NCBI GenBank assembly: GCA_018830285.1
Contig: JAHJSB010000055.1
Coordinates: 1 to 64,000 of the forward strand
From: Alphaproteobacteria bacterium
GTDB taxonomy: Bacteria > Pseudomonadota > Alphaproteobacteria > Caulobacterales > Hyphomonadaceae
Direction of reading: 5' to 3'
DNA length: 64,000 nucleotides
The notes below the pieces were generated by a model. The model had not been told where the DNA came from. It did no database searches and saw only the letters and a program-made list of their open reading frames with translations. The translations under genes and the position numbers were made by a program. Shown piece by piece: positions 1-64,000 of the stretch (position 1 is its first letter; the number at the start of each line of letters is the position of its first letter).

Positions 1-62
1 GGCTCCTGCCTGGCAGCTCAGGCTATTGATTCAATGGGGCGAATTGCGGGAAAGACCAAGTC

Positions 63-800
63 ATGATCCTCACCTGTCCCTCATGTGAGACCCAGTATTT
101 CGCCGATGACTCAACAATCGGTGAAAGCGGGCGAACTGTGAAGTGCGCAACCTGCGGACATAGCTGGTTCGTGCGGCCTGAAGGCGTGGCCGGGCATGAG
201 CACGCCGCGGCACCCGCAGCCCATGAAGTCTACCGTGAACGCGTGCGCGAACAGCGCCGACGCAAGAGCCGGTTCGCCGCGCTGGTCTCGTGGATCGTTA
301 CCGCTGCCGTCTTCTTTACGCTGGGCCTGGCCGCGATCATCTTCCGCAATGATGTTGTGAAATTCTGGCCGGAATCGGCCACGGCCTACAAACGGGCCGG
401 TTTTTCCGTCAACCGGTTCGGCCTTGAGTTCGAGAATATCGAGCGCAGCCGCACCTTCAATGACACGATTCCCGTCGTCACAGTGTCGGGCAAGGCCGTG
501 AACGTCGCCCGCAGCACCGTCGAAACGCCCGCCGTGCGCGTCAGCCTGATGGACGAGCGCGGCAAGCAGGTCGCACAGAAATTCGGGACCATCACGCCCG
601 GCGAACTCGACGCAGGCGACACCGGGACGTTCAAGATCGTGCTTGAGCAGGCACCGATGGAAAGTTTCGAGATCGAACTGTCCTTCGTCGACCGCGACAA
701 TGTTCCGCCAGAGCCGGAAGCCGAAGCCGGGACGGAGACTGTAGCCGACGAGCCAGCGTCGGAAACGGCCGGGTCCGAGACTGAAAGCCCGATTGAATGA
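63..800 (+). CDS. Zinc-ribbon (MJ0042-type) single-pass membrane protein
   Basis: The 245-aa protein opens with a zinc ribbon: CxxC at residues 5-8 and a second CxxC at 28-31, typical of the MJ0042 N-terminal domain. A basic stretch (57-70) precedes one membrane helix at about 71-94. The rest is a DUF3426-like beta-rich domain (about 115-212) and an acidic Glu/Ala/Thr tail. The ribbon should lie in the cytoplasm and the large domain outside the membrane. The function is unknown. Its stop overlaps the start of the phosphoribosyltransferase by 4 bp, so the two are probably translationally coupled. The first 62 bases of the window hold no gene that can be read. Confidence 0.85.
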   Translation: MILTCPSCETQYFADDSTIGESGRTVKCATCGHSWFVRPEGVAGHEHAAAPAAHEVYRERVREQRRRKSRFAALVSWIVTAAVFFTLGLAAIIFRNDVVKFWPESATAYKRAGFSVNRFGLEFENIERSRTFNDTIPVVTVSGKAVNVARSTVETPAVRVSLMDERGKQVAQKFGTITPGELDAGDTGTFKIVLEQAPMESFEIELSFVDRDNVPPEPEAEAGTETVADEPASETAGSETESPIE

Positions 801-1327
801 CAGACATGCCGAAGATCGAAGTCCTCGTCACCGAGGAAGAACTGATGGCGCGTATCGATACGCTGGCCGACGCACTTGTGCCGCGGCTGCCGGGTGACTG
901 GACGGCGGTGTCGATCCTGATCGGCGCGACACCGTTCACCTCCGACCTGATGAAAGCGCTGGCCCGGCGTGGCGTGCATCCGATCCTCGATGTGATCTGG
1001 CTCGAAAGCTACCGCGATGCCCGAGAGAGTTCCGGTCGCGTCGTGGTGCGGGCCGATCTTGGCCGGTCAGTCGAGGGACGCGGCGTCCTGTTGCTGGACG
1101 ATGTCTACGACACCGGGCGCACGCTCGCCTTTGCCAAGAACCACTTGTTGTCCAAGGGCGCACGCGAAGTTGTCACCTGCGCTCTGACGCAGAAGCCCTG
1201 GGCGCCCCGAGGGGAAGACGGCGTCGATTTCTGCGCCTTCGATTCCCCGGGCCGCTACCTTGTCGGCTATGGCATGGACGATGCGGGCAAGTATCGCGGC
1301 CTGCCCTATATCGGCGCGCTGGACTAG
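797..1327 (+). CDS. hpt: Hypoxanthine phosphoribosyltransferase-like protein
   Basis: This 176-aa type I phosphoribosyltransferase would salvage hypoxanthine/guanine with PRPP to give IMP/GMP in the cytoplasm. The PRPP-binding loop is clear at residues 97-110, with the acidic pair and the DTGRT turn. The C-terminal segment around 155-173 (VGYGMDDAGKYRGLPYIG) matches the end of bacterial HPRTs, where it closes over the base. The length is normal for the family. The start overlaps the upstream stop as ATGA. Base specificity cannot be read from the sequence, so the gene symbol is by family resemblance. Confidence 0.82.
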   Translation: MTDMPKIEVLVTEEELMARIDTLADALVPRLPGDWTAVSILIGATPFTSDLMKALARRGVHPILDVIWLESYRDARESSGRVVVRADLGRSVEGRGVLLLDDVYDTGRTLAFAKNHLLSKGAREVVTCALTQKPWAPRGEDGVDFCAFDSPGRYLVGYGMDDAGKYRGLPYIGALD

Positions 1328-1716
1328 GTCAGCGCGAACCAGATGCAGGCACCTGCCGTGACCAGCTTCACAATGAGCGTGATGAGCGTTCCGACGGAAC
1401 GGCCGAAGCTCGAACCTGACGAACCACCGATGCCGATAGCGTGAAGTACGCGACCGACAAGGAAACTGCCACCGAGACCGTGGATCAGCACAACCGGTGC
1501 GGATAGTGCCGCAAGCCCGACAAGGCCAAGCAGCACGATCGGCACGTCTTCGACTGCGTTGCCCTGTGCCCGGATGGCCCGTTGCACGGCTTCATTATTG
1601 CCGTCACCAAAACCGACTTTCTCGGCCCCGCGAACACGGCCGACATTCAGTTTCAGGATGAGCATAAACAGGCCGAAAAGGCCCAGATAGAGCGTGGTGG
1701 CAGCAAAAGCCGTCAT
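1324..1716 (-). CDS. MAPEG family membrane protein
   Basis: The 130-aa protein has about four hydrophobic helices (residues 1-20, 52-72, 73-95 and 105-129). The first loop carries the Arg/Asn pattern of MAPEG proteins (NVGRVRGAEK, then QRAIRAQGNAVE). MAPEG proteins are glutathione-linked or eicosanoid enzymes in eukaryotes. The bacterial homologues near metabolic genes are mostly uncharacterised. A strong Shine-Dalgarno (AGGGAGGA, read on the minus strand) precedes the ATG. Its 3' end overlaps the convergent phosphoribosyltransferase by 4 bp. Confidence 0.8.
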   Translation of the reverse strand: MTAFAATTLYLGLFGLFMLILKLNVGRVRGAEKVGFGDGNNEAVQRAIRAQGNAVEDVPIVLLGLVGLAALSAPVVLIHGLGGSFLVGRVLHAIGIGGSSGSSFGRSVGTLITLIVKLVTAGACIWFALT

Positions 1717-1779
1717 GGGTAGTCCTCCCTTTTTCAGAAGACTTACCCGGGTTCACGCAAATGGCACGGGTTTTTTGAC

Positions 1780-2253
1780 CTACCAGGCACCGATATTCCC
1801 GGCGCTGGCCCACGGCTCCTTGGGGGCCTTGCGCTCACCCTTTTGCAAAAGCTCGACTGAAATGCCGTCCGGCGACCGGACAAAGGCCATGTGTCCGTCA
1901 CGTGGCGGGCGGTTGATCGTCACGCCCTGCTCGGCAAGGCGCTCGACAGCCGCATAGATGTCGTCGACCATGTAGGCGAGATGGCCGAAATTGCGGCCGC
2001 CGGAATAGTCTTCCGGGTCCCAGTTATGCGTCAGCTCGACCATCGGGATATTCAGCTGGGTCGGATTGGCATTCTCGGGCACGCCGCCGAGACGTTTCAC
2101 GTCTGCAGGCGACGCCAGGAAGACCAGCGTGAAGCGGCCGTTCTCATTGTCGACACGCCGGACCTGCTCCAGCCCGAGCCCCTCGCAATAGAATTTCAGT
2201 GATGCATCAATATCAGCGACGCGCACCATTGTGTGAAGGTATTCGATGCTCAT
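1780..2253 (-). CDS. gloA: Lactoylglutathione lyase (glyoxalase I)
   Basis: The enzyme isomerises the methylglyoxal-glutathione hemithioacetal to S-lactoylglutathione in the cytosol. The 157-aa sequence has two beta-alpha-beta-beta-beta modules. Candidate metal ligands are His7, Glu73, His91 and Glu134, spaced as in bacterial glyoxalase I. The segment after Glu73 (THNWDPEDYSGGRNFGHLA) is characteristic of the family. The start codon overlaps the stop of the upstream membrane-protein gene by 4 bp, so they share a transcript. Confidence 0.9.
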   Translation of the reverse strand: MSIEYLHTMVRVADIDASLKFYCEGLGLEQVRRVDNENGRFTLVFLASPADVKRLGGVPENANPTQLNIPMVELTHNWDPEDYSGGRNFGHLAYMVDDIYAAVERLAEQGVTINRPPRDGHMAFVRSPDGISVELLQKGERKAPKEPWASAGNIGAW

Positions 2254-2708
2254 GAGGGGCCTCCATTGAGGTCGCGCACGACCTGTTTCAGGTTGGGTGG
2301 CATCAGGGCATAGTATCGCCGCATCGCCGCGGCGAGCAGCAGGATCATGAAGCCCATGATGGCGAGGAAGACGGAAAACGTGTGGATCATCGTGCCGGTC
2401 TCGAACACGGGTGATGACCCGGAGGCGCGCCAGAGCGCCAGCCAGACCATGTTGAAGGCGGCTACGAAGGGCGCAACCAGGATCGAGACGATCGTGGCGC
2501 AGGCGAAGAAATAAGTAGCCGAGCGCGGGCCTTCGCTGCGCAGGTAGAGGTCGGTGAACTCCGCATCGCCAATGTCAGCCGGAATTTCACCGGTTTCCTT
2601 GCGCGCAGCGAGGACTTCAGGCGCAAAGTCGCGGGTCGTCTTCCATCGCCATGCGAGGTGTGCGCCCCAGGCGAGAAGGGCTACGAAAAGCAGGATCATC
2701 GGCAACAT
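2250..2708 (-). CDS. Small three-helix membrane protein, unknown function
   Basis: The 152-aa protein has hydrophobic helices at about residues 4-20, 63-92 and 108-128. The loop after helix 1 is charged and the C-terminal cytoplasmic tail is short (MPPNLKQVVRDLNGG). I do not recognise the family. It is the first gene of a two-gene leftward unit with gloA (4-bp overlap). No good Shine-Dalgarno precedes either possible ATG (codon 1 or codon 4), so the exact start is uncertain. Confidence 0.7.
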   Translation of the reverse strand: MLPMILLFVALLAWGAHLAWRWKTTRDFAPEVLAARKETGEIPADIGDAEFTDLYLRSEGPRSATYFFACATIVSILVAPFVAAFNMVWLALWRASGSSPVFETGTMIHTFSVFLAIMGFMILLLAAAMRRYYALMPPNLKQVVRDLNGGPS

Positions 2709-2764
2709 GGAAAAACGGGCAGGTCCGAATTTGCGGCGAGGGGCCGTCTGCCCAGCTTGCCGGT

Positions 2765-3649
2765 TCAGGCGGCATGGGCGCGTTCATAGGTCAGCATGGC
2801 ACGCTTTCGCGCCACACCCCAATGATAGTTATGGAGCCTGCCGTCCGCCGCAAGGGCCCTGTGGCAGGGAATGAACCAGCTGATCGGGTTTGCCCCGACC
2901 GCCGCACCGACGGCACGGGCGGCCTTGGGATGGCCGGACACTTTCGCCAATTGGCCATAGGTCTGGGTCGTGCCCGCCGGAATCTCGAGCAGGGCGCGCC
3001 AGACCTGACGCCGGAACGGCGTGCCATAGAGCGCCACGGGCATCGGCTCACCCGACTCGAAGACGCGACTGGCAAAGCTCGCCGCTTCCGCATCGTCACG
3101 CCGGATATCGGCACCGGGATAGCGCGCGGCAAGGTCCGCAAAGGCCTGCGCTTCGCCGACGCCCTGATGTTCAAACCCAGTGCGTTGCGGCGCGCCTTCG
3201 TCGATAAACCCGAGCGCCACCAGCCCGCGCGGTCCGATCAGCCATGCACCCAGGCCGAACGGTGTGGGTGACTTCCCCAAGACCAGGTCAGCCCCTGCCC
3301 CGCCGGCCTTGGCCTCACCCGGGGTGAGGCCTTCGTGAGCGATGAAGAGATCGTGCAGTCGGCCGGGGCCCGAGAGGCCCGTCTCGAGGGCGGCATCAAG
3401 TACGCTCGCGCCATCGCGCAGCAGGTCGCCGGCTGCGCCATGGGCCAGCGCGGCCTGGAACTGTTTCGGGCTGACGCCCGCCCAGCGCGTGAATTCGCGC
3501 TGGAAGTGGCTGGGCGACAGGTTCATCGCTGCCGCCACGCTGGCAAGGTCCGGCCAGTCGCGCCAGGTGTCGCCGAGGTGATCAAGGGCGCGAGCCATGC
3601 GGTCATAGGCCAGGGCGCGTTCATCGAGAGGAGCAAGTGTCAGTGTCAT
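2765..3649 (-). CDS. AraC-type regulator fused to O6-alkylguanine-DNA alkyltransferase
   Basis: The 294-aa protein joins an AraC-type helix-turn-helix region (about residues 15-112) to an Ogt/MGMT alkyltransferase (about 120-290). The suicide cysteine lies in PCHR at 261-264 (Cys262), preceded by the DNA-binding helix region FRRQVWRALLEIPAGTT. By family knowledge it removes alkyl groups from O6-alkylguanine and may control transcription. It lacks the N-terminal Ada zinc domain that senses methylphosphotriesters, so it is shorter than E. coli Ada (354 aa). It is transcribed divergently from metY across a 146-bp gap. Confidence 0.88.
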   Translation of the reverse strand: MTLTLAPLDERALAYDRMARALDHLGDTWRDWPDLASVAAAMNLSPSHFQREFTRWAGVSPKQFQAALAHGAAGDLLRDGASVLDAALETGLSGPGRLHDLFIAHEGLTPGEAKAGGAGADLVLGKSPTPFGLGAWLIGPRGLVALGFIDEGAPQRTGFEHQGVGEAQAFADLAARYPGADIRRDDAEAASFASRVFESGEPMPVALYGTPFRRQVWRALLEIPAGTTQTYGQLAKVSGHPKAARAVGAAVGANPISWFIPCHRALAADGRLHNYHWGVARKRAMLTYERAHAA

Positions 3650-3715
3650 GAGAGGCAGTTTGCCTGCTGGGGCAGGCCTGTTCCACCCGTTTCTTGCGGC
3701 AGCGTAGGGCTCAAC

Positions 3716-3770
3716 GCACCTTTTAGCCCAAGGCCCTGTGCAGGCGGGTATCAGGCGCTAAAAGAGGGGC
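3716..3770 (+). promoter_or_regulatory. Candidate SAM-II-like riboswitch in the metY leader
   Basis: The RNA could fold as an H-type pseudoknot. P1 pairs GCAC (3716-3719) with GTGC (3738-3741). The 18-nt loop begins with a U-rich TTTTA. Two loop segments, GCCC (3726-3729) and GCC (3733-3735), can pair with GGGC (3767-3770) and GGC (3754-3756). Between these 3' strands lies GCTAAAA (3757-3763), which resembles the conserved 3' element of SAM-II. SAM-II motifs commonly precede methionine genes in alphaproteobacteria. The weak points are a 4-bp P1 and an imperfect match to the loop consensus. A competing hairpin, GGGCT (3707-3711) with AGCCC (3725-3729), is also possible. Confidence 0.42.
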
Positions 3771-3795
3771 AGACAAACCAGACAGGGAGATAAAC

Positions 3796-5106
3796 GTGAC
3801 TCAGGGATTTTCGACACGCTCCATTCACGCAGGCAGTGCGCCAGACCCGGTGACCGGGTCGCGCGCCCAGCCGATCCACCAGACAACCAGTTTCGTGTTC
3901 AAGGATGCGGCCCATGCCGCCAACCTGTTTGCACTCCAAGAATTCGGGAACATCTATACGCGCCTCGGCAACCCGACGACTGGCGCGCTGGAAGCCCGTA
4001 TCGCTGATCTTGAAGGCGGCACGATGGGCGTTGCCACAGCGTCCGGTCATGCGGCGCAATTGCTGGCCTTCCATGTGCTGATGGAGCCCGGCGCGAATAT
4101 CGTTGCGGCGCGGCAGCTTTACGGCGGCTCGATCAACCAGTTGTCGCACGCATTCAAGAAGTTCGGCTGGGATGTGAAATTTGTCGATATTGACGACGTG
4201 GCAGGGTTCGAGGCCGCGATTGACGACAAGACGCGCGTGATCTTCACCGAGAGCCTCGCCAATCCGGGCGGCCTCGTCACGGACATGGCCGCAATTGCCA
4301 AGATCGCCAGCAAGCACGGCATTCCCTTCATGGTCGACAATACGATGGCGTCGCCCTACCTCTGCCGACCGCTGGAGCATGGCGCGAATATCATCGTGGA
4401 GAGCCTGACCAAGTTCATCGGCGGTCACGGCAACTCGATCGGCGGCATGATCGTCGATGGCGGCAATTTCGACTGGCTGGCGCACAAGGCCAAGTTCCCG
4501 ACCATGGCGAGCCCGCAATCCTATTACAATGACATGGTGTTCGGCGAGGCCTTCGCCGCGCTGCCGCTCGGCCCTGACGGGTCGAACGTGAATATCGCCT
4601 TCGCCATCGCGGCACGCGCTTTCTCGCTGCGCGATCTCGGCCCGGCGATGTCGCCCATGAACGCATTCCTCATCATGACGGGGTGCGAAACCCTGCCATT
4701 GCGCATGGAGCGCCACTGCGCCAATGCCCTGAAGGTCGCCAAGCACCTCAGCGCGCACCAAAAGGTCAGCTGGGTGCGCTATGCAGGCCTTGAAGGCGAT
4801 GCGCATTTCGAGCGGCCGAAAAAATACCTGCCCAAGGGGGCTGGCGCCGTGTTCACGTTCGGCCTGAAGGGCGGGCATGAGGCGGGGGTCAAGCTGGTTG
4901 AGGGCGTGAAACTGTTCAGCCACCTGGCCAATATCGGTGACACGCGTTCGCTGATCATCCACCCGGCATCGACCACGCACAGCCAGTTGACGGATGCGCA
5001 AAAGACCGCGGCCGGGGCTGCGCCCGACACGGTGCGCCTGTCGGTCGGAATCGAGGACGCTGCCGACATCATTGCTGATCTCGACCAGGCGCTGGCTTCG
5101 CTCTGA
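3796..5106 (+). CDS. metY: O-acetylhomoserine sulfhydrylase / Cys-Met PLP enzyme
   Basis: This 436-aa cytosolic PLP enzyme of the Cys/Met metabolism family makes homocysteine from O-acetylhomoserine and sulfide. The N-terminal FSTRSIHAG motif, the YTRLGNPT segment (54-61), the aromatic-stacking Tyr109 region (RQLYGG) and the PLP lysine in SLTKFIGG (Lys206) are all visible. The length fits the MetY type rather than shorter cystathionine enzymes. The start is GTG, 5 nt after the Shine-Dalgarno AGGGAGA at 3784-3790. The leader holds a possible SAM-II-like element, which would make expression fall when SAM is high. Confidence 0.9.
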   Translation: MTQGFSTRSIHAGSAPDPVTGSRAQPIHQTTSFVFKDAAHAANLFALQEFGNIYTRLGNPTTGALEARIADLEGGTMGVATASGHAAQLLAFHVLMEPGANIVAARQLYGGSINQLSHAFKKFGWDVKFVDIDDVAGFEAAIDDKTRVIFTESLANPGGLVTDMAAIAKIASKHGIPFMVDNTMASPYLCRPLEHGANIIVESLTKFIGGHGNSIGGMIVDGGNFDWLAHKAKFPTMASPQSYYNDMVFGEAFAALPLGPDGSNVNIAFAIAARAFSLRDLGPAMSPMNAFLIMTGCETLPLRMERHCANALKVAKHLSAHQKVSWVRYAGLEGDAHFERPKKYLPKGAGAVFTFGLKGGHEAGVKLVEGVKLFSHLANIGDTRSLIIHPASTTHSQLTDAQKTAAGAAPDTVRLSVGIEDAADIIADLDQALASL

Positions 5107-5184
5107 TCGCCGGAAAATTCCCTTCCCTGTTTGCCGGAACACCGGCAAAGTAATCGTTTGGCCAACAGGGGAGGGCCCAGACCC

Positions 5185-6132
5185 ATGGCAGATGCCCGCA
5201 GCATAATTCTGCACGAATATCCGACGTCGCCGTTCGCGGAGAAGGTGCGCCTGGCGCTCAAGCTGAAGAACCTCGCCTATTCGCGCGTGGAAATTCCGGT
5301 GATCATGCCCCGGCCCGACCTGATGCCGATGACGGGCGGCTATCGCCGCACACCGGTGATGCAGATCGGCGCGGACATCTATTGCGACACCGCGATCATC
5401 CTGCGTGAGCTGGAATCGCGTTTCCCGAACCCGTCACTGCGCACGCCGGGCCATGAGGGGCTAGCCCAGATGGTGGCCGGATGGACCGATGCGCGCTGGT
5501 TCCAGTCGTCGGTCGCCGTCATCTTTGGCGAGCGGGCCGACAGCGTGCCCGAGGATTTCAAAAAGGACCGCGAGGCCCTCTCCGGCCGGCCCTTCGACAC
5601 CGAAGCCATGAAAAAAGTGGCGCCGATGATGCGCGACCAGTGGCGCGCCCGGCTGATGTTGCTGGAAGAACGCCTTCAGGCTGGCAAGGGCGCTGGCGCC
5701 GGCGTCTACCTGATCGGCGCGAAGCCAGGCTTCGTCGACGTCCACGCCTACATGAATGTCTGGTTCGTGATGAACACGGTGCCCGACTTTGCCAATGCCT
5801 GCCTTGAGTCCGCGCCATTGACACGCGCCTGGTATGACCGGCTGACCGAGGCCGAAGGCCAGGCGCCCGAAACCATCAGTTCTGCCGAAGCGCTGGCGAT
5901 CGGAAAAACGGCGGCGCCGCGCCTCGTGGCGGCAACAACGCTCAACGAGCCGCAGGGCTTTTCCCCCGGTGACAATGTGGCCGTTGCGCCGGATGATTAT
6001 GGCCAGGTCTGGGTCGAGGGCGAACTCGTGCACGCCGATGCCCAGCGCCTGATCCTGCAGCGCACATCGCCCGAGGCGGAAACCATCCATGTCCACTTCC
6101 CGCGCGCCGGATTCCTCGTCCGCCGGTCCTGA
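5185..6132 (+). CDS. Glutathione S-transferase family protein with C-terminal extension
   Basis: The 315-aa protein has a thioredoxin-like N-terminal GST domain (about 6-85, with TSPFAEKVRLAL in place of the active-site helix start, and a DTAIILRELE motif) and an all-helical C-terminal domain (about 95-225). A further 80 residues (about 235-315) are predicted mostly beta (PGDNVAVAPDDYGQVWVEGE) and are not part of a standard GST of roughly 200-230 aa. The chosen ATG follows GGGGAGGG; a longer upstream frame has no initiation signal. The gene follows metY by 78 bp. The substrate is unknown. Confidence 0.8.
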   Translation: MADARSIILHEYPTSPFAEKVRLALKLKNLAYSRVEIPVIMPRPDLMPMTGGYRRTPVMQIGADIYCDTAIILRELESRFPNPSLRTPGHEGLAQMVAGWTDARWFQSSVAVIFGERADSVPEDFKKDREALSGRPFDTEAMKKVAPMMRDQWRARLMLLEERLQAGKGAGAGVYLIGAKPGFVDVHAYMNVWFVMNTVPDFANACLESAPLTRAWYDRLTEAEGQAPETISSAEALAIGKTAAPRLVAATTLNEPQGFSPGDNVAVAPDDYGQVWVEGELVHADAQRLILQRTSPEAETIHVHFPRAGFLVRRS

Positions 6133-6199
6133 CAAGGCTTGCGCATGCGCCTCCCGGATATAGGCTGGCCGAAAACCAGTCGTGGGAGGACGGAAGACA

Positions 6200-7156
6200 A
6201 TGAAGCGTTTGATGATTGCGGGCCTGTTTGTGCTGGGCGCATGCCAGTCGACACAAGCCGACGAGTTGGCCGCGGACGGCGCCGCAAGTGAAAGCTGGTA
6301 CCCGTCGAAATACGGCGCCGATGACCGGCTCGGCGCGCTCAACAATCTCAGCGCAGAAAAGACCGCCGCCGCGGCGAAACTGGTCACGACCGGCAAGACC
6401 TATTCGCTCGGCATGGTAACGGGCCGCGATACACCCGCCTATGGCCCGCGCGAATACGACGTGACGGTGCTGCAACTGTCGGACGGGTCGGGCACACCGC
6501 TCGGCGAAAACATGGCGACCGGCAATGACGATATTGTCGATGTCTGGGTCGGCATTGGCAGCCAGATTGACGGGCTTGGTCATATGGGCATCAACCACGA
6601 ATACTATAATGGCGTGCCCGTGGCCGACTTTGTCACGACATCCGGTCTGACGCAGTTCGGCACCCACCTGTTGCCGCCGATCGCGACACGCGGCGTGTTG
6701 CTCGACATGACCAAGGCGTTCGGCGATCCGGTCGCGCCGGGTACGGCGTTCAACACAGCCGAGATCGAGGCCGCCGCAATGCGTGCGAGCATTTCCATCG
6801 AGGCTGGCGACGTCGTGCTCTTCTACACCGGTACGATGAAATCGCAGGCCGGGGCGTCCGAACTCAACCCCGCCGAACCGGGCATCGGCGTCGACGGCAT
6901 CCAATACCTCGCAGATCTCGGCGTCGTGGCCATCGGATCGGATACATGGGCGGTTGAGGTCATTCCGTTCGAGAATGAGGCCCGCCCGTTTGACGGACAC
7001 CTGACAATGCTGGCCAAGAACGGCGTCTACATCCTGGAAAACATGGTGACGGACGAACTCGCCGCCGATGGCGTGACGGAATTCTTCTTCACGCTGGGCG
7101 CGCCCCGCCTTGAAGGCACCGTGCAGGCCATCATCAATCCGGTCGGCATTCGCTAG
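6200..7156 (+). CDS. Cyclase family (kynurenine formamidase-like) lipoprotein
   Basis: The 318-aa protein belongs to the metal-dependent cyclase/hydrolase family (PF04199). GIGSQIDGLGHMG (118-130) followed by His133 and YYNG corresponds to the metal-binding region of the larger cyclases. DDRLGALNNL (41-50) is also typical. The signal peptide ends in a lipobox (LGAC, Cys15), so it should be membrane-anchored in the periplasm, unlike the cytosolic kynurenine formamidases. The ATG at codon 7 of the longer frame is chosen because it begins the signal peptide (MKRLMIAG). It ends in a shared terminator facing the TonB receptor gene. The substrate is unknown. Confidence 0.8.
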   Translation: MKRLMIAGLFVLGACQSTQADELAADGAASESWYPSKYGADDRLGALNNLSAEKTAAAAKLVTTGKTYSLGMVTGRDTPAYGPREYDVTVLQLSDGSGTPLGENMATGNDDIVDVWVGIGSQIDGLGHMGINHEYYNGVPVADFVTTSGLTQFGTHLLPPIATRGVLLDMTKAFGDPVAPGTAFNTAEIEAAAMRASISIEAGDVVLFYTGTMKSQAGASELNPAEPGIGVDGIQYLADLGVVAIGSDTWAVEVIPFENEARPFDGHLTMLAKNGVYILENMVTDELAADGVTEFFFTLGAPRLEGTVQAIINPVGIR

Positions 7157-7184
7157 ACTCTCGTCGAATGTCCGACCCAACGAA

Positions 7185-7214
7185 AAACGCCGCCCTCTTT
7201 CGGGGGCGGCGTTT
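7185..7214. terminator. Bidirectional intrinsic terminator
   Basis: A perfect 11-bp stem, AAACGCCGCCC (7185-7195) paired with GGGCGGCGTTT (7204-7214), closes an 8-nt loop. The A-tract on one side and T-tract on the other let it work in both directions. It sits between the convergent cyclase and TonB receptor genes. Confidence 0.9.
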
Positions 7215-7240
7215 GTCTGTTGGCTGAAAGTAGTGAGCAA

Positions 7241-9730
7241 CTAGAACTTCACGCTGGCCTTGCCGTACACGAAGCGGCCGGAGCTGCCGTACGGGATGTA
7301 GCCGGAGAACGGCGTATTGCCTGTGCCGTTCTGACCAATCGGCGCTGGATCGCCATACTCGTCGAACACGTTGTCCGCACCAATCGACAGGGTGATACGC
7401 TCGTTCCAGGTGTAACGGCCCTCGATGTCGAGGAGCGTGTTTGGATCGATCGTGTAGTCGTTGGCAGGGTTCGAGCTTGGCACGAGCACTTCGCCGTAAC
7501 GGATGGCACGGACCGTTGCGCCGAATGGACCACGTTCCCAGCCGAGCGAGGCCGTGAGCTTGTCTTTCGGCGTACCCTCTTCAAATGTCAGCACATTGAC
7601 GCGGCCGAACAGGACCGGGTTCGACGGCAAGGCCGTGAGCTGAGGAATGTCCGGCACTGCGGTGACATCCGTCTTGTTGAAGTTGGCACCGAATGTCGCA
7701 TCAAACTTGCCCATGTCCGTTTCCGGGAAGGCATAGTTCGCCACGATGTCGACACCTGTCGTTTCAGTATCCACACCGTTGAGGAAGAAGCGGCCACCGC
7801 CCGAACCCAGGAAGCCCTGGCCTTCGAGGTAGTCACGCACGTCCTGCGACGTGAGGTTTTCCGACAGCACGATCCGGTCGTTCACGTCGATGCGATAGGC
7901 ATCAACGGTGACGTTGAGCGGACCATTCCGGAAGACAGCACCGATCGAGTAGTTGACCGAGTTCTCGGCATCGAGATCCTGGGCACCCAGAGCCACGGCC
8001 GCCGGATCAGTGACCGGGAACGTGGTGATGTCGAACGGCACGCCGTTGATGAAGTTCGTCGACGTCGTCGCAAAGTACTGCTGCTGCAGGGATGGCGCAC
8101 GGAAGCCATTCTGCACCGAGCCGCGCAGGGCGAACATGTCGTTGAAGTCATAACGGGCAGCCAGTTTTCCGGTGACCGTTTCGCCGAAGTCGGAATAGGA
8201 CTCGACGCGCACGGCACCCGACACGAGGAACGCGTCTGTCACGTTGGCTTCAAGGTCGAGATAGGCACCAATTGCGGTGCGGTCTTCGTCAACTTCATTG
8301 GCCGGACGGAAGCCCGGGAACACCTGCGCGCCCGAAGATGTCGGGCTGCCGTTCAGGAGAACGCCGCCATTGCGGTAGCTGTCTGGCTCGCCAGCATTGA
8401 TCTCATACATTTCCTGACGGGCTTCGAGACCCCAGGCGACGTTGAGATCGGAGGCGAGACCGTCAACCGCAAAGCCTTTGACGGCCGAGAGGTTGGCGAC
8501 GACCTGGCTGTACTTGAAGCCGCCGGCATCGAACGATGTCTTGGAGGCAGGGCCGATCGAACGGTTGAGTGTGTTCTCGATCGTGAACTGCATCTCGTTC
8601 GAACCGTAGACGAGCGACGTATCCATGTCCCATCCGCCCATGGCGAACCGGGCACCGCCAGCCAGCGACGCGTCAGTGGTTTCTGGCGAGATCAGAGGCA
8701 GGAAGCCGTTCGGGTAGATTTCGACGACGTTACGGGCATCCAGGGCGCGGCGGTAGAAGCCTGCCGATGTCGTGTCGCGATCCTGATAGCTGGCCCAACC
8801 ATAAAGCTCGACGCCATTTTCAAGATTGTAACCTGCATTGCCGAACAGTGTGATCTGTTCGAGTTCAGGCTCGCCGGTCCATGCGTTGTAGCGATTGATC
8901 ACGGCTTCGCGCGGATCGGTGCCACCACCTGGATAGTTCGGACGAACGTCGAACCCGGAGCGTTCAGAATGCTGCTGGTCTTTGTACTCGGCCGACACAG
9001 TCAGGTAGCCGTCCTCGCCAAGCTGGAAGCCTTTCCAGCCCGCCAGAGTCACGACGTGTCCGTCAGACCGTTCGCGGGAAATTTCGCCGCTGGCCGGAAC
9101 GGTGACGCCGGCAGGCGGCGTTCCGACTGGTACGGTGTATTCCGTTTCGCGCCAGCCATAGCTGACTTCTGCGGCCCCGCCTTCGGCAGCTTGGCGCAGG
9201 TTGACGTTGATCACGCCGGCGATGGCGTCGGAGCCATACTGGGCCGAAGCGCCATCACGCAGCACTTCGATGGCGGAGACGGCAAGGGTCGGGATCGTGT
9301 TGAGGTCGACAGCCGATGTACCGCGACCGATTGATCCGTTCACGTTGACGAGCGACGCCATGTGGCGGCGCTTACCATTGACGAGAACCAGCGTCTGGTC
9401 AGGGCCGAGACCGCGCAGCGAGGCTGGGCGGACCGAGTCGGTGCCGTCATTGAGGGCCGGGCGCGGGAAGTTGAATGATGGGAGCTGGACCGACAGGGCC
9501 TGGTTCAGTTCGCCGATGCCGATCTTTTCGAGCGTGGCCGCGGAAACGACGTCAACAGCAACAGCTGTGTCGAGTGCCGACCGGTTGGCGACGCGCGTAC
9601 CCAGAGTAACGACTGTATCGAGCGTACGGTCGGATTCAGGGGCGGCTTCTTCCTGGGCGAAAACGGGCATGGTGATGGATGCGATGGCCACAGCAGCTGT
9701 GGCAGCTCGCAGGACAGTTTTGAACTGCAC
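7241..9730 (-). CDS. TonB-dependent outer-membrane receptor
   Basis: The 829-aa receptor should import a bulky substrate through the outer membrane using TonB/ExbBD energy. A signal peptide (residues 1-25, ending FAQ) is followed by a short linker and a plug domain (about 45-170) with the conserved SLRGLGPDQTLVLVNGKRR and YGSDAIAGVINV segments. The remainder is a beta-barrel that ends in Phe (GKASVKF), as outer-membrane barrels do. It is similar in type to the large receptors of Caulobacterales and sphingomonads. The start is GTG, with an excellent Shine-Dalgarno AAGGAGGA (9739-9746, minus strand). No substrate can be assigned. The upstream region carries two dyads. Confidence 0.92.
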   Translation of the reverse strand: MQFKTVLRAATAAVAIASITMPVFAQEEAAPESDRTLDTVVTLGTRVANRSALDTAVAVDVVSAATLEKIGIGELNQALSVQLPSFNFPRPALNDGTDSVRPASLRGLGPDQTLVLVNGKRRHMASLVNVNGSIGRGTSAVDLNTIPTLAVSAIEVLRDGASAQYGSDAIAGVINVNLRQAAEGGAAEVSYGWRETEYTVPVGTPPAGVTVPASGEISRERSDGHVVTLAGWKGFQLGEDGYLTVSAEYKDQQHSERSGFDVRPNYPGGGTDPREAVINRYNAWTGEPELEQITLFGNAGYNLENGVELYGWASYQDRDTTSAGFYRRALDARNVVEIYPNGFLPLISPETTDASLAGGARFAMGGWDMDTSLVYGSNEMQFTIENTLNRSIGPASKTSFDAGGFKYSQVVANLSAVKGFAVDGLASDLNVAWGLEARQEMYEINAGEPDSYRNGGVLLNGSPTSSGAQVFPGFRPANEVDEDRTAIGAYLDLEANVTDAFLVSGAVRVESYSDFGETVTGKLAARYDFNDMFALRGSVQNGFRAPSLQQQYFATTSTNFINGVPFDITTFPVTDPAAVALGAQDLDAENSVNYSIGAVFRNGPLNVTVDAYRIDVNDRIVLSENLTSQDVRDYLEGQGFLGSGGGRFFLNGVDTETTGVDIVANYAFPETDMGKFDATFGANFNKTDVTAVPDIPQLTALPSNPVLFGRVNVLTFEEGTPKDKLTASLGWERGPFGATVRAIRYGEVLVPSSNPANDYTIDPNTLLDIEGRYTWNERITLSIGADNVFDEYGDPAPIGQNGTGNTPFSGYIPYGSSGRFVYGKASVKF

Positions 9731-9783
9731 GTTAAGTATCCTCCTTTAGATGACGATGGGCGCCCGACGCTGGGTGTCCAACC

Positions 9784-9809
9784 TTGAATGATCCCCTTTG
9801 GGCATTCAA
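9784..9809. promoter_or_regulatory. Interrupted palindrome upstream of the TonB receptor
   Basis: TTGAATG (9784-9790) and CATTCAA (9803-9809) form a perfect 7-bp inverted repeat, with an inner CCC/GGG pair and a CTTT centre. It lies 54-79 bases before the GTG start of the TonB receptor. It may be an operator or a 5'-UTR hairpin. Confidence 0.5.
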
Positions 9810-9873
9810 AATCAAAACAAAGAGTGGACGCTGGTACAAAAATCACAAGTGGGCGACACTTTTTGTCCCGCTC

Positions 9874-9891
9874 GTGTGATAATTATGACAC
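9874..9891. promoter_or_regulatory. CRP/FNR-family-like dyad between TonB receptor and SDR
   Basis: The 18-bp sequence GTGTGATAATTATGACAC is symmetric except for one base pair. Its core, TGTGA-N6-TGACA, differs from a CRP consensus dyad at a single base. It lies in the AT-richer centre of the divergent promoter region, 31 bp before the SDR start. Confidence 0.4.
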
Positions 9892-9921
9892 TCCAGTATA
9901 GGCAACACAAAGGGCCTCATC

Positions 9922-10734
9922 ATGAACAGACGACTTTGCCTTATCACGGGCGCATCAGCCGGCATCGGCGCGGAGTTTGCCCGTCAGTATGCGGCGCTTG
10001 GCTGGGACCTCGCCCTGACCGCGCGGCGTCTCGACCGACTGGAGGCGCTGGCGACCGAACTTGAGGCGGCACATGGCATAACCGTCATTCCGCTCGTCCA
10101 GGACCTTGCCCGCGCCAACTCTGTCGACAAGATCCTTGCCGCCCTTGCCGACCAGGGCCGGCATGTCGATGCGCTGGTCAACAATGCCGGTTACGGCCTC
10201 CCCGGAACGTTCTTCAACACGGACTGGAAGGATCAGGCGGCCTTCATCCGGGTTCTTTATGCGGCTCCGATCGAACTCGCGCACAAGGTGCTGCCGGGCA
10301 TGGCGGAGCGCCGCTATGGCCGTATCATCAATGTCGCCTCGCTCGCAGGTTATGCCGCCGGCAGCGCGGGCCACACGCTGTATGCCAGCGTCAAGGCAGG
10401 ACTGATCAAGTTCTCCGAAAGCCTGAATGCCGAATGCGCCGCCACCGGCCAGCCCGACATTCACTGTACCGCCCTTTGCCCCGGCTTCACCTGGAGCGAG
10501 TTCCATGACGTCAATGGCACCCGCGACGACACGGACAAGATGCCGAAATGGATGTGGATGCAGGCCGCGCCTGTCGTGAAGGCCGGCATCGATGCCGTGA
10601 ACCGGGGCCGGCCGGTTGTCGTTCCCGGCGCCGTCAACAAGACGCTGGCCGCCCTGACCCGCGTTCTGCCCGAACCCGTCGGCCGCGCCATGGTCCGCGC
10701 CCAGTCACAGCGCTACCGCCGCATGGACGCCTGA
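9922..10734 (+). CDS. Short-chain dehydrogenase/reductase
   Basis: The 270-aa classical SDR has the nucleotide-binding motif GASAGIG (10-16), NNAG (87-90) and the catalytic Ser140, Tyr154 and Lys158. Arg35-Arg36 after the second strand suggests NADP(H) preference. The C-terminal part resembles the DltE/fatty-acyl-reducing SDR subgroup, but the substrate is not known. It stands alone, divergent from the TonB receptor, with AAGGG before the ATG. The following gene has its own promoter. Confidence 0.88.
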   Translation: MNRRLCLITGASAGIGAEFARQYAALGWDLALTARRLDRLEALATELEAAHGITVIPLVQDLARANSVDKILAALADQGRHVDALVNNAGYGLPGTFFNTDWKDQAAFIRVLYAAPIELAHKVLPGMAERRYGRIINVASLAGYAAGSAGHTLYASVKAGLIKFSESLNAECAATGQPDIHCTALCPGFTWSEFHDVNGTRDDTDKMPKWMWMQAAPVVKAGIDAVNRGRPVVVPGAVNKTLAALTRVLPEPVGRAMVRAQSQRYRRMDA

Positions 10735-10768
10735 CGCCGCCTGCGTTGTTGCACCGCACAATCTTTTC

Positions 10769-10796
10769 ATGACTCTTCGGCCTCGCGCACTATAAT
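10769..10796 (+). promoter_or_regulatory. Putative sigma-70 promoter of the acyl-CoA dehydrogenase gene
   Basis: A perfect -10 hexamer TATAAT (10791-10796) follows a weak -35 (ATGACT, 10769-10774) at 16-bp spacing. It lies 33 bp before the ATG, which has the Shine-Dalgarno GGAGGAA. Confidence 0.5.
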
Positions 10797-10828
10797 AGGC
10801 CAAACGACCAGAGATCGCGGAGGAAATT

Positions 10829-12529
10829 ATGGACGGCACTGCAGGCGAAACACTCGAGACACCCCCCGTCCTGACAGGGCTTGTTTCAACCATGGCCGAC
10901 GCCGTTTCGGCGCTGGAAACATATGTTGCGGCCGCCAATAGCGGCGCAGGCGTCCGGCTGAAGACGGCCGACGGCCGCCCCGACCGCAAGGCGCTGGAAC
11001 GCGAGCAGCACATGGCGCACGGCCTGTCATGGATCGCGACCTATCTCGAAGCCCTGCGCCAGACAGCCGAATGGGCCGCCCGCCTCGAAGCGGAAGGCAA
11101 GTTCGGCGAGATCGAAGCGCTTCTCTCGCAGATCCTGTTCAGCGAATATTTCGCGCAGCTGGTCGGCGGCGTGCCGATGAACCAGGGCGAAACGATCCGT
11201 CCGCACGAACTGGGCCTGCTGGCCGAGGTCGACACCCTTTTTGCACATCCTGCGGTCAATCGCCTGATCATCGAGGGCAAGACCACCGCGTCCATGGCGG
11301 CCGCCGCCCGCCTGTTGCCCGACTCGCTTTCGCGCAACACGGTGGAAGAGACCGGCCTCGATGAGACGATGAGCATGGTGCGCGAACAGTTCGCGAAATT
11401 CTCCAGCGACAAGATCAAGCCGCACGCCCATGGCTGGCACATGCGCAACGACTATATCCCGATGGATGTCGTCAGCGAGATGGCGGAGCTCGGCGTGTTC
11501 GGCCTGACCATACCGGAAGAGTTCGGCGGCTTTGGCATGGGCAAGATCGCCATGTGCGTCGTCTCCGAAGAACTCTCACGCGGCTATATCGGCACCGGCT
11601 CGCTGGGCACGCGCAGCGAGATCGCGGCCGAACTGATCCTGATCGGCGGCACCGATGACCAGAAGCAGAAATGGTTGCCCAGGATTGCCAGCGGCGAAAT
11701 CCTGCCGACGGCCGTGTTCACCGAACCGAATACGGGGTCTGACCTTGGCAGCCTCCGTACCCGCGCAGTGAAGACCGAAGACGGCAGCGAATATGCCATC
11801 ACCGGCAACAAGACGTGGATCACCCATCCGGTCCGCGCCGACGTGATGACCGTACTCGCACGCACCGATCCGGCTACGAACAATTTCTCCGGCCTGTCCA
11901 TGTTCCTCGCTGAAAAGCCACGTGGCGACGACGCCAACCCCTTCCCGGCCGACGGCATGACCGGCGGCGAGATCGAAGTGATCGGCTATCGCGGCATGAA
12001 GGAATACGAGATCGGCTTTGACGATTTCCGCGTGAAATCGGAGAACCTGCTCGGCGGCGTCGAGGGCCAGGGGTTCAAGCAGCTGATGGCGACGTTCGAA
12101 AGCGCCCGCATCCAGACGGCTGCGCGCGGCATTGGCGTGGCGCAGAATGCGTTCGAGATCGGCCTGCAATACGCCCTCGACCGCAACCAGTTCGGCCATT
12201 CGATCTTCAGCTTCCCGCGCGTGTCGAACAAGCTGGTCATGATGGCCGCCGAACTGATCGGCGTGCGCCAGCTGACCTATTTCTCGGCCCGCCAGAAAGA
12301 TGCCGACAAGCGCTGCGACCTTGAAGCCGGCATGGCCAAACTGCTCGCGGCCCGCGTCGCCTGGGCGGCCGCCGACAATGCGCTGCAGATCCATGGCGGC
12401 AACGGCTTCGCGGTCGAGTATCCGATCAGCCGCCTGCTGGCCGATGCCCGCATCCTCAACATCTTCGAGGGCGCTGGCGAAGTGCAGGCCATGGTGATTG
12501 CGCGCCGCCTGCTCGAAGGCGGGAACTGA
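10829..12529 (+). CDS. Acyl-CoA dehydrogenase with N-terminal extension, methylsuccinyl-CoA dehydrogenase-like
   Basis: The 566-aa flavoprotein has a standard acyl-CoA dehydrogenase module from about residue 170 (LGVFGLTIPEEFGG at about 220, TEPNTGSDLG at about 298, and the C-terminal IHGGNGFAVEYPISRLLAD). An extra N-terminal region of about 170 residues is helical (SWIATYLEALRQTAEWAARL, then GGVPMNQGE). This long layout, and the wording of the extension, match my memory of methylsuccinyl-CoA dehydrogenase of the ethylmalonyl-CoA pathway. Ordinary acyl-CoA dehydrogenases have about 380 aa. The function is therefore probable rather than proven. No other gene of that pathway adjoins it. Confidence 0.8.
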   Translation: MDGTAGETLETPPVLTGLVSTMADAVSALETYVAAANSGAGVRLKTADGRPDRKALEREQHMAHGLSWIATYLEALRQTAEWAARLEAEGKFGEIEALLSQILFSEYFAQLVGGVPMNQGETIRPHELGLLAEVDTLFAHPAVNRLIIEGKTTASMAAAARLLPDSLSRNTVEETGLDETMSMVREQFAKFSSDKIKPHAHGWHMRNDYIPMDVVSEMAELGVFGLTIPEEFGGFGMGKIAMCVVSEELSRGYIGTGSLGTRSEIAAELILIGGTDDQKQKWLPRIASGEILPTAVFTEPNTGSDLGSLRTRAVKTEDGSEYAITGNKTWITHPVRADVMTVLARTDPATNNFSGLSMFLAEKPRGDDANPFPADGMTGGEIEVIGYRGMKEYEIGFDDFRVKSENLLGGVEGQGFKQLMATFESARIQTAARGIGVAQNAFEIGLQYALDRNQFGHSIFSFPRVSNKLVMMAAELIGVRQLTYFSARQKDADKRCDLEAGMAKLLAARVAWAAADNALQIHGGNGFAVEYPISRLLADARILNIFEGAGEVQAMVIARRLLEGGN

Positions 12530-12541
12530 GCCCCGCCTTCG
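12514..12541. terminator. Stem-loop over the acyl-CoA dehydrogenase stop codon
   Basis: A perfect 10-bp stem, CGAAGGCGGG (12514-12523) with CCCGCCTTCG (12532-12541), has an 8-nt loop that contains the TGA stop. There is no T-run, so termination is plausible but not certain. It separates two convergent genes that are 21 bp apart. Confidence 0.55.
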
Positions 12542-12550
12542 GCGCCACGC

Positions 12551-13435
12551 CTAGCGGATTACCCCGCCCAGCGGTTCGATATCAGCCGGTTCGTGCTGGA
12601 TGATCACCTTGGCGCCAAGGCGTTCGGCGCGCGCTTCGAACGCATCCATCGACGCCAGCGTGTCAGGTTCGCTGGAATTGAAGCGGGGCACGCGCTTAAG
12701 TTCACGGCTTTCGGTGCGGTGATAGAGGTCTCCCGTCAGCAGGACAGGGCCGCTTTCCGGCATCATCAGCTGAAGTGAGGAATGGCCAGGCGTGTGGCCA
12801 GGAGTCTGGAAGATCACGACCGAGCCGTCACCGAACACGTCATACTCGTCGCCAATGACCAGTTGCTCCATCGGGTTGAACATGGCGAAGGTCGGCGCAA
12901 GGCTCGGATCATATGGCCCAGACCCATCCGGCGGGAACATCGCGTCCTTTTCCTTCTGGTTGACCAGCCAGGTCGATCCCTGAACCTGGTCGATCTGGCC
13001 GATATGATCGAAATGGCTGTGCGAGATGGCTACGTAATCGATTTCCGACGGCACGATATCATGCTCTGCCAACTGGTCCGTGATCGACGTGTCCATCGAG
13101 ACTGTGAACACGCCTTGCGTGTTCTCACCATTGCCGACCAGCATGCCTGGCAGGCCGAGGTCCCAGAGCAGCATGCCTTTCGGATGGTGGACCAGGAAAC
13201 ATGTATCGGTCAGCGTGTCCGACTGGCCGGCATAATCACCGGCCGACGAGAAGATATCGAGATCGGACACCGTGATCGTGCCACAGTCGAGCACGGCGAC
13301 ATGAAGCGGCTTTTCCGCCGCGGTCGTTTCTGCCTCGGCAGGTGCGGCTTCGGGCGCAGGTGCTTCGGTCTTCGGCGTACAGGCCGACAGCAGCGCCGCC
13401 GTGGATGCCGCGATAAACAGATGTGTCAGGCGCAT
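12551..13435 (-). CDS. Metallo-beta-lactamase-fold lipoprotein, N-acylhomoserine-lactonase-like
   Basis: The 294-aa protein has a lipobox signal (LSAC, Cys19), an Ala/Pro/Glu-rich linker (20-42) and a metallo-beta-lactamase fold with HSHFDH (139-144), TPGHTPGHSS and LTGDLYH motifs. By family it is a metal-dependent hydrolase close to the AttM/AiiA lactonases. A periplasmic lipoprotein form is unusual for a quorum-quenching lactonase, so the substrate is open. The ATG at 13435 is chosen because it begins the signal peptide. The longer frame runs over hisI. Confidence 0.82.
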   Translation of the reverse strand: MRLTHLFIAASTAALLSACTPKTEAPAPEAAPAEAETTAAEKPLHVAVLDCGTITVSDLDIFSSAGDYAGQSDTLTDTCFLVHHPKGMLLWDLGLPGMLVGNGENTQGVFTVSMDTSITDQLAEHDIVPSEIDYVAISHSHFDHIGQIDQVQGSTWLVNQKEKDAMFPPDGSGPYDPSLAPTFAMFNPMEQLVIGDEYDVFGDGSVVIFQTPGHTPGHSSLQLMMPESGPVLLTGDLYHRTESRELKRVPRFNSSEPDTLASMDAFEARAERLGAKVIIQHEPADIEPLGGVIR

Positions 13436-13470
13436 TGTGTTTTCCCTCAGGTTTGATCCTTGAGGCGAGA

Positions 13471-13872
13471 CTAGTCGGGATTCGTGTCCGACGAAAGCGT
13501 CTGGCCATCGGAGCCGACCGCGCGGTAGAAACAGCTGTCCCGCCCCGTATGGCAGGCCCCGCCGGTCTGGCGCACGCGCAGCAAGACGGCGTCCTGGTCG
13601 CAATCGACTCGCACTTCGACCACCGCCTGCGTGTGGCCGGAGGTTTCGCCCTTCACCCACAATGCCCCGCGCGAACGGGACCAATAGGTCGCCCGGCCCG
13701 TGGCAAGCGTGGCGGCGAGCGCTTCGGCATTCATCCAGGCAAGCATCAGGACTTCGCCGCTGGCAGCATCCTGCGCAATGGCGGCGATCAATCCGTCAGC
13801 ATTGAATTTGGGGCGCAGCTCAAGCGTTTCGTCCTGTGCACTGCCCTGCAGGGGGGGAGAATAGTCAGTCAT
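13471..13872 (-). CDS. hisI: Phosphoribosyl-AMP cyclohydrolase
   Basis: This 133-aa monofunctional enzyme catalyses step 3 of histidine biosynthesis, opening the adenine ring of phosphoribosyl-AMP. The motif VDCDQD (89-94) supplies the Mg-binding aspartates 90, 92 and 94, and Cys91, Cys107 and Cys114 are the zinc ligands. [11 protein letters not shown] and [15 protein letters not shown] are diagnostic. The length is normal for the HisI-only form without HisE. No other his gene is present in the window. Confidence 0.95.
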
Positions 13873-13970
13873 GGCGTCCGGTGTCCCATGAATGATGCCA
13901 AGGTCAAGCCCTGCTGCCCTTTTCCGTCAAACCGGTCTAGACTGGTCAAAACAATCGGAGGAGACGCAGC

Positions 13971-14801
13971 ATGGCTGCCTATACGCAAATTCTGGAGACG
14001 CAGAAGGACGGCGTCCTGACACTGACACTGAACCGTCCCGAGCGCCTGAACGCCTGGACCCCCGTCATGCAGATGGAACTGGAAACGGCCATAAGGGCAG
14101 CGGGCGACAATCCGGAGGTGCGCTGCATCATCATTACCGGCGCGGGCCGCGGCTTTTGCGCCGGGGCCGACATGAACCATCTCCAGGACATACAGGACGA
14201 CACAGGCGGCGCAGCCGAGACGGCCACAGCGGGCGTCGCACGCCCTGCGCCCACGGGTCTCGAAAAGGTCTATGATGGCCGGTTCGGTTATCTCTATGCC
14301 TGCCCCAAACCCATCATCGCGGCGATCAACGGCCCATGCGCCGGCATCGGCCTCGTCTTTTCCCTGTTTGCCGACCTGCGCTTCACGACTGACGACGCAA
14401 AGTTCACGACGGCGTTTTCCCAACGCGGCCTAATCGCAGAGCACGGCATCGGCTGGCTATTGCCGCGCCTCATCGGAGAGGCGAACGCGCTCGATCTCCT
14501 GTTCACGGCCCGCAAGTTCACCGGGGCCGAAGCCGCAGACCTTGGCCTGGTCAACAGGTCGCTGCCCGCTGGTGAGCTGATGCCACACGTCCAGGAACTG
14601 GCGACCTTCCTCTCAACGCAGGTATCGCCGCGCTCTCTTGCGGTCATGAAACGGCAGGTCCGGGCGGCCTATTTCCAGTCCTATACCGAGAGCCTGGCCG
14701 AAGCAGATGTTGAAATGGCGGCCAGCTTCACGACATTCGATTTCAAGGAAGGTGTCGCGAGTTTCGTTGAGCGCCGCGCGCCAGCATTCCAGGGCAAATA
14801 G
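13971..14801 (+). CDS. Enoyl-CoA hydratase/isomerase family protein
   Basis: The 276-aa crotonase-fold enzyme has NRPERLNAW (21-29), the oxyanion-hole segments GRGFCAGADM (about 59-68) and INGPCAGIG, and a Glu-bearing AEHGIG loop. It most likely hydrates a 2-enoyl-CoA in acyl-chain breakdown. GGAGGAG precedes the ATG. HMG-CoA lyase starts 18 bp downstream, so the two are co-transcribed and may act in leucine/isovalerate degradation. The exact substrate cannot be read. Confidence 0.88.
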   Translation: MAAYTQILETQKDGVLTLTLNRPERLNAWTPVMQMELETAIRAAGDNPEVRCIIITGAGRGFCAGADMNHLQDIQDDTGGAAETATAGVARPAPTGLEKVYDGRFGYLYACPKPIIAAINGPCAGIGLVFSLFADLRFTTDDAKFTTAFSQRGLIAEHGIGWLLPRLIGEANALDLLFTARKFTGAEAADLGLVNRSLPAGELMPHVQELATFLSTQVSPRSLAVMKRQVRAAYFQSYTESLAEADVEMAASFTTFDFKEGVASFVERRAPAFQGK

Positions 14802-14819
14802 GCAGGAAAAACAGATTCC

Positions 14820-15731
14820 ATGATACGCCGCATTGATATCGTAGAGGTCGGCCCGCGCGACGGGTTGCAGAATGACCCGGCCAACCTGACGGTCGACCAG
14901 AAGCTGGAATTCATTTCCCGGCTTGAGGACGCGGGTGTGCGCCGCATGGAATCGGGCAGCTTCGTCAATCCAAAAGCGGTACCGAAAATGGCCGATTCCG
15001 CCGCCGTGTTCGCAGGCCTCGACCGATCGCGCCCGACTCGCCATATCGCCCTCGCCCTGAACGAAAAAGGCGTCCGGCGCGCCATCGGTGCTGGCGCCGA
15101 CGAGATCAATTTCGTGCTGGTCGCGGGCGAAGGCTTCGGCCGGCGCAACCAGGGCATGAGCCCGCAGGACAGCGCCGACATGCTGGCCCAGTGCGCCCCG
15201 CTGATCCTTGAAGCGGGCATTCCGCTGTCGGCGACAATCTCGGTCGCGTTTGGCGATCCCTATGATGGCGATGTCGACATCGCGGTCGTCGGCAATCTCG
15301 CGGCACAGGCCCAGCGGGCAGGCGTCAACGAACTCGCCCTCGGCGACACGATCGGTGTGGCGACGCCCTGGGACGTGCGCACGCGGATCGAGCGCGTGCG
15401 CATGGAAGCGCCGGACGTGTTCCTGCGCATGCACTTCCACGACACGCGCGGGGCGGCGCTCGCCAATGTAGCGGCCGCCATCGACGCGGGCGTGGATGTG
15501 ATCGATGCCAGCTGCGGCGGTATCGGTGGCTGCCCCTTCGCACCTGCCGCGACAGGCAACGTAGCCACCGAAGACGTTGTCTATATGCTGGAGCGCGCCG
15601 GTTTCGACACCGGGCTCGATCTCGGCAAGCTGATCGAAACGGCCCATTGGCTGGAGAAAGTCCTCCAGCACCCGGTGTCGTCATCACTCAGCCGGGCCGG
15701 CGCATTTCCGCCGGCAAAAGCAACCGTCTAG
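14820..15731 (+). CDS. mvaB: Hydroxymethylglutaryl-CoA lyase
   Basis: The 303-aa TIM-barrel lyase splits HMG-CoA into acetyl-CoA and acetoacetate, the last step of leucine catabolism. It has [11 protein letters not shown] (8-18, with Arg13 and Asp14), the metal ligands His205 and His207 in MHFHDTRG and Asn247, and the catalytic cysteine Cys238 in [15 protein letters not shown]. The length is standard. It is the second gene after enoyl-CoA hydratase. Its end overlaps the convergent yebC by 4 bp. No methylcrotonyl-CoA carboxylase adjoins it. Confidence 0.95.
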
Positions 15732-16486
15732 TCGGCCGCGAGCCGCGCCATCTCGTCTTCCGACAGTTCGGAATTGTCATAGACGTTCTGCACGTCATCG
15801 AGCTCGTCGAGGACATCGAGCAGTTTCATCAGCGTATCTGCAGAATCGCCGTCAACTGGAATAGTGTTCTGCGGCTTCCAGATCAGCTTGGTTGATTTCG
15901 CTTCCACGTCAGCACCGAAATGTTTGGCCAGTGCGTCGGCGACGGTCTGGAGCTCTTCGCGCTCGGTATAGATAAAGTGGGATTCCGCGTCGGATTCCAC
16001 GTCCATCGCACCCGCCAGGATGGCCGCTTCCATCACTTCGTCTTCAGTGCCGACGCTGGCCGGATATTCGATCTCGCCAACCTGGTCGAAACCAAAGGAA
16101 ACCGAGCCGGTTTCGCCGAGATTGCCGCCATTCTTGGAGAACGCGGTTCGCACATCGGTTGCCGTGCGGTTCTTGTTGTCGGTCGAGGCCTCGACGATGA
16201 TCCCCACGCCGCCCGGCCCGAAGCCCTCATAGCGCATGTCGACATAGTCTTCACCGCCGCCGCCCACGCCCTTGTCGATGGCGCGCTGGATATTGTCCTT
16301 CGGGACCGACTGGCCCTTGGCGTTCTGGATGGCGAGGCGCAGGCGCGGGTTCCCGTCAGGGTCAGGTCCGCCCATCTTGGACGCGATGGTGATCTCTTTC
16401 GACAGACGCGCGAAACGAACGGCGCGCTTCTTGTCCTGCGCACCTTTGCGGTGCTGGATATTTGCCCATTTACTATGGCCGGCCAT
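15728..16486 (-). CDS. yebC: YebC/PmpR family DNA-binding regulator
   Basis: The 252-aa protein is a full-length YebC family member, with the N-terminal signature [20 protein letters not shown] and the GVGGGGEDY and EGFGPGGVG segments. Family members bind DNA, and some have recently been linked to translation at proline stretches. In many alphaproteobacteria this gene lies next to a ymdB-type gene. Here two plus-strand genes separate them. A good Shine-Dalgarno (AAGAGGT) precedes the ATG. Confidence 0.95.
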
Positions 16487-16623
16487 GAAAACCTCTTTGG
16501 GGTCGGAAACGTGAAGCGTGGCCTTTAGCGCAGGATGGCCGGACTTCCAAGCGTCCCGGCGTCAGCCCTTGCAGACCGGTGTCATTTCCTGAAAGTAGGG
16601 GAAACTCCTGGGAGGAGACCAAG

Positions 16624-18603
16624 ATGCGCCAATACATGCTCTCGCTCTGCGCCATTGTCCTGTCCGCCTGCTCCGGCGAGGCGCCGACGCCCGGCGTACC
16701 CGCCCCGCCACAGGCAGGCGTCGCCACGGACGCAACCCGGGCCGCCAACACCGCGCTCGCCGCCCGCCTGCCGCTGGACGAGCAGAGCGATGCCGAAGAC
16801 GCCAGCCGGGGCCGCATCGCCTTCATTGACGCCCCCGCCATCCTCAATGCCGAGGGCGGTGTCGTCTGGTCGATCCCGCAATTCGATTTCCTCAAGGGCG
16901 ACGCGCCGGACACGGTGAATCCATCGCTCTGGCGCCAGTCGCGCCTCGCTGCCGAGCACGGCCTGTTCGAAGTCGGTCCCGGCATCTGGCAGGTGCGCGG
17001 CTATGACCTGTCCGTGATGAGCGTGATCGAGGGCAAGACGGGCTGGATCATCGTCGATCCGCTGACCAGCGTCGAAACAGCCGCAGCGTCGTTGAAACTC
17101 GTCAATGACACGCTTGGAACAAGGCCCGTCACCGGCCTCCTCTACACGCACAGCCATGCCGACCATTTCGGCGGCGCGCGCGGCGTGATCACCGAGGAAG
17201 ACGCCAGGGCCCGCAACGTGCCCATCCTCGCGCCAATCGGCTTCCTTGAGCATGCCGTCAGCGAGAACCTGATCGCTGGCAACCAGATGAGCCGCCGCTC
17301 GACCTTCATGTTCGGCAACACGATTGCCCGCAGCCCGACGGCCCATGTCGGCTCCGGCCTTGGCCCGGGCCTGCCGCAGGGCACGATAAGCCTGATTGCG
17401 CCGACCGAAGAGATTGCCGGGCGCGGCACGCAGCGCGTGGTTGACGGGGTGACGTTCGAATTCATCGATGCGGCCGGCACCGAAGCCCCTGCCGAATTCA
17501 TGTTCTACCTGCCGGAAAAGCGCGCCCTGTGCACGGCAGAAGTCGTCACCGCCACCTTCCACAACCTGCTGACCCCGCGCGGCGCCAAGGTGCGCGACGC
17601 GCTCGGCTGGACCCGGGCCATCGACCATGTGCTGGAGACCTATGGCGACAAGTCCGACTTTGTCTTCGCCTCGCATCACTGGCCGACCTGGGGCGAGGAG
17701 AATGTCGCCAGCCTGCTGACCCATCAGCGCGACATCTATCGCTATGTCCATGACCAGACACTGCGCAACGCCAATGCCGGGGCAACCATGTTCGAGGCCG
17801 CCGAAGCGGTTGCCGAGCCCGCCTTCGAAAGCGAGGCGGACGCCTTCAATACGCGCGGCTATTACGGCACGCTCAACCATAACGCCAAGGCGGTCTACCA
17901 GTACTATTTCGGCTGGTGGGGCGGCGTCCCAGCGGAGTACAACGCCCTGCCTCACGTGGTCACGGCGGCGCGCTATGTCGAGGCGATGGGCGGTCCCGAC
18001 GCCACGCTGGCCCTCGGTGCAAAAGCCTTCGACGCGGGCGATTTCCGCTGGGCAGCCGAAGTCTTCAATCACGCCGTCTTCGCCGACCCGGAGAACGAGA
18101 CGGCCCGCAACTGGCTGGCTGCCGCCTATGAACAGCTGGGCTTTCAGGCCGAGAGCGGCGCATGGCGCAGCTATTACCTCGTCGGCGCCAGCGAACTGCG
18201 CAACGGCATTCCCAGCCTCGGAAACCCCCAGCTCGGCAATCCGGAGTTCCTGCGCGCCGTCGAAACGCTCGACCTGATGGATTCCCTTGCCGCCCGGTTC
18301 AATCCGGAAAAGATGACGGGTGATCCGTTCGCGGTGAACCTGGTCTTTCCTGACCGCAGCGAAGCGGTGACCCTCCAGATCGGCAAATCGGTCATCGTGC
18401 CGCGCAAGGGCGCCAGCGAAAATGCCGCCGCGACCCTGACAATCGATCGCGCCGTGTTTGACCTGGTCCTGCTTGGCCAGACGACCCTTCCGGAACAACT
18501 CAAATCCGGTGCTGCCGCCGTCGAAGGCAGCCCGCTGGTGCTCGGCGCTTTATTCGGCACGCTCGACCGGCCCGACTTCTGGTTTCCGGTGGTGACGCCC
18601 TGA
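16624..18603 (+). CDS. Alkylsulfatase (SdsA1/YjcS family) lipoprotein
   Basis: The 659-aa protein has the three-part layout of SDS-type alkylsulfatases: a metallo-beta-lactamase domain (about 115-370, with THSHADH at 175-181), a dimerisation domain (about 390-520, with GYYGTLNHNAKAVYQYYFGWW) and a C-terminal SCP2-like domain (about 540-659). These enzymes cleave alkyl sulfate esters using two zinc ions. A lipobox (LSAC, Cys16) suggests membrane anchoring outside the cytoplasm. The ATG at 16624 follows GGGAGGAG. It is plus-strand between the minus-strand yebC and ymdB-type genes, with doxX next. Confidence 0.9.
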   Translation: MRQYMLSLCAIVLSACSGEAPTPGVPAPPQAGVATDATRAANTALAARLPLDEQSDAEDASRGRIAFIDAPAILNAEGGVVWSIPQFDFLKGDAPDTVNPSLWRQSRLAAEHGLFEVGPGIWQVRGYDLSVMSVIEGKTGWIIVDPLTSVETAAASLKLVNDTLGTRPVTGLLYTHSHADHFGGARGVITEEDARARNVPILAPIGFLEHAVSENLIAGNQMSRRSTFMFGNTIARSPTAHVGSGLGPGLPQGTISLIAPTEEIAGRGTQRVVDGVTFEFIDAAGTEAPAEFMFYLPEKRALCTAEVVTATFHNLLTPRGAKVRDALGWTRAIDHVLETYGDKSDFVFASHHWPTWGEENVASLLTHQRDIYRYVHDQTLRNANAGATMFEAAEAVAEPAFESEADAFNTRGYYGTLNHNAKAVYQYYFGWWGGVPAEYNALPHVVTAARYVEAMGGPDATLALGAKAFDAGDFRWAAEVFNHAVFADPENETARNWLAAAYEQLGFQAESGAWRSYYLVGASELRNGIPSLGNPQLGNPEFLRAVETLDLMDSLAARFNPEKMTGDPFAVNLVFPDRSEAVTLQIGKSVIVPRKGASENAAATLTIDRAVFDLVLLGQTTLPEQLKSGAAAVEGSPLVLGALFGTLDRPDFWFPVVTP

Positions 18604-18653
18604 AGCCGGTCAGGACGTTCGAAGACTTTGACTCAGTGAGAGGGAACACGGTG

Positions 18654-19079
18654 ATGGACGACACGAAAGCCAAATGGGAGGTCGTGACCGGTCGGTCCTT
18701 GCTCGGCCTTTATTTCCTGGTGCCGGGGATCATGAAATTCCTCGCGCCTGACATGCATATCGCGCTGATGGCGCATCACGGAATAGGTTTTGCCCCGCCG
18801 CTCATGTGGTTCGCCGCTATCGTGAATGTCGCGGGCGGACTGGCGCTGATCAGCGGGCGGCACGTGCGGATCGTGGCGTTCGGATTCGTGATTTACATTC
18901 TTCTCGTGAATGCGCTGCTGCATGACTTCTGGAATTTCGACGGCATCGAAGGCGCGCACGAGATGCAGAATTTCATCAAGAACCTCGGAATCCTTGCGGG
19001 CCTGCTCGTGCTGGCCGGTGCGTGCAAACCGCGCGCAATTTCCCTGACGAACTGGTGGAAACCGGACCGCGCGGTGTGA
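18654..19079 (+). CDS. DoxX family membrane protein
   Basis: The 141-aa protein has four predicted helices (about 15-32, 52-70, 75-96 and 115-133) and the DoxX-like opening RSLLGLYFLVPGIMKF. DoxX proteins are small inner-membrane proteins of mostly unknown role. The ATG at 18654 with AGAGGGA upstream is preferred to a GTG 18 bases earlier. It lies 50 bp behind the alkylsulfatase gene, probably on the same transcript. Confidence 0.82.
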   Translation: MDDTKAKWEVVTGRSLLGLYFLVPGIMKFLAPDMHIALMAHHGIGFAPPLMWFAAIVNVAGGLALISGRHVRIVAFGFVIYILLVNALLHDFWNFDGIEGAHEMQNFIKNLGILAGLLVLAGACKPRAISLTNWWKPDRAV

Positions 19080-19090
19080 GCCCCAAGCGT

Positions 19091-19912
19091 TTAGGCCGGC
19101 ACCTGCTCGCTGAGGCGTCCACCCATCCGGATCGGCTCGATACGCACGGCCAGCCCGGTTACGTCATCGGTTTCGACATAGGTGCCACAGAGCGTCCCGT
19201 CGCCCAGTGCAGGCTGGTAGCGCTCGCCCGGCAGCTGGGTGATGAAACGGTTCAATGAGTTCTGCTTCTGCATGCCAATGACGCTGTCATAGTCGCCGCA
19301 CATGCCGGCATCGGTCTGGTAGGCCGTGCCGTTCTCGAGAATCATCGTGTCGGCGGTCGGCACATGCGTATGGCTACCAACAACGAGGCTGGCGCGCCCG
19401 TCGCAATGGTGGCCCATCGCCATCTTCTCGGAGGTCGCCTCGCAATGCATGTCGACGATGATGGCATCGGCAACGGCGCCGAGCGGCATGGAATCGAGCG
19501 CCTCGTCCACGGACGCGAACGGGTCGGGCAGGCTCTGGCGCATGAACACATTGCCCTGAACCTGCACCACGCCGACGCGGCGCCCGTCCGGCAGGGAAAA
19601 CAGGTGTGCGCCCTTGCCGGGCGCATTGGCGGCGGCCGGATAATTGAACGGGCGCAGCAGGCGCGGCTCGCGCTGGATATAGGTCAGGGCCTCGCGCTGG
19701 TCCCAGGCATGGTCGCCCAAGGTCAGGCAGTCGGCGCCGGCGGCGAAGAACTCATTCGCGATGGCTTCGGTCAGGCCGAAGCCGCCGGCGGAATTCTCGG
19801 CGTTGACCACGACAAAATCGAGCCGCAGCCGTGCTTTCAGGCCGGGCAAATAGTCCAGCACTGCAGCCCTGCCGGGCTTGCCGACGACATCTCCAAAGAA
19901 TGCGATTTTCAT
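19091..19912 (-). CDS. YmdB-type metallophosphoesterase (TIGR00282)
   Basis: This 273-aa calcineurin-like phosphoesterase resembles B. subtilis YmdB, a 2',3'-cyclic-nucleotide phosphodiesterase. It shows GDVVGKPGR (7-15, Asp8), NAENSAGGFG (37-46, Glu39 and Asn40), and the paired histidines in VDMHCEATSEK and VGSHTHVPTAD. At the position of the ligand Asn67 of YmdB this protein has Asp67 (LGDHAWD). Its upstream neighbour ends in a minus-strand terminator, so it probably has its own promoter. Confidence 0.9.
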   Translation of the reverse strand: MKIAFFGDVVGKPGRAAVLDYLPGLKARLRLDFVVVNAENSAGGFGLTEAIANEFFAAGADCLTLGDHAWDQREALTYIQREPRLLRPFNYPAAANAPGKGAHLFSLPDGRRVGVVQVQGNVFMRQSLPDPFASVDEALDSMPLGAVADAIIVDMHCEATSEKMAMGHHCDGRASLVVGSHTHVPTADTMILENGTAYQTDAGMCGDYDSVIGMQKQNSLNRFITQLPGERYQPALGDGTLCGTYVETDDVTGLAVRIEPIRMGGRLSEQVPA

Positions 19913-19942
19913 GATCGCAAGCCTATGCCCTGTCCGGCGGAC

Positions 19943-19978
19943 AAAGAAAAGCGCGCGCCCCCAGCTGGAGACGCGCGC
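19943..19978 (-). terminator. Intrinsic terminator of the 551-aa lipoprotein gene
   Basis: Read on the minus strand, a 12-bp stem with two G-U pairs (19951-19962 with 19967-19978) and an AGCU tetraloop is followed by UUUUCUUU (19943-19950). It ends transcription of the lipoprotein gene before the ymdB-type gene. Confidence 0.88.
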
Positions 19979-20001
19979 CGATCAATCAGGCAGGGCCAGA
20001 C

Positions 20002-21657
20002 CTATTCGTTGGTCGCGCTGAAACCGAGGGCTGTCTTGGTCAGGGCCGACGGATCTTCCATTTCGGCGAAATCCGCCACTCGTAATGGCATCAACGGTGC
20101 CACCGAGATCGTCAGCGTCTTCGGATCGGTCAGGAAGCTCGACAGCGCGGCAGATGCCTCGCTCGCCAGTTCAGGGTCGATACCGGCACCTGCCGCCATC
20201 ATTGGCATCATCGCCATCATGCCGGCCGCCTGGCTGCGCAGCTGCTGGGGATCTTCTCCCGACTGTGCGGCATAGGCGTTGAAGGCCCGGTTGACGAAAC
20301 CGTCATCGTCCAATGACAGCTGGAAATTGTGGACCAGCAGCTTGTCGAGGGCTTCCTGCATGAGCGCGCCCGGATCGGATGGGCCGTCTTCAGCCATGGT
20401 CTTGGCCTGGGCGGCGGCGACCGCGCTGGCGCCTTCATACTTGCCCGAGAAATCAAGCCGGAAACCGTCATCCAGCTTCCAGAAATTCTTGCCCTTGGCG
20501 ATCGTGACCATGTCCTTGTCGGGATCGTAGGTCTGCTCGCCCTGGCCGCTGAGCTCAAGCGTCTCATAGCCCAGGAGCGCGAGCTGCGAGCCGAATTTCT
20601 CGCCAAGCTCGCCTTCGCCTGTGCCGAGCGTCATCTTGAACGGATCGGTCGTCACTCTCACGGCACGGCCCTTCTTGTCACGCGTCACCTTGGAGCTGAG
20701 CTTCGGCATGTCGAAGCTGGCACCCGAGACGGCAACCTTGAGGTCGTCTATCGACACGGAATCATAACCCGGATTGGCCGGATCGTTCTGGAGCATCTCG
20801 AACAGGCCGGACTGCATGCCCTTGGCCGCCTCGCCGTTTGCCATATCGTTGAACATGCCGAGATTCGCGCCACGGATATCGACACCGCCAAGACGGGCCG
20901 TCAGGTCGGTATCATCCTTGGGATCCGTCAGGTCGAGGCTGAAGTCCTTCAGGGCCATCCGCGCGACTTTCTCATCCTTCAGGCCAAGCATTTCGACCGA
21001 CGAGACAAGGAACGCGCCCTTCTGGCCCTCCTCCTCGTCAATCTGGAAATTGACGTCATTCATCGACCAGAGATCGAAAGACAGCGCCTTGCCTTCGGGC
21101 ATGTCCACAGCTTCGCCCTTGCCGAACAGGCTGGCTATCCAGGCCGCCGTTTCAGGCGAAGGATTGACCAGTTCCATTGACTTGATCTTGCTCGATCCGT
21201 GAGCCTCGTCCGGATTTTTCGGAACGAAGGTGATGTCCGACAGCACTACGCGCGAGAAATTCGGTTGGCCGTCGATCATGCCGAGGCCCTCGAACGTCAT
21301 CGTGCCGGCCTTCAGGTCAGCGCCTTTGAGGTGAAGCTCGCCATCGTCATCATCAAGGCTGGCGCCTTCCACACTGTCATCTTCCGACGACAGGAGGGTC
21401 ACGTCCTTGAAGACAGCCTTGGCGCCCTTGACGTCACTGCTGGCAAAGCTGACCCGGCCAGCGCCAGACTGGGTCAACGACATTGCACTCAGCACCTGGC
21501 CGGCTGTCGCTGGGTCTCCTTTACGGAGTTTGATCTTCGTCGTTTTGTCTTGGGAGTATTCGATTCCGGCCTGGCCGGCGCCATCCTGGTCCTTGTTTTT
21601 GTCGCCGCATGCCGTAAGCAAAGTGAGGGCGGCAACGCCTGTCAGCAGATATTTCAT
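20002..21657 (-). CDS. Large lipoprotein of unknown function
   Basis: The 551-aa product has a lipoprotein signal (LLTAC, Cys17) and an acidic linker. It then has repeated short beta-like units with alternating hydrophobic and charged residues, such as ALKDFSLDLTDPKDD and DGFRLDFSGKYEGA. Near the C terminus is a Met/Ala-rich helix (AAGMMAMMPMMAAGAG). I recognise no family. The pattern loosely recalls AsmA/DUF945-like periplasmic beta proteins, which is inference only. The ATG at 21657, with AAGGGA upstream, begins the signal peptide. It is a monocistronic unit with its own terminator, divergent from the metallopeptidase gene. Confidence 0.82.
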   Translation of the reverse strand: MKYLLTGVAALTLLTACGDKNKDQDGAGQAGIEYSQDKTTKIKLRKGDPATAGQVLSAMSLTQSGAGRVSFASSDVKGAKAVFKDVTLLSSEDDSVEGASLDDDDGELHLKGADLKAGTMTFEGLGMIDGQPNFSRVVLSDITFVPKNPDEAHGSSKIKSMELVNPSPETAAWIASLFGKGEAVDMPEGKALSFDLWSMNDVNFQIDEEEGQKGAFLVSSVEMLGLKDEKVARMALKDFSLDLTDPKDDTDLTARLGGVDIRGANLGMFNDMANGEAAKGMQSGLFEMLQNDPANPGYDSVSIDDLKVAVSGASFDMPKLSSKVTRDKKGRAVRVTTDPFKMTLGTGEGELGEKFGSQLALLGYETLELSGQGEQTYDPDKDMVTIAKGKNFWKLDDGFRLDFSGKYEGASAVAAAQAKTMAEDGPSDPGALMQEALDKLLVHNFQLSLDDDGFVNRAFNAYAAQSGEDPQQLRSQAAGMMAMMPMMAAGAGIDPELASEASAALSSFLTDPKTLTISVAPLMPLRVADFAEMEDPSALTKTALGFSATNE

Positions 21658-21722
21658 CTTTGGTCCCTTTATTGAATAACTGCGAGCAGGTGTCCCCGAC
21701 GCGTCTCTTGAGAGTTTGATAC

Positions 21723-22442
21723 ATGGCATACAACAATGGCCAGACAATGACACTGAAGGCGCCGAATGGTTCGCGCGTTGTGGTACGATTTGAAGTAAAT
21801 TCCAAGGCAAGACGGCTGATTTTGCGGTTAGACGAGCGTCGGCGCGAGGCCGTTGCGGTCGCTCCTAGCAATCGGCAGATCAAGGATGCTGCTGCATTTG
21901 CTGCAGAACGGGTCGAATGGATCTCCACGCGGCTCCAGCATTTGCCCGAGATCGTTCGCTTTGAAGAAGCCGAGATCATCCGGTTTCGCGGCGAACCCTG
22001 CCAGCTCACGGCAAATGGCGACACCCGCCTGCCCAAGATGTGGCCCGGCGACCCCTTGCTGCTGAGCGCGCCGGGTGATCCGGAAACGCTACCATCGCGC
22101 GTGACGCGCTACCTCAAAAAGCAGGCAAAGGCCGATCTGACCCGGTCGGTCAACCGCCACATTGAGACGTTAGGCGTTGAATATAGATCAATTTCTGTGA
22201 AAGATACCCGCTCCCGCTGGGGGTCCTGCACATCAGACGGGCAGCTCTCCTTCTCGTGGCGCCTGGTCATGGCACCGCCGAAAGTGCTCGACTATGTCGC
22301 CGCGCATGAGTGCGCCCACATTCTTGAGATGAATCATTCGCCTAAATTCTGGGCCCATGTCTCCCGATGTGTCCCGGACTGGAAGCGCCAACGCGCCTGG
22401 TTGCGTACCCACGGCGCCGGACTTCAATCGGCTGGGGAATAA
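21723..22442 (+). CDS. YgjP/SprT-like zinc metallopeptidase (DUF45, M48-type)
   Basis: The 239-aa protein has the DUF45 pattern: RRLILRLDERR near the N terminus, DTRSRWGSC at about 160, and the zinc motif HECAH at about 198-202 followed by NHSPKFW with the third ligand region. Such proteins are probable metal-dependent peptidases. E. coli YgjP is the usual comparison. A second in-frame ATG, eight codons in, may be the true start, since neither has a clear Shine-Dalgarno. A strong terminator lies 120 bp past the stop. Confidence 0.82.
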   Translation: MAYNNGQTMTLKAPNGSRVVVRFEVNSKARRLILRLDERRREAVAVAPSNRQIKDAAAFAAERVEWISTRLQHLPEIVRFEEAEIIRFRGEPCQLTANGDTRLPKMWPGDPLLLSAPGDPETLPSRVTRYLKKQAKADLTRSVNRHIETLGVEYRSISVKDTRSRWGSCTSDGQLSFSWRLVMAPPKVLDYVAAHECAHILEMNHSPKFWAHVSRCVPDWKRQRAWLRTHGAGLQSAGE

Positions 22443-22561
22443 TCCGCCGGCTGAAGGTTAAGCCTGGCGCCGGATCCCGGCCAGAAGTCCTCACACTGAA
22501 AATATATTTTGAGAGCGTTCGCTCGCTTTTGTAGCGCACACTTCAGTTCGCTATGGAAACT

Positions 22562-22593
22562 CTGGGTCCGCCGTTTATGCGGATCCAGTTTTT
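22562..22593 (+). terminator. Intrinsic terminator
   Basis: A 10-bp stem with one G-U pair (CTGGGTCCGC, 22562-22571, with GCGGATCCAG, 22579-22588) closes a 7-nt loop and is followed by TTTTT (22589-22593). It faces downstream of the metallopeptidase gene, 120 bp after its stop. Confidence 0.9.
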
Positions 22594-22615
22594 GGATTGA
22601 GCGTTTGGGATGCTT

Positions 22616-24532
22616 TTACCCTGCCTGCGCAGCGGCAAGTTCCTTCTCGGATTCCGTCGGACGGGCCGGACCAAAGCTGATCAGGGTCACGCCCTCGCCG
22701 CCCTTGGGCTCGCGATTGGGCCCGAGGAAGGTGACCGCGCCGTCCGGCCGCACTTCGGCAATCAGGTCGGATTTCTGCCGGTCCTCGCGGAATTCCTCAA
22801 GGCCGTACTCATCGGTCAGCTTCGTCTTGCCGAACGTCCAGCCGCGATAATGATCGCGGATCAGGCTGTCATAGCCACGTCCGCGCCGGATCAGCGTGCG
22901 CCCGCGCGTACCCATGCCAATGGCCCGCGGATCCTCGTCCTCGGTATCCTGCGCGGACAATTGGTAGACCTTGTGGCGGCCGAGCTCTGGCGCGAAATGC
23001 CCGGACACAAGCGCATTATAGGGTTCGTTCGCCGACAGGCCGATCACCTGGTCGAAGGCTGAATGGTCCAGGCGCACTTCGGCATCCTCTGACAGGACTT
23101 CCCCGAAGAACGTATTCAGGCCGGCTTCGCGCGCCGGGCGCAGGCGTCGCCAGTTATTGTCAGCCAGGATCGGCTCCACGCCCGCGCTCTGCAGCGCTTT
23201 CGCAAGATCGATGCTCCACGGGTTGACGCCTACCAGCAGCACGCCCGGCTTGTCCTTGCGGGCCAGGCCAAGCCGCCGCGCCAGGGGACCGATGGTAAAG
23301 CCGTGCAGCACCACCGTGACGAACACCATGGCGAAGGCGAGCGGCGTGATCTGTTCGGCGCCGGAGAAGTAGAACTTGCTGTCTCCGCGCCGCCCGAGGT
23401 CTTCCAGCAGGGTCGCAAACAGGCTGGAGACCGCCACTGCCACGATCCCGCGTGGCGCGATCCAGCCAAGCAACAGGGCCTCATTGCGCTTCAGCGTGCC
23501 ATAGGTCGCGATCCAGACCGAAAGCGGCCGCACGACCAGCAACATGACCGCAAGGAAGGCGAGAGTGCGCCAGGTCAACGCGTCCTGGATGACAGCGGGC
23601 TTCAGGTTCGCCGTGAGGATCACGAACACGCCGGAGACAAGCAGGACGGCAATGTCTTCCTTGAACTTCCGCAACTCGGCGATTCCGGCGAGCCGCGAAT
23701 TGGCGAGCGTCATGCCATAGGCCGTCACGGCGACGAGGCCGATTTCCTTCTCGATCTGCTCGGCAAGCGCATAACAGAGGATGATCGAGGCGAAAATGAT
23801 CGGCGCCTTGAGGTATTCCGGCGTCCACCCTGCCCGGAACGACCGCACAATGGCCCAGCCAAACGCAATGCCGAGCGCCACGCCGAGCGCTGCGGCAAAC
23901 ACGATCATCGCGCCCTTGCCGAGGATCGACTCGCCCGTCGCCGCCACCCGGATGATTTCGAACGACGCCACGGCAAACAGGGCGCCGACCGGGTCGTTGA
24001 CGATGCCTTCCCATTTCAGGAACGCACCGGCCTTGCCGCCCAGTTTCGACTGGCGCAGCAGCGGCATGATCACTGTCGGTCCGGTAACCACCATCACGCC
24101 CGCAAACACAATGGAACTGGACCAGTCGAGCCCGGCCGCGTAGCGCGCCGCCAGTGTTCCAAGCCCCCAGGCCAGCGGCCCGCCAATGAACACCATTCGC
24201 CGCACGGCCGCGCCTGCATCGCGCAGGTTCTCGAATTTCAGGACAAGCCCGCCCTCAAACAGGATAACGGCCACGGCCAGCGACACGATGGGCCGCAGGA
24301 GGTCATTGCCGCCCCCATTGAACACGCCCTCGGGGTCCAGCAGCGGCTGCCCGAAAATCACGGCCCAGAGCGGACCGACCGCAAGCCCGGCCAGCGCCAT
24401 CAGCACGATTGCCGGCGCCTGCAGGCGCCAGGCCAGCCATTGCGCGCCGATTCCGAGCGCGCCGATAAGCGCACAGGCGAAAATCAGCTCGCTGGATCCG
24501 GCACCCGCGAGAGCAAAGTCCATATGGTTCAT
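22616..24532 (-). CDS. Cation:proton antiporter (CPA1-like) with C-terminal TrkA-N domain
   Basis: The 638-aa protein has 12-13 membrane helices (about 10-420) of the sodium/hydrogen exchanger fold. FEGGLVLKFENLRDAG, the VVTGPTVIMPLL segment and WIAPRGIVAVAVSSL are typical of NhaP-like antiporters. The C-terminal cytosolic part (about 440-560) is a Rossmann RCK/TrkA-N domain (LLVGVNPWSIDLAKAL), which usually binds a nucleotide and gates transport. It probably exports Na+ or K+ in exchange for protons. Two ATG codons nine bases apart could start it. Confidence 0.9.
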   Translation of the reverse strand: MNHMDFALAGAGSSELIFACALIGALGIGAQWLAWRLQAPAIVLMALAGLAVGPLWAVIFGQPLLDPEGVFNGGGNDLLRPIVSLAVAVILFEGGLVLKFENLRDAGAAVRRMVFIGGPLAWGLGTLAARYAAGLDWSSSIVFAGVMVVTGPTVIMPLLRQSKLGGKAGAFLKWEGIVNDPVGALFAVASFEIIRVAATGESILGKGAMIVFAAALGVALGIAFGWAIVRSFRAGWTPEYLKAPIIFASIILCYALAEQIEKEIGLVAVTAYGMTLANSRLAGIAELRKFKEDIAVLLVSGVFVILTANLKPAVIQDALTWRTLAFLAVMLLVVRPLSVWIATYGTLKRNEALLLGWIAPRGIVAVAVSSLFATLLEDLGRRGDSKFYFSGAEQITPLAFAMVFVTVVLHGFTIGPLARRLGLARKDKPGVLLVGVNPWSIDLAKALQSAGVEPILADNNWRRLRPAREAGLNTFFGEVLSEDAEVRLDHSAFDQVIGLSANEPYNALVSGHFAPELGRHKVYQLSAQDTEDEDPRAIGMGTRGRTLIRRGRGYDSLIRDHYRGWTFGKTKLTDEYGLEEFREDRQKSDLIAEVRPDGAVTFLGPNREPKGGEGVTLISFGPARPTESEKELAAAQAG

Positions 24533-24573
24533 GCGTGCCCTATCAGCTCAGTCGCCCGATAATCCCCCCTGCA

Positions 24574-25098
24574 TTAAGCAGGGTGACCCTTGATGTCATC
24601 CGCAAAGTCGAACCCGATCCCCCGGGTTCCGTAATCCCCGACCTTGTAACGTTCGATATTCTCGGCAAACCAATTGATCACATGTGAATAGACATGCTGA
24701 TAAAAAGGCTCGGGATCCTTATCCCTGAGCGGCAGGTGGAATTCATACTCGGCGCCGTCCTCGATCTGGACGATGAATACCTCGCCAACCTTGCGGCACT
24801 CCATGCTCACCCGCAGCCAGTCGGCCTGTCGCGACACGCGAACGGCGAGGCCGAACGCCATCGGCACCAGGGGCCGGAATCCCCGCGGTGGCAGCGAAAA
24901 CGCTCCGTCGCCATGCGGCTTGGGCTCAAACGCGCCTGTCGGCGGCACGAGATGGACGCAAATACCGTCAGATGCGCCGATATAGTCGCACAGGCCCGCA
25001 CGCACTTCTTCAGCGAGCGAACGGATGCGATTGTAATTCTCGGCGGCGAGCGCCTGGTATGTTTCAACCGTGGCGATCAGTTCATCGAAGCGCGACAA
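24574..25098 (-). CDS. Conserved-looking hypothetical protein
   Basis: The 174-aa soluble protein has no signal peptide or membrane helix and I do not recognise it. It begins with a helical stretch (1-40, RFDELIATVETYQALAAENY) and continues with mixed beta strands and several aromatic residues (DKDPEPFYQHVYSHVINWFAENI). The start is TTG, nine bases after GGAGG. An ATG seven bases upstream is out of frame. It lies between the antiporter and the EEP-family gene, all leftward. Confidence 0.7.
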   Translation of the reverse strand: MSRFDELIATVETYQALAAENYNRIRSLAEEVRAGLCDYIGASDGICVHLVPPTGAFEPKPHGDGAFSLPPRGFRPLVPMAFGLAVRVSRQADWLRVSMECRKVGEVFIVQIEDGAEYEFHLPLRDKDPEPFYQHVYSHVINWFAENIERYKVGDYGTRGIGFDFADDIKGHPA

Positions 25099-25142
25099 TG
25101 GGCATGGCCTCCAGCCTGGGCGGGTCAGATATGTATGAAAGA

Positions 25143-26153
25143 CTAGGCCGATAAGGCCCGGCCTTCAAACTTTAAGGTGGCCGCCATCGGGCAATGGTCG
25201 GATGCCTTCGGCGCCATCCAGCCGATTCCGGGGAATCTGAGCCCGGTATACCGGGCGGCATGATAGGGCGAACCGGCCCGGATAATGCGCGTGGCAGGCG
25301 CCGGATTCTGGGCGGCAAGGCGCGGCGACAGGAACATATGGTCGAGTGCGCCGTAGACATCGTCCTCCGGATAGTGATGCGTCCACCTGTCAAACGGATC
25401 AGGTATCGCGCGTGAGGCGAGGTCGACGGCAAACCCGTCATCCAGCAGGGGGCCAAGCCCTGAATTTCCGACCGCCACGCCGTCTACCTGGCGATAATCG
25501 TTGAAGTCGCCCAGAATGACCCAGTCCTCGTCCGCAGGGTGCTTGAACCGGTTCCCGATTACGCGTCGCACCGCCTCGGCCTCAGCCGCGCGCACGCCTC
25601 GGGTCCTCTTCCGCCCGCCATGCATCGACTTGAAATGGCAGACAAACAGGGTCAGCGCGCACCCGTCCTTGGCCACATCCACTTCAAGGCAGTCGCGGCG
25701 GAAAGCATGATCGTTCGCGTCGTGGCCCTCTGGCGGGACAACCCCGAGCGAACCGAATGTCGATCGCGCATGGCTGCGCTGGAAGATCACCGGCAGGCGC
25801 GATAGAAGTGCCACATCGATGCCGCGTGTATCATTGCCCTCGTGCAGCACCCGTTCACCGAATGCACTGCCAGCCCACCGGGCAATGTAGCGGGTGTCGA
25901 ACGCCGTCAGCGTGACAAGGTTTTCGACTTCCTGCAGGGCGCAGACATCCGCCTCGGTCGCCACCAGCGCCTGCGCGGTCAGGGTCCGGTCGTCCTCGGA
26001 CAGCACATTGAAGACGGAATCCACCTGTTCGGCGACCTGGACGTTGTCGACGTCGGTCAGGCGCTGGCGCGCATTGGCGATGCCAGCCCGGCGAAAGTCG
26101 CAGCGCATCATCAGGTTTTCGCAATTGAAGGTCGACAGGCGTATGTCAGGCAT
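25143..26153 (-). CDS. Endonuclease/exonuclease/phosphatase family protein
   Basis: The 336-aa protein shows the EEP fold motifs in order: LSTFNCENL (6-14), ALQEVEN with the metal-binding Glu (about 73-79), WVILGDFND (about 209-217), LDHMFLSP and the terminal SDHCPMAA with the catalytic His. Family members hydrolyse phosphodiesters or phosphomonoesters. No signal peptide is evident, so it should be cytosolic. The substrate (DNA, RNA or lipid headgroup) cannot be told. Confidence 0.88.
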   Translation of the reverse strand: MPDIRLSTFNCENLMMRCDFRRAGIANARQRLTDVDNVQVAEQVDSVFNVLSEDDRTLTAQALVATEADVCALQEVENLVTLTAFDTRYIARWAGSAFGERVLHEGNDTRGIDVALLSRLPVIFQRSHARSTFGSLGVVPPEGHDANDHAFRRDCLEVDVAKDGCALTLFVCHFKSMHGGRKRTRGVRAAEAEAVRRVIGNRFKHPADEDWVILGDFNDYRQVDGVAVGNSGLGPLLDDGFAVDLASRAIPDPFDRWTHHYPEDDVYGALDHMFLSPRLAAQNPAPATRIIRAGSPYHAARYTGLRFPGIGWMAPKASDHCPMAATLKFEGRALSA

Positions 26154-26211
26154 GGTGCGGACACTCGCCCGCGCCCGCCCGCCGCGTCAATGCAAGCTGT
26201 GCGGAACCGGC

Positions 26212-26634
26212 TTAGGCTGCGGTCTCGGCTTTGCTGGCAGTCTTGCGGCCATCCGCCAGACGGTACCCATACAGCTGCAGGCCGCAATAGGCGAACACGA
26301 TGCCAAGATTGGTCGATGCCAGCGTGCCATAGCCCTGGCCACGTGCAGGCTCGAGGATCAGCTCGATAAAGGTCGCGAATCCCAGCGCGATCACCGCCGC
26401 CGTGCCGGACCGGCGCAGGCCGATGGTCAGCGCGACCCAGATTGTCAGTGACGCAAAGGCCACCATGCGGAAAATGTGGTCTTCAATTCCGATCACGCCG
26501 CCTGAATTATAGGCTGTCGCTTTCAGGGCGACAAATATCGCGATCAGGCCGGTCAGGCCCGTGGCGACCATTTTCAGGTTGCCCGAAACCCAGTATTTGC
26601 GCTGGGGGAGCATTTCTTCAGCTGTATCTGACAT
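26212..26634 (-). CDS. Four-helix membrane protein, unknown function
   Basis: The 140-aa protein has hydrophobic stretches at about 20-40, 48-66, 70-90 and 100-120. The short hydrophilic N terminus is (MSDTAEEMLPQRK). I do not recognise the family. The ATG at 26634 is preferred because GAGGTGA lies six bases upstream; the longer frame starting at 26652 would place that signal inside the gene. It is transcribed leftward between motA and the EEP-family gene. Confidence 0.7.
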   Translation of the reverse strand: MSDTAEEMLPQRKYWVSGNLKMVATGLTGLIAIFVALKATAYNSGGVIGIEDHIFRMVAFASLTIWVALTIGLRRSGTAAVIALGFATFIELILEPARGQGYGTLASTNLGIVFAYCGLQLYGYRLADGRKTASKAETAA

Positions 26635-26712
26635 TGCTATCACCTCGTCCATGCGGATCGGGCGACTGTCTCAGAACCGAATTTCGGGACCGTTAAGCAA
26701 TCTCTGGGAATT

Positions 26713-27627
26713 TCAGGCCGCTGTTCGTGACTTGGCAACGAATCGCGAGGCGCTGAGGGCCCGTTCCAGCGTCGACGGGTCCGGCTGAAGGGCGGGCGGG
26801 ATGGTGGTGCGGCCCATTTCCAGCGCTATGCCCGGCTGGAGCCCCTCGGCATAAGCGCCCAGAACCGACCGGATCACATCCAGGAACCGCGCATCCTCCT
26901 CGACAATCTGTCCGAAACGGGCGGCCACCGGGCCCACAAGGCCATACGCGAGAAAGACGCCGAGGAATGTGCCCAGCAGCGCAGATCCGATCATCGCGCC
27001 CAATATGGCCGGCGACTGGTTGATCGACCCCATGGTCCGGATAATGCCCAGAACGGCGGCCACGATGCCGAGCGCCGGCAGGGCGTCGGCCAGCGTGTGC
27101 AGGGCGCCGACAGCCTTCATGCGCTGGTCGAGATAGACGGCAATCGACTGGTCCATCCGGGCCTCTGCCCGGGCCGGATCGGACAGGTCCAGCGCCATCA
27201 GCCGGAAGGCGTCGCAGACCATCCCGCTCGCCGCATCATCATCAAGTATCCGGGGCGCCGCCTGGAAGGCTGCCGAAGTCTCCGGATCCTCGATATCGGA
27301 TTCGATGGCCACGAAACCGCCCTGGCGCGCCTTGCGCATCAACGTGCCGAGCAACACCAGCAGGTCCTGGTAGTCATCACGTCCCCACTTGGCACCACGG
27401 AACGCCTTGGCAAATCCGCCCAGCGCCTCGCGCGACACGCTGAGGGAATTGCCGATCAGCACCGTGCCGACAGCGGCGCCACCAATTAGCGCCAGCTCAA
27501 ATGGTAGCGCATGCATGGCCGCACGTCCTCCGGTCAGCACAAGACCGCCGAAAACAAGGACAATGACGAGAACGAGGCCGACAAGTTGCGCCAAACCGAT
27601 ACCTTTCAAGGCGATGACAGCCCGCAC
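26713..27627 (-). CDS. motA: Flagellar motor stator protein MotA
   Basis: MotA forms the proton-channel ring of the flagellar stator with MotB. The protein has two N-terminal helices (about 12-33 and 38-60), a cytoplasmic loop, and two further helices (about 185-245) with the family segments ALPALGIVAAVLGIIRTMGSI and GTFLGVFLAYGLVGPVA, which include the two conserved prolines. The C-terminal EMGRTTIPPALQP also fits. The start is uncertain. I chose a GTG that gives 304 aa. A TTG at 27609 or an upstream ATG at 27738 are alternatives, none with a clear Shine-Dalgarno. No motB or other flagellar gene is in the window. Confidence 0.85.
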   Translation of the reverse strand: MRAVIALKGIGLAQLVGLVLVIVLVFGGLVLTGGRAAMHALPFELALIGGAAVGTVLIGNSLSVSREALGGFAKAFRGAKWGRDDYQDLLVLLGTLMRKARQGGFVAIESDIEDPETSAAFQAAPRILDDDAASGMVCDAFRLMALDLSDPARAEARMDQSIAVYLDQRMKAVGALHTLADALPALGIVAAVLGIIRTMGSINQSPAILGAMIGSALLGTFLGVFLAYGLVGPVAARFGQIVEEDARFLDVIRSVLGAYAEGLQPGIALEMGRTTIPPALQPDPSTLERALSASRFVAKSRTAA

Positions 27628-27770
27628 TCTGCGCAGAAGGGTCTTAACCCTGCGTTTCTTTTGGCCCGTCCGGCATGCGCCTGTTCCGGGCGGTTGATCG
27701 GTCCGGGCGGTGCACGTATCAATAGGCCGAAGCGTCATCGGGGGTGGCGCACAGGAGGCCGATCCAGCCC

Positions 27771-28250
27771 ATGCGCATTTTCCTCGCCGCCATCACGTTT
27801 TCCGCCGTCGCCGCGCCATGTGTCGCACAGCAATACGTTGCCAATGACGGCTACCGCGTCTGTGCCGCCGAGCAGACCGAACAGGGACGCGCCGTCGTCA
27901 GGACAGCCTGCGGCGATGTCCAGCGCCCCGATATTCCAGCGGTACTCACATCGCTGGCCGACCTCGAATCCGCGCGCGCGGCGCGCGAATCCTTCACTCA
28001 GGAAATCGACACCTACGCAACCTGCGTCTCCGATTTCATCGGATCCTATCGCCGGCCCGGTGGCGACGCCGCCAGCCTTGCGCCGGACCAGGCCGCCTGC
28101 GCGCATTCATGGGCCGAGGAGCAGGCGACCGAAGCGGTGCGTGCATTTGGCCGCGCCTGCATCGATTTTTCCAACCGTTCAATGATGGATTCCCGCCTCT
28201 CACCCTGGTCTGGCGAATGCTACCCACCCGTCTCCGGAGACAATGGATAA
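27771..28250 (+). CDS. Secreted protein of unknown function
   Basis: The 159-aa product begins with a signal peptide (MRIFLAAITFSAVAAPCVAQ, cut near residue 20). The mature part is rich in Ala, Asp, Glu and Arg, with Cys at several positions (VCAAEQ, TACGD, YATCVSDF, ACAHSW, RACIDF, GECYPP) that could form disulfide bonds in the periplasm. I do not recognise the family. AGGAGG precedes the chosen ATG by 12 bases. It is divergent from motA. Confidence 0.75.
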   Translation: MRIFLAAITFSAVAAPCVAQQYVANDGYRVCAAEQTEQGRAVVRTACGDVQRPDIPAVLTSLADLESARAARESFTQEIDTYATCVSDFIGSYRRPGGDAASLAPDQAACAHSWAEEQATEAVRAFGRACIDFSNRSMMDSRLSPWSGECYPPVSGDNG

Positions 28251-28295
28251 GTCTCCCGCTGGACATTCTTACCCCTCCAGTCGATTAGTCTGGAC

Positions 28296-29567
28296 ATGAC
28301 CCAGACAGTCGATCCCCTTCAAGATGTGCCGCGGCCCGAACGCCGCGGCGCTTTCTTTTTGCTGTTCTTTTCCCTCATGGCCATCGGCGCCGGCAACACG
28401 ATGCTGATCGCCGCCGTGCTGCCGCCGATGACGCGCGAACTCAACCTGCCCGACTGGATGGCCGGGTCGATTTTCGCGCTGTCGGCCTTCTGGTGGTCGG
28501 TGACGTCGCCATTCTGGGGCAAGAAATCGAACCGCTGGGGCCGGCGTCCGGTCGCCGCCATGGGGCTTGCCGGTTACGGCCTGTCGATGACGCTCCTCCT
28601 GGTCTTCGGCTGGCTCAGCCTCAATCACGTGATCACGGGCACGGCGCTGATCTTCATCTGCCTTGCCGCGTCGCGGTCCATGTTTGGCCTGCTGGGCTCG
28701 GGTGCGAATCCGGCCGCGCAGGCCTATGTCGCCGACCGGACGAGCCCGGTCGAGCGCCAGTCGGAAATTGCCTTCATCACGTCCGGTTTCAGCGTCGGCA
28801 CCGTGATCGGCCCTGCAATCGCCGCAGCGCTTGTCGCCACCGCCGGCCTGCTCAGCCCGCTGGCCGTCACCGCCGTGATCGCCTTCACCATGTCCGCGCT
28901 GATCTGGTTCCGCCTGCCGGAACAACGCGCCCCGGTCACCGACGCCACTCAATACGATGATGAAACCGGTGGCCACGGCCTCTGGCGCTCGGGCACGGTC
29001 CTGCCCTTCCTTATTTTTGCTGTCTGCCTGTCACTGACCACCGGCATCCTGACCCAGGTATTCGTCTTCACCGTGATGGACCGGATGGGTGTGTCAGGCC
29101 GGGAGGCCGCGCAATTCACTGGCCCCGCTTTCACCGTCGGCGCACTCGCCGTGCTGCTCGCCCAGCTCGTCCTGATCCCGCGCCTCAAGATGCGCAACAA
29201 GACACTGATGATGGTCGGCTGCGTGCCGCTTTTCCTCGGCGCGATCATTCTCGTGTTTGCGCGCGACTATGCCAGCCTCATCCTCGCACAATTCTGTATC
29301 GGCCTCGGTCAGGGCCTCGCCCGGCCCGGCTTCTCCAGCGGCGCATCGCTGGCAGTCTCGCCACAGCTTCAGGGCAATGTCGCCGGGCTCGTGATCTCGG
29401 CCAATGGCATGGGCTTCATCATCACGCCCTTCTTCGGCCTGTTCCTGTACGAATACGTGAACCCGCACCTGCCTTTCGTGATCTGCGCGGGCCTGCTGGT
29501 CTTCATGATCCTGTTCGCCCGGTTCGGCCTCAAGGATGGTGTCGGCGAATATGCCGAGACCGACTGA
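28296..29567 (+). CDS. Major facilitator superfamily transporter
   Basis: The 423-aa protein has about 12 membrane helices in two halves. The loop between helices 2 and 3 has the MFS pattern FWGKKSNRWGRRP (about 71-83), and MFGLLGSGANPAAQAYVAD fits the drug-exporter type of helix 5. It likely exports a small molecule by proton antiport; the substrate is unknown. It begins 45 bp after the secreted-protein gene and ends one base before the convergent transglycosylase gene. Confidence 0.9.
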   Translation: MTQTVDPLQDVPRPERRGAFFLLFFSLMAIGAGNTMLIAAVLPPMTRELNLPDWMAGSIFALSAFWWSVTSPFWGKKSNRWGRRPVAAMGLAGYGLSMTLLLVFGWLSLNHVITGTALIFICLAASRSMFGLLGSGANPAAQAYVADRTSPVERQSEIAFITSGFSVGTVIGPAIAAALVATAGLLSPLAVTAVIAFTMSALIWFRLPEQRAPVTDATQYDDETGGHGLWRSGTVLPFLIFAVCLSLTTGILTQVFVFTVMDRMGVSGREAAQFTGPAFTVGALAVLLAQLVLIPRLKMRNKTLMMVGCVPLFLGAIILVFARDYASLILAQFCIGLGQGLARPGFSSGASLAVSPQLQGNVAGLVISANGMGFIITPFFGLFLYEYVNPHLPFVICAGLLVFMILFARFGLKDGVGEYAETD

Positions 29568-30929
29568 TCAGCTCGGGCCTTCGGTCGCCGACGACACCCC
29601 GAAATTGCTCCCCCCAACACCATCTGTCACCAGAGCCAGCATGTCCTTGGTCGGATAGCCGTCGGCCACCAGTCCGCGCGATTTCTGGAATCCCATCAGC
29701 GCCAGTTTCGTCTGGCGACCGGGAATCCCGTCCACCGGCCCGGCGCTGAATCCGCGCCCGTTGAGGCCCGCCTGCAGCGCCTTGATGTCGGCCACCGACA
29801 GGGGCCTCAGGTGCGTCGGCCAGGGCGTGACCGGTCCGCCTTTTCCGATGACGGCATTACCCGCCATGCCGACCGCAAAGGCGTAGGAGTCGGCATTGTT
29901 GTAAGATTTGAACACCTTGAAATTGTTGAACAGCAGGTATTTCGGTCCCTCGGCGCCCGCTGGCAGCCAGAGTTGCGAGAAATCCGCTCCGCCGGTCTCG
30001 AAGGGTCCGCCTGCGATCGGCACCAGGCCGGCTGCCCGCCACGTATCTATGCGCCGCTCATTGCCATCGGCCAGGCTGAAGTCGAACCCGGCTGGCACGG
30101 CCACTTCGATTCCCCAGGGCTGGCCCATCGCATAACCGGATTTCCTCAGGTAATTGGCCGCCGAGGCGAGCGCGTCACCTTCGTTTTTCCAGACGTCCTT
30201 GTGCCCGTCGCCGTCGAAATCCTCGGCATAGGCCAGGTAGCTGGACGGCATGAACTGCGTCTGCCCCATCGCCCCGGCCCAGCCCGCGATGAGATCCGAG
30301 CGTTCGGCATCGCCGCGCTCGACCATTTTCATCACGGCGAACAATTCTTTCTCGGCAAAGGCCCGCCGACGCCCCTCGACCGCCATGTTGGCCAGCACGT
30401 TGCCGGCGTCGAAATTGCCGATCACCGCGCCATAGCTCGTTTCCATGCCCCATATCGCGACCAGGACCTGCCTGTCGACGCCGTACCGCGCCTCAAGATC
30501 GGCGAACATGCCTGGGTGGAGGGCGAGACGCTCCCGGCCATTGCTGATCCGGCTCTCGCCGAGCGGCACCTTGAGATAATCCCAGATCGGCTTGGCGAAC
30601 TCGGCCTGGTCGCTGATACCTGTGGCGGCGACCTGGAGATTGGATCCCAGCCAGAGCGGGATCGGCTCGATACCGGTGAGCAGCGATTCCACCAGCGCCC
30701 GGTCATGGCCCGCTTCCAGCGCCCGGTTGGAAAAATCCGCGCGCCAGGCGTCCATCTCGGCATGGCCGGACGACTTATAGCTGATGGGGCCCGTCTGCGG
30801 CGCGACGACAGGCGGATTGCCCGTCACGGGCGGTTTCACTGCATGCGGGCCGGCGGCACATGACGCGAGCAGCCCCGTCAGGGCGGCGGCTGCCAGCCAT
30901 TGCGTCCTGGCAATGCCATTCTGTATCAT
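29568..30929 (-). CDS. Lytic murein transglycosylase (MltB family) with peptidoglycan-binding domain
   Basis: The 453-aa lipoprotein (LASC, Cys24) cleaves the glycan strand of peptidoglycan to form 1,6-anhydro-muropeptides. The catalytic Glu163 sits in IWGMETSYG (159-167), and GAMGQTQFMPSSY is the family hallmark. A C-terminal peptidoglycan-binding domain is at about 385-445 (IKALQAGLNGRGFSAGPVDG). The ATG at 30929 begins the signal peptide; the longer frame has no support. It is divergent from rpmJ. Confidence 0.93.
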   Translation of the reverse strand: MIQNGIARTQWLAAAALTGLLASCAAGPHAVKPPVTGNPPVVAPQTGPISYKSSGHAEMDAWRADFSNRALEAGHDRALVESLLTGIEPIPLWLGSNLQVAATGISDQAEFAKPIWDYLKVPLGESRISNGRERLALHPGMFADLEARYGVDRQVLVAIWGMETSYGAVIGNFDAGNVLANMAVEGRRRAFAEKELFAVMKMVERGDAERSDLIAGWAGAMGQTQFMPSSYLAYAEDFDGDGHKDVWKNEGDALASAANYLRKSGYAMGQPWGIEVAVPAGFDFSLADGNERRIDTWRAAGLVPIAGGPFETGGADFSQLWLPAGAEGPKYLLFNNFKVFKSYNNADSYAFAVGMAGNAVIGKGGPVTPWPTHLRPLSVADIKALQAGLNGRGFSAGPVDGIPGRQTKLALMGFQKSRGLVADGYPTKDMLALVTDGVGGSNFGVSSATEGPS

Positions 30930-31041
30930 TGTCACTCTCCGTCGGAATGTGGGCGCGTGACAGCGCGCGTCCTTGACTCTGCTACCCGGATTCATTACTC
31001 GCACCGCTTTCCTAATATCACATGATCGTCAGGCCAGGCCC

Positions 31042-31167
31042 ATGAAAGTCCGCTCGTCACTTAAGTCCCTCAAGGCACGTCACCGCGATTGCAAGATCGT
31101 GCGCCGTAAGGGCCGCGTATACGTGATCAACAAGACCAACCCGCGCTTTAAAGCGAAACAGGCCTGA
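31042..31167 (+). CDS. rpmJ: Ribosomal protein L36
   Basis: This 41-aa protein ([19 protein letters not shown] and a basic C terminus, [12 protein letters not shown]) is the L36 of the large ribosomal subunit. It is of the short type with a single cysteine, lacking the four-residue zinc site (C-minus form). The ATG is the one that starts MKVRSSLK; the upstream extension of the frame is not coding. It precedes the HAD phosphatase by 31 bp and has no other ribosomal genes nearby, as often seen for this paralogue. Confidence 0.97.
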
Positions 31168-31198
31168 GCCGAAGATGAACAGGCAATGAGGCGGGAAA

Positions 31199-31810
31199 AT
31201 GACCGTTTCGATTGCCCTGTTCGATCTCGGTCGCGTCGTGCTCGATTGGGAGCCATCGCGCCTCTACGACAAAATTTTTGACACCAGAGACGCCCGGGAT
31301 CACTTCCTGGATTCCGTCTGTACGATGGCTTGGCATATGCGCCATGATGCCGGGGTCAGCTTTGCCGACAATGCTGACGCGCTCATCGCCGACCATCCCG
31401 AACAGGAATCCGAGATCCGCGCCTGGGGCGGGCGCTGGATGGAGATGTTCGATGGCTATATCGAGGGCACGCCCGACCTGGTCGAACGCCTGCACGCGCG
31501 CAATGTGCCCCTCTACGCCCTCACCAACATGCCATCCGAGACCTGGCCCGTGATGCAGCAGCATTTCGGCCCGGTGCTGGACCGGTTCCGCCACGTCGTC
31601 GTTTCCGGCGACCTCGGCATGACCAAGCCCGATCCCGCGATCTACCAGCATACGCTCGAGGCAATCGGCCATCCGGATCCGGCTGCCGTCCTGTTCATCG
31701 ACGACAGCGCGCCCAATATCGCCGCCGCCGACAAGCTCGGATTTGTCACCCATCACTTCACCGGCGCCGCAGGTCTCGAGGCCGCTTTGGCGCATTACGG
31801 CCTGGTGTGA
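31199..31810 (+). CDS. HAD-superfamily phosphatase (subfamily IA, YihX-like)
   Basis: The 203-aa protein has HAD motif I in FDLGRVVLDW (8-17, nucleophile Asp9, with Gly in place of the second Asp as in YihX-type enzymes), motif II in ALTNM (about 108-112), Lys in MTKPDP (about 141-146) and motif IV in FIDDSAPNIAAA (about 163-174). By analogy it may dephosphorylate a sugar phosphate. GAGGCGGGA precedes the ATG. Confidence 0.9.
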   Translation: MTVSIALFDLGRVVLDWEPSRLYDKIFDTRDARDHFLDSVCTMAWHMRHDAGVSFADNADALIADHPEQESEIRAWGGRWMEMFDGYIEGTPDLVERLHARNVPLYALTNMPSETWPVMQQHFGPVLDRFRHVVVSGDLGMTKPDPAIYQHTLEAIGHPDPAAVLFIDDSAPNIAAADKLGFVTHHFTGAAGLEAALAHYGLV

Positions 31811-31858
31811 TGCAAACTTGATGTTGCCGCCACGTGCTTCCCGGCCATATTGATCCTC

Positions 31859-32389
31859 ATGTTCAAACGCTTGCTCCTCGCAGCCCTCATCTTTGCCGGG
31901 CAGGCCGTCGCCGGCCCCTCGGACGAGATGTTTGAAAAGCTACACAATGCCCCGAGCGAAAGCGAAGCCAATGATGTCGCCCAGGACATCTGGGCCTCAT
32001 GGATGGATTCCGGGTCTCCGACCGTCGACATGATCATGCAGCGCGCCGTCGATGCCCAGATGATCGGAGACTTTGAAACGGCCCGCGCCTTCTATGACCG
32101 CGCCATCCTGATCGCGCCCGACTATGCCGAGGCCTGGAGTCGGCGTGCAGGCCTTTTCCTCAATGATGAAAACTTCCCGGAAGCCCTGCGCGACCTCAAT
32201 GAGGCGCTGCGGCTCGAACCCCGCCATTTCGGCGCCTGGGCCGGGCTCGGCATCATGATGGAGGCGATGGGGGCAGAAAAAGAGGCCCTTGAGGCCTACC
32301 GGCAGGCGCTATCAATCTATCCGTTCATGACCGAGGCGATGCAGGCCGAAAAACGCCTGTCCAAGGTCGCCGAAGGCCAGGGGCTTTGA
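31859..32389 (+). CDS. Secreted tetratricopeptide-repeat protein
   Basis: The 176-aa protein has a signal peptide (MFKRLLLAALIFAGQAVA, about 1-18) and at least two TPR units at about 66-99 and 100-133 (MIGDFETARAFYDRAILIAP, FPEALRDLNEALRLEPRH), then a partial third. TPRs mediate protein-protein contacts; it would act in the periplasm. The ATG at 31859 is preferred over an upstream TTG. It ends five bases before the alpha/beta-hydrolase start, so the two are co-transcribed. Confidence 0.85.
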   Translation: MFKRLLLAALIFAGQAVAGPSDEMFEKLHNAPSESEANDVAQDIWASWMDSGSPTVDMIMQRAVDAQMIGDFETARAFYDRAILIAPDYAEAWSRRAGLFLNDENFPEALRDLNEALRLEPRHFGAWAGLGIMMEAMGAEKEALEAYRQALSIYPFMTEAMQAEKRLSKVAEGQGL

Positions 32390-32394
32390 CGCGC

Positions 32395-33348
32395 ATGATC
32401 AGCCTCACCCTTCTGGCCGTCTCGTTCGTCAGCGTCGGCGGTGTCGGCGCCTGCGTCTCGAGCGCCGCCTATACGTCGAAAGTCCAGCGGGCAAACCCCG
32501 CCTCGACTGGCCAGATGCTGACCGTCAACGGCCATGGCGTGAATGTCCTGACTGCCGGCACGTCCGGCCCGCCCGTCCTGATGATCCACGGCGCCAGCGC
32601 CAATGCCCGCGAATTCAACTGGACGCTCGCCCCGCGCCTCGGCGATGACTACCGCGTCCTGATGGCCGACCGGCCGGGCCACGGCTATTCCGAACGCTTC
32701 GAGGGCGCCGAACAGCTTGAAGCGCAGGCTGCGCAGATGGCTGGCGTGCTCGACCAGATGGCACCCGGCGAAAAGGCCGTGATCGTCGGCCATTCCTTCG
32801 GCGGCGCGGTGGCGCTCCGCCTCGCGCTCGACCGGCCCGATCTCGTGCAGGGCCTCGTCCTCATCGCGCCCGTCACGCATGACTGGGGCGGCGGCGGGCA
32901 TGCCTGGTATAATGGCCTTGCTGCCGCGCCCATGGTCGGGCCGATGTTTACCCAGCTCGTGCCGACCGTCGGGCCGCAACAGGTCCGGGCCGGCATCGAC
33001 GGCGTGTTCGATCCTGCGCCCGTGCCGGAGAAATATTTCGAGCAGTCAGCCATCGGGCTGCTGTTTCGCCCGCCAAACTTCAGGGCCAATGCGCAGGACG
33101 TGCGCCGGCTCGAAGCCGAACTTGCCCAACAGTCGCTTCGCTACCCCGAACTCAAGGTCCCCATCACCGTCTTCTCGGGCAGCCAGGACACGGTGATCTC
33201 GCCGAAGCTCCATGTCGGCGAATTGAAGAAACAGGTTCCGGTCGATCTCGTGATCCTGCCGGATGAAGGCCACATGCCCCACCACGCCCACGGCGCGGAT
33301 GTCGCGGTTGCGATACGGCGTCTGGCCACGGGCGGTAAGTCTCGCTAA
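32395..33348 (+). CDS. Alpha/beta-fold hydrolase, probably exported
   Basis: The 317-aa enzyme has the serine nucleophile elbow GHSFGG (132-137, Ser134), an oxyanion segment (MIHGASANAREF), a probable Asp in SGSQDTVIS and His in PDEGHMPHH. The first 22 residues are hydrophobic and end in VGAC (Cys20), so it may be a lipoprotein. It is likely an esterase/lipase; the substrate is unknown. It follows the TPR gene at five bases. Confidence 0.85.
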   Translation: MISLTLLAVSFVSVGGVGACVSSAAYTSKVQRANPASTGQMLTVNGHGVNVLTAGTSGPPVLMIHGASANAREFNWTLAPRLGDDYRVLMADRPGHGYSERFEGAEQLEAQAAQMAGVLDQMAPGEKAVIVGHSFGGAVALRLALDRPDLVQGLVLIAPVTHDWGGGGHAWYNGLAAAPMVGPMFTQLVPTVGPQQVRAGIDGVFDPAPVPEKYFEQSAIGLLFRPPNFRANAQDVRRLEAELAQQSLRYPELKVPITVFSGSQDTVISPKLHVGELKKQVPVDLVILPDEGHMPHHAHGADVAVAIRRLATGGKSR

Positions 33349-33393
33349 GAGGCTCGGCCTGCCTGCCACCATATCGATTCGAGGATCACCTTC

Positions 33394-33654
33394 ATGGAAG
33401 ACGCTGCCGCCACGCACCTGACCGAGACCACCAAGGAAAAGCTTCGCCAGACCGTTTCGAAAATCGAGCGGCTGGAAGAAGAGAAGAAAGAGGTCGCCGA
33501 GCAGATCAAGGATATCTATGCCGAAGCCAAGGCCTTCGGCTTCGACGTCAAGGCGCTGCGCCAGGTCATCCGTCTTCGCAAAGTCGAAAAGGCTGATCGC
33601 GAAGAACAGGAAATGATGCTCGAACTTTACCTCATGGCGACCGGCGACGCCTGA
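33394..33654 (+). CDS. gapR: GapR nucleoid-associated protein (DUF2312)
   Basis: The 86-aa protein is a full-length DUF2312 member: two long helices with heptad character (KLRQTVSKIERLEEEKKEVAE) and the segment FGFDVKALRQVIRLRK. In Caulobacter, GapR clamps overtwisted DNA ahead of polymerases and aids chromosome replication. GAGGA lies upstream of the ATG. Its neighbours here, a hydrolase and a basic low-complexity protein, give no functional hint. Confidence 0.93.
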   Translation: MEDAAATHLTETTKEKLRQTVSKIERLEEEKKEVAEQIKDIYAEAKAFGFDVKALRQVIRLRKVEKADREEQEMMLELYLMATGDA

Positions 33655-33695
33655 ATCAATTGGCCTTTGTGCCGGATTGAACTAACATCCCCTGC

Positions 33696-34187
33696 ATGTC
33701 CCGGGATGTCGACGAGCGTAAGAAACGTGCCGCCCTGCGCAAGCTGCGCAAGGCCGCCGCGCTCGCCGAACAGGGCCTCGGTCCCGAACTCTCCGATTGG
33801 GAGCGCCAGTTCCTCGAAGAGATCGAAGCGCGCATCGAGACCTATGGCTCGGCCTTTGCCGATCCAGAGAAGGGCGCCGAAGGCGAGGCCCTCTCCAGCC
33901 TCCAGCGCATCAAGCTGAAAGAAATCGACAAGAAGGCGCGCGGCAAGGGCAAGTCAGGGTTCAAGTCGAAGACGCGCCCGGCCTACACGCCGCGTGTGCG
34001 CGACATCGCCGCAGAGGACGAAGAGCCTCCCGTCGCTCCGTCCGGACCACCTCCGTCCCGCCCCATGGCACCCCGGCTGGTGACCGCTCCCACACACCCG
34101 CCACCCCCGCAGGACACCCCGGCCACCCCCACGCCACGACCCCGTTTTCGGGTAATCGAGGGTGGCAGGCAGACCGCAGACGACTGA
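33696..34187 (+). CDS. Basic, partly disordered hypothetical protein next to gapR
   Basis: The 163-aa protein is unrecognised. Residues 1-60 are a charged helical region (DERKKRAALRKLRKAA, then DWERQFLEEIEARIETYG). Residues 75-100 are very basic (KEIDKKARGKGKSGFKSK). Residues 108-150 are Pro-rich and likely disordered, ending in FRVIEGGRQTADD. It follows gapR by 41 bp with no evident terminator. Nucleic-acid binding is plausible from charge alone. Confidence 0.7.
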   Translation: MSRDVDERKKRAALRKLRKAAALAEQGLGPELSDWERQFLEEIEARIETYGSAFADPEKGAEGEALSSLQRIKLKEIDKKARGKGKSGFKSKTRPAYTPRVRDIAAEDEEPPVAPSGPPPSRPMAPRLVTAPTHPPPPQDTPATPTPRPRFRVIEGGRQTADD

Positions 34188-34214
34188 CCCTTTCCCCCGG
34201 ACAAGAGGCGACAC

Positions 34215-35099
34215 ATGGCACTGGACACGACCCCCACCTCCCTGCGCACTGTTGTCGTGACAGGCGCCTCGACCGGCATCGGTGCCGCAACCGCCCGCCA
34301 CCTCGCCGCGCACGGCTGGTGCGTCTTTGCCGGCGTACGCAAACAGGCTGACGGCGACCAGTTGAAAGACGGCGCCACGGGCGACCTGCGCCCGATCCTG
34401 CTCGACGTCACCCAGCCTGGCAGTGTTGAATCGGCTGTCCAGACCGTTGCCGAGGCGCTTGGTAACGCCCGGCTGGCCGGGCTCGTCAACAATGCCGGCA
34501 TCGCGAAGATGGGGCCGCTGGCGATCCAGCCATTGGCGGATTTCGAGGCTCACTTTGCCGTCAATGTGTTCGGCCTGCTCCGCGTCACGCAGGCTTTCGT
34601 GCCCCTGCTCGGATCGGACAAGTTCCGGACCGGGCCACCCGGCCGGATCGTTAATATCACCAGCGTTGGCGGCAGGATCGCGGCCCCCTTTCTCGGCGCC
34701 TACACCGCCACGAAACACGCCAATGAAAGCATGACCGACACATTGCGCCGCGAGCTCCTGATCTTCGGCATCGACGCAATTGCCGTCGGCCCCGGTTCGG
34801 TGAAGACGCCCATATGGGACAAGGCGGAAGCGGCCAATGACGAGCAGCCCTATGCCAAAAGCGATTGGGCCGAACCGCTGAAAACATTCGAGCAGGTCAT
34901 GTTCGATGGCGGCCGCACCGGGCTTGATCCGGTCGAGATCGGCAAGGTCATCCAGATCGCGCTGGAAGACCCGAGCCCCAGGGCCCGCTACGCGCCCGTG
35001 CCCAACAAGCTGACCAATTTCACCATCCCGACCCGCCTGCCAAAACGCTGGCTAGACAAGATTTTCGCCAGTCGGTTCGGCCTGCACAAACCGGACTAG
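34215..35099 (+). CDS. Short-chain dehydrogenase/reductase
   Basis: The 294-aa classical SDR has GASTGIG (17-23), NNAG (about 94-97) and the catalytic Tyr163 and Lys167 in AYTATK. The protein is somewhat longer than the usual 250 aa at the C terminus, similar to retinol-dehydrogenase-like bacterial SDRs. AGAGG precedes the ATG. The substrate is unknown. It is 87 bp upstream of another, unrelated SDR. Confidence 0.88.
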   Translation: MALDTTPTSLRTVVVTGASTGIGAATARHLAAHGWCVFAGVRKQADGDQLKDGATGDLRPILLDVTQPGSVESAVQTVAEALGNARLAGLVNNAGIAKMGPLAIQPLADFEAHFAVNVFGLLRVTQAFVPLLGSDKFRTGPPGRIVNITSVGGRIAAPFLGAYTATKHANESMTDTLRRELLIFGIDAIAVGPGSVKTPIWDKAEAANDEQPYAKSDWAEPLKTFEQVMFDGGRTGLDPVEIGKVIQIALEDPSPRARYAPVPNKLTNFTIPTRLPKRWLDKIFASRFGLHKPD

Positions 35100-35186
35100 G
35101 CGGTCCGGCCCCGAATTTTTCTCGCCTTCCCTTGACGTCCCCGGCGGAAGCCCGGCGCATGGTGCAAGAAACGGGAGGATAACATC

Positions 35187-36074
35187 ATGACGGATCTCAG
35201 CGGCAAGATCGCCATCATCACAGGCGCCGCCAGCGGCATCGGCCTTGCGGGCGTCGAAGTCTTCGTCGCCGCAGGCGCGAAAGTCATCGCTGGCGATGTG
35301 CAGGACGAAAAAGGCAAGGCGCTCGAAACGCGCTTCGGATCAGACAAGGTTCGCTTCACCCATTGCGACGTCACCGACATGGCCCAGCTCGAAGCCCTCA
35401 TGCAATCCGCCGTCGATGCCTTCGGTGGCCTTGATATCCTTTGGAATAATGCTGGCCATGGCGGCACGCCGACCGGCGTCGAGGACCTGGATCTCGAAGG
35501 CTATGACTCCACGATGAACCTGCTCCTGAAACAGGTCTTTGCGGGCACCAAGTTTGCCGTTCCGCACATGAAGGCGCGCGGCGCAGGGTCGGTCATCAAT
35601 ACGTCCTCGATCAGCGCCGTTTGCGCCGGTTATGCGCCGATCACCTATTCGGTCGCCAAGAAGGGCGTCGCACATTTCTCGAAACTGGCTGCCGCCGAAC
35701 TCGCCAAATACCAGATCCGGGTCAATGCCATCCTGCCGGGCTTCATCGCCACGTCAATCTTCGGTGCCTCACTCGGCCTGTCGCGGGAACAGGCAGACCA
35801 GATGGCTGAAATGGTCGCCCAGAACGGCGGCAAGATGCAGCCTATCGGGCGTGTCGGACGCGGCAGCGACATTGCCGAGATGGCCGCTTTCCTGGCCTCT
35901 GATGCGGCCGGCTTCATCACCGGCGGCGAGTTCCTGGTCGATGGCGGCATGACGGTCGGACCGGCACACAGCTGGAACGAAGAAGCGGCCGGGCCGCTCC
36001 TCGAAGCGCTCGGCCTGACCCCCGAACAGGCCGAGCAGATGCGCCTCGCCCAGGCGGCCGGTTCTCAGTCCTGA
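35187..36074 (+). CDS. Short-chain dehydrogenase/reductase
   Basis: The 295-aa classical SDR has GAASGIG (12-18), an Asp after the second strand (GDVQDEK) that suggests NAD preference, NNAG (about 87-90) and Tyr154/Lys158 in TYSVAKK. The C-terminal GGEFLVDGGMTVGP is a typical SDR end. About 40 residues follow (SWNEEAAGPLLEALGLTPEQ) that are not in short SDRs. GGGAGGA precedes the ATG. Its last 10 bases overlap the convergent small gene. Confidence 0.9.
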   Translation: MTDLSGKIAIITGAASGIGLAGVEVFVAAGAKVIAGDVQDEKGKALETRFGSDKVRFTHCDVTDMAQLEALMQSAVDAFGGLDILWNNAGHGGTPTGVEDLDLEGYDSTMNLLLKQVFAGTKFAVPHMKARGAGSVINTSSISAVCAGYAPITYSVAKKGVAHFSKLAAAELAKYQIRVNAILPGFIATSIFGASLGLSREQADQMAEMVAQNGGKMQPIGRVGRGSDIAEMAAFLASDAAGFITGGEFLVDGGMTVGPAHSWNEEAAGPLLEALGLTPEQAEQMRLAQAAGSQS

Positions 36075-36349
36075 ACCACCGCGTCCAGGCCCGGCACCGC
36101 TTCGACAGCCTGCAACAGGTCAGCCAGCGTCGGCGCCCGGAACACGCGGCGGCCGTCTTCGTCGGCAAGCACATAGCCCCTGGCCGTCTTGGTCAGGGGA
36201 AACCGGCGCCAGTGGGCGCGGGTGCGAAAGATCCAGACGTGTTCGGGCGCCTCGCCTGCAGTTGCCCAGCCGGTCCACATATGCTCGATCGGCAGGCGCC
36301 GCCACAGGCGGTCGATCTCGTCGATTTCCGAAGCGGTGAAACATTCCAT
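36065..36349 (-). CDS. Small hypothetical protein
   Basis: The 94-aa protein begins MECFTASEIDEIDRLWRRLP and contains WTGWATAGEAPEHVWIFRT. Its C-terminal half looks like a compact alpha-beta domain (GYVLADEDGRRVFRAPTLADL). I do not recognise the family, although codon use and length look real. The ATG overlaps the ATG of the divergent transporter within one CATG. Extending the frame upstream enters the transporter gene, which is unlikely. Confidence 0.65.
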   Translation of the reverse strand: MECFTASEIDEIDRLWRRLPIEHMWTGWATAGEAPEHVWIFRTRAHWRRFPLTKTARGYVLADEDGRRVFRAPTLADLLQAVEAVPGLDAVVQD

Positions 36350-37286
36350 GCCGGCTAGTCCAAACTCTTCTGCAGCACGCGAGGATAACCGCCCGCAACA
36401 GGCGCGCAACCTCGAAGGTGCGCTGTGGATGGCCGCGTCCGGCGTCGTGTTCACGGCCTTCCTGACCCTGTCCAAGCTCCAGTCCGCCCATTACGATCCC
36501 GGCTTCCTCGCCTTCTGGCGCGCGGCGGTCGCCCTGATGATCACGCTGCCGATCATCTTCCAGCAAGGGTTCGGCATCCTGCGGGTCCAGCAGCCCGGCA
36601 TGGTCTTCGTGCGCAGCCTGTTCGGCACCCTTGGCTTCATCCTGAGCTTTTATGCCGTCTCCGATGCGGTCGGCCTGCCACTGTCCGCCTTCAATGCGAT
36701 CAGTTTTTCGCGCGCCATGTTCATCACGGTCATTGCCGCCTTCATCCTGCGCGAGACGGTCGGCTGGCACCGCTGGGGCGCCACGCTTGCCGGTTTCGTC
36801 GGTGTGCTCATCATGACCCAGCCGCAGTCCGGCGTCAGCCTTGGCACGCTCCTCGCACTTGCCGCCGCATTCTGCATGGCCGGCGCGATCACGCTGGTAA
36901 AAGTCCTGTCCCGCCTGCACCGCCCGATGACACTGCTGATCTGGGCCAACCTCCTGTCATCCATCCTCCTGCTGCCTCTCGCCATATGGAAATGGCCCGC
37001 TGTCGCGCCGTCGCTTCAGGACTGGAGCATGATCGGCGTAATGGGTCTCTGCGGGGCGCTAGGGCAGTATCTCTACATTCGCGGCATGAGCATTGGCGAC
37101 GCATCCTTCCTCTCCCCCATCGACTATCTGCGCCTGCCCATGGCGGCTCTGGTCGATTGGCTGCTGTTCCATCTCCTGCCGGGTCCCTGGACCTGGGTCG
37201 GAACCGCTATCATCATCTCGGCCACATTCTACATCACGTTCCGCGAACACCGGATGAGAGACAAGGCCATCACCCCGCCCTTGTGA
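36348..37286 (+). CDS. EamA/DMT-family transporter
   Basis: The 312-aa protein has ten predicted helices in two EamA repeats (about 25-155 and 165-300), with FRAAVALM-type helix 2 and SPIDYLRLPMAALVDWLLF in the second repeat. Members move amino acids, nucleotides or other small molecules; the direction and substrate are unknown. The start is weakly supported: ATG at 36348 has no Shine-Dalgarno, and a later Met at codon 27 lies just before the first helix. Confidence 0.82.
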   Translation: MPASPNSSAAREDNRPQQARNLEGALWMAASGVVFTAFLTLSKLQSAHYDPGFLAFWRAAVALMITLPIIFQQGFGILRVQQPGMVFVRSLFGTLGFILSFYAVSDAVGLPLSAFNAISFSRAMFITVIAAFILRETVGWHRWGATLAGFVGVLIMTQPQSGVSLGTLLALAAAFCMAGAITLVKVLSRLHRPMTLLIWANLLSSILLLPLAIWKWPAVAPSLQDWSMIGVMGLCGALGQYLYIRGMSIGDASFLSPIDYLRLPMAALVDWLLFHLLPGPWTWVGTAIIISATFYITFREHRMRDKAITPPL

Positions 37287-37332
37287 AAGATGGCGAGAGC
37301 GCTCATCATTCAGGAAAATCAGGGAGGCTGCG

Positions 37333-38355
37333 ATGGCCAAGGTACTTGTTACGGGCGCGACCGGATTCATTGCCGGGCATGTCATCCTTCAATTGCTGGA
37401 GGCGGGCCATGAGGTGCGCGGCACGGCGCGTTCGGCCAGCAGCGCCGCCAAGCTCAACGCAACGCTCAGCAAATATGCCGGAAAGCCTGTCGCGATCGAA
37501 CTGGTTGCGGCCAATCTCGAACGCGATGACGGTTGGGCCGAAGCGGTTGCTGGAATGGATTTCGTCCAGCATGTGGCCTCGCCCTTCCCGAGCGGAGTCC
37601 CGAAGAATCCCGACGAACTTATCCGGCCGGCAACGGACGGCGCACTGCGCGTCCTGAAAGCCTCCCGGGCCGCCGGCGTGAAACGCGTCGTGATGACCTC
37701 GTCCATGGCGGCCATCGCCTATGGCTGGGGCGAGAACCGTCCCCCGGTCCTGACCGAGGAACATTGGTCCAACCCTGACAACCTGAAAGACAACACCGCC
37801 TATACGCGCTCCAAGACGATCGCCGAGCGCGCAGCCTGGGACTATATCAACGGTGAAGGCAAAGGCCTCGAACTGGCAGTCATCAATCCCGCCGCAGTGC
37901 TTGGCCCGGTCATGAGCGGCGATCTCTCAGCCTCACTTGAACTCCTGACCATGCCGCTGTCGGGAAAGATTCCTGCCGTACCACGCATCGGTTTCGGCAT
38001 TGTTGATGTCCGCGATGTCGCCACAGCGCAGGTCGCAGCGATGACCGTGCCGGGCGCAGCCGGCGAGCGCTTCCTCGTCTCGCAACCCTTTATGTGGTTC
38101 AGCGACGTGGCAGACGTGTTGCGCGAAGCCTTCCCGGCCTATGCGAAAAAACTTCCCAAAGGCACGATGCCCGACGTCATGCTGAAAATTGTCGCCGCCT
38201 TCAATCCGACCCTGAAACAGGTCATTCCGGAACTCGGGCGGCAGCGGCAGGTGTCCAACGAGAAGGCCAAACGCGTTCTTGGCTGGAAACCACGTACAGC
38301 AAAACAGGCCATCGTGGATGGCGCGCAAAGCCTGATCGACGCTGGCGTGGTCTGA
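37333..38355 (+). CDS. NAD-dependent epimerase/dehydratase family (dihydroflavonol-reductase-like)
   Basis: The 340-aa extended SDR has GATGFIAGHV (8-17) and the catalytic Tyr157/Lys161 in YTRSK. FVQHVASPFP at about 77 and the following segments fit the bacterial dihydroflavonol-4-reductase-like group, which reduces carbonyls with NADPH. AGGGAGG precedes the ATG. The natural substrate is not known. It ends 14 bp before the convergent DUF1674 gene. Confidence 0.88.
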   Translation: MAKVLVTGATGFIAGHVILQLLEAGHEVRGTARSASSAAKLNATLSKYAGKPVAIELVAANLERDDGWAEAVAGMDFVQHVASPFPSGVPKNPDELIRPATDGALRVLKASRAAGVKRVVMTSSMAAIAYGWGENRPPVLTEEHWSNPDNLKDNTAYTRSKTIAERAAWDYINGEGKGLELAVINPAAVLGPVMSGDLSASLELLTMPLSGKIPAVPRIGFGIVDVRDVATAQVAAMTVPGAAGERFLVSQPFMWFSDVADVLREAFPAYAKKLPKGTMPDVMLKIVAAFNPTLKQVIPELGRQRQVSNEKAKRVLGWKPRTAKQAIVDGAQSLIDAGVV

Positions 38356-38368
38356 CGCAGATTAGCGC

Positions 38369-38593
38369 TCAGAAATCGTAGGCAATTCCCTTGCGCTCCC
38401 AGTCCCCATAGCGGGTCGGTTCGATATTGCGGGGCCCGCCATTCTCATCCGCTGGCAGGGCCGCAGCATCAGCCTCCGCCGCTGCGCGCCGCGCGTCCGC
38501 TTCGTCCAGCGCCCGGCGTGCCTCGGGGCTCAATCCCTTGCGGCGTTCGGTCTCGTCCTGACTGCTGTCAGGGTTTGATGATTCTTGGTCCAT
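38369..38593 (-). CDS. DUF1674 / SDHAF4-type succinate dehydrogenase assembly factor
   Basis: The 74-aa protein has a charged, disordered N terminus and the conserved C-terminal block GGPRNIEPTRYGDWERKGIA, which defines DUF1674. Its eukaryotic homologue SDHAF4/Sdh8 binds flavinylated SdhA during complex II assembly. The protein is likely cytosolic. It is divergent from htpX, sharing a 97-bp intergenic region. Confidence 0.92.
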   Translation of the reverse strand: MDQESSNPDSSQDETERRKGLSPEARRALDEADARRAAAEADAAALPADENGGPRNIEPTRYGDWERKGIAYDF

Positions 38594-38690
38594 GTGCCAG
38601 CAGACTCCTCAATTCGTTAATGGTCACCATATAGTTGGCAGTACCATCCGTAGAAACATCGAACTGCCGTATTAGTGGAGTACAAGTCCA

Positions 38691-39590
38691 ATGGGGACTG
38701 CGAAAACCTTCATCCTTCTTGCCATGCTGACCGCCCTCTTCATGGCGATCGGATATCTCGTCGGCGGCATGCTTGGCATGACGGTCGCATTCGTCGTCGC
38801 TGCGGGCATGAACGCATTTTCATACTGGAATGCCGACAAGATCGTCCTGAAGATGCAGGGCGCGCGCGAACTGACGCCGGAAACCATGACACCCATGCTG
38901 CGCACCTTCGCGAATGACGTTGCCTCGCTCGCCGAACGGGCCGGCCTGCCCGCCCCGAAAGTCTACATTATCGAAACACCCCAGCCGAACGCCTTTGCCA
39001 CCGGACGTAATCCATCGCACGCTGCCGTCGCCGCAACGACCGGCCTGCTCGGCATGCTGACCCGGGAAGAAGTGTCGGGCGTGATGGCCCACGAACTCGC
39101 CCATGTCGGCAACCGCGACACGCTGACCATGACCATCACCGCAACGATTGCGGGCGCGATCGGCATGCTGGCGAATTTCGCGCTCTTCTTCGGGCGCGAC
39201 CGCAACGGCCTGATCGGCTCGCTCGCGATCATGATCATCGCCCCCATCGCCGCAGGCCTCGTGCAAATGGCGATCAGCCGCTCGCGCGAATACGTGGCCG
39301 ATGCCAGGGGCGCCGAAATCTGCGGCAATCCGCTCTGGCTGGCTTCGGCGCTCGAAAAGATCGAACGCGGCGCCCGTGCTTCCGTAAACGTCCAGGCCGA
39401 GCGCAACCCCGCCATGGCCCATATGTACATTTCAAACCCGCTCAGCGGCCGCGGTGCCGACAACCTGTTCTCGACCCACCCGACCACGGCCAGCCGGGTT
39501 GCCGCCTTGCGCCGCATGGCCGGCGACCAGATTTCCGCTTCGACCGCAGACGCCACCCCCGCCCGGCGCGCTGCCGGCCCGTGGGGTTGA
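38691..39590 (+). CDS. htpX: Membrane zinc metalloprotease HtpX
   Basis: This 299-aa inner-membrane protease degrades misfolded membrane proteins. The zinc motif HELAH is at 134-138, with a downstream Glu in the [13 protein letters not shown] helix. Two helices lie before it (5-22, 24-45) and two after it (about 145-165, 178-200). GGAG precedes the ATG by ten bases. rsmB starts five bases after its stop. Confidence 0.95.
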
Positions 39591-39594
39591 GGAC

Positions 39595-40863
39595 GTGAGT
39601 GGAGCTGATATTCGCCGCGCTGCAGCCGACCTGCTGACCCTGACGCTGGACAGCCGGCGCACGCTCGACGATGCGATGGATACAAGCCAGATATTCAACA
39701 CGCTGGAAGGCTCCGATCGCGGGTTCGCCCGCGCCATCGCGAGCGCCGCCCTGCGCAATCTGGGCCACATCGACGACGCCCTTGCCCCCCTCCTGTCACG
39801 CCCGCTCCCCGCCGTCACCGCACCCATACGGGCTCTGCTCCGCACCGGCGTCACCCAGCTCTGGTTAATGGATACCCCGCCTCACGCCGCCGTCGGCGAA
39901 ACCGTGGAAGCCGCCAAGGCCTGGCCCGAAGCGCGCTCCGGCGGGGCTTTCCTCAACGCGGTCCTGCGCCGCGCTGACCGCGAGCGCCCCGATTTCGCGG
40001 CCATGTCTCCGGTCACGATCTGGCCGGACTGGCTGCAAAAAGCCTTTACCGATGCGCTCGGTGAGGACGCGGCAATCGCCCTCGCCAAAGCGCAGCTCTC
40101 CGAGCCTGTACTTTACCTGACACCCAAGGCGGACCCCCAGAAAGTCGCCGCCGAAACTGGCGGTGAAGTCGTGCCCGGCGGGGCTGTTCGCGTGCCGGGC
40201 GGATCGGTCGAAGACAAGGACGGGTTTGCCGCCGGTGACTGGTGGGTCCAGGACGTCGCGGCCATGATTCCTGCGCGGCTGCTGAACCCGCAACCGGGCG
40301 ACACCGTCATCGACCTCTGCGCCGCGCCGGGCGGCAAGACGCTCCAGCTCGCCGCATCAGGCGCCAGCGTCATCGCCGTCGACCGGTCTGCGCCGCGCCT
40401 GCGGCTTTTGAAGGAAAACCTCGCGCGCACGGGCCTTTCGGCCGACGTGATCGCGGCAAATGCCGATGAATGGCGTCCGGACGCGCCCGTCGCGAAAATC
40501 CTGCTCGACGCGCCCTGTTCGGCGCTCGGCACGCTGCGCCGGCACCCGGAAGGCGCATGGATCAAGCGCGACGCCGACGTCGCACGCTTTCCGGCCGCCC
40601 AGGCCCGGCTGCTCGAATCGGCCCTGGACATGCTGCAGCCCGGCGGCACGCTGGTCTACTGCGTCTGCACGCCCTTGCCCGCCGAGGGCGTCGATATTGT
40701 CGAGGCGGCGATCGCGGCGGGCCTCGTCCGGCGGGAACCAGTCAGCGCCGGTGAAATTCCCGGTTTTGAAAACGCAATAACGCCTGACGGTGACATCCTG
40801 ACCCTGCCCGGCCTGGCCGGCGATAATGACACATTCTTCATCGCACGGCTGGCCAAGGCCTGA
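39595..40863 (+). CDS. rsmB: 16S rRNA (cytosine-967-C5)-methyltransferase
   Basis: The 422-aa enzyme joins a NusB-like RNA-binding domain (about 1-135) to a SAM-dependent methyltransferase. The SAM motif AAPGGKT is at 243-249, the first cysteine in DAPCSALGT at about 305-313 and the catalytic Cys358 in YCVCTP. The start is taken as GTG at 39595; the longer frame overlaps htpX by 137 bases in another frame and is implausible. A long hairpin lies four bases after the stop. Confidence 0.93.
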   Translation: MSGADIRRAAADLLTLTLDSRRTLDDAMDTSQIFNTLEGSDRGFARAIASAALRNLGHIDDALAPLLSRPLPAVTAPIRALLRTGVTQLWLMDTPPHAAVGETVEAAKAWPEARSGGAFLNAVLRRADRERPDFAAMSPVTIWPDWLQKAFTDALGEDAAIALAKAQLSEPVLYLTPKADPQKVAAETGGEVVPGGAVRVPGGSVEDKDGFAAGDWWVQDVAAMIPARLLNPQPGDTVIDLCAAPGGKTLQLAASGASVIAVDRSAPRLRLLKENLARTGLSADVIAANADEWRPDAPVAKILLDAPCSALGTLRRHPEGAWIKRDADVARFPAAQARLLESALDMLQPGGTLVYCVCTPLPAEGVDIVEAAIAAGLVRREPVSAGEIPGFENAITPDGDILTLPGLAGDNDTFFIARLAKA

Positions 40864-40866
40864 TTC

Positions 40867-40903
40867 ACCTCCGAATTGCGCGCCGTCCAGGCGATTCGGA
40901 GGT
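40867..40903. terminator. Long stem-loop downstream of rsmB
   Basis: ACCTCCGAAT (40867-40876) pairs perfectly with ATTCGGAGGT (40894-40903). An inner CGCC/GGCG stem (40881-40884 with 40890-40893) continues it after a 4-nt bulge. It is strong, but the following TAAATACG is not a clear U-run, so it may be a terminator or an RNA-stability element. Confidence 0.55.
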
Positions 40904-41015
40904 AAATACGTGTTAGCCTCAGGTTGCGACATCGCGTCTTGGCGGGGAAATCTTGTGCTGGCCGCCATTGAATCGCCACCGATCGCCCCGAAATCAATCA
41001 CACGGGTTCATCTGC

Positions 41016-41029
41016 TATTCAGCTGAATA
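41016..41029. promoter_or_regulatory. 14-bp perfect palindrome upstream of the glycine-zipper lipoprotein gene
   Basis: TATTCAGCTGAATA is a perfect 14-bp palindrome centred 47 bp before the ATG of the lipoprotein gene. Its position suits an operator at the promoter. The regulator is unknown. Confidence 0.45.
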
Positions 41030-41069
41030 CACGCAAAAAGCGTCCATTCAATGTGCAAGGAGCACTGAT

Positions 41070-41567
41070 ATGTCTGCAATCACTTCCCCCCGCGCTGTTC
41101 CTGGCAAGGTCATGGCTGGCGCCCTCGCCGCACTCACGCTTGCTCTCGCCGGCTGCGCCAACAGTCCCGGCATTGGAACGACGAGCACACAATCCGTCGG
41201 CCAGGCCTCGACCGTTTACCAGGGCACTGTCACGTCGGTTCGCGCCGTGACCATCAAGCCGGACCGTTCGATCATCGGCGTTGCAACCGGCGCCGTCCTC
41301 GGCGGCCTTGCAGGCTCTGAACTCGGTGGTGGCGACAAGGCCCAGACAGCTGGCGCCATCGGCGGCGCGGTCGCTGGCGGCATGGTCGGCAACGAGGCTG
41401 GCAAGGCGATCGGCACCAAGCAGGGCTACGCCTACATCGTTCGTTTCAGCAATGGCGACGTGAAGGAAATCGTCCAGGGCGCAGATGTCTACATCGCACC
41501 CGGTACGCAGGTCGACATTATTGCCGGCGCTGACGGCTGGAAGCTGGTTCCGCGCGGCGGCTACTGA
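41070..41567 (+). CDS. Glycine-zipper outer-membrane lipoprotein (SlyB-like)
   Basis: The 165-aa lipoprotein (ALAGC, Cys29) has a glycine-zipper 2TM region at about 72-115 (GVATGAVLGGLAGSELGG, then GAIGGAVAGGMVGNEAG). A C-terminal beta domain (IVRFSNGDVKEIVQGADVYI) resembles SlyB/Pcp. Such proteins stabilise the outer membrane. AAGGAG precedes the ATG. It is a monocistronic unit with a palindrome upstream and two hairpins downstream. Confidence 0.9.
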   Translation: MSAITSPRAVPGKVMAGALAALTLALAGCANSPGIGTTSTQSVGQASTVYQGTVTSVRAVTIKPDRSIIGVATGAVLGGLAGSELGGGDKAQTAGAIGGAVAGGMVGNEAGKAIGTKQGYAYIVRFSNGDVKEIVQGADVYIAPGTQVDIIAGADGWKLVPRGGY

Positions 41568-41572
41568 TCTGA

Positions 41573-41592
41573 CGTGCCCGGATCCGGGCACG
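41573..41592. repeat. 20-bp perfect palindrome after the lipoprotein gene
   Basis: CGTGCCCGGATCCGGGCACG is perfectly self-complementary and begins five bases after the stop. It has no loop or U-run. It may stabilise the 3' end or be part of a terminator with the next hairpin. Confidence 0.7.
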
Positions 41593-41614
41593 TGGTTAAA
41601 ACTTGATTACCGGG

Positions 41615-41650
41615 CAGCCGGCCACCTTGTGTGGCCGGCTGTTCCCTTTT
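41615..41650 (+). terminator. Intrinsic terminator before rpe
   Basis: An 11-bp stem, CAGCCGGCCAC (41615-41625) with GTGGCCGGCTG (41631-41641), has a 5-nt loop and is followed by TTCCCTTTT. It ends 11 bases before the rpe start, so rpe must use a promoter inside it or read-through. Confidence 0.85.
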
Positions 41651-41661
41651 AGGGAGAGAGC

Positions 41662-42330
41662 ATGAGTAAGGTCCTGATTTCCCCTTCGATTCTCTCGGCT
41701 GACTTCGCCTGCCTGGGAGACGAAATTCGCGCGATTGATGCCGCCGGCGCCGACATGATCCACATCGATGTGATGGACGGCCATTTCGTGCCGAACCTGA
41801 CATTCGGCCCGCCTGTCATCGAAATGCTTCGGCCGCACTCGAAGAAACCTTTTGACGTCCACCTCATGATCGCACCGGTTGATCCGTTCATCGCCGCCTT
41901 TGCCAAGGCGGGCGCCGACATTCTTACCGTCCATCCGGAGGCTGGGCCGCACATTCACCGCACCTTGCAGGCGATCCGAGCGGCCGGCATGCGGCCGGGC
42001 GTGGCGCTCAACCCGGGCACGCCAGCTTCGATCGTTGAACCCTTGCTCGACAATCTCGACCTGATCCTGGTCATGTCGGTCAATCCTGGCTTCGGCGGAC
42101 AGAGTTTCATCGAGAGCCAGTTGCGCAAGGTCGAAGAACTCCGGCATATGATCGACCAGTCGGGCCGTGACATTATCCTGGAAATTGACGGGGGCCTGAA
42201 CCCGGAAAACGCGCCCCGGGCCGTTTCTGCGGGCGTCACTGCGATTGTTGCAGGCTCCGCCGTTTTCAAGGGTGGACCTTCCGCCTATGGTGACAATATC
42301 CGGGCGCTCAGGCCGAGCGTCCAAGTATAG
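41662..42330 (+). CDS. rpe: Ribulose-phosphate 3-epimerase
   Basis: This 222-aa TIM-barrel enzyme interconverts ribulose-5-phosphate and xylulose-5-phosphate. It has SPSILSADFACLG (8-20), the metal-binding HIDVMDGHFVPN (about 34-45), HLMI (about 69-72), VNPGFGGQSF (about 140-149) and EIDGGL (about 174-179). AGGGAGAG precedes the ATG. The heparinase-like gene starts 11 bp after its stop. Confidence 0.96.
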   Translation: MSKVLISPSILSADFACLGDEIRAIDAAGADMIHIDVMDGHFVPNLTFGPPVIEMLRPHSKKPFDVHLMIAPVDPFIAAFAKAGADILTVHPEAGPHIHRTLQAIRAAGMRPGVALNPGTPASIVEPLLDNLDLILVMSVNPGFGGQSFIESQLRKVEELRHMIDQSGRDIILEIDGGLNPENAPRAVSAGVTAIVAGSAVFKGGPSAYGDNIRALRPSVQV

Positions 42331-42341
42331 TAGGTTTCAGG

Positions 42342-44072
42342 ATGGGGCGTGCCTTGGGTGGTGGAGACAGCGAATTCCGAGCTGACCGCACGCGTTCCAG
42401 CGCCGACGATGCAGCCCTTTGGCGCCGGTTTCGCGGCGTCGCAGGTGAAGATGCGCGAATCGGCGCACGCCAGCGGCTGAAACTGACGGGGACGGTGCCT
42501 GAGAAATTCACCGTCAATCTTCCTGATATCGTGCCGCCAGACACATGGCGCGGCGAAGCCCTGATGCGCGACGTGTGGCGAATCGGCATGGAACGCCTGA
42601 CATTGGAGCGGGCTCAGGCGCCTTGGTCCGTTCCCTTGCCATCGCGGCACTTCGCCGACCGGCTGCACCGGTTTGACTGGCTGCCGGACCTCGTCTCGCA
42701 AGGCCCCGCCGGGGCAAGCCGGGCCGGGGCGTTTGTCGACTCCTGGATCGATGCCTTCGGCACCTTCAATGGATTCGCATGGCGAGCTGAACCGACTGCA
42801 AATCGCATCTGGAACTGGATGCGGTGCGCCAACGACGTGTTCACGGCGGACGCCAGGCCCGAGCGAATGGAATGCCTGGTCCGGCAATTGCGATTCCTGT
42901 CCGATACGCTGGACCAGACAACCGATCCCAAGACCCGCTGGATCGGGTCTTGCGTAATGGTGGCGCGTTCTGTTTGCCTTGACGGGGCGCACAAGCTGGA
43001 TGAGGCGCTGGGCCGTTTGGACGGCGAATGCACGGCACAGATCCTGCCCGATGGCGGCCACGTCAGCCGCAGTCCCTCACGCCTTCTGTCCGCATTGCTC
43101 AATCTGCTCGCACTGCGCGTTGTCCTGCAGGAAGCGGGTCATGTCGTGCCGGACTATTTCGGGAAATGGATTCCGCGCATGGGCGCCATGCTGGCCTTCT
43201 TCCAGACGGAAGATGGCGCGCTGAATCCGTTCAATGATGGCGACGAGGGCCGACCCGAAGCCGTGAATGCTGCATTGGCGCGCCTCGGCACGCCCCCACG
43301 ACATTTTACCTTTGCGCCGAAGTCCGGGTTCCAGAAGCTCCAGAAAGGCCGCGTACGCCTGGTGCTCGATTGTGGCGAAGCCCCGCCGCCGCCATTCGGG
43401 GATTTCGCCCATGCCGGCGCGCTCGGATTCGAATTGTCAGACGGGCCGGCTCGGCTGGTCACGTCCTGTGGCTACAGCGCGGAAGTGAATGTCGACTGGC
43501 AGGCCGCCGTTCGCCGCACCGGCGCACACTCTACGCTTGTGCTCGCGGGACGGGACTCGGCCAGTTTCGTGACCAACGAAGAATCCCGACTGCTCGCAGC
43601 TATGGGTCCCGAAGGTATCTCGGCGAAACGCCTCGAGGAATCCGATGAGACCTGGCTTGATGCCCAGCATGGCGGCTACAAGGCCGCTTGCGGCCTCCTG
43701 CACCGTCGGCGCCTTTTCATGTCGGGCGACGGCAGCCGCCTGACCGGCGAGGATTCGCTGGTGCGTCCGATATCACAGTCGCGATCAGATGATTCCAAGT
43801 TCATCAATTTCGAGATCCGGTTCCACCTTCACCCAACGGTCACAGCCATGATGTCGCGTGATGCCATTCGCCTTATCTGCGACAATGGTTCCGTGTGGCG
43901 CTTCAAGACAAGCCATGAAGGCACACGGCTGGAGCGGACCGTCTATCTCGCGCGCGGAATCGTCGAGCAACCCGAACAGATCGTCATGGCCGGCTATGCC
44001 GATCCGAACAGTGACGGCAATGAGCCGCCGAACTGTATCCGCTGGGCCTTCCTGAAGGAGTCAGCGGCATGA
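42342..44072 (+). CDS. Heparinase II/III-like family protein
   Basis: The 576-aa protein has a helical (alpha/alpha toroid-type) N-terminal region (about 50-330) and a beta-rich C-terminal region (about 340-560), as in PF07940 uronan lyases. ARLVTSCGYS and QHGGYKAACGLLHRRRL hold the conserved His/Gly/Tyr and Arg positions. No signal peptide is visible, so it may be cytosolic, unlike secreted heparinases. Its substrate is unknown. It overlaps the next gene, a sugar dehydratase, by 4 bp (ATGA). Together they lie between rpe and purH. Confidence 0.85.
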   Translation: MGRALGGGDSEFRADRTRSSADDAALWRRFRGVAGEDARIGARQRLKLTGTVPEKFTVNLPDIVPPDTWRGEALMRDVWRIGMERLTLERAQAPWSVPLPSRHFADRLHRFDWLPDLVSQGPAGASRAGAFVDSWIDAFGTFNGFAWRAEPTANRIWNWMRCANDVFTADARPERMECLVRQLRFLSDTLDQTTDPKTRWIGSCVMVARSVCLDGAHKLDEALGRLDGECTAQILPDGGHVSRSPSRLLSALLNLLALRVVLQEAGHVVPDYFGKWIPRMGAMLAFFQTEDGALNPFNDGDEGRPEAVNAALARLGTPPRHFTFAPKSGFQKLQKGRVRLVLDCGEAPPPPFGDFAHAGALGFELSDGPARLVTSCGYSAEVNVDWQAAVRRTGAHSTLVLAGRDSASFVTNEESRLLAAMGPEGISAKRLEESDETWLDAQHGGYKAACGLLHRRRLFMSGDGSRLTGEDSLVRPISQSRSDDSKFINFEIRFHLHPTVTAMMSRDAIRLICDNGSVWRFKTSHEGTRLERTVYLARGIVEQPEQIVMAGYADPNSDGNEPPNCIRWAFLKESAA

Positions 44073-45961
44073 CCCCGCAGCGCGCCGCTCGCAGGGCCAT
44101 GGTCCTGACCTTGGGATTCGATGTCACCATGGCAGCCATCGCGATGGTCATGGCGTCCGTTCTCGTCTGGTCGTCAGATGTCGTCACCGGACCGTTTTCC
44201 TTTGTGTCTGTCATTACGGGCACCTGCTTTTTCGTCCTGGCCGTTTTCGCCGGCTTCGTGATCCGCGGTGTCCAGAAACAGGTGTGGCGTCATATGGGTT
44301 GGCCCGATGCCGTGATGACGGTTCAGGCCATCGGCCTTTCGGGCCTGATCTACCTGCCAGTCATGCTGCTGCTCAATGGCAGGCTCGTCGCGCCCTGGGC
44401 GACTTTCCTCGTGGCCACCCTGCTCTGGACGATACTCCTGTTCGCCGGCCGCATGTTTGCCCTGTCGCGATCGACGCATATGCCGCTGCAGATTTTCAGC
44501 CCCGTCTCGCGATCGGGACAGCCTGTTCTCCTTGTCGGCGACGCCGAAAATTGTGTCACGGTATTGCGCCGTCTCCAGAGCGCGCCACAGGGCAGCAAGG
44601 TGCGCGTGCTCGGAGTCGTCGAGATGCGCGGGGCGGATCCTGGCCGCGCCATTCGCGGTGTCCCGATCATGGGATCCCTCGAAGACCTCGGCAATGTCAT
44701 CGACGTGCTGCGCGTCCGCTACGGCCAGGTACCCTGGCTCGCCGTGACTGGTGTCGCCCGATCACGCGAGGGCATGCTCCAGGTCCTGGAAATCGCATCG
44801 AGTCATGGCGCCGAGATCATGGCCCTTGGCGGCGACGAAGCCGCGCAGAAACTCGAGCCCGTTCATCCTGCAGATCTTCTCGCCCGGCCGGAACGCCAGC
44901 TCGACATAGCGCCCGTTCGCAACATCGTCACATCTGCCAAAGTGCTCGTGACGGGCGGCGGCGGCACAATCGGAGCGGAACTGACCCGGCAGGTTGCTGC
45001 GCTCAGCCCGTCTTGCCTGACAATCGTCGATGCGTCGGAATTCAACCTTTACAGCATCGACATGGCGCTCGGCTCAGCCGCGCCAAATGTTGAGGTCGTG
45101 TCGCGCCTTGGCGATGTGCGCGATACCAGCCGGCTGGCGGATGTTTTCCAGCGCGCCCAGCCGGACCTCGTCATCCATGCGGCCGCGCTCAAGCACGTAC
45201 CCCTGATGGAACACAATCTCTGCGAAGCCATCCTAACCAATGTCGGCGGCGCCGTGAACGCCGCGCGTGCCGCTGTCGCTGTTGGCGCGCGCCGGTTCGT
45301 CTTCATCTCGACCGATAAGGCCGTCGATCCGGACAATGTGATGGGGGCAACGAAGCGCCTGGCAGAAATCGCGGTTAGCCGGATAGCGGCCGATTCCCGG
45401 ATGTCGGCATCCATGGTGCGCTTCGGCAACGTGCTTGGCTCCTCCGGGTCCGTCGTGCCGCTGTTCGAACGCCAGATCGCCGCTGGCGGGCCGGTCACGC
45501 TCACCGATCCTGGCGTCACGCGCTATTTCATGACCGTCGAGGAAGCGTCTTCTCTGGTATTGCAGGCTGCCGCCCTTCAGGCGCTTGAAGGCGCCGCCGA
45601 TCTGTTCGTGCTCGATATGGGCGAGCCCATTCCGATCCTTCAGCTGGCCGAGACGATGATCCGCCTCAAGGGCCTTGTTCCGGGTGAGGACATCGAGATT
45701 GTGACAACAGGCCTGCGCGACGGCGAGAAAATGCACGAAGCGCTGACCTACCGGCATGAACAGGTCAGCCCGACCACGGTCGACGGCGTCAATCGGGTCG
45801 CTTCCCCGAACGGACATGGCGAATTGTTCGAGAAGCAACTTGCCGCCCTTCTGGAAGCGGCAGGCCGCCGCGACCGGACCGAGGCCCTGCGACTGCTGGG
45901 CGTGCTGGTGCCGGAATATGGCGCCAACCGGGCGGTACGGGACCGACGCCACAGCGCTTGA
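44069..45961 (+). CDS. Membrane nucleotide-sugar 4,6-dehydratase (FlaA1/WbpM/CapD type)
   Basis: The 630-aa protein has four N-terminal membrane helices (about 11-35, 47-66, 84-104, 108-130), a first Rossmann-like domain (about 150-275) and a catalytic SDR domain from about 290, with GGGGTIG (296-302). The usual catalytic Tyr is replaced by Met425 (STDKA, then VMGATK, Lys429), as in WbpM-type UDP-GlcNAc 4,6-dehydratases. Such enzymes open UDP-sugar synthesis for capsule, LPS or glycoprotein sugars. AAGGAG precedes the ATG. It is translationally coupled to the heparinase-like gene. Confidence 0.9.
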   Translation: MTPQRAARRAMVLTLGFDVTMAAIAMVMASVLVWSSDVVTGPFSFVSVITGTCFFVLAVFAGFVIRGVQKQVWRHMGWPDAVMTVQAIGLSGLIYLPVMLLLNGRLVAPWATFLVATLLWTILLFAGRMFALSRSTHMPLQIFSPVSRSGQPVLLVGDAENCVTVLRRLQSAPQGSKVRVLGVVEMRGADPGRAIRGVPIMGSLEDLGNVIDVLRVRYGQVPWLAVTGVARSREGMLQVLEIASSHGAEIMALGGDEAAQKLEPVHPADLLARPERQLDIAPVRNIVTSAKVLVTGGGGTIGAELTRQVAALSPSCLTIVDASEFNLYSIDMALGSAAPNVEVVSRLGDVRDTSRLADVFQRAQPDLVIHAAALKHVPLMEHNLCEAILTNVGGAVNAARAAVAVGARRFVFISTDKAVDPDNVMGATKRLAEIAVSRIAADSRMSASMVRFGNVLGSSGSVVPLFERQIAAGGPVTLTDPGVTRYFMTVEEASSLVLQAAALQALEGAADLFVLDMGEPIPILQLAETMIRLKGLVPGEDIEIVTTGLRDGEKMHEALTYRHEQVSPTTVDGVNRVASPNGHGELFEKQLAALLEAAGRRDRTEALRLLGVLVPEYGANRAVRDRRHSA

Positions 45962-46021
45962 CGCCCCAGCCGGTCGTGCTACCCCGCCCATGAGTTCAGC
46001 CAGCCGCCAGAGGATGCCCCA

Positions 46022-47626
<1,605 letters not shown>

Positions 47627-47633
47627 GCCCGGT

Positions 47634-48638
47634 TCAGATCGAGACGATGATCTTGCCGAAATGCTTTTGCGACGCCTGATGGGCGAACGCGTCCGCGATC
47701 TTGTCGAGCGGGAATGTCTGGTCCAGCACGGGTTTTATATTGTTCGCCTCGATCGCGGCGATCATGTCTTCCTGCATCGTGGCCGAGCCGACCGTGATGC
47801 CTGAAAGCGTGATGTTCATCGAGAACAGCGCCGCCGTCGGCACTTCGCCGGACACGCCTGTCAGCACGCCGATCAGCGAAATATGCCCGCCCATCTTGCT
47901 GGCCTGGATCGACTGGCCGAGCGTGCCGGGCCCGCCAATCTCGACGACCTCGTCGACGCCGCGCCCGCCGGTCAGGGCCTTAGCGGCCTTGCCCCAGTCC
48001 GGCGTGGTCTTGTAATTGATCAGGTGATCAGCACCCAGCGCCTTCAGGCGCTTCAGCTTCTCGTCGGATGATGAGGTCGCAATCACACACGCGCCAGCTG
48101 CCTTGGCGAATTGCAGCGCGAAGATCGAGACGCCGCCCGTGCCCTGCGTCAGCACCCAGTCGCCGGGCTTTATCTTTGCTTCGACCATCAATGCGCGCCA
48201 GGCTGTCAGCGCGGCGCACGGCAGCGTTGCGGCTTCTTCGAACGTATAGCCCTCAGGCATGCGCGTGAACGCCGTCTCGGGCGCCGCGACGAGCTCTGCG
48301 CCGAACCCATCGGCTCCGTCGCCCGGTACGCTGGCAAAACCGGCCATTTGCGGCGCGCCTGAATACCAGTTCGGGAAGAACAGGCTCAGTACCTTGTCGC
48401 CCGGCTTGAACCGGCTGGCGCCCTCACCGACGGCGATGACCTCGCCGGCCCCGTCCGACATCGGGATACGGCCATCGGGTGTCGGTATTCCGCCCATCAC
48501 GACAACGAAGTCATGATAGTTGAGACTGCTGGCTTTCACACGGACAAGGATCTCGCCCCGGCCCGGCTTCGGGTCCGGACGGTCTTCGATCACAAGGTTT
48601 CCGGGACCTCCCGGCTTTTTGACGGCGGCTGTTTTCAT
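47634..48638 (-). CDS. Zinc-binding dehydrogenase family (MDR, quinone-oxidoreductase-like)
   Basis: The 334-aa protein has the GroES-like N-terminal domain and a Rossmann NADPH-binding domain (GTGGVSIFALQFAKAAG at about 165). No structural-zinc cysteine cluster is visible, so it resembles the zinc-free quinone oxidoreductase group. The ATG at 48638, with GAGGAAG upstream, begins MKTAAVKKPG; the longer frame has no support. The substrate is unknown. Confidence 0.88.
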   Translation of the reverse strand: MKTAAVKKPGGPGNLVIEDRPDPKPGRGEILVRVKASSLNYHDFVVVMGGIPTPDGRIPMSDGAGEVIAVGEGASRFKPGDKVLSLFFPNWYSGAPQMAGFASVPGDGADGFGAELVAAPETAFTRMPEGYTFEEAATLPCAALTAWRALMVEAKIKPGDWVLTQGTGGVSIFALQFAKAAGACVIATSSSDEKLKRLKALGADHLINYKTTPDWGKAAKALTGGRGVDEVVEIGGPGTLGQSIQASKMGGHISLIGVLTGVSGEVPTAALFSMNITLSGITVGSATMQEDMIAAIEANNIKPVLDQTFPLDKIADAFAHQASQKHFGKIIVSI

Positions 48639-48699
48639 GGGGCGCTTCCTCTTCGCTTTGTCCGAACGTGGGTCGGCGACGCTAGGGAAGTCAAGCAGA

Positions 48700-49194
48700 T
48701 CAGTCCGGTGACGCGACAAGATTCACAGTGTAGCAGAACCGGCCGGCCTCGGGGCGCGGCGTGGCATAGTCGACATAGGCCGCCGGTACGCCCAGATAGA
48801 AGCCGCGCTCTTGCCCGCTGCCGGGACGCGCAAAGACCGCGCAAATCTCTGCATGCTGGTCGTCAACGGGATGAATCTCGAATGGCGCGCCCGTGATCGG
48901 GTCGTCCTTCCATTCCGCGTTGCTGCATCCAGCGGCCAGGCGCGCCTGCGAACCGGGATCGGCCATGGCCACGCGGACTGTGTCCATGTCCTCCGGCAGC
49001 GGGCCGACGCCCCGGCTGTAACAGTTCACCGCTCCGGCCGTCTCGATCAACGCCTGCAGGCGGGCGTCATCCTGCTGCTCCTCACGCGCCTGTCCCGGCC
49101 CGCCTATAATCGCGAGGCCCGCGACAATCGCGGCAACGGCCACCCCGACGAGCGCAACGGCCAGCCAGTCTCCGGATTCACTGGGAGTCCACAT
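48700..49194 (-). CDS. Pseudopilin-like membrane-anchored protein
   Basis: The 164-aa protein has one N-terminal membrane helix (about 10-32) and an extracytoplasmic domain. It has a helical DDARLQALIETAGAVNCYSR, then LPEDMDTVR, and the block DDPITGAPFEIHPVDDQHAE followed by ICAVFARP. This pattern is also known to me as the C-terminal part of some DUF5671 proteins. AAGGGAG precedes the ATG at 49194, and the gene overlaps the DUF5671 gene by 17 bp. The function is unknown. It is likely the partner of the upstream gene. Confidence 0.72.
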   Translation of the reverse strand: MWTPSESGDWLAVALVGVAVAAIVAGLAIIGGPGQAREEQQDDARLQALIETAGAVNCYSRGVGPLPEDMDTVRVAMADPGSQARLAAGCSNAEWKDDPITGAPFEIHPVDDQHAEICAVFARPGSGQERGFYLGVPAAYVDYATPRPEAGRFCYTVNLVASPD

Positions 49195-49831
49195 CGCCCT
49201 GGTCTCCCTTCTCCGCATCGCCGATGAAATAGGTGAAGATCGCCCCGGCGATCACGGCCACGACCACAGACTTGAGGACGAACCGCACGGTCAGGTCACC
49301 GCCGAGGAAATTGTACACGAGCGACATGCCGTCCCCGACCAGCGTGCACCCGGCGACCACGAGGCTGACATAAGTCAGCCACTTGCGAATGCGCGAGCGC
49401 TGCATTTGCGGGTTCCTGCGTCGCGCGCCCCGCAGGATATAGCCCAGCCAGAGGAAGATCGGAGTCGCCACCAGCAGGCCTGACACGCCGCTGCGCACCT
49501 GCGATTCCAGCCTGAAGACACGGTAGTCGTTCACGTTGGTCTTGTCGGGGAAGCCATATTCGATCAGCGCGAACAGCAGCGAGCCGAGACTGAACGAGAC
49601 GATGCCCAGCAGGATGAAGAAGAGAAGGTAGAAGAAGGCCTCGCGCGCGGACAGGTAAGGCTGCGGCCGGGGCACCGCGACCGGGAAGGCCACATCGGAA
49701 TAGGCCTCCAGCGCCGCATCGACCTCGGCCTTGCGCCAGCCGGCCTGATTCAGCGCGTCGAGTATGGCACTGCGCGATTCCCCGCGCTCCAGGCTCTGCT
49801 TGACGAATTCCACGAGCGTCTTGTCGGCCAT
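49178..49831 (-). CDS. DUF5671 domain membrane protein with N-terminal UBA-like helices
   Basis: The 217-aa protein starts with a small helical domain (3-42, LVEFVKQSLERGESRSAIL, GWRKAEVDAALEAY), then four membrane helices (about 65-90, 113-132, 150-175, 185-205) of DUF5671, including RIRKWLTYVSLVVAGCTLVGD. It ends in a charged tail (GDAEKGDQGDVDSQ). GAGGA precedes the ATG. The function is unknown. The overlapping downstream gene encodes the pseudopilin-like partner. Confidence 0.85.
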   Translation of the reverse strand: MADKTLVEFVKQSLERGESRSAILDALNQAGWRKAEVDAALEAYSDVAFPVAVPRPQPYLSAREAFFYLLFFILLGIVSFSLGSLLFALIEYGFPDKTNVNDYRVFRLESQVRSGVSGLLVATPIFLWLGYILRGARRRNPQMQRSRIRKWLTYVSLVVAGCTLVGDGMSLVYNFLGGDLTVRFVLKSVVVAVIAGAIFTYFIGDAEKGDQGDVDSQ

Positions 49832-49895
49832 CGCGTCCTCACTCCCATGCTGTGGCCGTCAGCATAGCCCGTCTGTCATCCTGTCGCCAGCGGCA

Positions 49896-50861
49896 TCAAA
49901 TCCCGGCGCGTTGCAGCAGGCGCTGGAAGCCTTCCCAGAATTCGGCCCGGCGTTCGTCGGTTTCCATCAGGATTTCATGCAGCGCGCCCTCAACGGTGAC
50001 ATGCTCGCAATCGGGAAGGCGGGCACAGACAGCCGCGTGCGAGGCATTGTCGACCAGCTTCTCTTCGCCGGCCGACGCGATGAAGACCGGGATGTTCACG
50101 GCGTTGAGGGCTTTGGCCTTGCCGAACGTCGACACGATATCGAGCGACGCCCCGAGCCAGCCCCACGTCACCGGGCCCAGTTCCAGTTCAGGCGCCGCAT
50201 CGCACAGGTCGCGCTGCACCTGCCAGCGGTGCTTGTCGTGCGTCACGATATTGGTCTCGAACGTCTCCGCCGGGCCCGGCTGCTGCGCATAATTGTCCGA
50301 CCGCCCCGTCACACGCATGGCCCATACGAGATAGCTCATGCCGAGGAATTTCGACTTGAGCCCCCACATCGGCGCACAAAAGGCGGCGGCCTCGACCTTG
50401 ACCAGGCCCTGCGCGATCGTGGCCAGCGCAATCGCGCCGCCCATGGAATGGGCCAGCGACACGTAAGGGCGCGGCAGCCTGTCGTCGAGCTTCTCCAACC
50501 CTTTGGCGAGCGCGCCCATGAAGGTCTCGAACCGGTCGATATGGCCTTTTTTCGTATCATCCAGCAGGCGGTCTGACAGGCCCTGGCCCGGCCAGTCGAT
50601 GATGACGACCGCAAAGCCCATGGCCTGCAGCTCGCGGGCGACCTCGAAATACTTTTCGATGAATTCTGTCCGGCCCGGGCAGACGATGACCGTGCCCCGC
50701 GGATTGTTATAGGTCAGCGCCGGGGCCATGCAGGCGCGCAGCGATCGTCCGGCACTGCCCTCGAACCAGACAATCTCGGCGCCGTCGGGCGCGGGATTGC
50801 CGGGCACAAGGACAAAGTCCTTGCGCTGACCGGCTTTGGCGGGGGCGGTCTTGTCAGTCAT
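49896..50861 (-). CDS. Alpha/beta hydrolase, lysophospholipase-like
   Basis: The 321-aa protein has HSMGG (about 141-145, nucleophile Ser142), VCPGRTEFIEKYFEVARELQ and DWPGQGLSDR, typical of the PldB/monoglyceride-lipase group (serine hydrolase_4). Asp and His of the triad lie in the C-terminal third (SAGEEKLVDN, ALHEI). It probably hydrolyses a lipid ester. The ATG has no Shine-Dalgarno: a terminator ends two bases before it. A GTG at codon 19, with AAGGA upstream, is an alternative start. Confidence 0.85.
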   Translation of the reverse strand: MTDKTAPAKAGQRKDFVLVPGNPAPDGAEIVWFEGSAGRSLRACMAPALTYNNPRGTVIVCPGRTEFIEKYFEVARELQAMGFAVVIIDWPGQGLSDRLLDDTKKGHIDRFETFMGALAKGLEKLDDRLPRPYVSLAHSMGGAIALATIAQGLVKVEAAAFCAPMWGLKSKFLGMSYLVWAMRVTGRSDNYAQQPGPAETFETNIVTHDKHRWQVQRDLCDAAPELELGPVTWGWLGASLDIVSTFGKAKALNAVNIPVFIASAGEEKLVDNASHAAVCARLPDCEHVTVEGALHEILMETDERRAEFWEGFQRLLQRAGI

Positions 50862-50862
50862 G

Positions 50863-50896
50863 AAAAAAAGCCGCCCTCAGGTTTCCCCGGGGCGGC
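50863..50896 (-). terminator. Intrinsic terminator of the SCP2 gene, abutting the hydrolase start
   Basis: On the minus strand a 7-bp stem (GCCGCCC, 50890-50896, with GGGCGGC, 50870-50876) has a 13-nt loop and is followed by seven U residues (50869-50863). The hydrolase ATG is only one base further (50861-50859). Confidence 0.85.
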
Positions 50897-50926
50897 CCCT
50901 TCTGGATTGGTAAGCCGTCGCGGATA

Positions 50927-51229
50927 CTACGAGAACTTCTTCATCAGGCTCTGCAGTTGCATCGCAACCGACATGTCGCCTTCAACTTTCAGCTTGCCCT
51001 GCATGAACGCCATGGTCGGGTCCATCTGGCCGCCGGAAATCTTCTGGAAGTCATCCCAGTCGACTTTGATCGTGGCATCAGCGGCGCCGTCGGAATTGTC
51101 GACCGTGCCGGCAACGCCATCGATGAAGAGCTTGCCGACGCTGCCGAAATCGAACTTCACCTTTTTGGTGAAATCGCCGCCCGGCTGGACAGCGGACGAA
51201 GCCTTGGTTGTGAGTTCTGCGAGATCCAT
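50927..51229 (-). CDS. SCP2 sterol-binding domain protein
   Basis: The 100-aa protein is a stand-alone SCP2 domain: VKFDFGSVGKLFIDG, then DGAADATIKVDWDDFQKISGG, the pattern of SCP2-like lipid-binding domains. It would carry acyl-CoA or hydrophobic ligands in the cytosol. A very strong Shine-Dalgarno (AAGGAGGA) precedes the ATG. A terminator lies 31 bp after the stop. It is divergent from the acyl-CoA carboxylase gene. Confidence 0.9.
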   Translation of the reverse strand: MDLAELTTKASSAVQPGGDFTKKVKFDFGSVGKLFIDGVAGTVDNSDGAADATIKVDWDDFQKISGGQMDPTMAFMQGKLKVEGDMSVAMQLQSLMKKFS

Positions 51230-51474
51230 GATGGGTCCTCCTTGGAATGGGTCTGAATAGGATAAAGCAGAGGGACACGGGGGAATGCAAGGAAAGATTG
51301 AAGCCCGGCGGAATTGTTCAGCCGCATCCGCGTGAGGCGGTTAAGGCTCCGACCACCCGGCAATGACAGTTTCGACGTCGCAAGGACTCGCAAGCGCTTG
51401 CCGCTACGGCACCTCGCGCGCGCCCCCTACGAAGCCCTTGACCGATCCCCCCCTCACCGCCGAATGATGGATGC

Positions 51475-53022
51475 ATGAGCTGGAAAAAATCGATCGAGGA
51501 ATTGCGCCGGCGCGAGCGCCTGTCGGAAAAAATGGGTGGCGAAGAGCCGGTCTCTCGCCAGCGTGGGCGCGGCAAGCTGACCGTCCGCGAACGCGTCGCT
51601 TTCCTGGTTGACCCCGGCAGCTTTCACGAGATCGGCAAGATCGCCGGCAAAGCCACTTATGGCGCCGATGACGAACTTGAATCCTTCACGCCGTCCACGT
51701 CCGTCACGGGCCGCGCGACCCTCAACGGCAAATCGACCGTCATTCTGGCTGATGATTTCACCGTTCGCGGCGGCGCGTCGGATGCGGCGATCTGGCAGAA
51801 AATGGTCCAGATGATCAAGATGGCCACCGAATACCGGATGCCGCTGGTCCAGATGATCGATGGCACGGGCGGCGGCGGATCAGTCAAGAGCCTGGAGAAG
51901 GACCCGCGCACCTACATTCCCGAAACACCCGGCTGGAACGAAATCGTTCTTGGCATGACGCAGGTGCCCTTCGTGTCGCTCGCGCTCGGCCCCTGCGCCG
52001 GCATGGGCGCGGGCCGCGTCGCTGCCAGCCATTTCTCGGTCATGGTCAAGGAACTCAGCCAGGTCTTCGTGGCCGGGCCGCCCGTCGCCATCGCGCTCGG
52101 TGAAAATGTCACCAAGGAAGAGCTCGGCGGCTGGAAAATACAGGGCCAGAACGGCACGGTCGACAACGTGGTCGATACCGAAGCCGATGCCTTTGAAGCG
52201 GCGCGGCGATTCCTGTCCTACCTTCCGCCTTCGGTTCATGAATTGCCGGAACGCACACCGCCCACGGACGACCCGAAGCGCAAGGAGGAGTTCCTCCTGT
52301 CGATCGTTCCGACCGATGGCAAGACGCCCTACAAGCCCCGCAAGATCGTCGAGGCGACCGTCGACCGGCACAGCTTCTTCGAGATCGGGCATGACTGGGG
52401 CCGGGGCATGGTCTGCGGCTTCGCCCGGATCGACGGGCATGCCGTCGGCATCCTCGCCGGCGACCCCTTCTTCCTGGATGGCGCCTGGACGGCGGATGTT
52501 TGCGACAAGGTAACCCGGCACATCGACCTCTGTTCCATGTTCCACCTGCCGGTCGTCCATTTTGTCGACTGCCCCGGCTTCGCCGTCGGCGTGAAGGCCG
52601 AGACGGCGGGCGTCACCCGCGCGGGCGTCCGCGCCATGACCGCCATCTACCAGGCCAATGTTCCGGTCTGTTCCGTGGTTATCCGCAAAGCCTATGGGCT
52701 CGCCGGTTCGACGATGATGAACCAGTCGAAAACCAAATGGCGTTATTGCTGGCCCAGCGGCGACTGGGGCAGCCTGCCCATGGCGGGCGGGATCGAGGCC
52801 GCCTTCCGCAAGGAACTCGCCGAGGCCGAGAACCCCGAGGAACTAAAAGCCGCGCTCTACAAGAAGTTCGAAGCGATCCGCTCACCTTTCCGCACCGCCG
52901 AGAGTTTCCTTGCCGAGGAAATCATCGATCCGCGCGACACCCGGCCACTGCTGGTCGACTTCGTTCATCATGCCGTCCGCGTGGTGGAAACCGGTGATTT
53001 CCGCCACGGGTATCGGCCCTAG
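51475..53022 (+). CDS. Acyl-CoA carboxylase beta (carboxyltransferase) subunit
   Basis: The 515-aa protein has two crotonase-like halves of biotin-dependent carboxyltransferases (about 20-260 and 275-515), with GARG-like GGSVKSLEKDP and VDCPGFAVGVKAE segments. It resembles propionyl- or other acyl-CoA carboxylase beta chains, which carboxylate CoA thioesters together with a biotinylated alpha subunit. No alpha subunit is in the window. No Shine-Dalgarno precedes the ATG. A weak TTGACC (51438-51443) upstream fits a leaderless transcript. It overlaps the convergent transporter gene by 4 bp. Confidence 0.88.
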   Translation: MSWKKSIEELRRRERLSEKMGGEEPVSRQRGRGKLTVRERVAFLVDPGSFHEIGKIAGKATYGADDELESFTPSTSVTGRATLNGKSTVILADDFTVRGGASDAAIWQKMVQMIKMATEYRMPLVQMIDGTGGGGSVKSLEKDPRTYIPETPGWNEIVLGMTQVPFVSLALGPCAGMGAGRVAASHFSVMVKELSQVFVAGPPVAIALGENVTKEELGGWKIQGQNGTVDNVVDTEADAFEAARRFLSYLPPSVHELPERTPPTDDPKRKEEFLLSIVPTDGKTPYKPRKIVEATVDRHSFFEIGHDWGRGMVCGFARIDGHAVGILAGDPFFLDGAWTADVCDKVTRHIDLCSMFHLPVVHFVDCPGFAVGVKAETAGVTRAGVRAMTAIYQANVPVCSVVIRKAYGLAGSTMMNQSKTKWRYCWPSGDWGSLPMAGGIEAAFRKELAEAENPEELKAALYKKFEAIRSPFRTAESFLAEEIIDPRDTRPLLVDFVHHAVRVVETGDFRHGYRP

Positions 53023-54281
53023 CGCTCGGGCGTGTGCCAGTCAGCAGGTGGCACATTCCGGCGACGCAGGCGCAGCGCAAGGCCCAGTGACACACCGACC
53101 CCGATCGCCACGGTCAGGTCGGCCACCACGGTCAGTACCAGCGTCAGGACAAGGAGCAGCTGGTCGGCGCGCGGCGCCGCGAGATAGTCCTTCCATTTGT
53201 GCGGTTCGCTCATGTTCCAGGCGGTGAGGATCAGCAATCCCGCAAGCGCCGGCATCGCCAGGTAGCCCGCGAGCGGCGCCGCCACCAGCATCGCCACAAG
53301 GATCGTCAGCGCGTGGACGATGCCGGCAACCGGCGTTTTCCCGCCCGCGCGCACATTGGTTGCCGTGCGCGCGATGGCGCCCGTGGCCGGCAGGCCGCCA
53401 AACAGCGACGAGCCGACATTTGCAAATCCCTGTGCAATCACTTCGGCATTTGGCCGGTGGTGCCCGCCGCTCATCTTGTCGGCCACCATGGCCGACAGGA
53501 GCGATTCGACACCGGCGAGGAAGGCAATCACGAAGGCCGAGGGCAGTAATTCCAGCACCCGGTCCAGCGACAGGGCCGGAAACGATGGCATCGGCAAATG
53601 GCTCGGCAGGGCCCCGAATCGCGATCCGATTGTTTCGACGGGCAGGACCATGAAGGCAGCGACCGCCGACGTCACACCGACCGCGACAATCAGGCCGGGC
53701 ATGCGCGGCGCCATCTTGCGGAGCAGGACAATGCCCGCAATCGTCGCGAGACCGATACCCAGCGCCGGCAGGCTCGCTGTCGCGCGCGCCTCCCAGAGGG
53801 CTGGCAGTTTCTCGAGGAAGTCGGCTGGCAGCGACTCGACCGAAAGACCAAGAATATCCTTGAGCTGGCTTGTCGCGATGATGACCGCGATCCCGATGGT
53901 GAAGCCGTTGACCACGGCTTCGGGCACGAAAGTGATCAGGTTGCCGACCCGCAACAGGCCCGCCGCCAGCAGGATCAGGCCAGCCATGAACGTTGCAAGC
54001 ACAAGTCCATCATAGCCATGCTGCACGATCACGCCGAACACGACGACAATGAAGGCGCCGGTCGGCCCGCCAATCTGGACGCGGCTGCCGCCCAGCAGGG
54101 AGACGAGCAACCCGCCCACGATCGCGGTCACGATCCCCTTGGCGGGATCGGCGCCGGACGCAATCGCGATTGCGAGACTCAAAGGTAGCGCAACCATGGC
54201 CACCGTGATCCCCGCCATGACGTCCGCCCAGAACAGCGACCAGGAGTAAGTCTTCAACGTCGTGAGGATTTTCGGTTTCAT
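53019..54281 (-). CDS. SulP-family inorganic anion transporter without STAS domain
   Basis: The 420-aa protein has 10-12 membrane helices of the SulP fold, including GAFIVVVFG, GFTIGIAVIIATSQLKD and PATGAIARTATNVRAGGKTP, a hallmark segment. Typical SulP proteins (about 500-600 aa) end in a STAS domain. This one stops after the membrane part with LRLRRRNVPPADWHTPER. It would take up sulfate, bicarbonate or another anion; the ion is unknown. The ATG has no clear Shine-Dalgarno. Confidence 0.88.
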   Translation of the reverse strand: MKPKILTTLKTYSWSLFWADVMAGITVAMVALPLSLAIAIASGADPAKGIVTAIVGGLLVSLLGGSRVQIGGPTGAFIVVVFGVIVQHGYDGLVLATFMAGLILLAAGLLRVGNLITFVPEAVVNGFTIGIAVIIATSQLKDILGLSVESLPADFLEKLPALWEARATASLPALGIGLATIAGIVLLRKMAPRMPGLIVAVGVTSAVAAFMVLPVETIGSRFGALPSHLPMPSFPALSLDRVLELLPSAFVIAFLAGVESLLSAMVADKMSGGHHRPNAEVIAQGFANVGSSLFGGLPATGAIARTATNVRAGGKTPVAGIVHALTILVAMLVAAPLAGYLAMPALAGLLILTAWNMSEPHKWKDYLAAPRADQLLLVLTLVLTVVADLTVAIGVGVSLGLALRLRRRNVPPADWHTPER

Positions 54282-54442
54282 GCTATGCCCAACTGCTGGA
54301 GTGGAACTACCCCGCTAGCATAAATGCATGGCTTCGTATCTAGGCTTCTTGCCTCACCCCTCAAGACGGGATGTCCGCACGATCACGCCAGATGGAAGGC
54401 AACTTATCCACCCCCTCCCGACCTGCGCGTCTAATCCACGCC
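54282..54442. other. Intergenic region upstream of SulP and the DUF4349 gene
   Basis: The 161 bases hold the leader of the SulP gene (minus strand) and no convincing gene, terminator or repeat. They are followed by a weak small ORF, so the whole stretch to 54729 has no secure gene. Confidence 0.5.
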
Positions 54443-54733
54443 ATGCCGGCCGTCTCCCTCCTCACCCCCATGCAAGGCCTGCCCTGGTATCTGCTGCCCC
54501 TCTGGCCGCTGATCTTCTGGCGCATCCAGCGCCTGAAGGCATGGTTCCGCGCAAACGGCGGCCCCGGGTCCGGTCTCGGACCGGCTCAGGACACCCACAC
54601 CTACCCCCCAAGCGCCCCCTCAGGCGCCACGGCAGCACGCCCTTCCCAAGCCCTCCACAATTCCAGCCTGATATTGCCTTTATTCGGGTTTCATGATGGC
54701 TCTCTGCCATCTGTGGAGGGACCAAGATCATGA
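54443..54733 (+). CDS. Possible small membrane protein
   Basis: The 96-aa reading frame starts MPAVSLLTPMQGLPWYLLPL, a short hydrophobic helix followed by WRIQRLKAWFRANGG, which looks like a genuine membrane anchor. The remainder (Pro/Ser/Ala-rich) is low complexity and less gene-like. Its stop overlaps the DUF4349 ATG as ATGA. No good Shine-Dalgarno is visible. It could be a small real protein, a decayed one, or chance. Confidence 0.35.
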   Translation: MPAVSLLTPMQGLPWYLLPLWPLIFWRIQRLKAWFRANGGPGSGLGPAQDTHTYPPSAPSGATAARPSQALHNSSLILPLFGFHDGSLPSVEGPRS

Positions 54734-55626
54734 AGACACATCACTCAATCCTGCTGGCGACGGCGGCCATTGTACTGGCTGCCTGTGGTGGTTCCGGCGG
54801 ATACGACAAAAGCGAAATGGCACCGTCCATGGCCCCCTCAGCCCCGCCGCCCACTGCGATGATGAGCCAGGACGCCTACAACGAAGAGATCAATGTCGGC
54901 GGCGCGCCAGCCCAAGCCGACGTCCAGCAATACATTGCTTATTCCCATTCCCTCGGCCTGCGCCTGCCGGTCGCCGCGATCGAGCCGGTGATGCAGGGCC
55001 ATATCGCTACCTGCAACGCGGCCGGCCCGACCAAATGTATTGTCACCAATTCCTATCTTAACGCCTGGTCAGAAGATGAAGCATCGGGCTCGCTGAATAT
55101 CCGCGCCACGCCGGACTGGATCGAGACTTTCCTGAATGGCGTCGAAGCTGAAGCCGAAGCGGTGAAAGGCGACATCACCAGTCGCCAGACGACGGCGGAA
55201 GACCTGACCGTGACGATCATCGATACGGATGCCCGGCTCAATGCGCAGCAAGCCCTGCAAAAGCGGATCGAAGACCTGTTGGAGAACCGGCCCGGCGATC
55301 TTGGCGACCTGCTCGAAACCGAACGGGAACTGGCGCGCGTCAACGGCGATATCGACTCGCTGAAATCCAGCATGAAGGCGCTGATGCAGCGCGTGAACAT
55401 GAGCGAGCTGGCGGTCAGCTATGAGACCAAGCGCAACCCCGTCTCGCGCGGCGCGCTGAGCCCGCTCGGCGACGCCTTTGGCGGCTTCTTCTATAACCTG
55501 TCGAGCGCCCTCGCGGCCGTCATCACCGCCTTTGCCGTCGGCCTGCCATGGCTCATCCTGATCGGCGTATTCCTGTGGCTGTGGCTCAAACTGATCTGGC
55601 CACGCATCCGCCGCAAGAAGACCTGA
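54730..55626 (+). CDS. DUF4349 lipoprotein
   Basis: The 298-aa protein has a lipobox (LAAC, Cys19), a low-complexity linker (Ser/Pro/Ala/Met), and a DUF4349 domain (about 60-245) with a predicted coiled coil around 165-225 (DARLNAQQALQKRIEDLLEN). A membrane helix follows near the C terminus (about 262-286, GLPWLILIGVFLWLWLKLIW). It is probably tethered to the membrane at both ends. The function is unknown. GGAGGGA precedes the ATG. Confidence 0.88.
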   Translation: MKTHHSILLATAAIVLAACGGSGGYDKSEMAPSMAPSAPPPTAMMSQDAYNEEINVGGAPAQADVQQYIAYSHSLGLRLPVAAIEPVMQGHIATCNAAGPTKCIVTNSYLNAWSEDEASGSLNIRATPDWIETFLNGVEAEAEAVKGDITSRQTTAEDLTVTIIDTDARLNAQQALQKRIEDLLENRPGDLGDLLETERELARVNGDIDSLKSSMKALMQRVNMSELAVSYETKRNPVSRGALSPLGDAFGGFFYNLSSALAAVITAFAVGLPWLILIGVFLWLWLKLIWPRIRRKKT

Positions 55627-55638
55627 ACCGTCCGACGA

Positions 55639-55662
55639 GCCTCATCCTGAGAAGGACGAGGC
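55639..55662. repeat. REP-like inverted repeat between convergent genes
   Basis: GCCTCATCCT (55639-55648) and AGGACGAGGC (55653-55662) form a 10-bp stem with one A-C mismatch and a GAGA loop. The CCTCATCCTGAG/AAGGACGAGG wording recalls a short interspersed palindrome of Caulobacterales and sphingomonads. Only one copy was found in the window. It may act as a terminator. Confidence 0.5.
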
Positions 55663-55672
55663 CCGGTAGCGA

Positions 55673-58600
55673 TTAGGCCTTTTCGGCCACCTTCTTCTTC
55701 GCCTTGGGCTTGTCCTTTGGCAGGAGAAGGTGGGCGATTTCTTTCGGAACAATCATCAGGATCTGGCTGAGTGCGACATCCCATTCGGCCAGCAGGTCGG
55801 TGGCCCGGATCGAGCCCGTGCGGTCCGCATGTTCCTGGACCAGGGCGCGGCACTGTTCGATATGTTCGGTCGGCATGTCCGCCAGCGGATACCAGTCGAT
55901 GCCGTCCGGATTGGCCACGCGCTCGAACCGGCTCTCGGGATCCCAGACAAAGGCAACACCGCCGGTCATGCCGGCGCCGAAATTGTCACCGACCGGACCA
56001 AGGATGACTGCCCGGCCACCGGTCATGTATTCGCAGCCATTGGCGCCGCAGCCCTCGACCACCGTCTTGGCACCCGAATTGCGCACGGCAAAGCGCACGC
56101 CCGCCGTCCCTGACGCGAACAGCTTGCCCGCCGTCGCCCCGTAAAGGCAGGTATTGCCGACGATGGCGTCACCGATGGACGAGCGACGTTCACGCGGTTT
56201 CGGAGCTACAACAATCGTCGCACCCGACAGGCCCTTGCCAACATAGTCATTGGCATCCCCGATCACTTCCAGCAGCAGGCCCTGCACGCTGAATGCGCCC
56301 AGAGACTGGCCAGCCGACCCCTCCATTCGGATGTGCAGGCGCCCTTCTGGCAAGGCGCTCATCCCGAACTTGCGCGTGATCGCCGAACTCGAGCGCGCGC
56401 CAATCGCCCGCATCGTGTTCTGGACATTGTATTCCAGCTGCATCTTCTCGCCGCGCTCGAAGAACGGTTCCGCGTCGCGCAGGATCTGCACGTCGAGCGA
56501 GTCGGGCACTTTTTCCCGGCGCGTCGGCTGGTAGACGACCGGATGGTCGGTATCGACCTGCACGAGCAGCGGGTTCAGATCGAGGTCATCGAGGTGCGCT
56601 GCACCGCGGCTGACCTGCACCAGCAGGTCCGTCCGTCCGATCGCCTCGTCCAGCGACGTCAGGCCGAGCGAGGCAAGTACTTCCCGCACATCCTCGGCGA
56701 TGAAGCTCATCAGGTTGACCACTTTCTCGGGCGTGCCCGTGAAGTGCGCCCGTAGCGCCTCGTCCTGCACGCAGACACCGACAGGACAAGTGTTCGAATG
56801 GCACTGGCGCACCATGATACAGCCCATGGCGATCAGGCTGGCGGTGCCGATGCCATATTCCTCGGCACCGAGCATGGCCGCAATAACGATGTCGCGTCCG
56901 GTCCGCAGGCCGCCATCGGTGCGCAGGGTCACCTTGCCGCGCAGATTGTTCAGCGACAGTATCTGGTGGGCTTCGGCAAGGCCAAGCTCCCAGGGCAGGC
57001 CGGCATACTTGATCGAGGTCTGCGGGCTGGCCCCTGTGCCCCCGACACCGCCGGCGATCAGGATGATGTCGGCCTTGGCCTTGGCAACGCCCGCCGCAAC
57101 CGTGCCGACGCCCGACTGGGCGACGAGTTTCACGCAAACACGGCAGTCCGGGTTGATCTGCTTCAGGTCGTAGATCAGCTGGGCGAGGTCTTCGATCGAA
57201 TAGATGTCATGGTGAGGCGGCGGCGAGATCAGCATCACGCCGGGCGTCGCATGACGCAGCTTGGCGATGAATTCGGTCACCTTGAAGCCGGGCAACTGGC
57301 CGCCTTCACCGGGCTTGGCACCCTGTGCGATCTTGATCTCGATCTCGCGGCACTGGTTGAGGTATTCAGCCGTCACGCCGAAACGCCCGGACGCGATCTG
57401 CTTGACCGCCGAGTTCATATTGTCGCCATTCGGCAACGGCCGGTAACGGGCCTTGTCCTCGCCACCTTCGCCGGACACCGATTTCGCGCCGATCCGGTTC
57501 ATCGCGACGTTCAGCGTCCCGTGTGCCTCGGGGCTGAGTGCCCCCAGCGACATGCCTGGCGTCACGAACCGCTTGCGGATCTCGTTGATCGACTGGACCT
57601 GCGACAGGGGCACCGCTTCACCCGCCGGCTTGAAGTCCAGCAGGTCCCGCAACTGAAGCGGGTCACGCGCGTGCACCGCCTCGACATATTTGCGGAAGAT
57701 CGAATAGTCGCCGCGATTGCAGGCCGCCTGCAAAGTGTGGATCAGGTTGCCGTCCAGCGCATGCGGTTCCTCGTTCGCCCGCAGGCGATAGAACCCGCCG
57801 ACCGGCAGCGAGACGACATCCTCGTCGAACGCGGCTTCATGCCGAACCAGAGCGTTCTCTTCGAGACCTGCAAGGCCAAGACCTGAGATACGGCTGCTCA
57901 TGCCGGGGAAATAGTCTGCCACCAGGGCACGCGAGAGCCCGAGCGCCTCGAAATTATAGCCCCCGCGATAGGACGAGATCACCGAAATGCCCATCTTCGA
58001 GATGATCTTGAGCAGGCCGGCTTCGACCGCCTCCTTGTAATTTTTCACGCAGGTGTTCAGCGACATGTCGCCAAACAGGCCGCGCGCCTGGCGGTCGGCA
58101 ATCACGTCCTGCGCCAGATAGGCATTCACGCAGGTCGCGCCGACACCGACCAGGACCGCAAAATAATGCGTGTCCAGGCATTCTGCCGACCGGACCGTGA
58201 TCGAGCAGAACGTACGCAGGCCTTGCGCGACGAGATGCGAGTGGACCGCACCCGTCGCTAGGATCATCGGAATCGCAATCTTGTTCGCCGACTGGTACTG
58301 GTCGGTCAGCACGATATGCTCGCGTCCTTCGCGAACCGCCTCTTCCGCTTCGCGGCGGATCCGGCTCAGCGCATCCTTGAGCGCGCCGCCATCGCCTGTC
58401 GCGTCTGCTTCGTCGAACGTGCAGTCGATCTCTGACATCCCGACGCCGAGGCGCGCAATCAGGCGCTCATACATCCCGTTTGAAAGCACAGGGCTCTCCA
58501 GGACGAACACTTCCTGTTGCGATTTGTCCGTATCCAGCACGTTTCCGAGGTTCTTGAACCGCGTCTTCAGGCTCATGACCCGCGCCTCGCGCAGGGGATC

Positions 58601-60214
58601 AACCGGCGGGTTGGTCACCTGGCTGAAATTCTGGCGGAAGAAATGGCTCATCGGTCGGTACGAATAGGACAGCACCGCAGGCGCCGTATCGTCACCCATA
58701 GATCCGATCGCTTCCTTGGCGGCTTCCGCCATGGGCGCGAGGATCAGCTCCAGCGTTTCCAGGGAATAGCCGGCCGCCGTCTTGCGGCGCAGGAGTTCTT
58801 CCTTGCTGAACAGCTGCGGCTCCGGTCCGGGACCGATCTCAGGCTCGAGCTCGGTGACGCTCGAAAGCCATTCTTCATAGGGATTCTGTTCGGCGAGGAA
58901 GTCGATCAGTTCGTGATGCTCGTAGAACTTGCCGGTCTGGAGGTCGGCCGCGATCATGCCGCCAGCCGGAATCGATCCGCGCTTCGCCACTTCATGGTCG
59001 CCGAGCGGGCACATGCCCGCTTCCGAACCGACTGCAAGAATGCCGTCCGTGGTCAGTGCATAGCGCAAAGGACGCAGGCCATTGCGGTCAAGCCCGGCGA
59101 TCGCCCAGCGGCCGTCATAGGCGGCAATGCCGGCCGGCCCATCCCAGGGCTCCATCACCGAATTGCAATAATCGTACAGCGCACGGTGCGCCGTCGGCAT
59201 CACCGAATCCCGCTTCGACCAGGCTTCCGGAATCAGCATGGCTTTCGCCATCGGCGCCGGGCGGCCTGATTTGCAGAGTAGTTCGAACACAGAATCGAGC
59301 GCGCCGGAATCCGACGACCCGTCCGGGATCACAGGCTTGACGTCATCGACATGCTCGCCGAACGCTTCCGATACCATGCGGATCTCGTGGCTCTTCATCC
59401 AGTTCTTGTTGCCGCGTAGCGTGTTGATCTCGCCATTGTGCGCGATCATCCGGAACGGCTGGGCAAGCGACCATTGCGGGAATGTATTGGTCGAATAGCG
59501 CTGGTGATAGATCGCGAAATTCGAGATGAATCGCGGGTCCTTGAGGTCCAGATAAAAGTTGTCGATGTCCTCGGCCAGGAACATGCCCTTGTAGATCAGC
59601 GAGGCGTGGCTGAGCGAACAGACATAGAAGCCGGGGATCGCCATTTCGCGTGCGCGCCGTTCGATACGACGGCGGCAGATATAGAGCGCCCGCTCGAGGT
59701 CTTCCGGCGAGCGTCCCTGCGCATCGCGAAACATGATCTGCTCGATGGCCGGACGCGTGTCCTTGGCCTTCTGGCCGATCACGGACACGTCCACCGGCGG
59801 CTGGCGCCAGCCGTAGATGTAGAAGCCGAAATGCAGCACTTCGGTTTCGACAATCGTGCGGGCGGATTCTTGCGCTGCAAAATCGGTGCGCGGCAGGAAT
59901 ATCTGCCCGACGCAGATCGGGTCGTCAGTCGGCGTATGGCCCGTCCGGGTGACATGCTCGCGGAAGAAATCCTGCGGCACCGCCACGCGGATACCGGCGC
60001 CGTCGCCTGTCTTGCCGTCAGCGTCGACCGCCCCGCGGTGCCAGACATTCTTGAGCGCCATGATGCCCATCTCGACAATCTCTCGGCGCGGCTTGCCATC
60101 CAGCGCGACGACAAGGCCGACACCGCAGGCATCATGCTCGTCAGCCGGGTCATAGGCATGACCGTCGATAAGTTTCTGACGGTTGGCTTCGTATTGCTTC
60201 ACATAGTCTGACAT
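55673..60214 (-). CDS. gltB: Glutamate synthase (NADPH) large subunit
   Basis: The 1513-aa subunit has an N-terminal glutaminase domain with the nucleophile Cys30 after a propeptide of 29 residues (DACGVG). A central domain and a FMN-binding synthase barrel (about 830-1200) follow, then the 3Fe-4S cysteines in CIMVRQCHSNTCPVGVC (about 1130-1146) and a C-terminal beta-helix (GXXG repeats around 1300-1420). It makes two glutamates from glutamine and 2-oxoglutarate with GltD. It lies six bases after gltD, so the operon is gltD-gltB. Confidence 0.96.
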   Translation of the reverse strand: MSDYVKQYEANRQKLIDGHAYDPADEHDACGVGLVVALDGKPRREIVEMGIMALKNVWHRGAVDADGKTGDGAGIRVAVPQDFFREHVTRTGHTPTDDPICVGQIFLPRTDFAAQESARTIVETEVLHFGFYIYGWRQPPVDVSVIGQKAKDTRPAIEQIMFRDAQGRSPEDLERALYICRRRIERRAREMAIPGFYVCSLSHASLIYKGMFLAEDIDNFYLDLKDPRFISNFAIYHQRYSTNTFPQWSLAQPFRMIAHNGEINTLRGNKNWMKSHEIRMVSEAFGEHVDDVKPVIPDGSSDSGALDSVFELLCKSGRPAPMAKAMLIPEAWSKRDSVMPTAHRALYDYCNSVMEPWDGPAGIAAYDGRWAIAGLDRNGLRPLRYALTTDGILAVGSEAGMCPLGDHEVAKRGSIPAGGMIAADLQTGKFYEHHELIDFLAEQNPYEEWLSSVTELEPEIGPGPEPQLFSKEELLRRKTAAGYSLETLELILAPMAEAAKEAIGSMGDDTAPAVLSYSYRPMSHFFRQNFSQVTNPPVDPLREARVMSLKTRFKNLGNVLDTDKSQQEVFVLESPVLSNGMYERLIARLGVGMSEIDCTFDEADATGDGGALKDALSRIRREAEEAVREGREHIVLTDQYQSANKIAIPMILATGAVHSHLVAQGLRTFCSITVRSAECLDTHYFAVLVGVGATCVNAYLAQDVIADRQARGLFGDMSLNTCVKNYKEAVEAGLLKIISKMGISVISSYRGGYNFEALGLSRALVADYFPGMSSRISGLGLAGLEENALVRHEAAFDEDVVSLPVGGFYRLRANEEPHALDGNLIHTLQAACNRGDYSIFRKYVEAVHARDPLQLRDLLDFKPAGEAVPLSQVQSINEIRKRFVTPGMSLGALSPEAHGTLNVAMNRIGAKSVSGEGGEDKARYRPLPNGDNMNSAVKQIASGRFGVTAEYLNQCREIEIKIAQGAKPGEGGQLPGFKVTEFIAKLRHATPGVMLISPPPHHDIYSIEDLAQLIYDLKQINPDCRVCVKLVAQSGVGTVAAGVAKAKADIILIAGGVGGTGASPQTSIKYAGLPWELGLAEAHQILSLNNLRGKVTLRTDGGLRTGRDIVIAAMLGAEEYGIGTASLIAMGCIMVRQCHSNTCPVGVCVQDEALRAHFTGTPEKVVNLMSFIAEDVREVLASLGLTSLDEAIGRTDLLVQVSRGAAHLDDLDLNPLLVQVDTDHPVVYQPTRREKVPDSLDVQILRDAEPFFERGEKMQLEYNVQNTMRAIGARSSSAITRKFGMSALPEGRLHIRMEGSAGQSLGAFSVQGLLLEVIGDANDYVGKGLSGATIVVAPKPRERRSSIGDAIVGNTCLYGATAGKLFASGTAGVRFAVRNSGAKTVVEGCGANGCEYMTGGRAVILGPVGDNFGAGMTGGVAFVWDPESRFERVANPDGIDWYPLADMPTEHIEQCRALVQEHADRTGSIRATDLLAEWDVALSQILMIVPKEIAHLLLPKDKPKAKKKVAEKA

Positions 60215-60220
60215 CTGATC

Positions 60221-61666
60221 TTACTCCGCCGCCACTTTCGAGGCTTTTTCAGCCGATTTCATTGCCCGGTGCATTGCCTCCGCCGCGTCCCGGCCGTCCT
60301 TGATCGCCCAGACCACGAGCGACGCGCCACGCACGATGTCGCCGGCGGCATAAACGCCGGACAGGCTCGTTTCCATCGTCGCGTAATCGACACGGACCGC
60401 ACCCCAGCGGTTCACCGTGAGGGCCGGCTCGCCGAACAGTTCCGGCAGGTCTTCAGGGTCGAATCCGAGCGCCTTGATCACCATGTCCGCCTTGACGTCC
60501 ATCGTGTCACCGGTCTTGACCGGGCTCTGGCGTCCGGAGGCATCGGGCTCGCCGAGTTTCATCTTGGCCGCGCGCACGGCCTTGGCCTTGCCCGCCTTGG
60601 TGTCGAGGATGGCTTCCGGGGAGGCCAGCCATTCGAACACGACGCCTTCTTCTTCGGCATTGGCCACTTCGCGCTGGCTGCCCGGCATGTTCGCGCGGTC
60701 ACGGCGGTAGAGACAGGTCACGGACTTGGCGCCCTGGCGCACGGCCGTTCGCACACAATCCATCGCCGTGTCGCCGCCACCGATGACGACCACCCGCTTG
60801 CCCTCGGCATTCAGCGTGCCGTCGTCAAACTCGGGCACCGCATCACCAAAACTCTTGCGATTGGAAGCGGTCAAAAAATCGAGCGCCGCGAGGACTCCCT
60901 CTGAGCCCACGCCCGGGCATTTCAGGTCCTTCGCCTGGTATACGCCAGTGGCGATGAGGACCGTGTCGTGCGCCTTGCGCAATTCCTGGAGCGAGATGTC
61001 GGGGCCAATTCGCGTATTGAACTTGAACGCCACACCGCTGTCTTCGAGATGCTTGATGCGGCGCGCGACGATCGGCTTTTCCAGCTTGAAGCCGGGAATG
61101 CCGTAGACTAGCAGCCCGCCGCCGCGATCATAGGCGTCATAGACGGTCACCTGATAGCCCTTGCGGCGCAACTGCTCGGCCGCAGCCAGCCCGCCAGGAC
61201 CGGCGCCGATGATGCCGGCAGACTGGGCCCGCTCGCGCGGCGGTGAGATCGGTTTCACCCAACCCTCTTCCCAGGCTGTGTCGGTAATGAATTTTTCGAC
61301 TGAGCCGATCGTCACGGTGCCGTGGCCCGACTGCTCGATCGTGCAGATGCCTTCGCACAACCGGTCCTGCGGACAGATACGTCCGCAGATTTCGGGCATG
61401 TTGTTTGTTGCAGTCGAGACCTGCCAAGCCTCTTCGAGCCGGCCCTCCGCCGCCAGTTTCAGCCAGTCGGGAATATTGTTCGAGAGTGGGCAACCCTGCT
61501 GGCAGAACGGCACGCCGCATTGCGAGCAGCGCGCGGCCTGCGCACCGGCCGCCTCGAGGCTGAACTCGGAATAGATTTCGTCGAAGTCGTGCGCGCGGGC
61601 CTCCGGCGCGCGCTTGGCCGGCATGGACCGTTGCACATGCGTGAATTGCAGCATCTTCTCAGCCAT
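60221..61666 (-). CDS. gltD: Glutamate synthase small subunit
   Basis: The 481-aa flavoprotein passes electrons from NADPH through FAD to GltB. N-terminal cysteines (CSQCGVPFCQQGCPL at 47-61, then GRICPQDRLCEGIC) bind iron-sulfur clusters. An FAD-binding GAGPGGLAAAEQL and an NADPH-binding GGGDTAMDCVR follow. GGAGG precedes the ATG. The promoter must lie in the 252-bp gap shared with divergent uppP. Confidence 0.95.
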   Translation of the reverse strand: MAEKMLQFTHVQRSMPAKRAPEARAHDFDEIYSEFSLEAAGAQAARCSQCGVPFCQQGCPLSNNIPDWLKLAAEGRLEEAWQVSTATNNMPEICGRICPQDRLCEGICTIEQSGHGTVTIGSVEKFITDTAWEEGWVKPISPPRERAQSAGIIGAGPGGLAAAEQLRRKGYQVTVYDAYDRGGGLLVYGIPGFKLEKPIVARRIKHLEDSGVAFKFNTRIGPDISLQELRKAHDTVLIATGVYQAKDLKCPGVGSEGVLAALDFLTASNRKSFGDAVPEFDDGTLNAEGKRVVVIGGGDTAMDCVRTAVRQGAKSVTCLYRRDRANMPGSQREVANAEEEGVVFEWLASPEAILDTKAGKAKAVRAAKMKLGEPDASGRQSPVKTGDTMDVKADMVIKALGFDPEDLPELFGEPALTVNRWGAVRVDYATMETSLSGVYAAGDIVRGASLVVWAIKDGRDAAEAMHRAMKSAEKASKVAAE

Positions 61667-61918
61667 TCAGGCCTCCACTCGATTGACCTGTTATCTACAA
61701 TGACGCTGGTCGTGGCGACAAGCGTGAATCCCCCAAACAATATCGTATTGATATACAAATTGAAGAAATCTTCTGATTTATTCGAACAGTATCGCCGCGC
61801 CCGCGTTTTTACACATCAAAACGATACTAAACGAGAAAGGTGCCCGCCAGCCCAAACTGGGCTAGGTGAAAAGCCTCCAGCGGCGCGCGATCCTGCCGCA
61901 ACACCTGAAGAGGCCCCG

Positions 61919-62767
61919 ATGTCCCCGCTCCAACTGATCATCATAGCGACACTGCAGGGCTTTACCGAATGGCTGCCGATTTCGTCCTCGGCCCATGTCC
62001 TTCTCGCATCCGACTATTTCGGACTGGTCGGGCGGGATGAGTTGCTGATCAACGCAGTGTCCAATCTCGGCACGCTGGCGGCCATGCTGCTCTATTTCCG
62101 CAAGGATGTCGCCAGCGCCGTGCTGGGAGGGTTCGAACTGGTGGCCGCGCCAGTAACGAAGAAGCCGCTCTCGCCCGGCGCACGCCTGGCGCTGTGCATT
62201 CTCGCGGCCACGCCGATCGCGCTCGTCGTCGCTGCCCTTTACGAAAGCCTCCTGCCCCAGAGCATGCAGGATGCCTTGCGCAGCGTATACACTGTAGCCG
62301 GTGCGACCATCGTTTTCGGTGCGCTGCTCTGGTGGGCCGATGTTCGCGGCGGACGTGACCGCAAGGAGGCCGACATGACACTCGGGCACGCCTTCCTGAT
62401 CGGCGCAACGCAGGCAATCGCCGCAATCATCCCTGGCACCAGCCGGTCCGGCATCACCATGACGGCCGCACGCGCTCTCGGTTACGAACGCTCCGAAGCT
62501 GCGCGGTTCTCAATGCTCATCGGTGCACCCATCCTGGCCGCCGCCGGCCTCTACGGCGCGCTTGGCCTGATGGATGCGACGACAGACGGGGTTGTGACAT
62601 TCCAGGACGGGATGATCGTCGCCGCTGTCGCCTTCATCACCGGTCTCGCGTCCATTGCCGTCCTGATGGCAATCCTGCGCCGCATGAGTTTCCTGCCCTT
62701 CGTATTGTACCGCTTTGTGCTCGGCATCACGCTGATCCTGACCACGCCGATGATTGGATTATTGTAG
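61919..62767 (+). CDS. uppP: Undecaprenyl-diphosphatase (UppP/BacA)
   Basis: This 282-aa inner-membrane phosphatase recycles the C55 lipid carrier by dephosphorylating undecaprenyl-PP. It has the catalytic QGFTEWLPISSSAH (13-26) and the PGTSRSG motif (about 179-185) over about eight helices. The ATG at 61919, after GAAGAGG, begins MSPLQL; the longer frame runs into gltD and has no support. The gene ends 204 bp before the convergent NDUFA9-like gene. Confidence 0.94.
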   Translation: MSPLQLIIIATLQGFTEWLPISSSAHVLLASDYFGLVGRDELLINAVSNLGTLAAMLLYFRKDVASAVLGGFELVAAPVTKKPLSPGARLALCILAATPIALVVAALYESLLPQSMQDALRSVYTVAGATIVFGALLWWADVRGGRDRKEADMTLGHAFLIGATQAIAAIIPGTSRSGITMTAARALGYERSEAARFSMLIGAPILAAAGLYGALGLMDATTDGVVTFQDGMIVAAVAFITGLASIAVLMAILRRMSFLPFVLYRFVLGITLILTTPMIGLL

Positions 62768-62896
62768 GTCACGCGGCTTTTCGTGTGCCGAACAAAGCAA
62801 CACGCGTCGCAAGTGGCGTGAGCCTCCTGCCGCGTGCTGCCCTCCCGCATCGTGCGTCCCTAACGCCCGCGGAGGCTTACATCTCGGACATTAATC

Positions 62897-62929
62897 AGGC
62901 GCGTAAAACGGCGCCTATCGGGCGATTTT
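62897..62929 (+). terminator. Possible weak terminator after uppP
   Basis: AGGCGC (62897-62902) can pair with GCGCCT (62911-62916). Alternatively CGCC (62912-62915) pairs with GGCG (62921-62924) and is followed by ATTTT (62925-62929). The stems compete and the U-run is short, so activity is uncertain. Confidence 0.35.
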
Positions 62930-62971
62930 CGGGCATTTTTGTTCGGATTGGGTTCAGGTACGATGCGCCGC

Positions 62972-63961
62972 TCAGGCGTCAGCCGCCCTGTTGAACTCGC
63001 CATAGGGACGGAACCGCCAGAGATAAGTCGGCGCAATCGACTCGATCGTCTCGAGATTGGTCAGTCCAAGGTCGTTTGCCGTCAGTGCACCATCGGCCAC
63101 AACATTATCTGACTTCAGCATCAAGACCTGGTCGCCCGTGATCGGCGGCTCGCCCAGCATACCCCACGAAAACGGCGGAACGTACCGCCAGACAGCCGCG
63201 GCGATGTAGCCAATCGGACGCGCGAGGAAGAAGGGAAGCGAAATCTTGAACCGGCGACGGTCCACCTGCTGCAGGATGAAATCGTAGATCTCAATGAACG
63301 TGTAGGCGCGCGGGCCGCCGAGCTCATAGGTCTTGCCCGCTGCGCCTTCGAGATCGACCGCAAGGGCAATCGCCTCTGCCACATCGCCCGCATAAATGGG
63401 CTGCACCCGCGTCTTGCCACCGCCGATGGCGGGCAGGGCGGGCGCGAAGCGTGTCATCTGGGCAAATTTATTAAGGAAACCGTCCTCCGGTCCGAACACG
63501 ACGGACGGACGCAGGATCGTCGCGGTCGGTACCGCCGCGCGAACAGCCGCTTCTGCTTCAGCTTTTGTGCGGCCATAGTCTGACTTGGACTCCGCATCCG
63601 CGCCGATGGCCGACACCTGGACGAATGTCTTGATGCCCTTTTCCGCAGCGACTTCAGCCAGGAGGGTCGCGCCGTCACGCTGTGTTGAGTCGAAATTCTG
63701 CTTGCCGCTTTCGAACAGGATGCCGACCAGGTTGACGACAGCGACAGCGCCGTCCAGCGCGCGCTCGATCGACTCACGGTTGCGAATATTGGCCTGGACG
63801 ATATCAACCCAGCCCGGTGCCCCGGCCAGCCGTACATCAGCTGCCGTGTTCACGTGCCGGCAGGCCACCCGGACCCGGTAGCCCTTTTCCACGAGCGTGC
63901 GCGCCGCATAGCGCCCGATAAAACCCGATCCGCCGAATATCGTCACCAAACCCTTGGTCAT
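62972..63961 (-). CDS. Complex I NDUFA9-like NAD(P)-binding protein
   Basis: The 329-aa atypical SDR has GGSGFIGRYAAR (9-20) and lacks a standard YxxxK active site in the expected place (DYGRTKAEAEAAV at about 126 is the nearest). It matches the NDUFA9 subunit family, which associates with NADH dehydrogenase in mitochondria; bacterial members are of uncertain role. It lies convergent to uppP. Confidence 0.85.
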   Translation of the reverse strand: MTKGLVTIFGGSGFIGRYAARTLVEKGYRVRVACRHVNTAADVRLAGAPGWVDIVQANIRNRESIERALDGAVAVVNLVGILFESGKQNFDSTQRDGATLLAEVAAEKGIKTFVQVSAIGADAESKSDYGRTKAEAEAAVRAAVPTATILRPSVVFGPEDGFLNKFAQMTRFAPALPAIGGGKTRVQPIYAGDVAEAIALAVDLEGAAGKTYELGGPRAYTFIEIYDFILQQVDRRRFKISLPFFLARPIGYIAAAVWRYVPPFSWGMLGEPPITGDQVLMLKSDNVVADGALTANDLGLTNLETIESIAPTYLWRFRPYGEFNRAADA

Positions 63962-64000
63962 GTCACGCTTCTCATCTGCCGGCAGCGCCGGAATTAACGT

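Follow-up and report, generated by a model that had tools for sequence, protein, structure and literature searches.

The described families closest to the locus reported here are DUF5671 (PF18920) and the pseudopilins GspG and EpsG (T2SSG, PF08334). A literature search, with most subscription papers outside its coverage, returned no paper on DUF5671 or PF18920. The papers found on uncleaved or pilin-like domains do not name such a module in their titles or abstract openings. Fusions of the two parts may be visible in databases without having been described.

We analysed two overlapping genes on the reverse strand of the window, which is the whole 64,000-nucleotide stretch of DNA under study. 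The original prediction had described them as a two-gene module in which a DUF5671 gene is followed, with a 17-bp overlap, by a membrane-anchored partner carrying the pattern DDPITGAPFE/ICAVF. The open reading frames and a strong Pfam match of the first gene (E 1.8e-30) confirmed this arrangement. The features are listed below by their positions in the window.

49178..49831, reverse strand: gene A, DUF5671 membrane protein of 217 aa, ATG to TGA (PF18920 match)
49682..49831, reverse strand: N-terminal three-helix domain of gene A, residues 1-50 (helices in the model of the fused homologue L082)
48700..49194, reverse strand: gene B, single-pass protein with a predicted pilin-fold head, 164 aa, ATG to TGA (predicted model, profile similarity)
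49178..49194, reverse strand: overlap of genes A and B, 17 nt (TGA at 49178-49180, ATG at 49192-49194)
49105..49176, reverse strand: predicted transmembrane helix of gene B, residues 7-30 (AF2 helix; hydropathy peak at residue 21)
48841..48843, reverse strand: Cys118 codon of gene B, first of a conserved Cys pair (alignment; inside a model strand)
48733..48735, reverse strand: Cys154 codon of gene B, second of the conserved Cys pair (alignment of partners)

The PF18920 match of gene A scores 105.9 bits against a cut-off of 28.4 and covers residues 64-201. Gene B has no Pfam or NCBIfam match close to cut-off; its product has one N-terminal hydrophobic stretch and contains DDPITGAPFE and EICAVF. 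Purine-rich stretches lie upstream of both starts. An in-frame ATG further upstream would extend gene B to 172 aa, and the ATG of the 164-aa candidate start is aligned in two relatives (L003 and L007). On the same strand the pair is flanked by an alpha/beta hydrolase gene (49896-50861) and by an ORF for a zinc-type alcohol dehydrogenase (47634-48719). The five closest relatives keep both genes, with 66-71% identity for the partner and 78-90% for DUF5671, and their flanking genes are 88-93% identical. Since the two genes recur jointly in these relatives and in distant phyla, their pairing is not a chance arrangement.

We give a probability of about 0.62 to the reading that genes A and B encode one pilus-independent inner-membrane complex, a DUF5671 base with a pilin-fold head, which may act as a sensor or adaptor.

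Pairing of DUF5671 with its partner

DUF5671 has an almost constant partner. A profile built from the pair gave 163 DUF5671 hits at E ≤ 1e-6, or 145 proteins when identical sequences were counted once. Adjacency had been proposed as a check on the module, and the partner does adjoin DUF5671, directly downstream on the same strand, in 110 of the 145. In 33 others the two parts are fused, and two proteins are without a partner. For one of these (L104) the contig ends 28 bases past the last codon; the other (L141, whose genome also has L155) is truly orphaned, and the gene downstream of it resembles, by eye, a methyltransferase. Conversely, 29 of 30 loci found with gene B (L002-L031, the window included) carry DUF5671, the exception being L026, which starts at a contig end. 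The module was found in Alphaproteobacteria, Xanthomonadales, Chlorobi and Patescibacteria.

A search with gene B matched 32 of 105 genomes from the family of the window. With DUF5671, 22 of 398 genomes of the phylum matched (9 above cut-off), as did 16 of 369 in a second class (4 above cut-off) and 91 of 286 in the phylum Patescibacteria (75 above the family cut-off, counting the short ORFs that have no partner). The named loci are the 80 best of 150 and, having been found by two DUF5671 peptide patterns, lean to close relatives. Among loci L001-L190, 27 had no profile hit at E ≤ 1e-6 and were left out of the 145; these are L026 and 26 loci listed below the Pfam cut-off (L040-L053 and L057-L068). 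Gene B matches in genomes G104, G048 and G100 were left out of the locus counts.

The Patescibacteria gave 30 matches with loci and 20 further stretches, comprising 12 short ORFs and 8 longer, weaker matches. None of the 12 short DUF5671-like ORFs (L227-L238, 110-170 aa) lies beside a partner, which indicates that the pairing rule applies to full-length DUF5671. These short ORFs give weak matches to part of DUF5671 (in one case none by profile) and resemble a separate small membrane family. Four of the eight longer matches have a clear partner (E ≤ 8e-21), one has a weak one (2e-7) and three have none by profile. The three are L242, together with L244 and L246, which look like different proteins. 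L242 (1349-2011, reverse strand) is a DUF5671 ORF that runs into a fifth hydrophobic stretch and then a stop, with no pilin-like head. The weak Chlorobiaceae matches L208 and L209 contain neither of the two parts.

Several variants of the arrangement were seen. In Methylosinus trichosporium OB3b, the pair lies on the mobilizable plasmid pOB3b2 (L226:2992-4028, forward strand), where the annotated genes overlap by 4 nt and the partner is annotated as hypothetical only; the two plasmid records with a match both belong to this strain, and 50,697 phage records gave no match. One patescibacterial locus (L224:1477-3121, forward strand) has a DUF5671 gene followed by two tandem partner genes, and its genome (G930) also has a fused copy (L171). 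At two further patescibacterial loci (L241:1952-2881 and L243:1953-2768, both forward strand) the partners have extra C-terminal parts past the pilin-like head.

The original prediction had stated that both parts make one chain in some other bacteria. Such fusions are real, amounting to 33 of the 145 proteins, but the split form of the window is no oddity, being commoner in our sample (110 versus 33). Fusions prevail in Patescibacteria (22/30 loci). They were also seen in Stenotrophomonas, Lysobacter and Luteimonas, and in a single genome each of the window's class (L039) and the second class (L056). A tree built from the DUF5671 part, in which several long branches leave details unsure, requires 11 changes between fused and split forms, at least 8 of them forced by well-supported branches. 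The fused or split label was more clustered on this tree than in any of 500 shuffles (shuffle mean 29.9).

Reading frames of split pairs were compared by taking the start codon nearest to the stop of gene A in the partner's frame, which may differ from the true start. By this rule the partner overlaps gene A in 93 of 109 pairs (63 by 4 nt, 14 by 17 nt and 14 by 11 nt). In all 109 the nearest start is within 30 nt of the stop, and one further pair had no candidate start. We considered whether the split could be a frameshift or assembly artefact and rejected this, because overlapping frames recur in so many pairs. The changes on the tree and the recurring overlaps indicate that the pair interconverts and that the split arrangement in the window is one of its ordinary states. 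With overlapping frames, the two proteins would be made in matched amounts.

The DUF5671 protein

Gene A has four hydrophobic stretches (residues 59-95, 114-137, 154-173 and 175-208). The loop at residues 134-150, between the second and third of them, holds eight Lys or Arg residues with a net charge of +8, and by the positive-inside rule this would leave both ends of the protein cytoplasmic and the partner's head periplasmic. The argument hinges on that one loop, since the C-terminal tail has a net charge of -4 and adds no support to the topology.

The N-terminal domain is modelled as three helices (residues 2-17, 22-31 and 36-43 in the fused homologue L082) and is found in about 124 of 143 members, being gapped in 19. 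It had been called UBA-like, and with three predicted helices it may be so. No UBA family was among the 25 of 30 Pfam families shown for the domain; its weak matches include RepB_primase_C, RecX HTH1, RuvA_C and CUE. PDB sequence searches gave mostly designed proteins, aligned on this domain, for the DUF5671 profile and mostly designed helical proteins for the profile of the domain itself. When the domain was searched alone in 16 genomes, 14 had one match each at E ≤ 1e-14, always in the DUF5671 gene; of the other two, one (G930) gave two weak matches and one gave none.

Conservation was scored over 143 paired sequences. Within gene A, G178 is invariant, P124 and W151 are each kept in 142, R149 in 140, K187 in 139, D96 in 136, D167 in 135, R113 in 131 and R183 in 130, and E179 is also conserved. 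The near-invariant charges that lie in or near membrane helices (D167, K187 and R183) would suit a membrane transporter or enzyme, in which the DUF5671 bundle works through buried charges and the head serves as a lid or substrate-binding part. The same charges may merely hold the two halves together. The membrane bundle of the fused model also aligns with parts of ABC exporter membrane domains with Z up to 9.8, but values under about 13 are common for helical bundles, and we set this likeness aside as evidence of transport.

Nor do the neighbours suggest transport or catalysis. We clustered 315 flanking ORFs from 55 loci, those among the 80 named loci that a crude longest-ORF caller could use, and found no widespread neighbour and no functional hint. 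The top cluster occurs at 7 of the 55 loci, and the four largest are confined to Xanthomonadales relatives or Chlorobi. We regard a transporter or enzyme as improbable, though among the alternatives it fares best.

Fold and processing of the partner

The AF2 model of gene B, from a 61-row alignment, has a pLDDT of 90.9 and a pTM of 0.80. It shows a helix at residues 7-30, a break, a second helix at 33-62 and strands at 106-109, 114-121 and 151-158. VIA-align was run against the chains ranked highest by Foldseek (866 for this model). Its best eight rows are all pilins or pseudopilins, with Z from 5.5 to 3.7, and the first unrelated row has 3.3. The eight are a type IVb pilus subunit, EpsG, Clostridioides PilW, Pseudomonas PilE, two Pseudomonas pilins, a Vibrio type IV pilin and Dichelobacter FimA. 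Residues 247-350 of the fused model align with EpsG (3fu1) over 83 residues with Z 7.4, rmsd 2.8 and 17% identity; Z values of 4 to 7 on this scale are modest. Foldseek alone gave no PDB match at E ≤ 0.001 for the predicted models.

Profile comparisons point the same way. The partner profile aligned by hhalign with five GspG proteins at a probability of 92.9 and an E of 3.6e-7, a value that holds for a single comparison. Without the membrane helix the score to GspG was 28.3, and none of 150 column-shuffled controls exceeded 18.3. In a PDB sequence search, the top row for the partner profile was the geopilin N-terminal domain at E 0.15, which is not significant alone. T2SSG (PF08334) was absent from the Pfam matches of 61 partners at E ≤ 0.1. 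A long N-terminal helix packed on a small antiparallel sheet, which defines the pilin fold, is seen in the predicted models only. On the models and profiles, the partner probably has a pilin- or pseudopilin-like fold.

The conserved residues of gene B over the 143 pairs are P33, D42 and C118 (143 each), R37 (142), F121 (141), P67 (140), C154 (136, the remaining 7 being gapped) and R45 (130). C154 is invariant in the 61-row alignment, and C118 and C154 may form a disulfide.

A protein of this fold could be an unusual minor pilin or pseudopilin handled by a type IV pilus, type II secretion (T2SS) or Tad machine, with DUF5671 as its chaperone or docking protein. Besides the fold and the GspG-like sequence, this reading can draw on two T2SSG matches in the window's own genome and on platform genes (PF00482, GspF/PilC/TadB-C, which serve pilus, T2SS and Tad machines) in 13 of 18 host genomes of a mixed set. 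A working pilin is defined by its prepilin cleavage motif, which lies where the hydrophobic helix begins and has Glu at +5; the strict pattern of this motif was present in all five GspG controls but in none of 143 partners. The count stayed at 0/143 when the scan was widened to 45 residues before the domain, as some partner starts were set by rule of thumb. A looser pattern matched five partners, in no case at the start of the hydrophobic helix: three of the matches, the window's included, lie upstream of gene B's 164-aa start, and two lie inside the last DUF5671 helix. The original prediction had called the partner pseudopilin-like. For the fold this holds, by VIA-align and the GspG profile, but for function the label appears wrong, as judged from the sequences, which fail the defining test of cleavage.

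The distribution of platform genes may likewise speak against filament assembly. No PF00482 match was found in 5 of the 18 mixed-set genomes, whose completeness is unstated; one of the five (G857) has only an orphan DUF5671. Nine Chlorobiaceae genomes exceed the DUF5671 cut-off, each with the partner present, and PF00482 was not found in six of them, again of unstated completeness and with two genomes shared with the mixed set. Platform genes are present in 21 of the other 52 Chlorobiaceae genomes, which indicates that DUF5671 and the platform do not track each other in that family. PF08334 was not found in 4 of 12 genomes searched. A fused head, moreover, stays tied to a polytopic protein, and no gene recurs widely beside the module. 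With no cleavage motif, a frequent covalent link to a polytopic protein and genomes in which no platform gene was found, the head probably does not enter a filament by the normal route, and we rate the pilus-dependent reading marginally below that of a transporter or enzyme.

The proposed complex and known systems

The suggestion that the split parts form one complex gained support from the fusions (33/145) and from the adjacency of the two genes (110/145), from which we infer that the two proteins associate physically. Conserved charges occur in both halves (D96, R113, D167, E179, R183 and K187 in DUF5671; R37, D42 and R45 in the partner), and through them the halves may touch close to the periplasmic side. 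For the predicted interface that the original prediction had named as a check, the support is indirect. Modelled by AF2 from a 135-row alignment, the fused homologue L082 reached a pLDDT of 91.8 and a pTM of 0.83, and so high a pTM, which would be difficult to obtain for halves with no set relative position, argues for a fixed placement of the head on its base.

Covariation between the halves was computed by mean-field DCA on the 143 pairs (effective number 125, 326 columns). Within the parts the pairs were partly sensible, with 108-116 and 106-152 of the partner linking predicted strands. Three of the four strongest cross-pairs join the N-terminal domain to the head, which the proposed topology forbids. 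In 12 runs in which the pairing was shuffled, the largest value was 6.51, above the top real cross score of 5.59; the next nine real scores exceeded the shuffled maxima, though shared descent alone can cause such values.

The single orphan L141 might suggest that the two genes lie side by side only as remains of a gene that was split, with no working complex. This is very improbable, for the pairing has persisted in several phyla and despite at least 8 changes between fused and split forms, frames overlap in 93 of 109 pairs, both parts have invariant residues, and the hydrolase and alcohol dehydrogenase flanks stand beside the pair in only 5 of 28 window-family loci with any match (29 searched), the other 23 having no such flank within the span covered, about 1.5 kb either side or less at contig ends.

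The reading we prefer is therefore that of a fixed complex in the inner membrane, likely with the following architecture. The products of genes A and B would associate one to one. DUF5671 would supply four membrane helices and a small cytoplasmic three-helix domain, and the partner would add a fifth helix carrying into the periplasm a pilin-fold head closed by the putative disulfide. The head would be a former pseudopilin turned into a fixed subunit. It might sense or bind something in the envelope, with the DUF5671 base relaying this across the membrane or holding the head in place. Among the five closest relatives the head diverges faster than the base (66-71% versus 78-90% identity), as would suit a head that is exposed and faces a ligand, set on a better conserved base. 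As to activity, a fixed envelope sensor or adaptor is the likeliest guess, though a rather doubtful one.

It is possible, and here we are tentative, that the module represents a widespread class of devices that descend from subunits of type IV filaments but form no filament themselves, each a pilin-fold head kept permanently on a dedicated DUF5671 base and serving as envelope sensor or adaptor. On the same tentative reading such devices would range from Alphaproteobacteria and Xanthomonadales to Chlorobi and the ultra-small Patescibacteria, with some heads doubled or extended. The pilin fold would then seem to have been taken up as a fixed membrane subunit in a setting other than pilus and secretion machines. 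For DUF5671 itself, the analysis provides a partner, a predicted fold for that partner, a proposed topology and a list of residues to mutate, and these together make the family testable. The genomes of Patescibacteria are very small, so whatever they keep is of interest, DUF5671 (91 of 286 genomes) included.

A second architecture linking such parts was seen in a 509-aa patescibacterial protein (L225:100-1629, reverse strand). Like the module, it combines an N-terminal domain resembling the three-helix one of gene A (E 1.3e-5), a helix that by eye spans the membrane and a C-terminal domain similar to GspG, here in one chain; unlike it, the protein has a long middle region and no DUF5671 match, and its T2SSG score of 17.9 bits is below the cut-off of 21. 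Compared with DUF5671 as described in Pfam, gene A is a member well over cut-off, but the Pfam model stops short of the three-helix N-terminus and the partner, both of which lie outside it. With GspG and EpsG, the partner has in common a membrane helix running into a long helix, a conserved Pro turn, a DP-x-G-x-PY-like segment and a small antiparallel sheet. It differs from them in lacking the prepilin motif, in a conserved Gly-x-Pro break after the membrane helix, in its conserved Cys pair and in adjoining, or being fused to, DUF5671.
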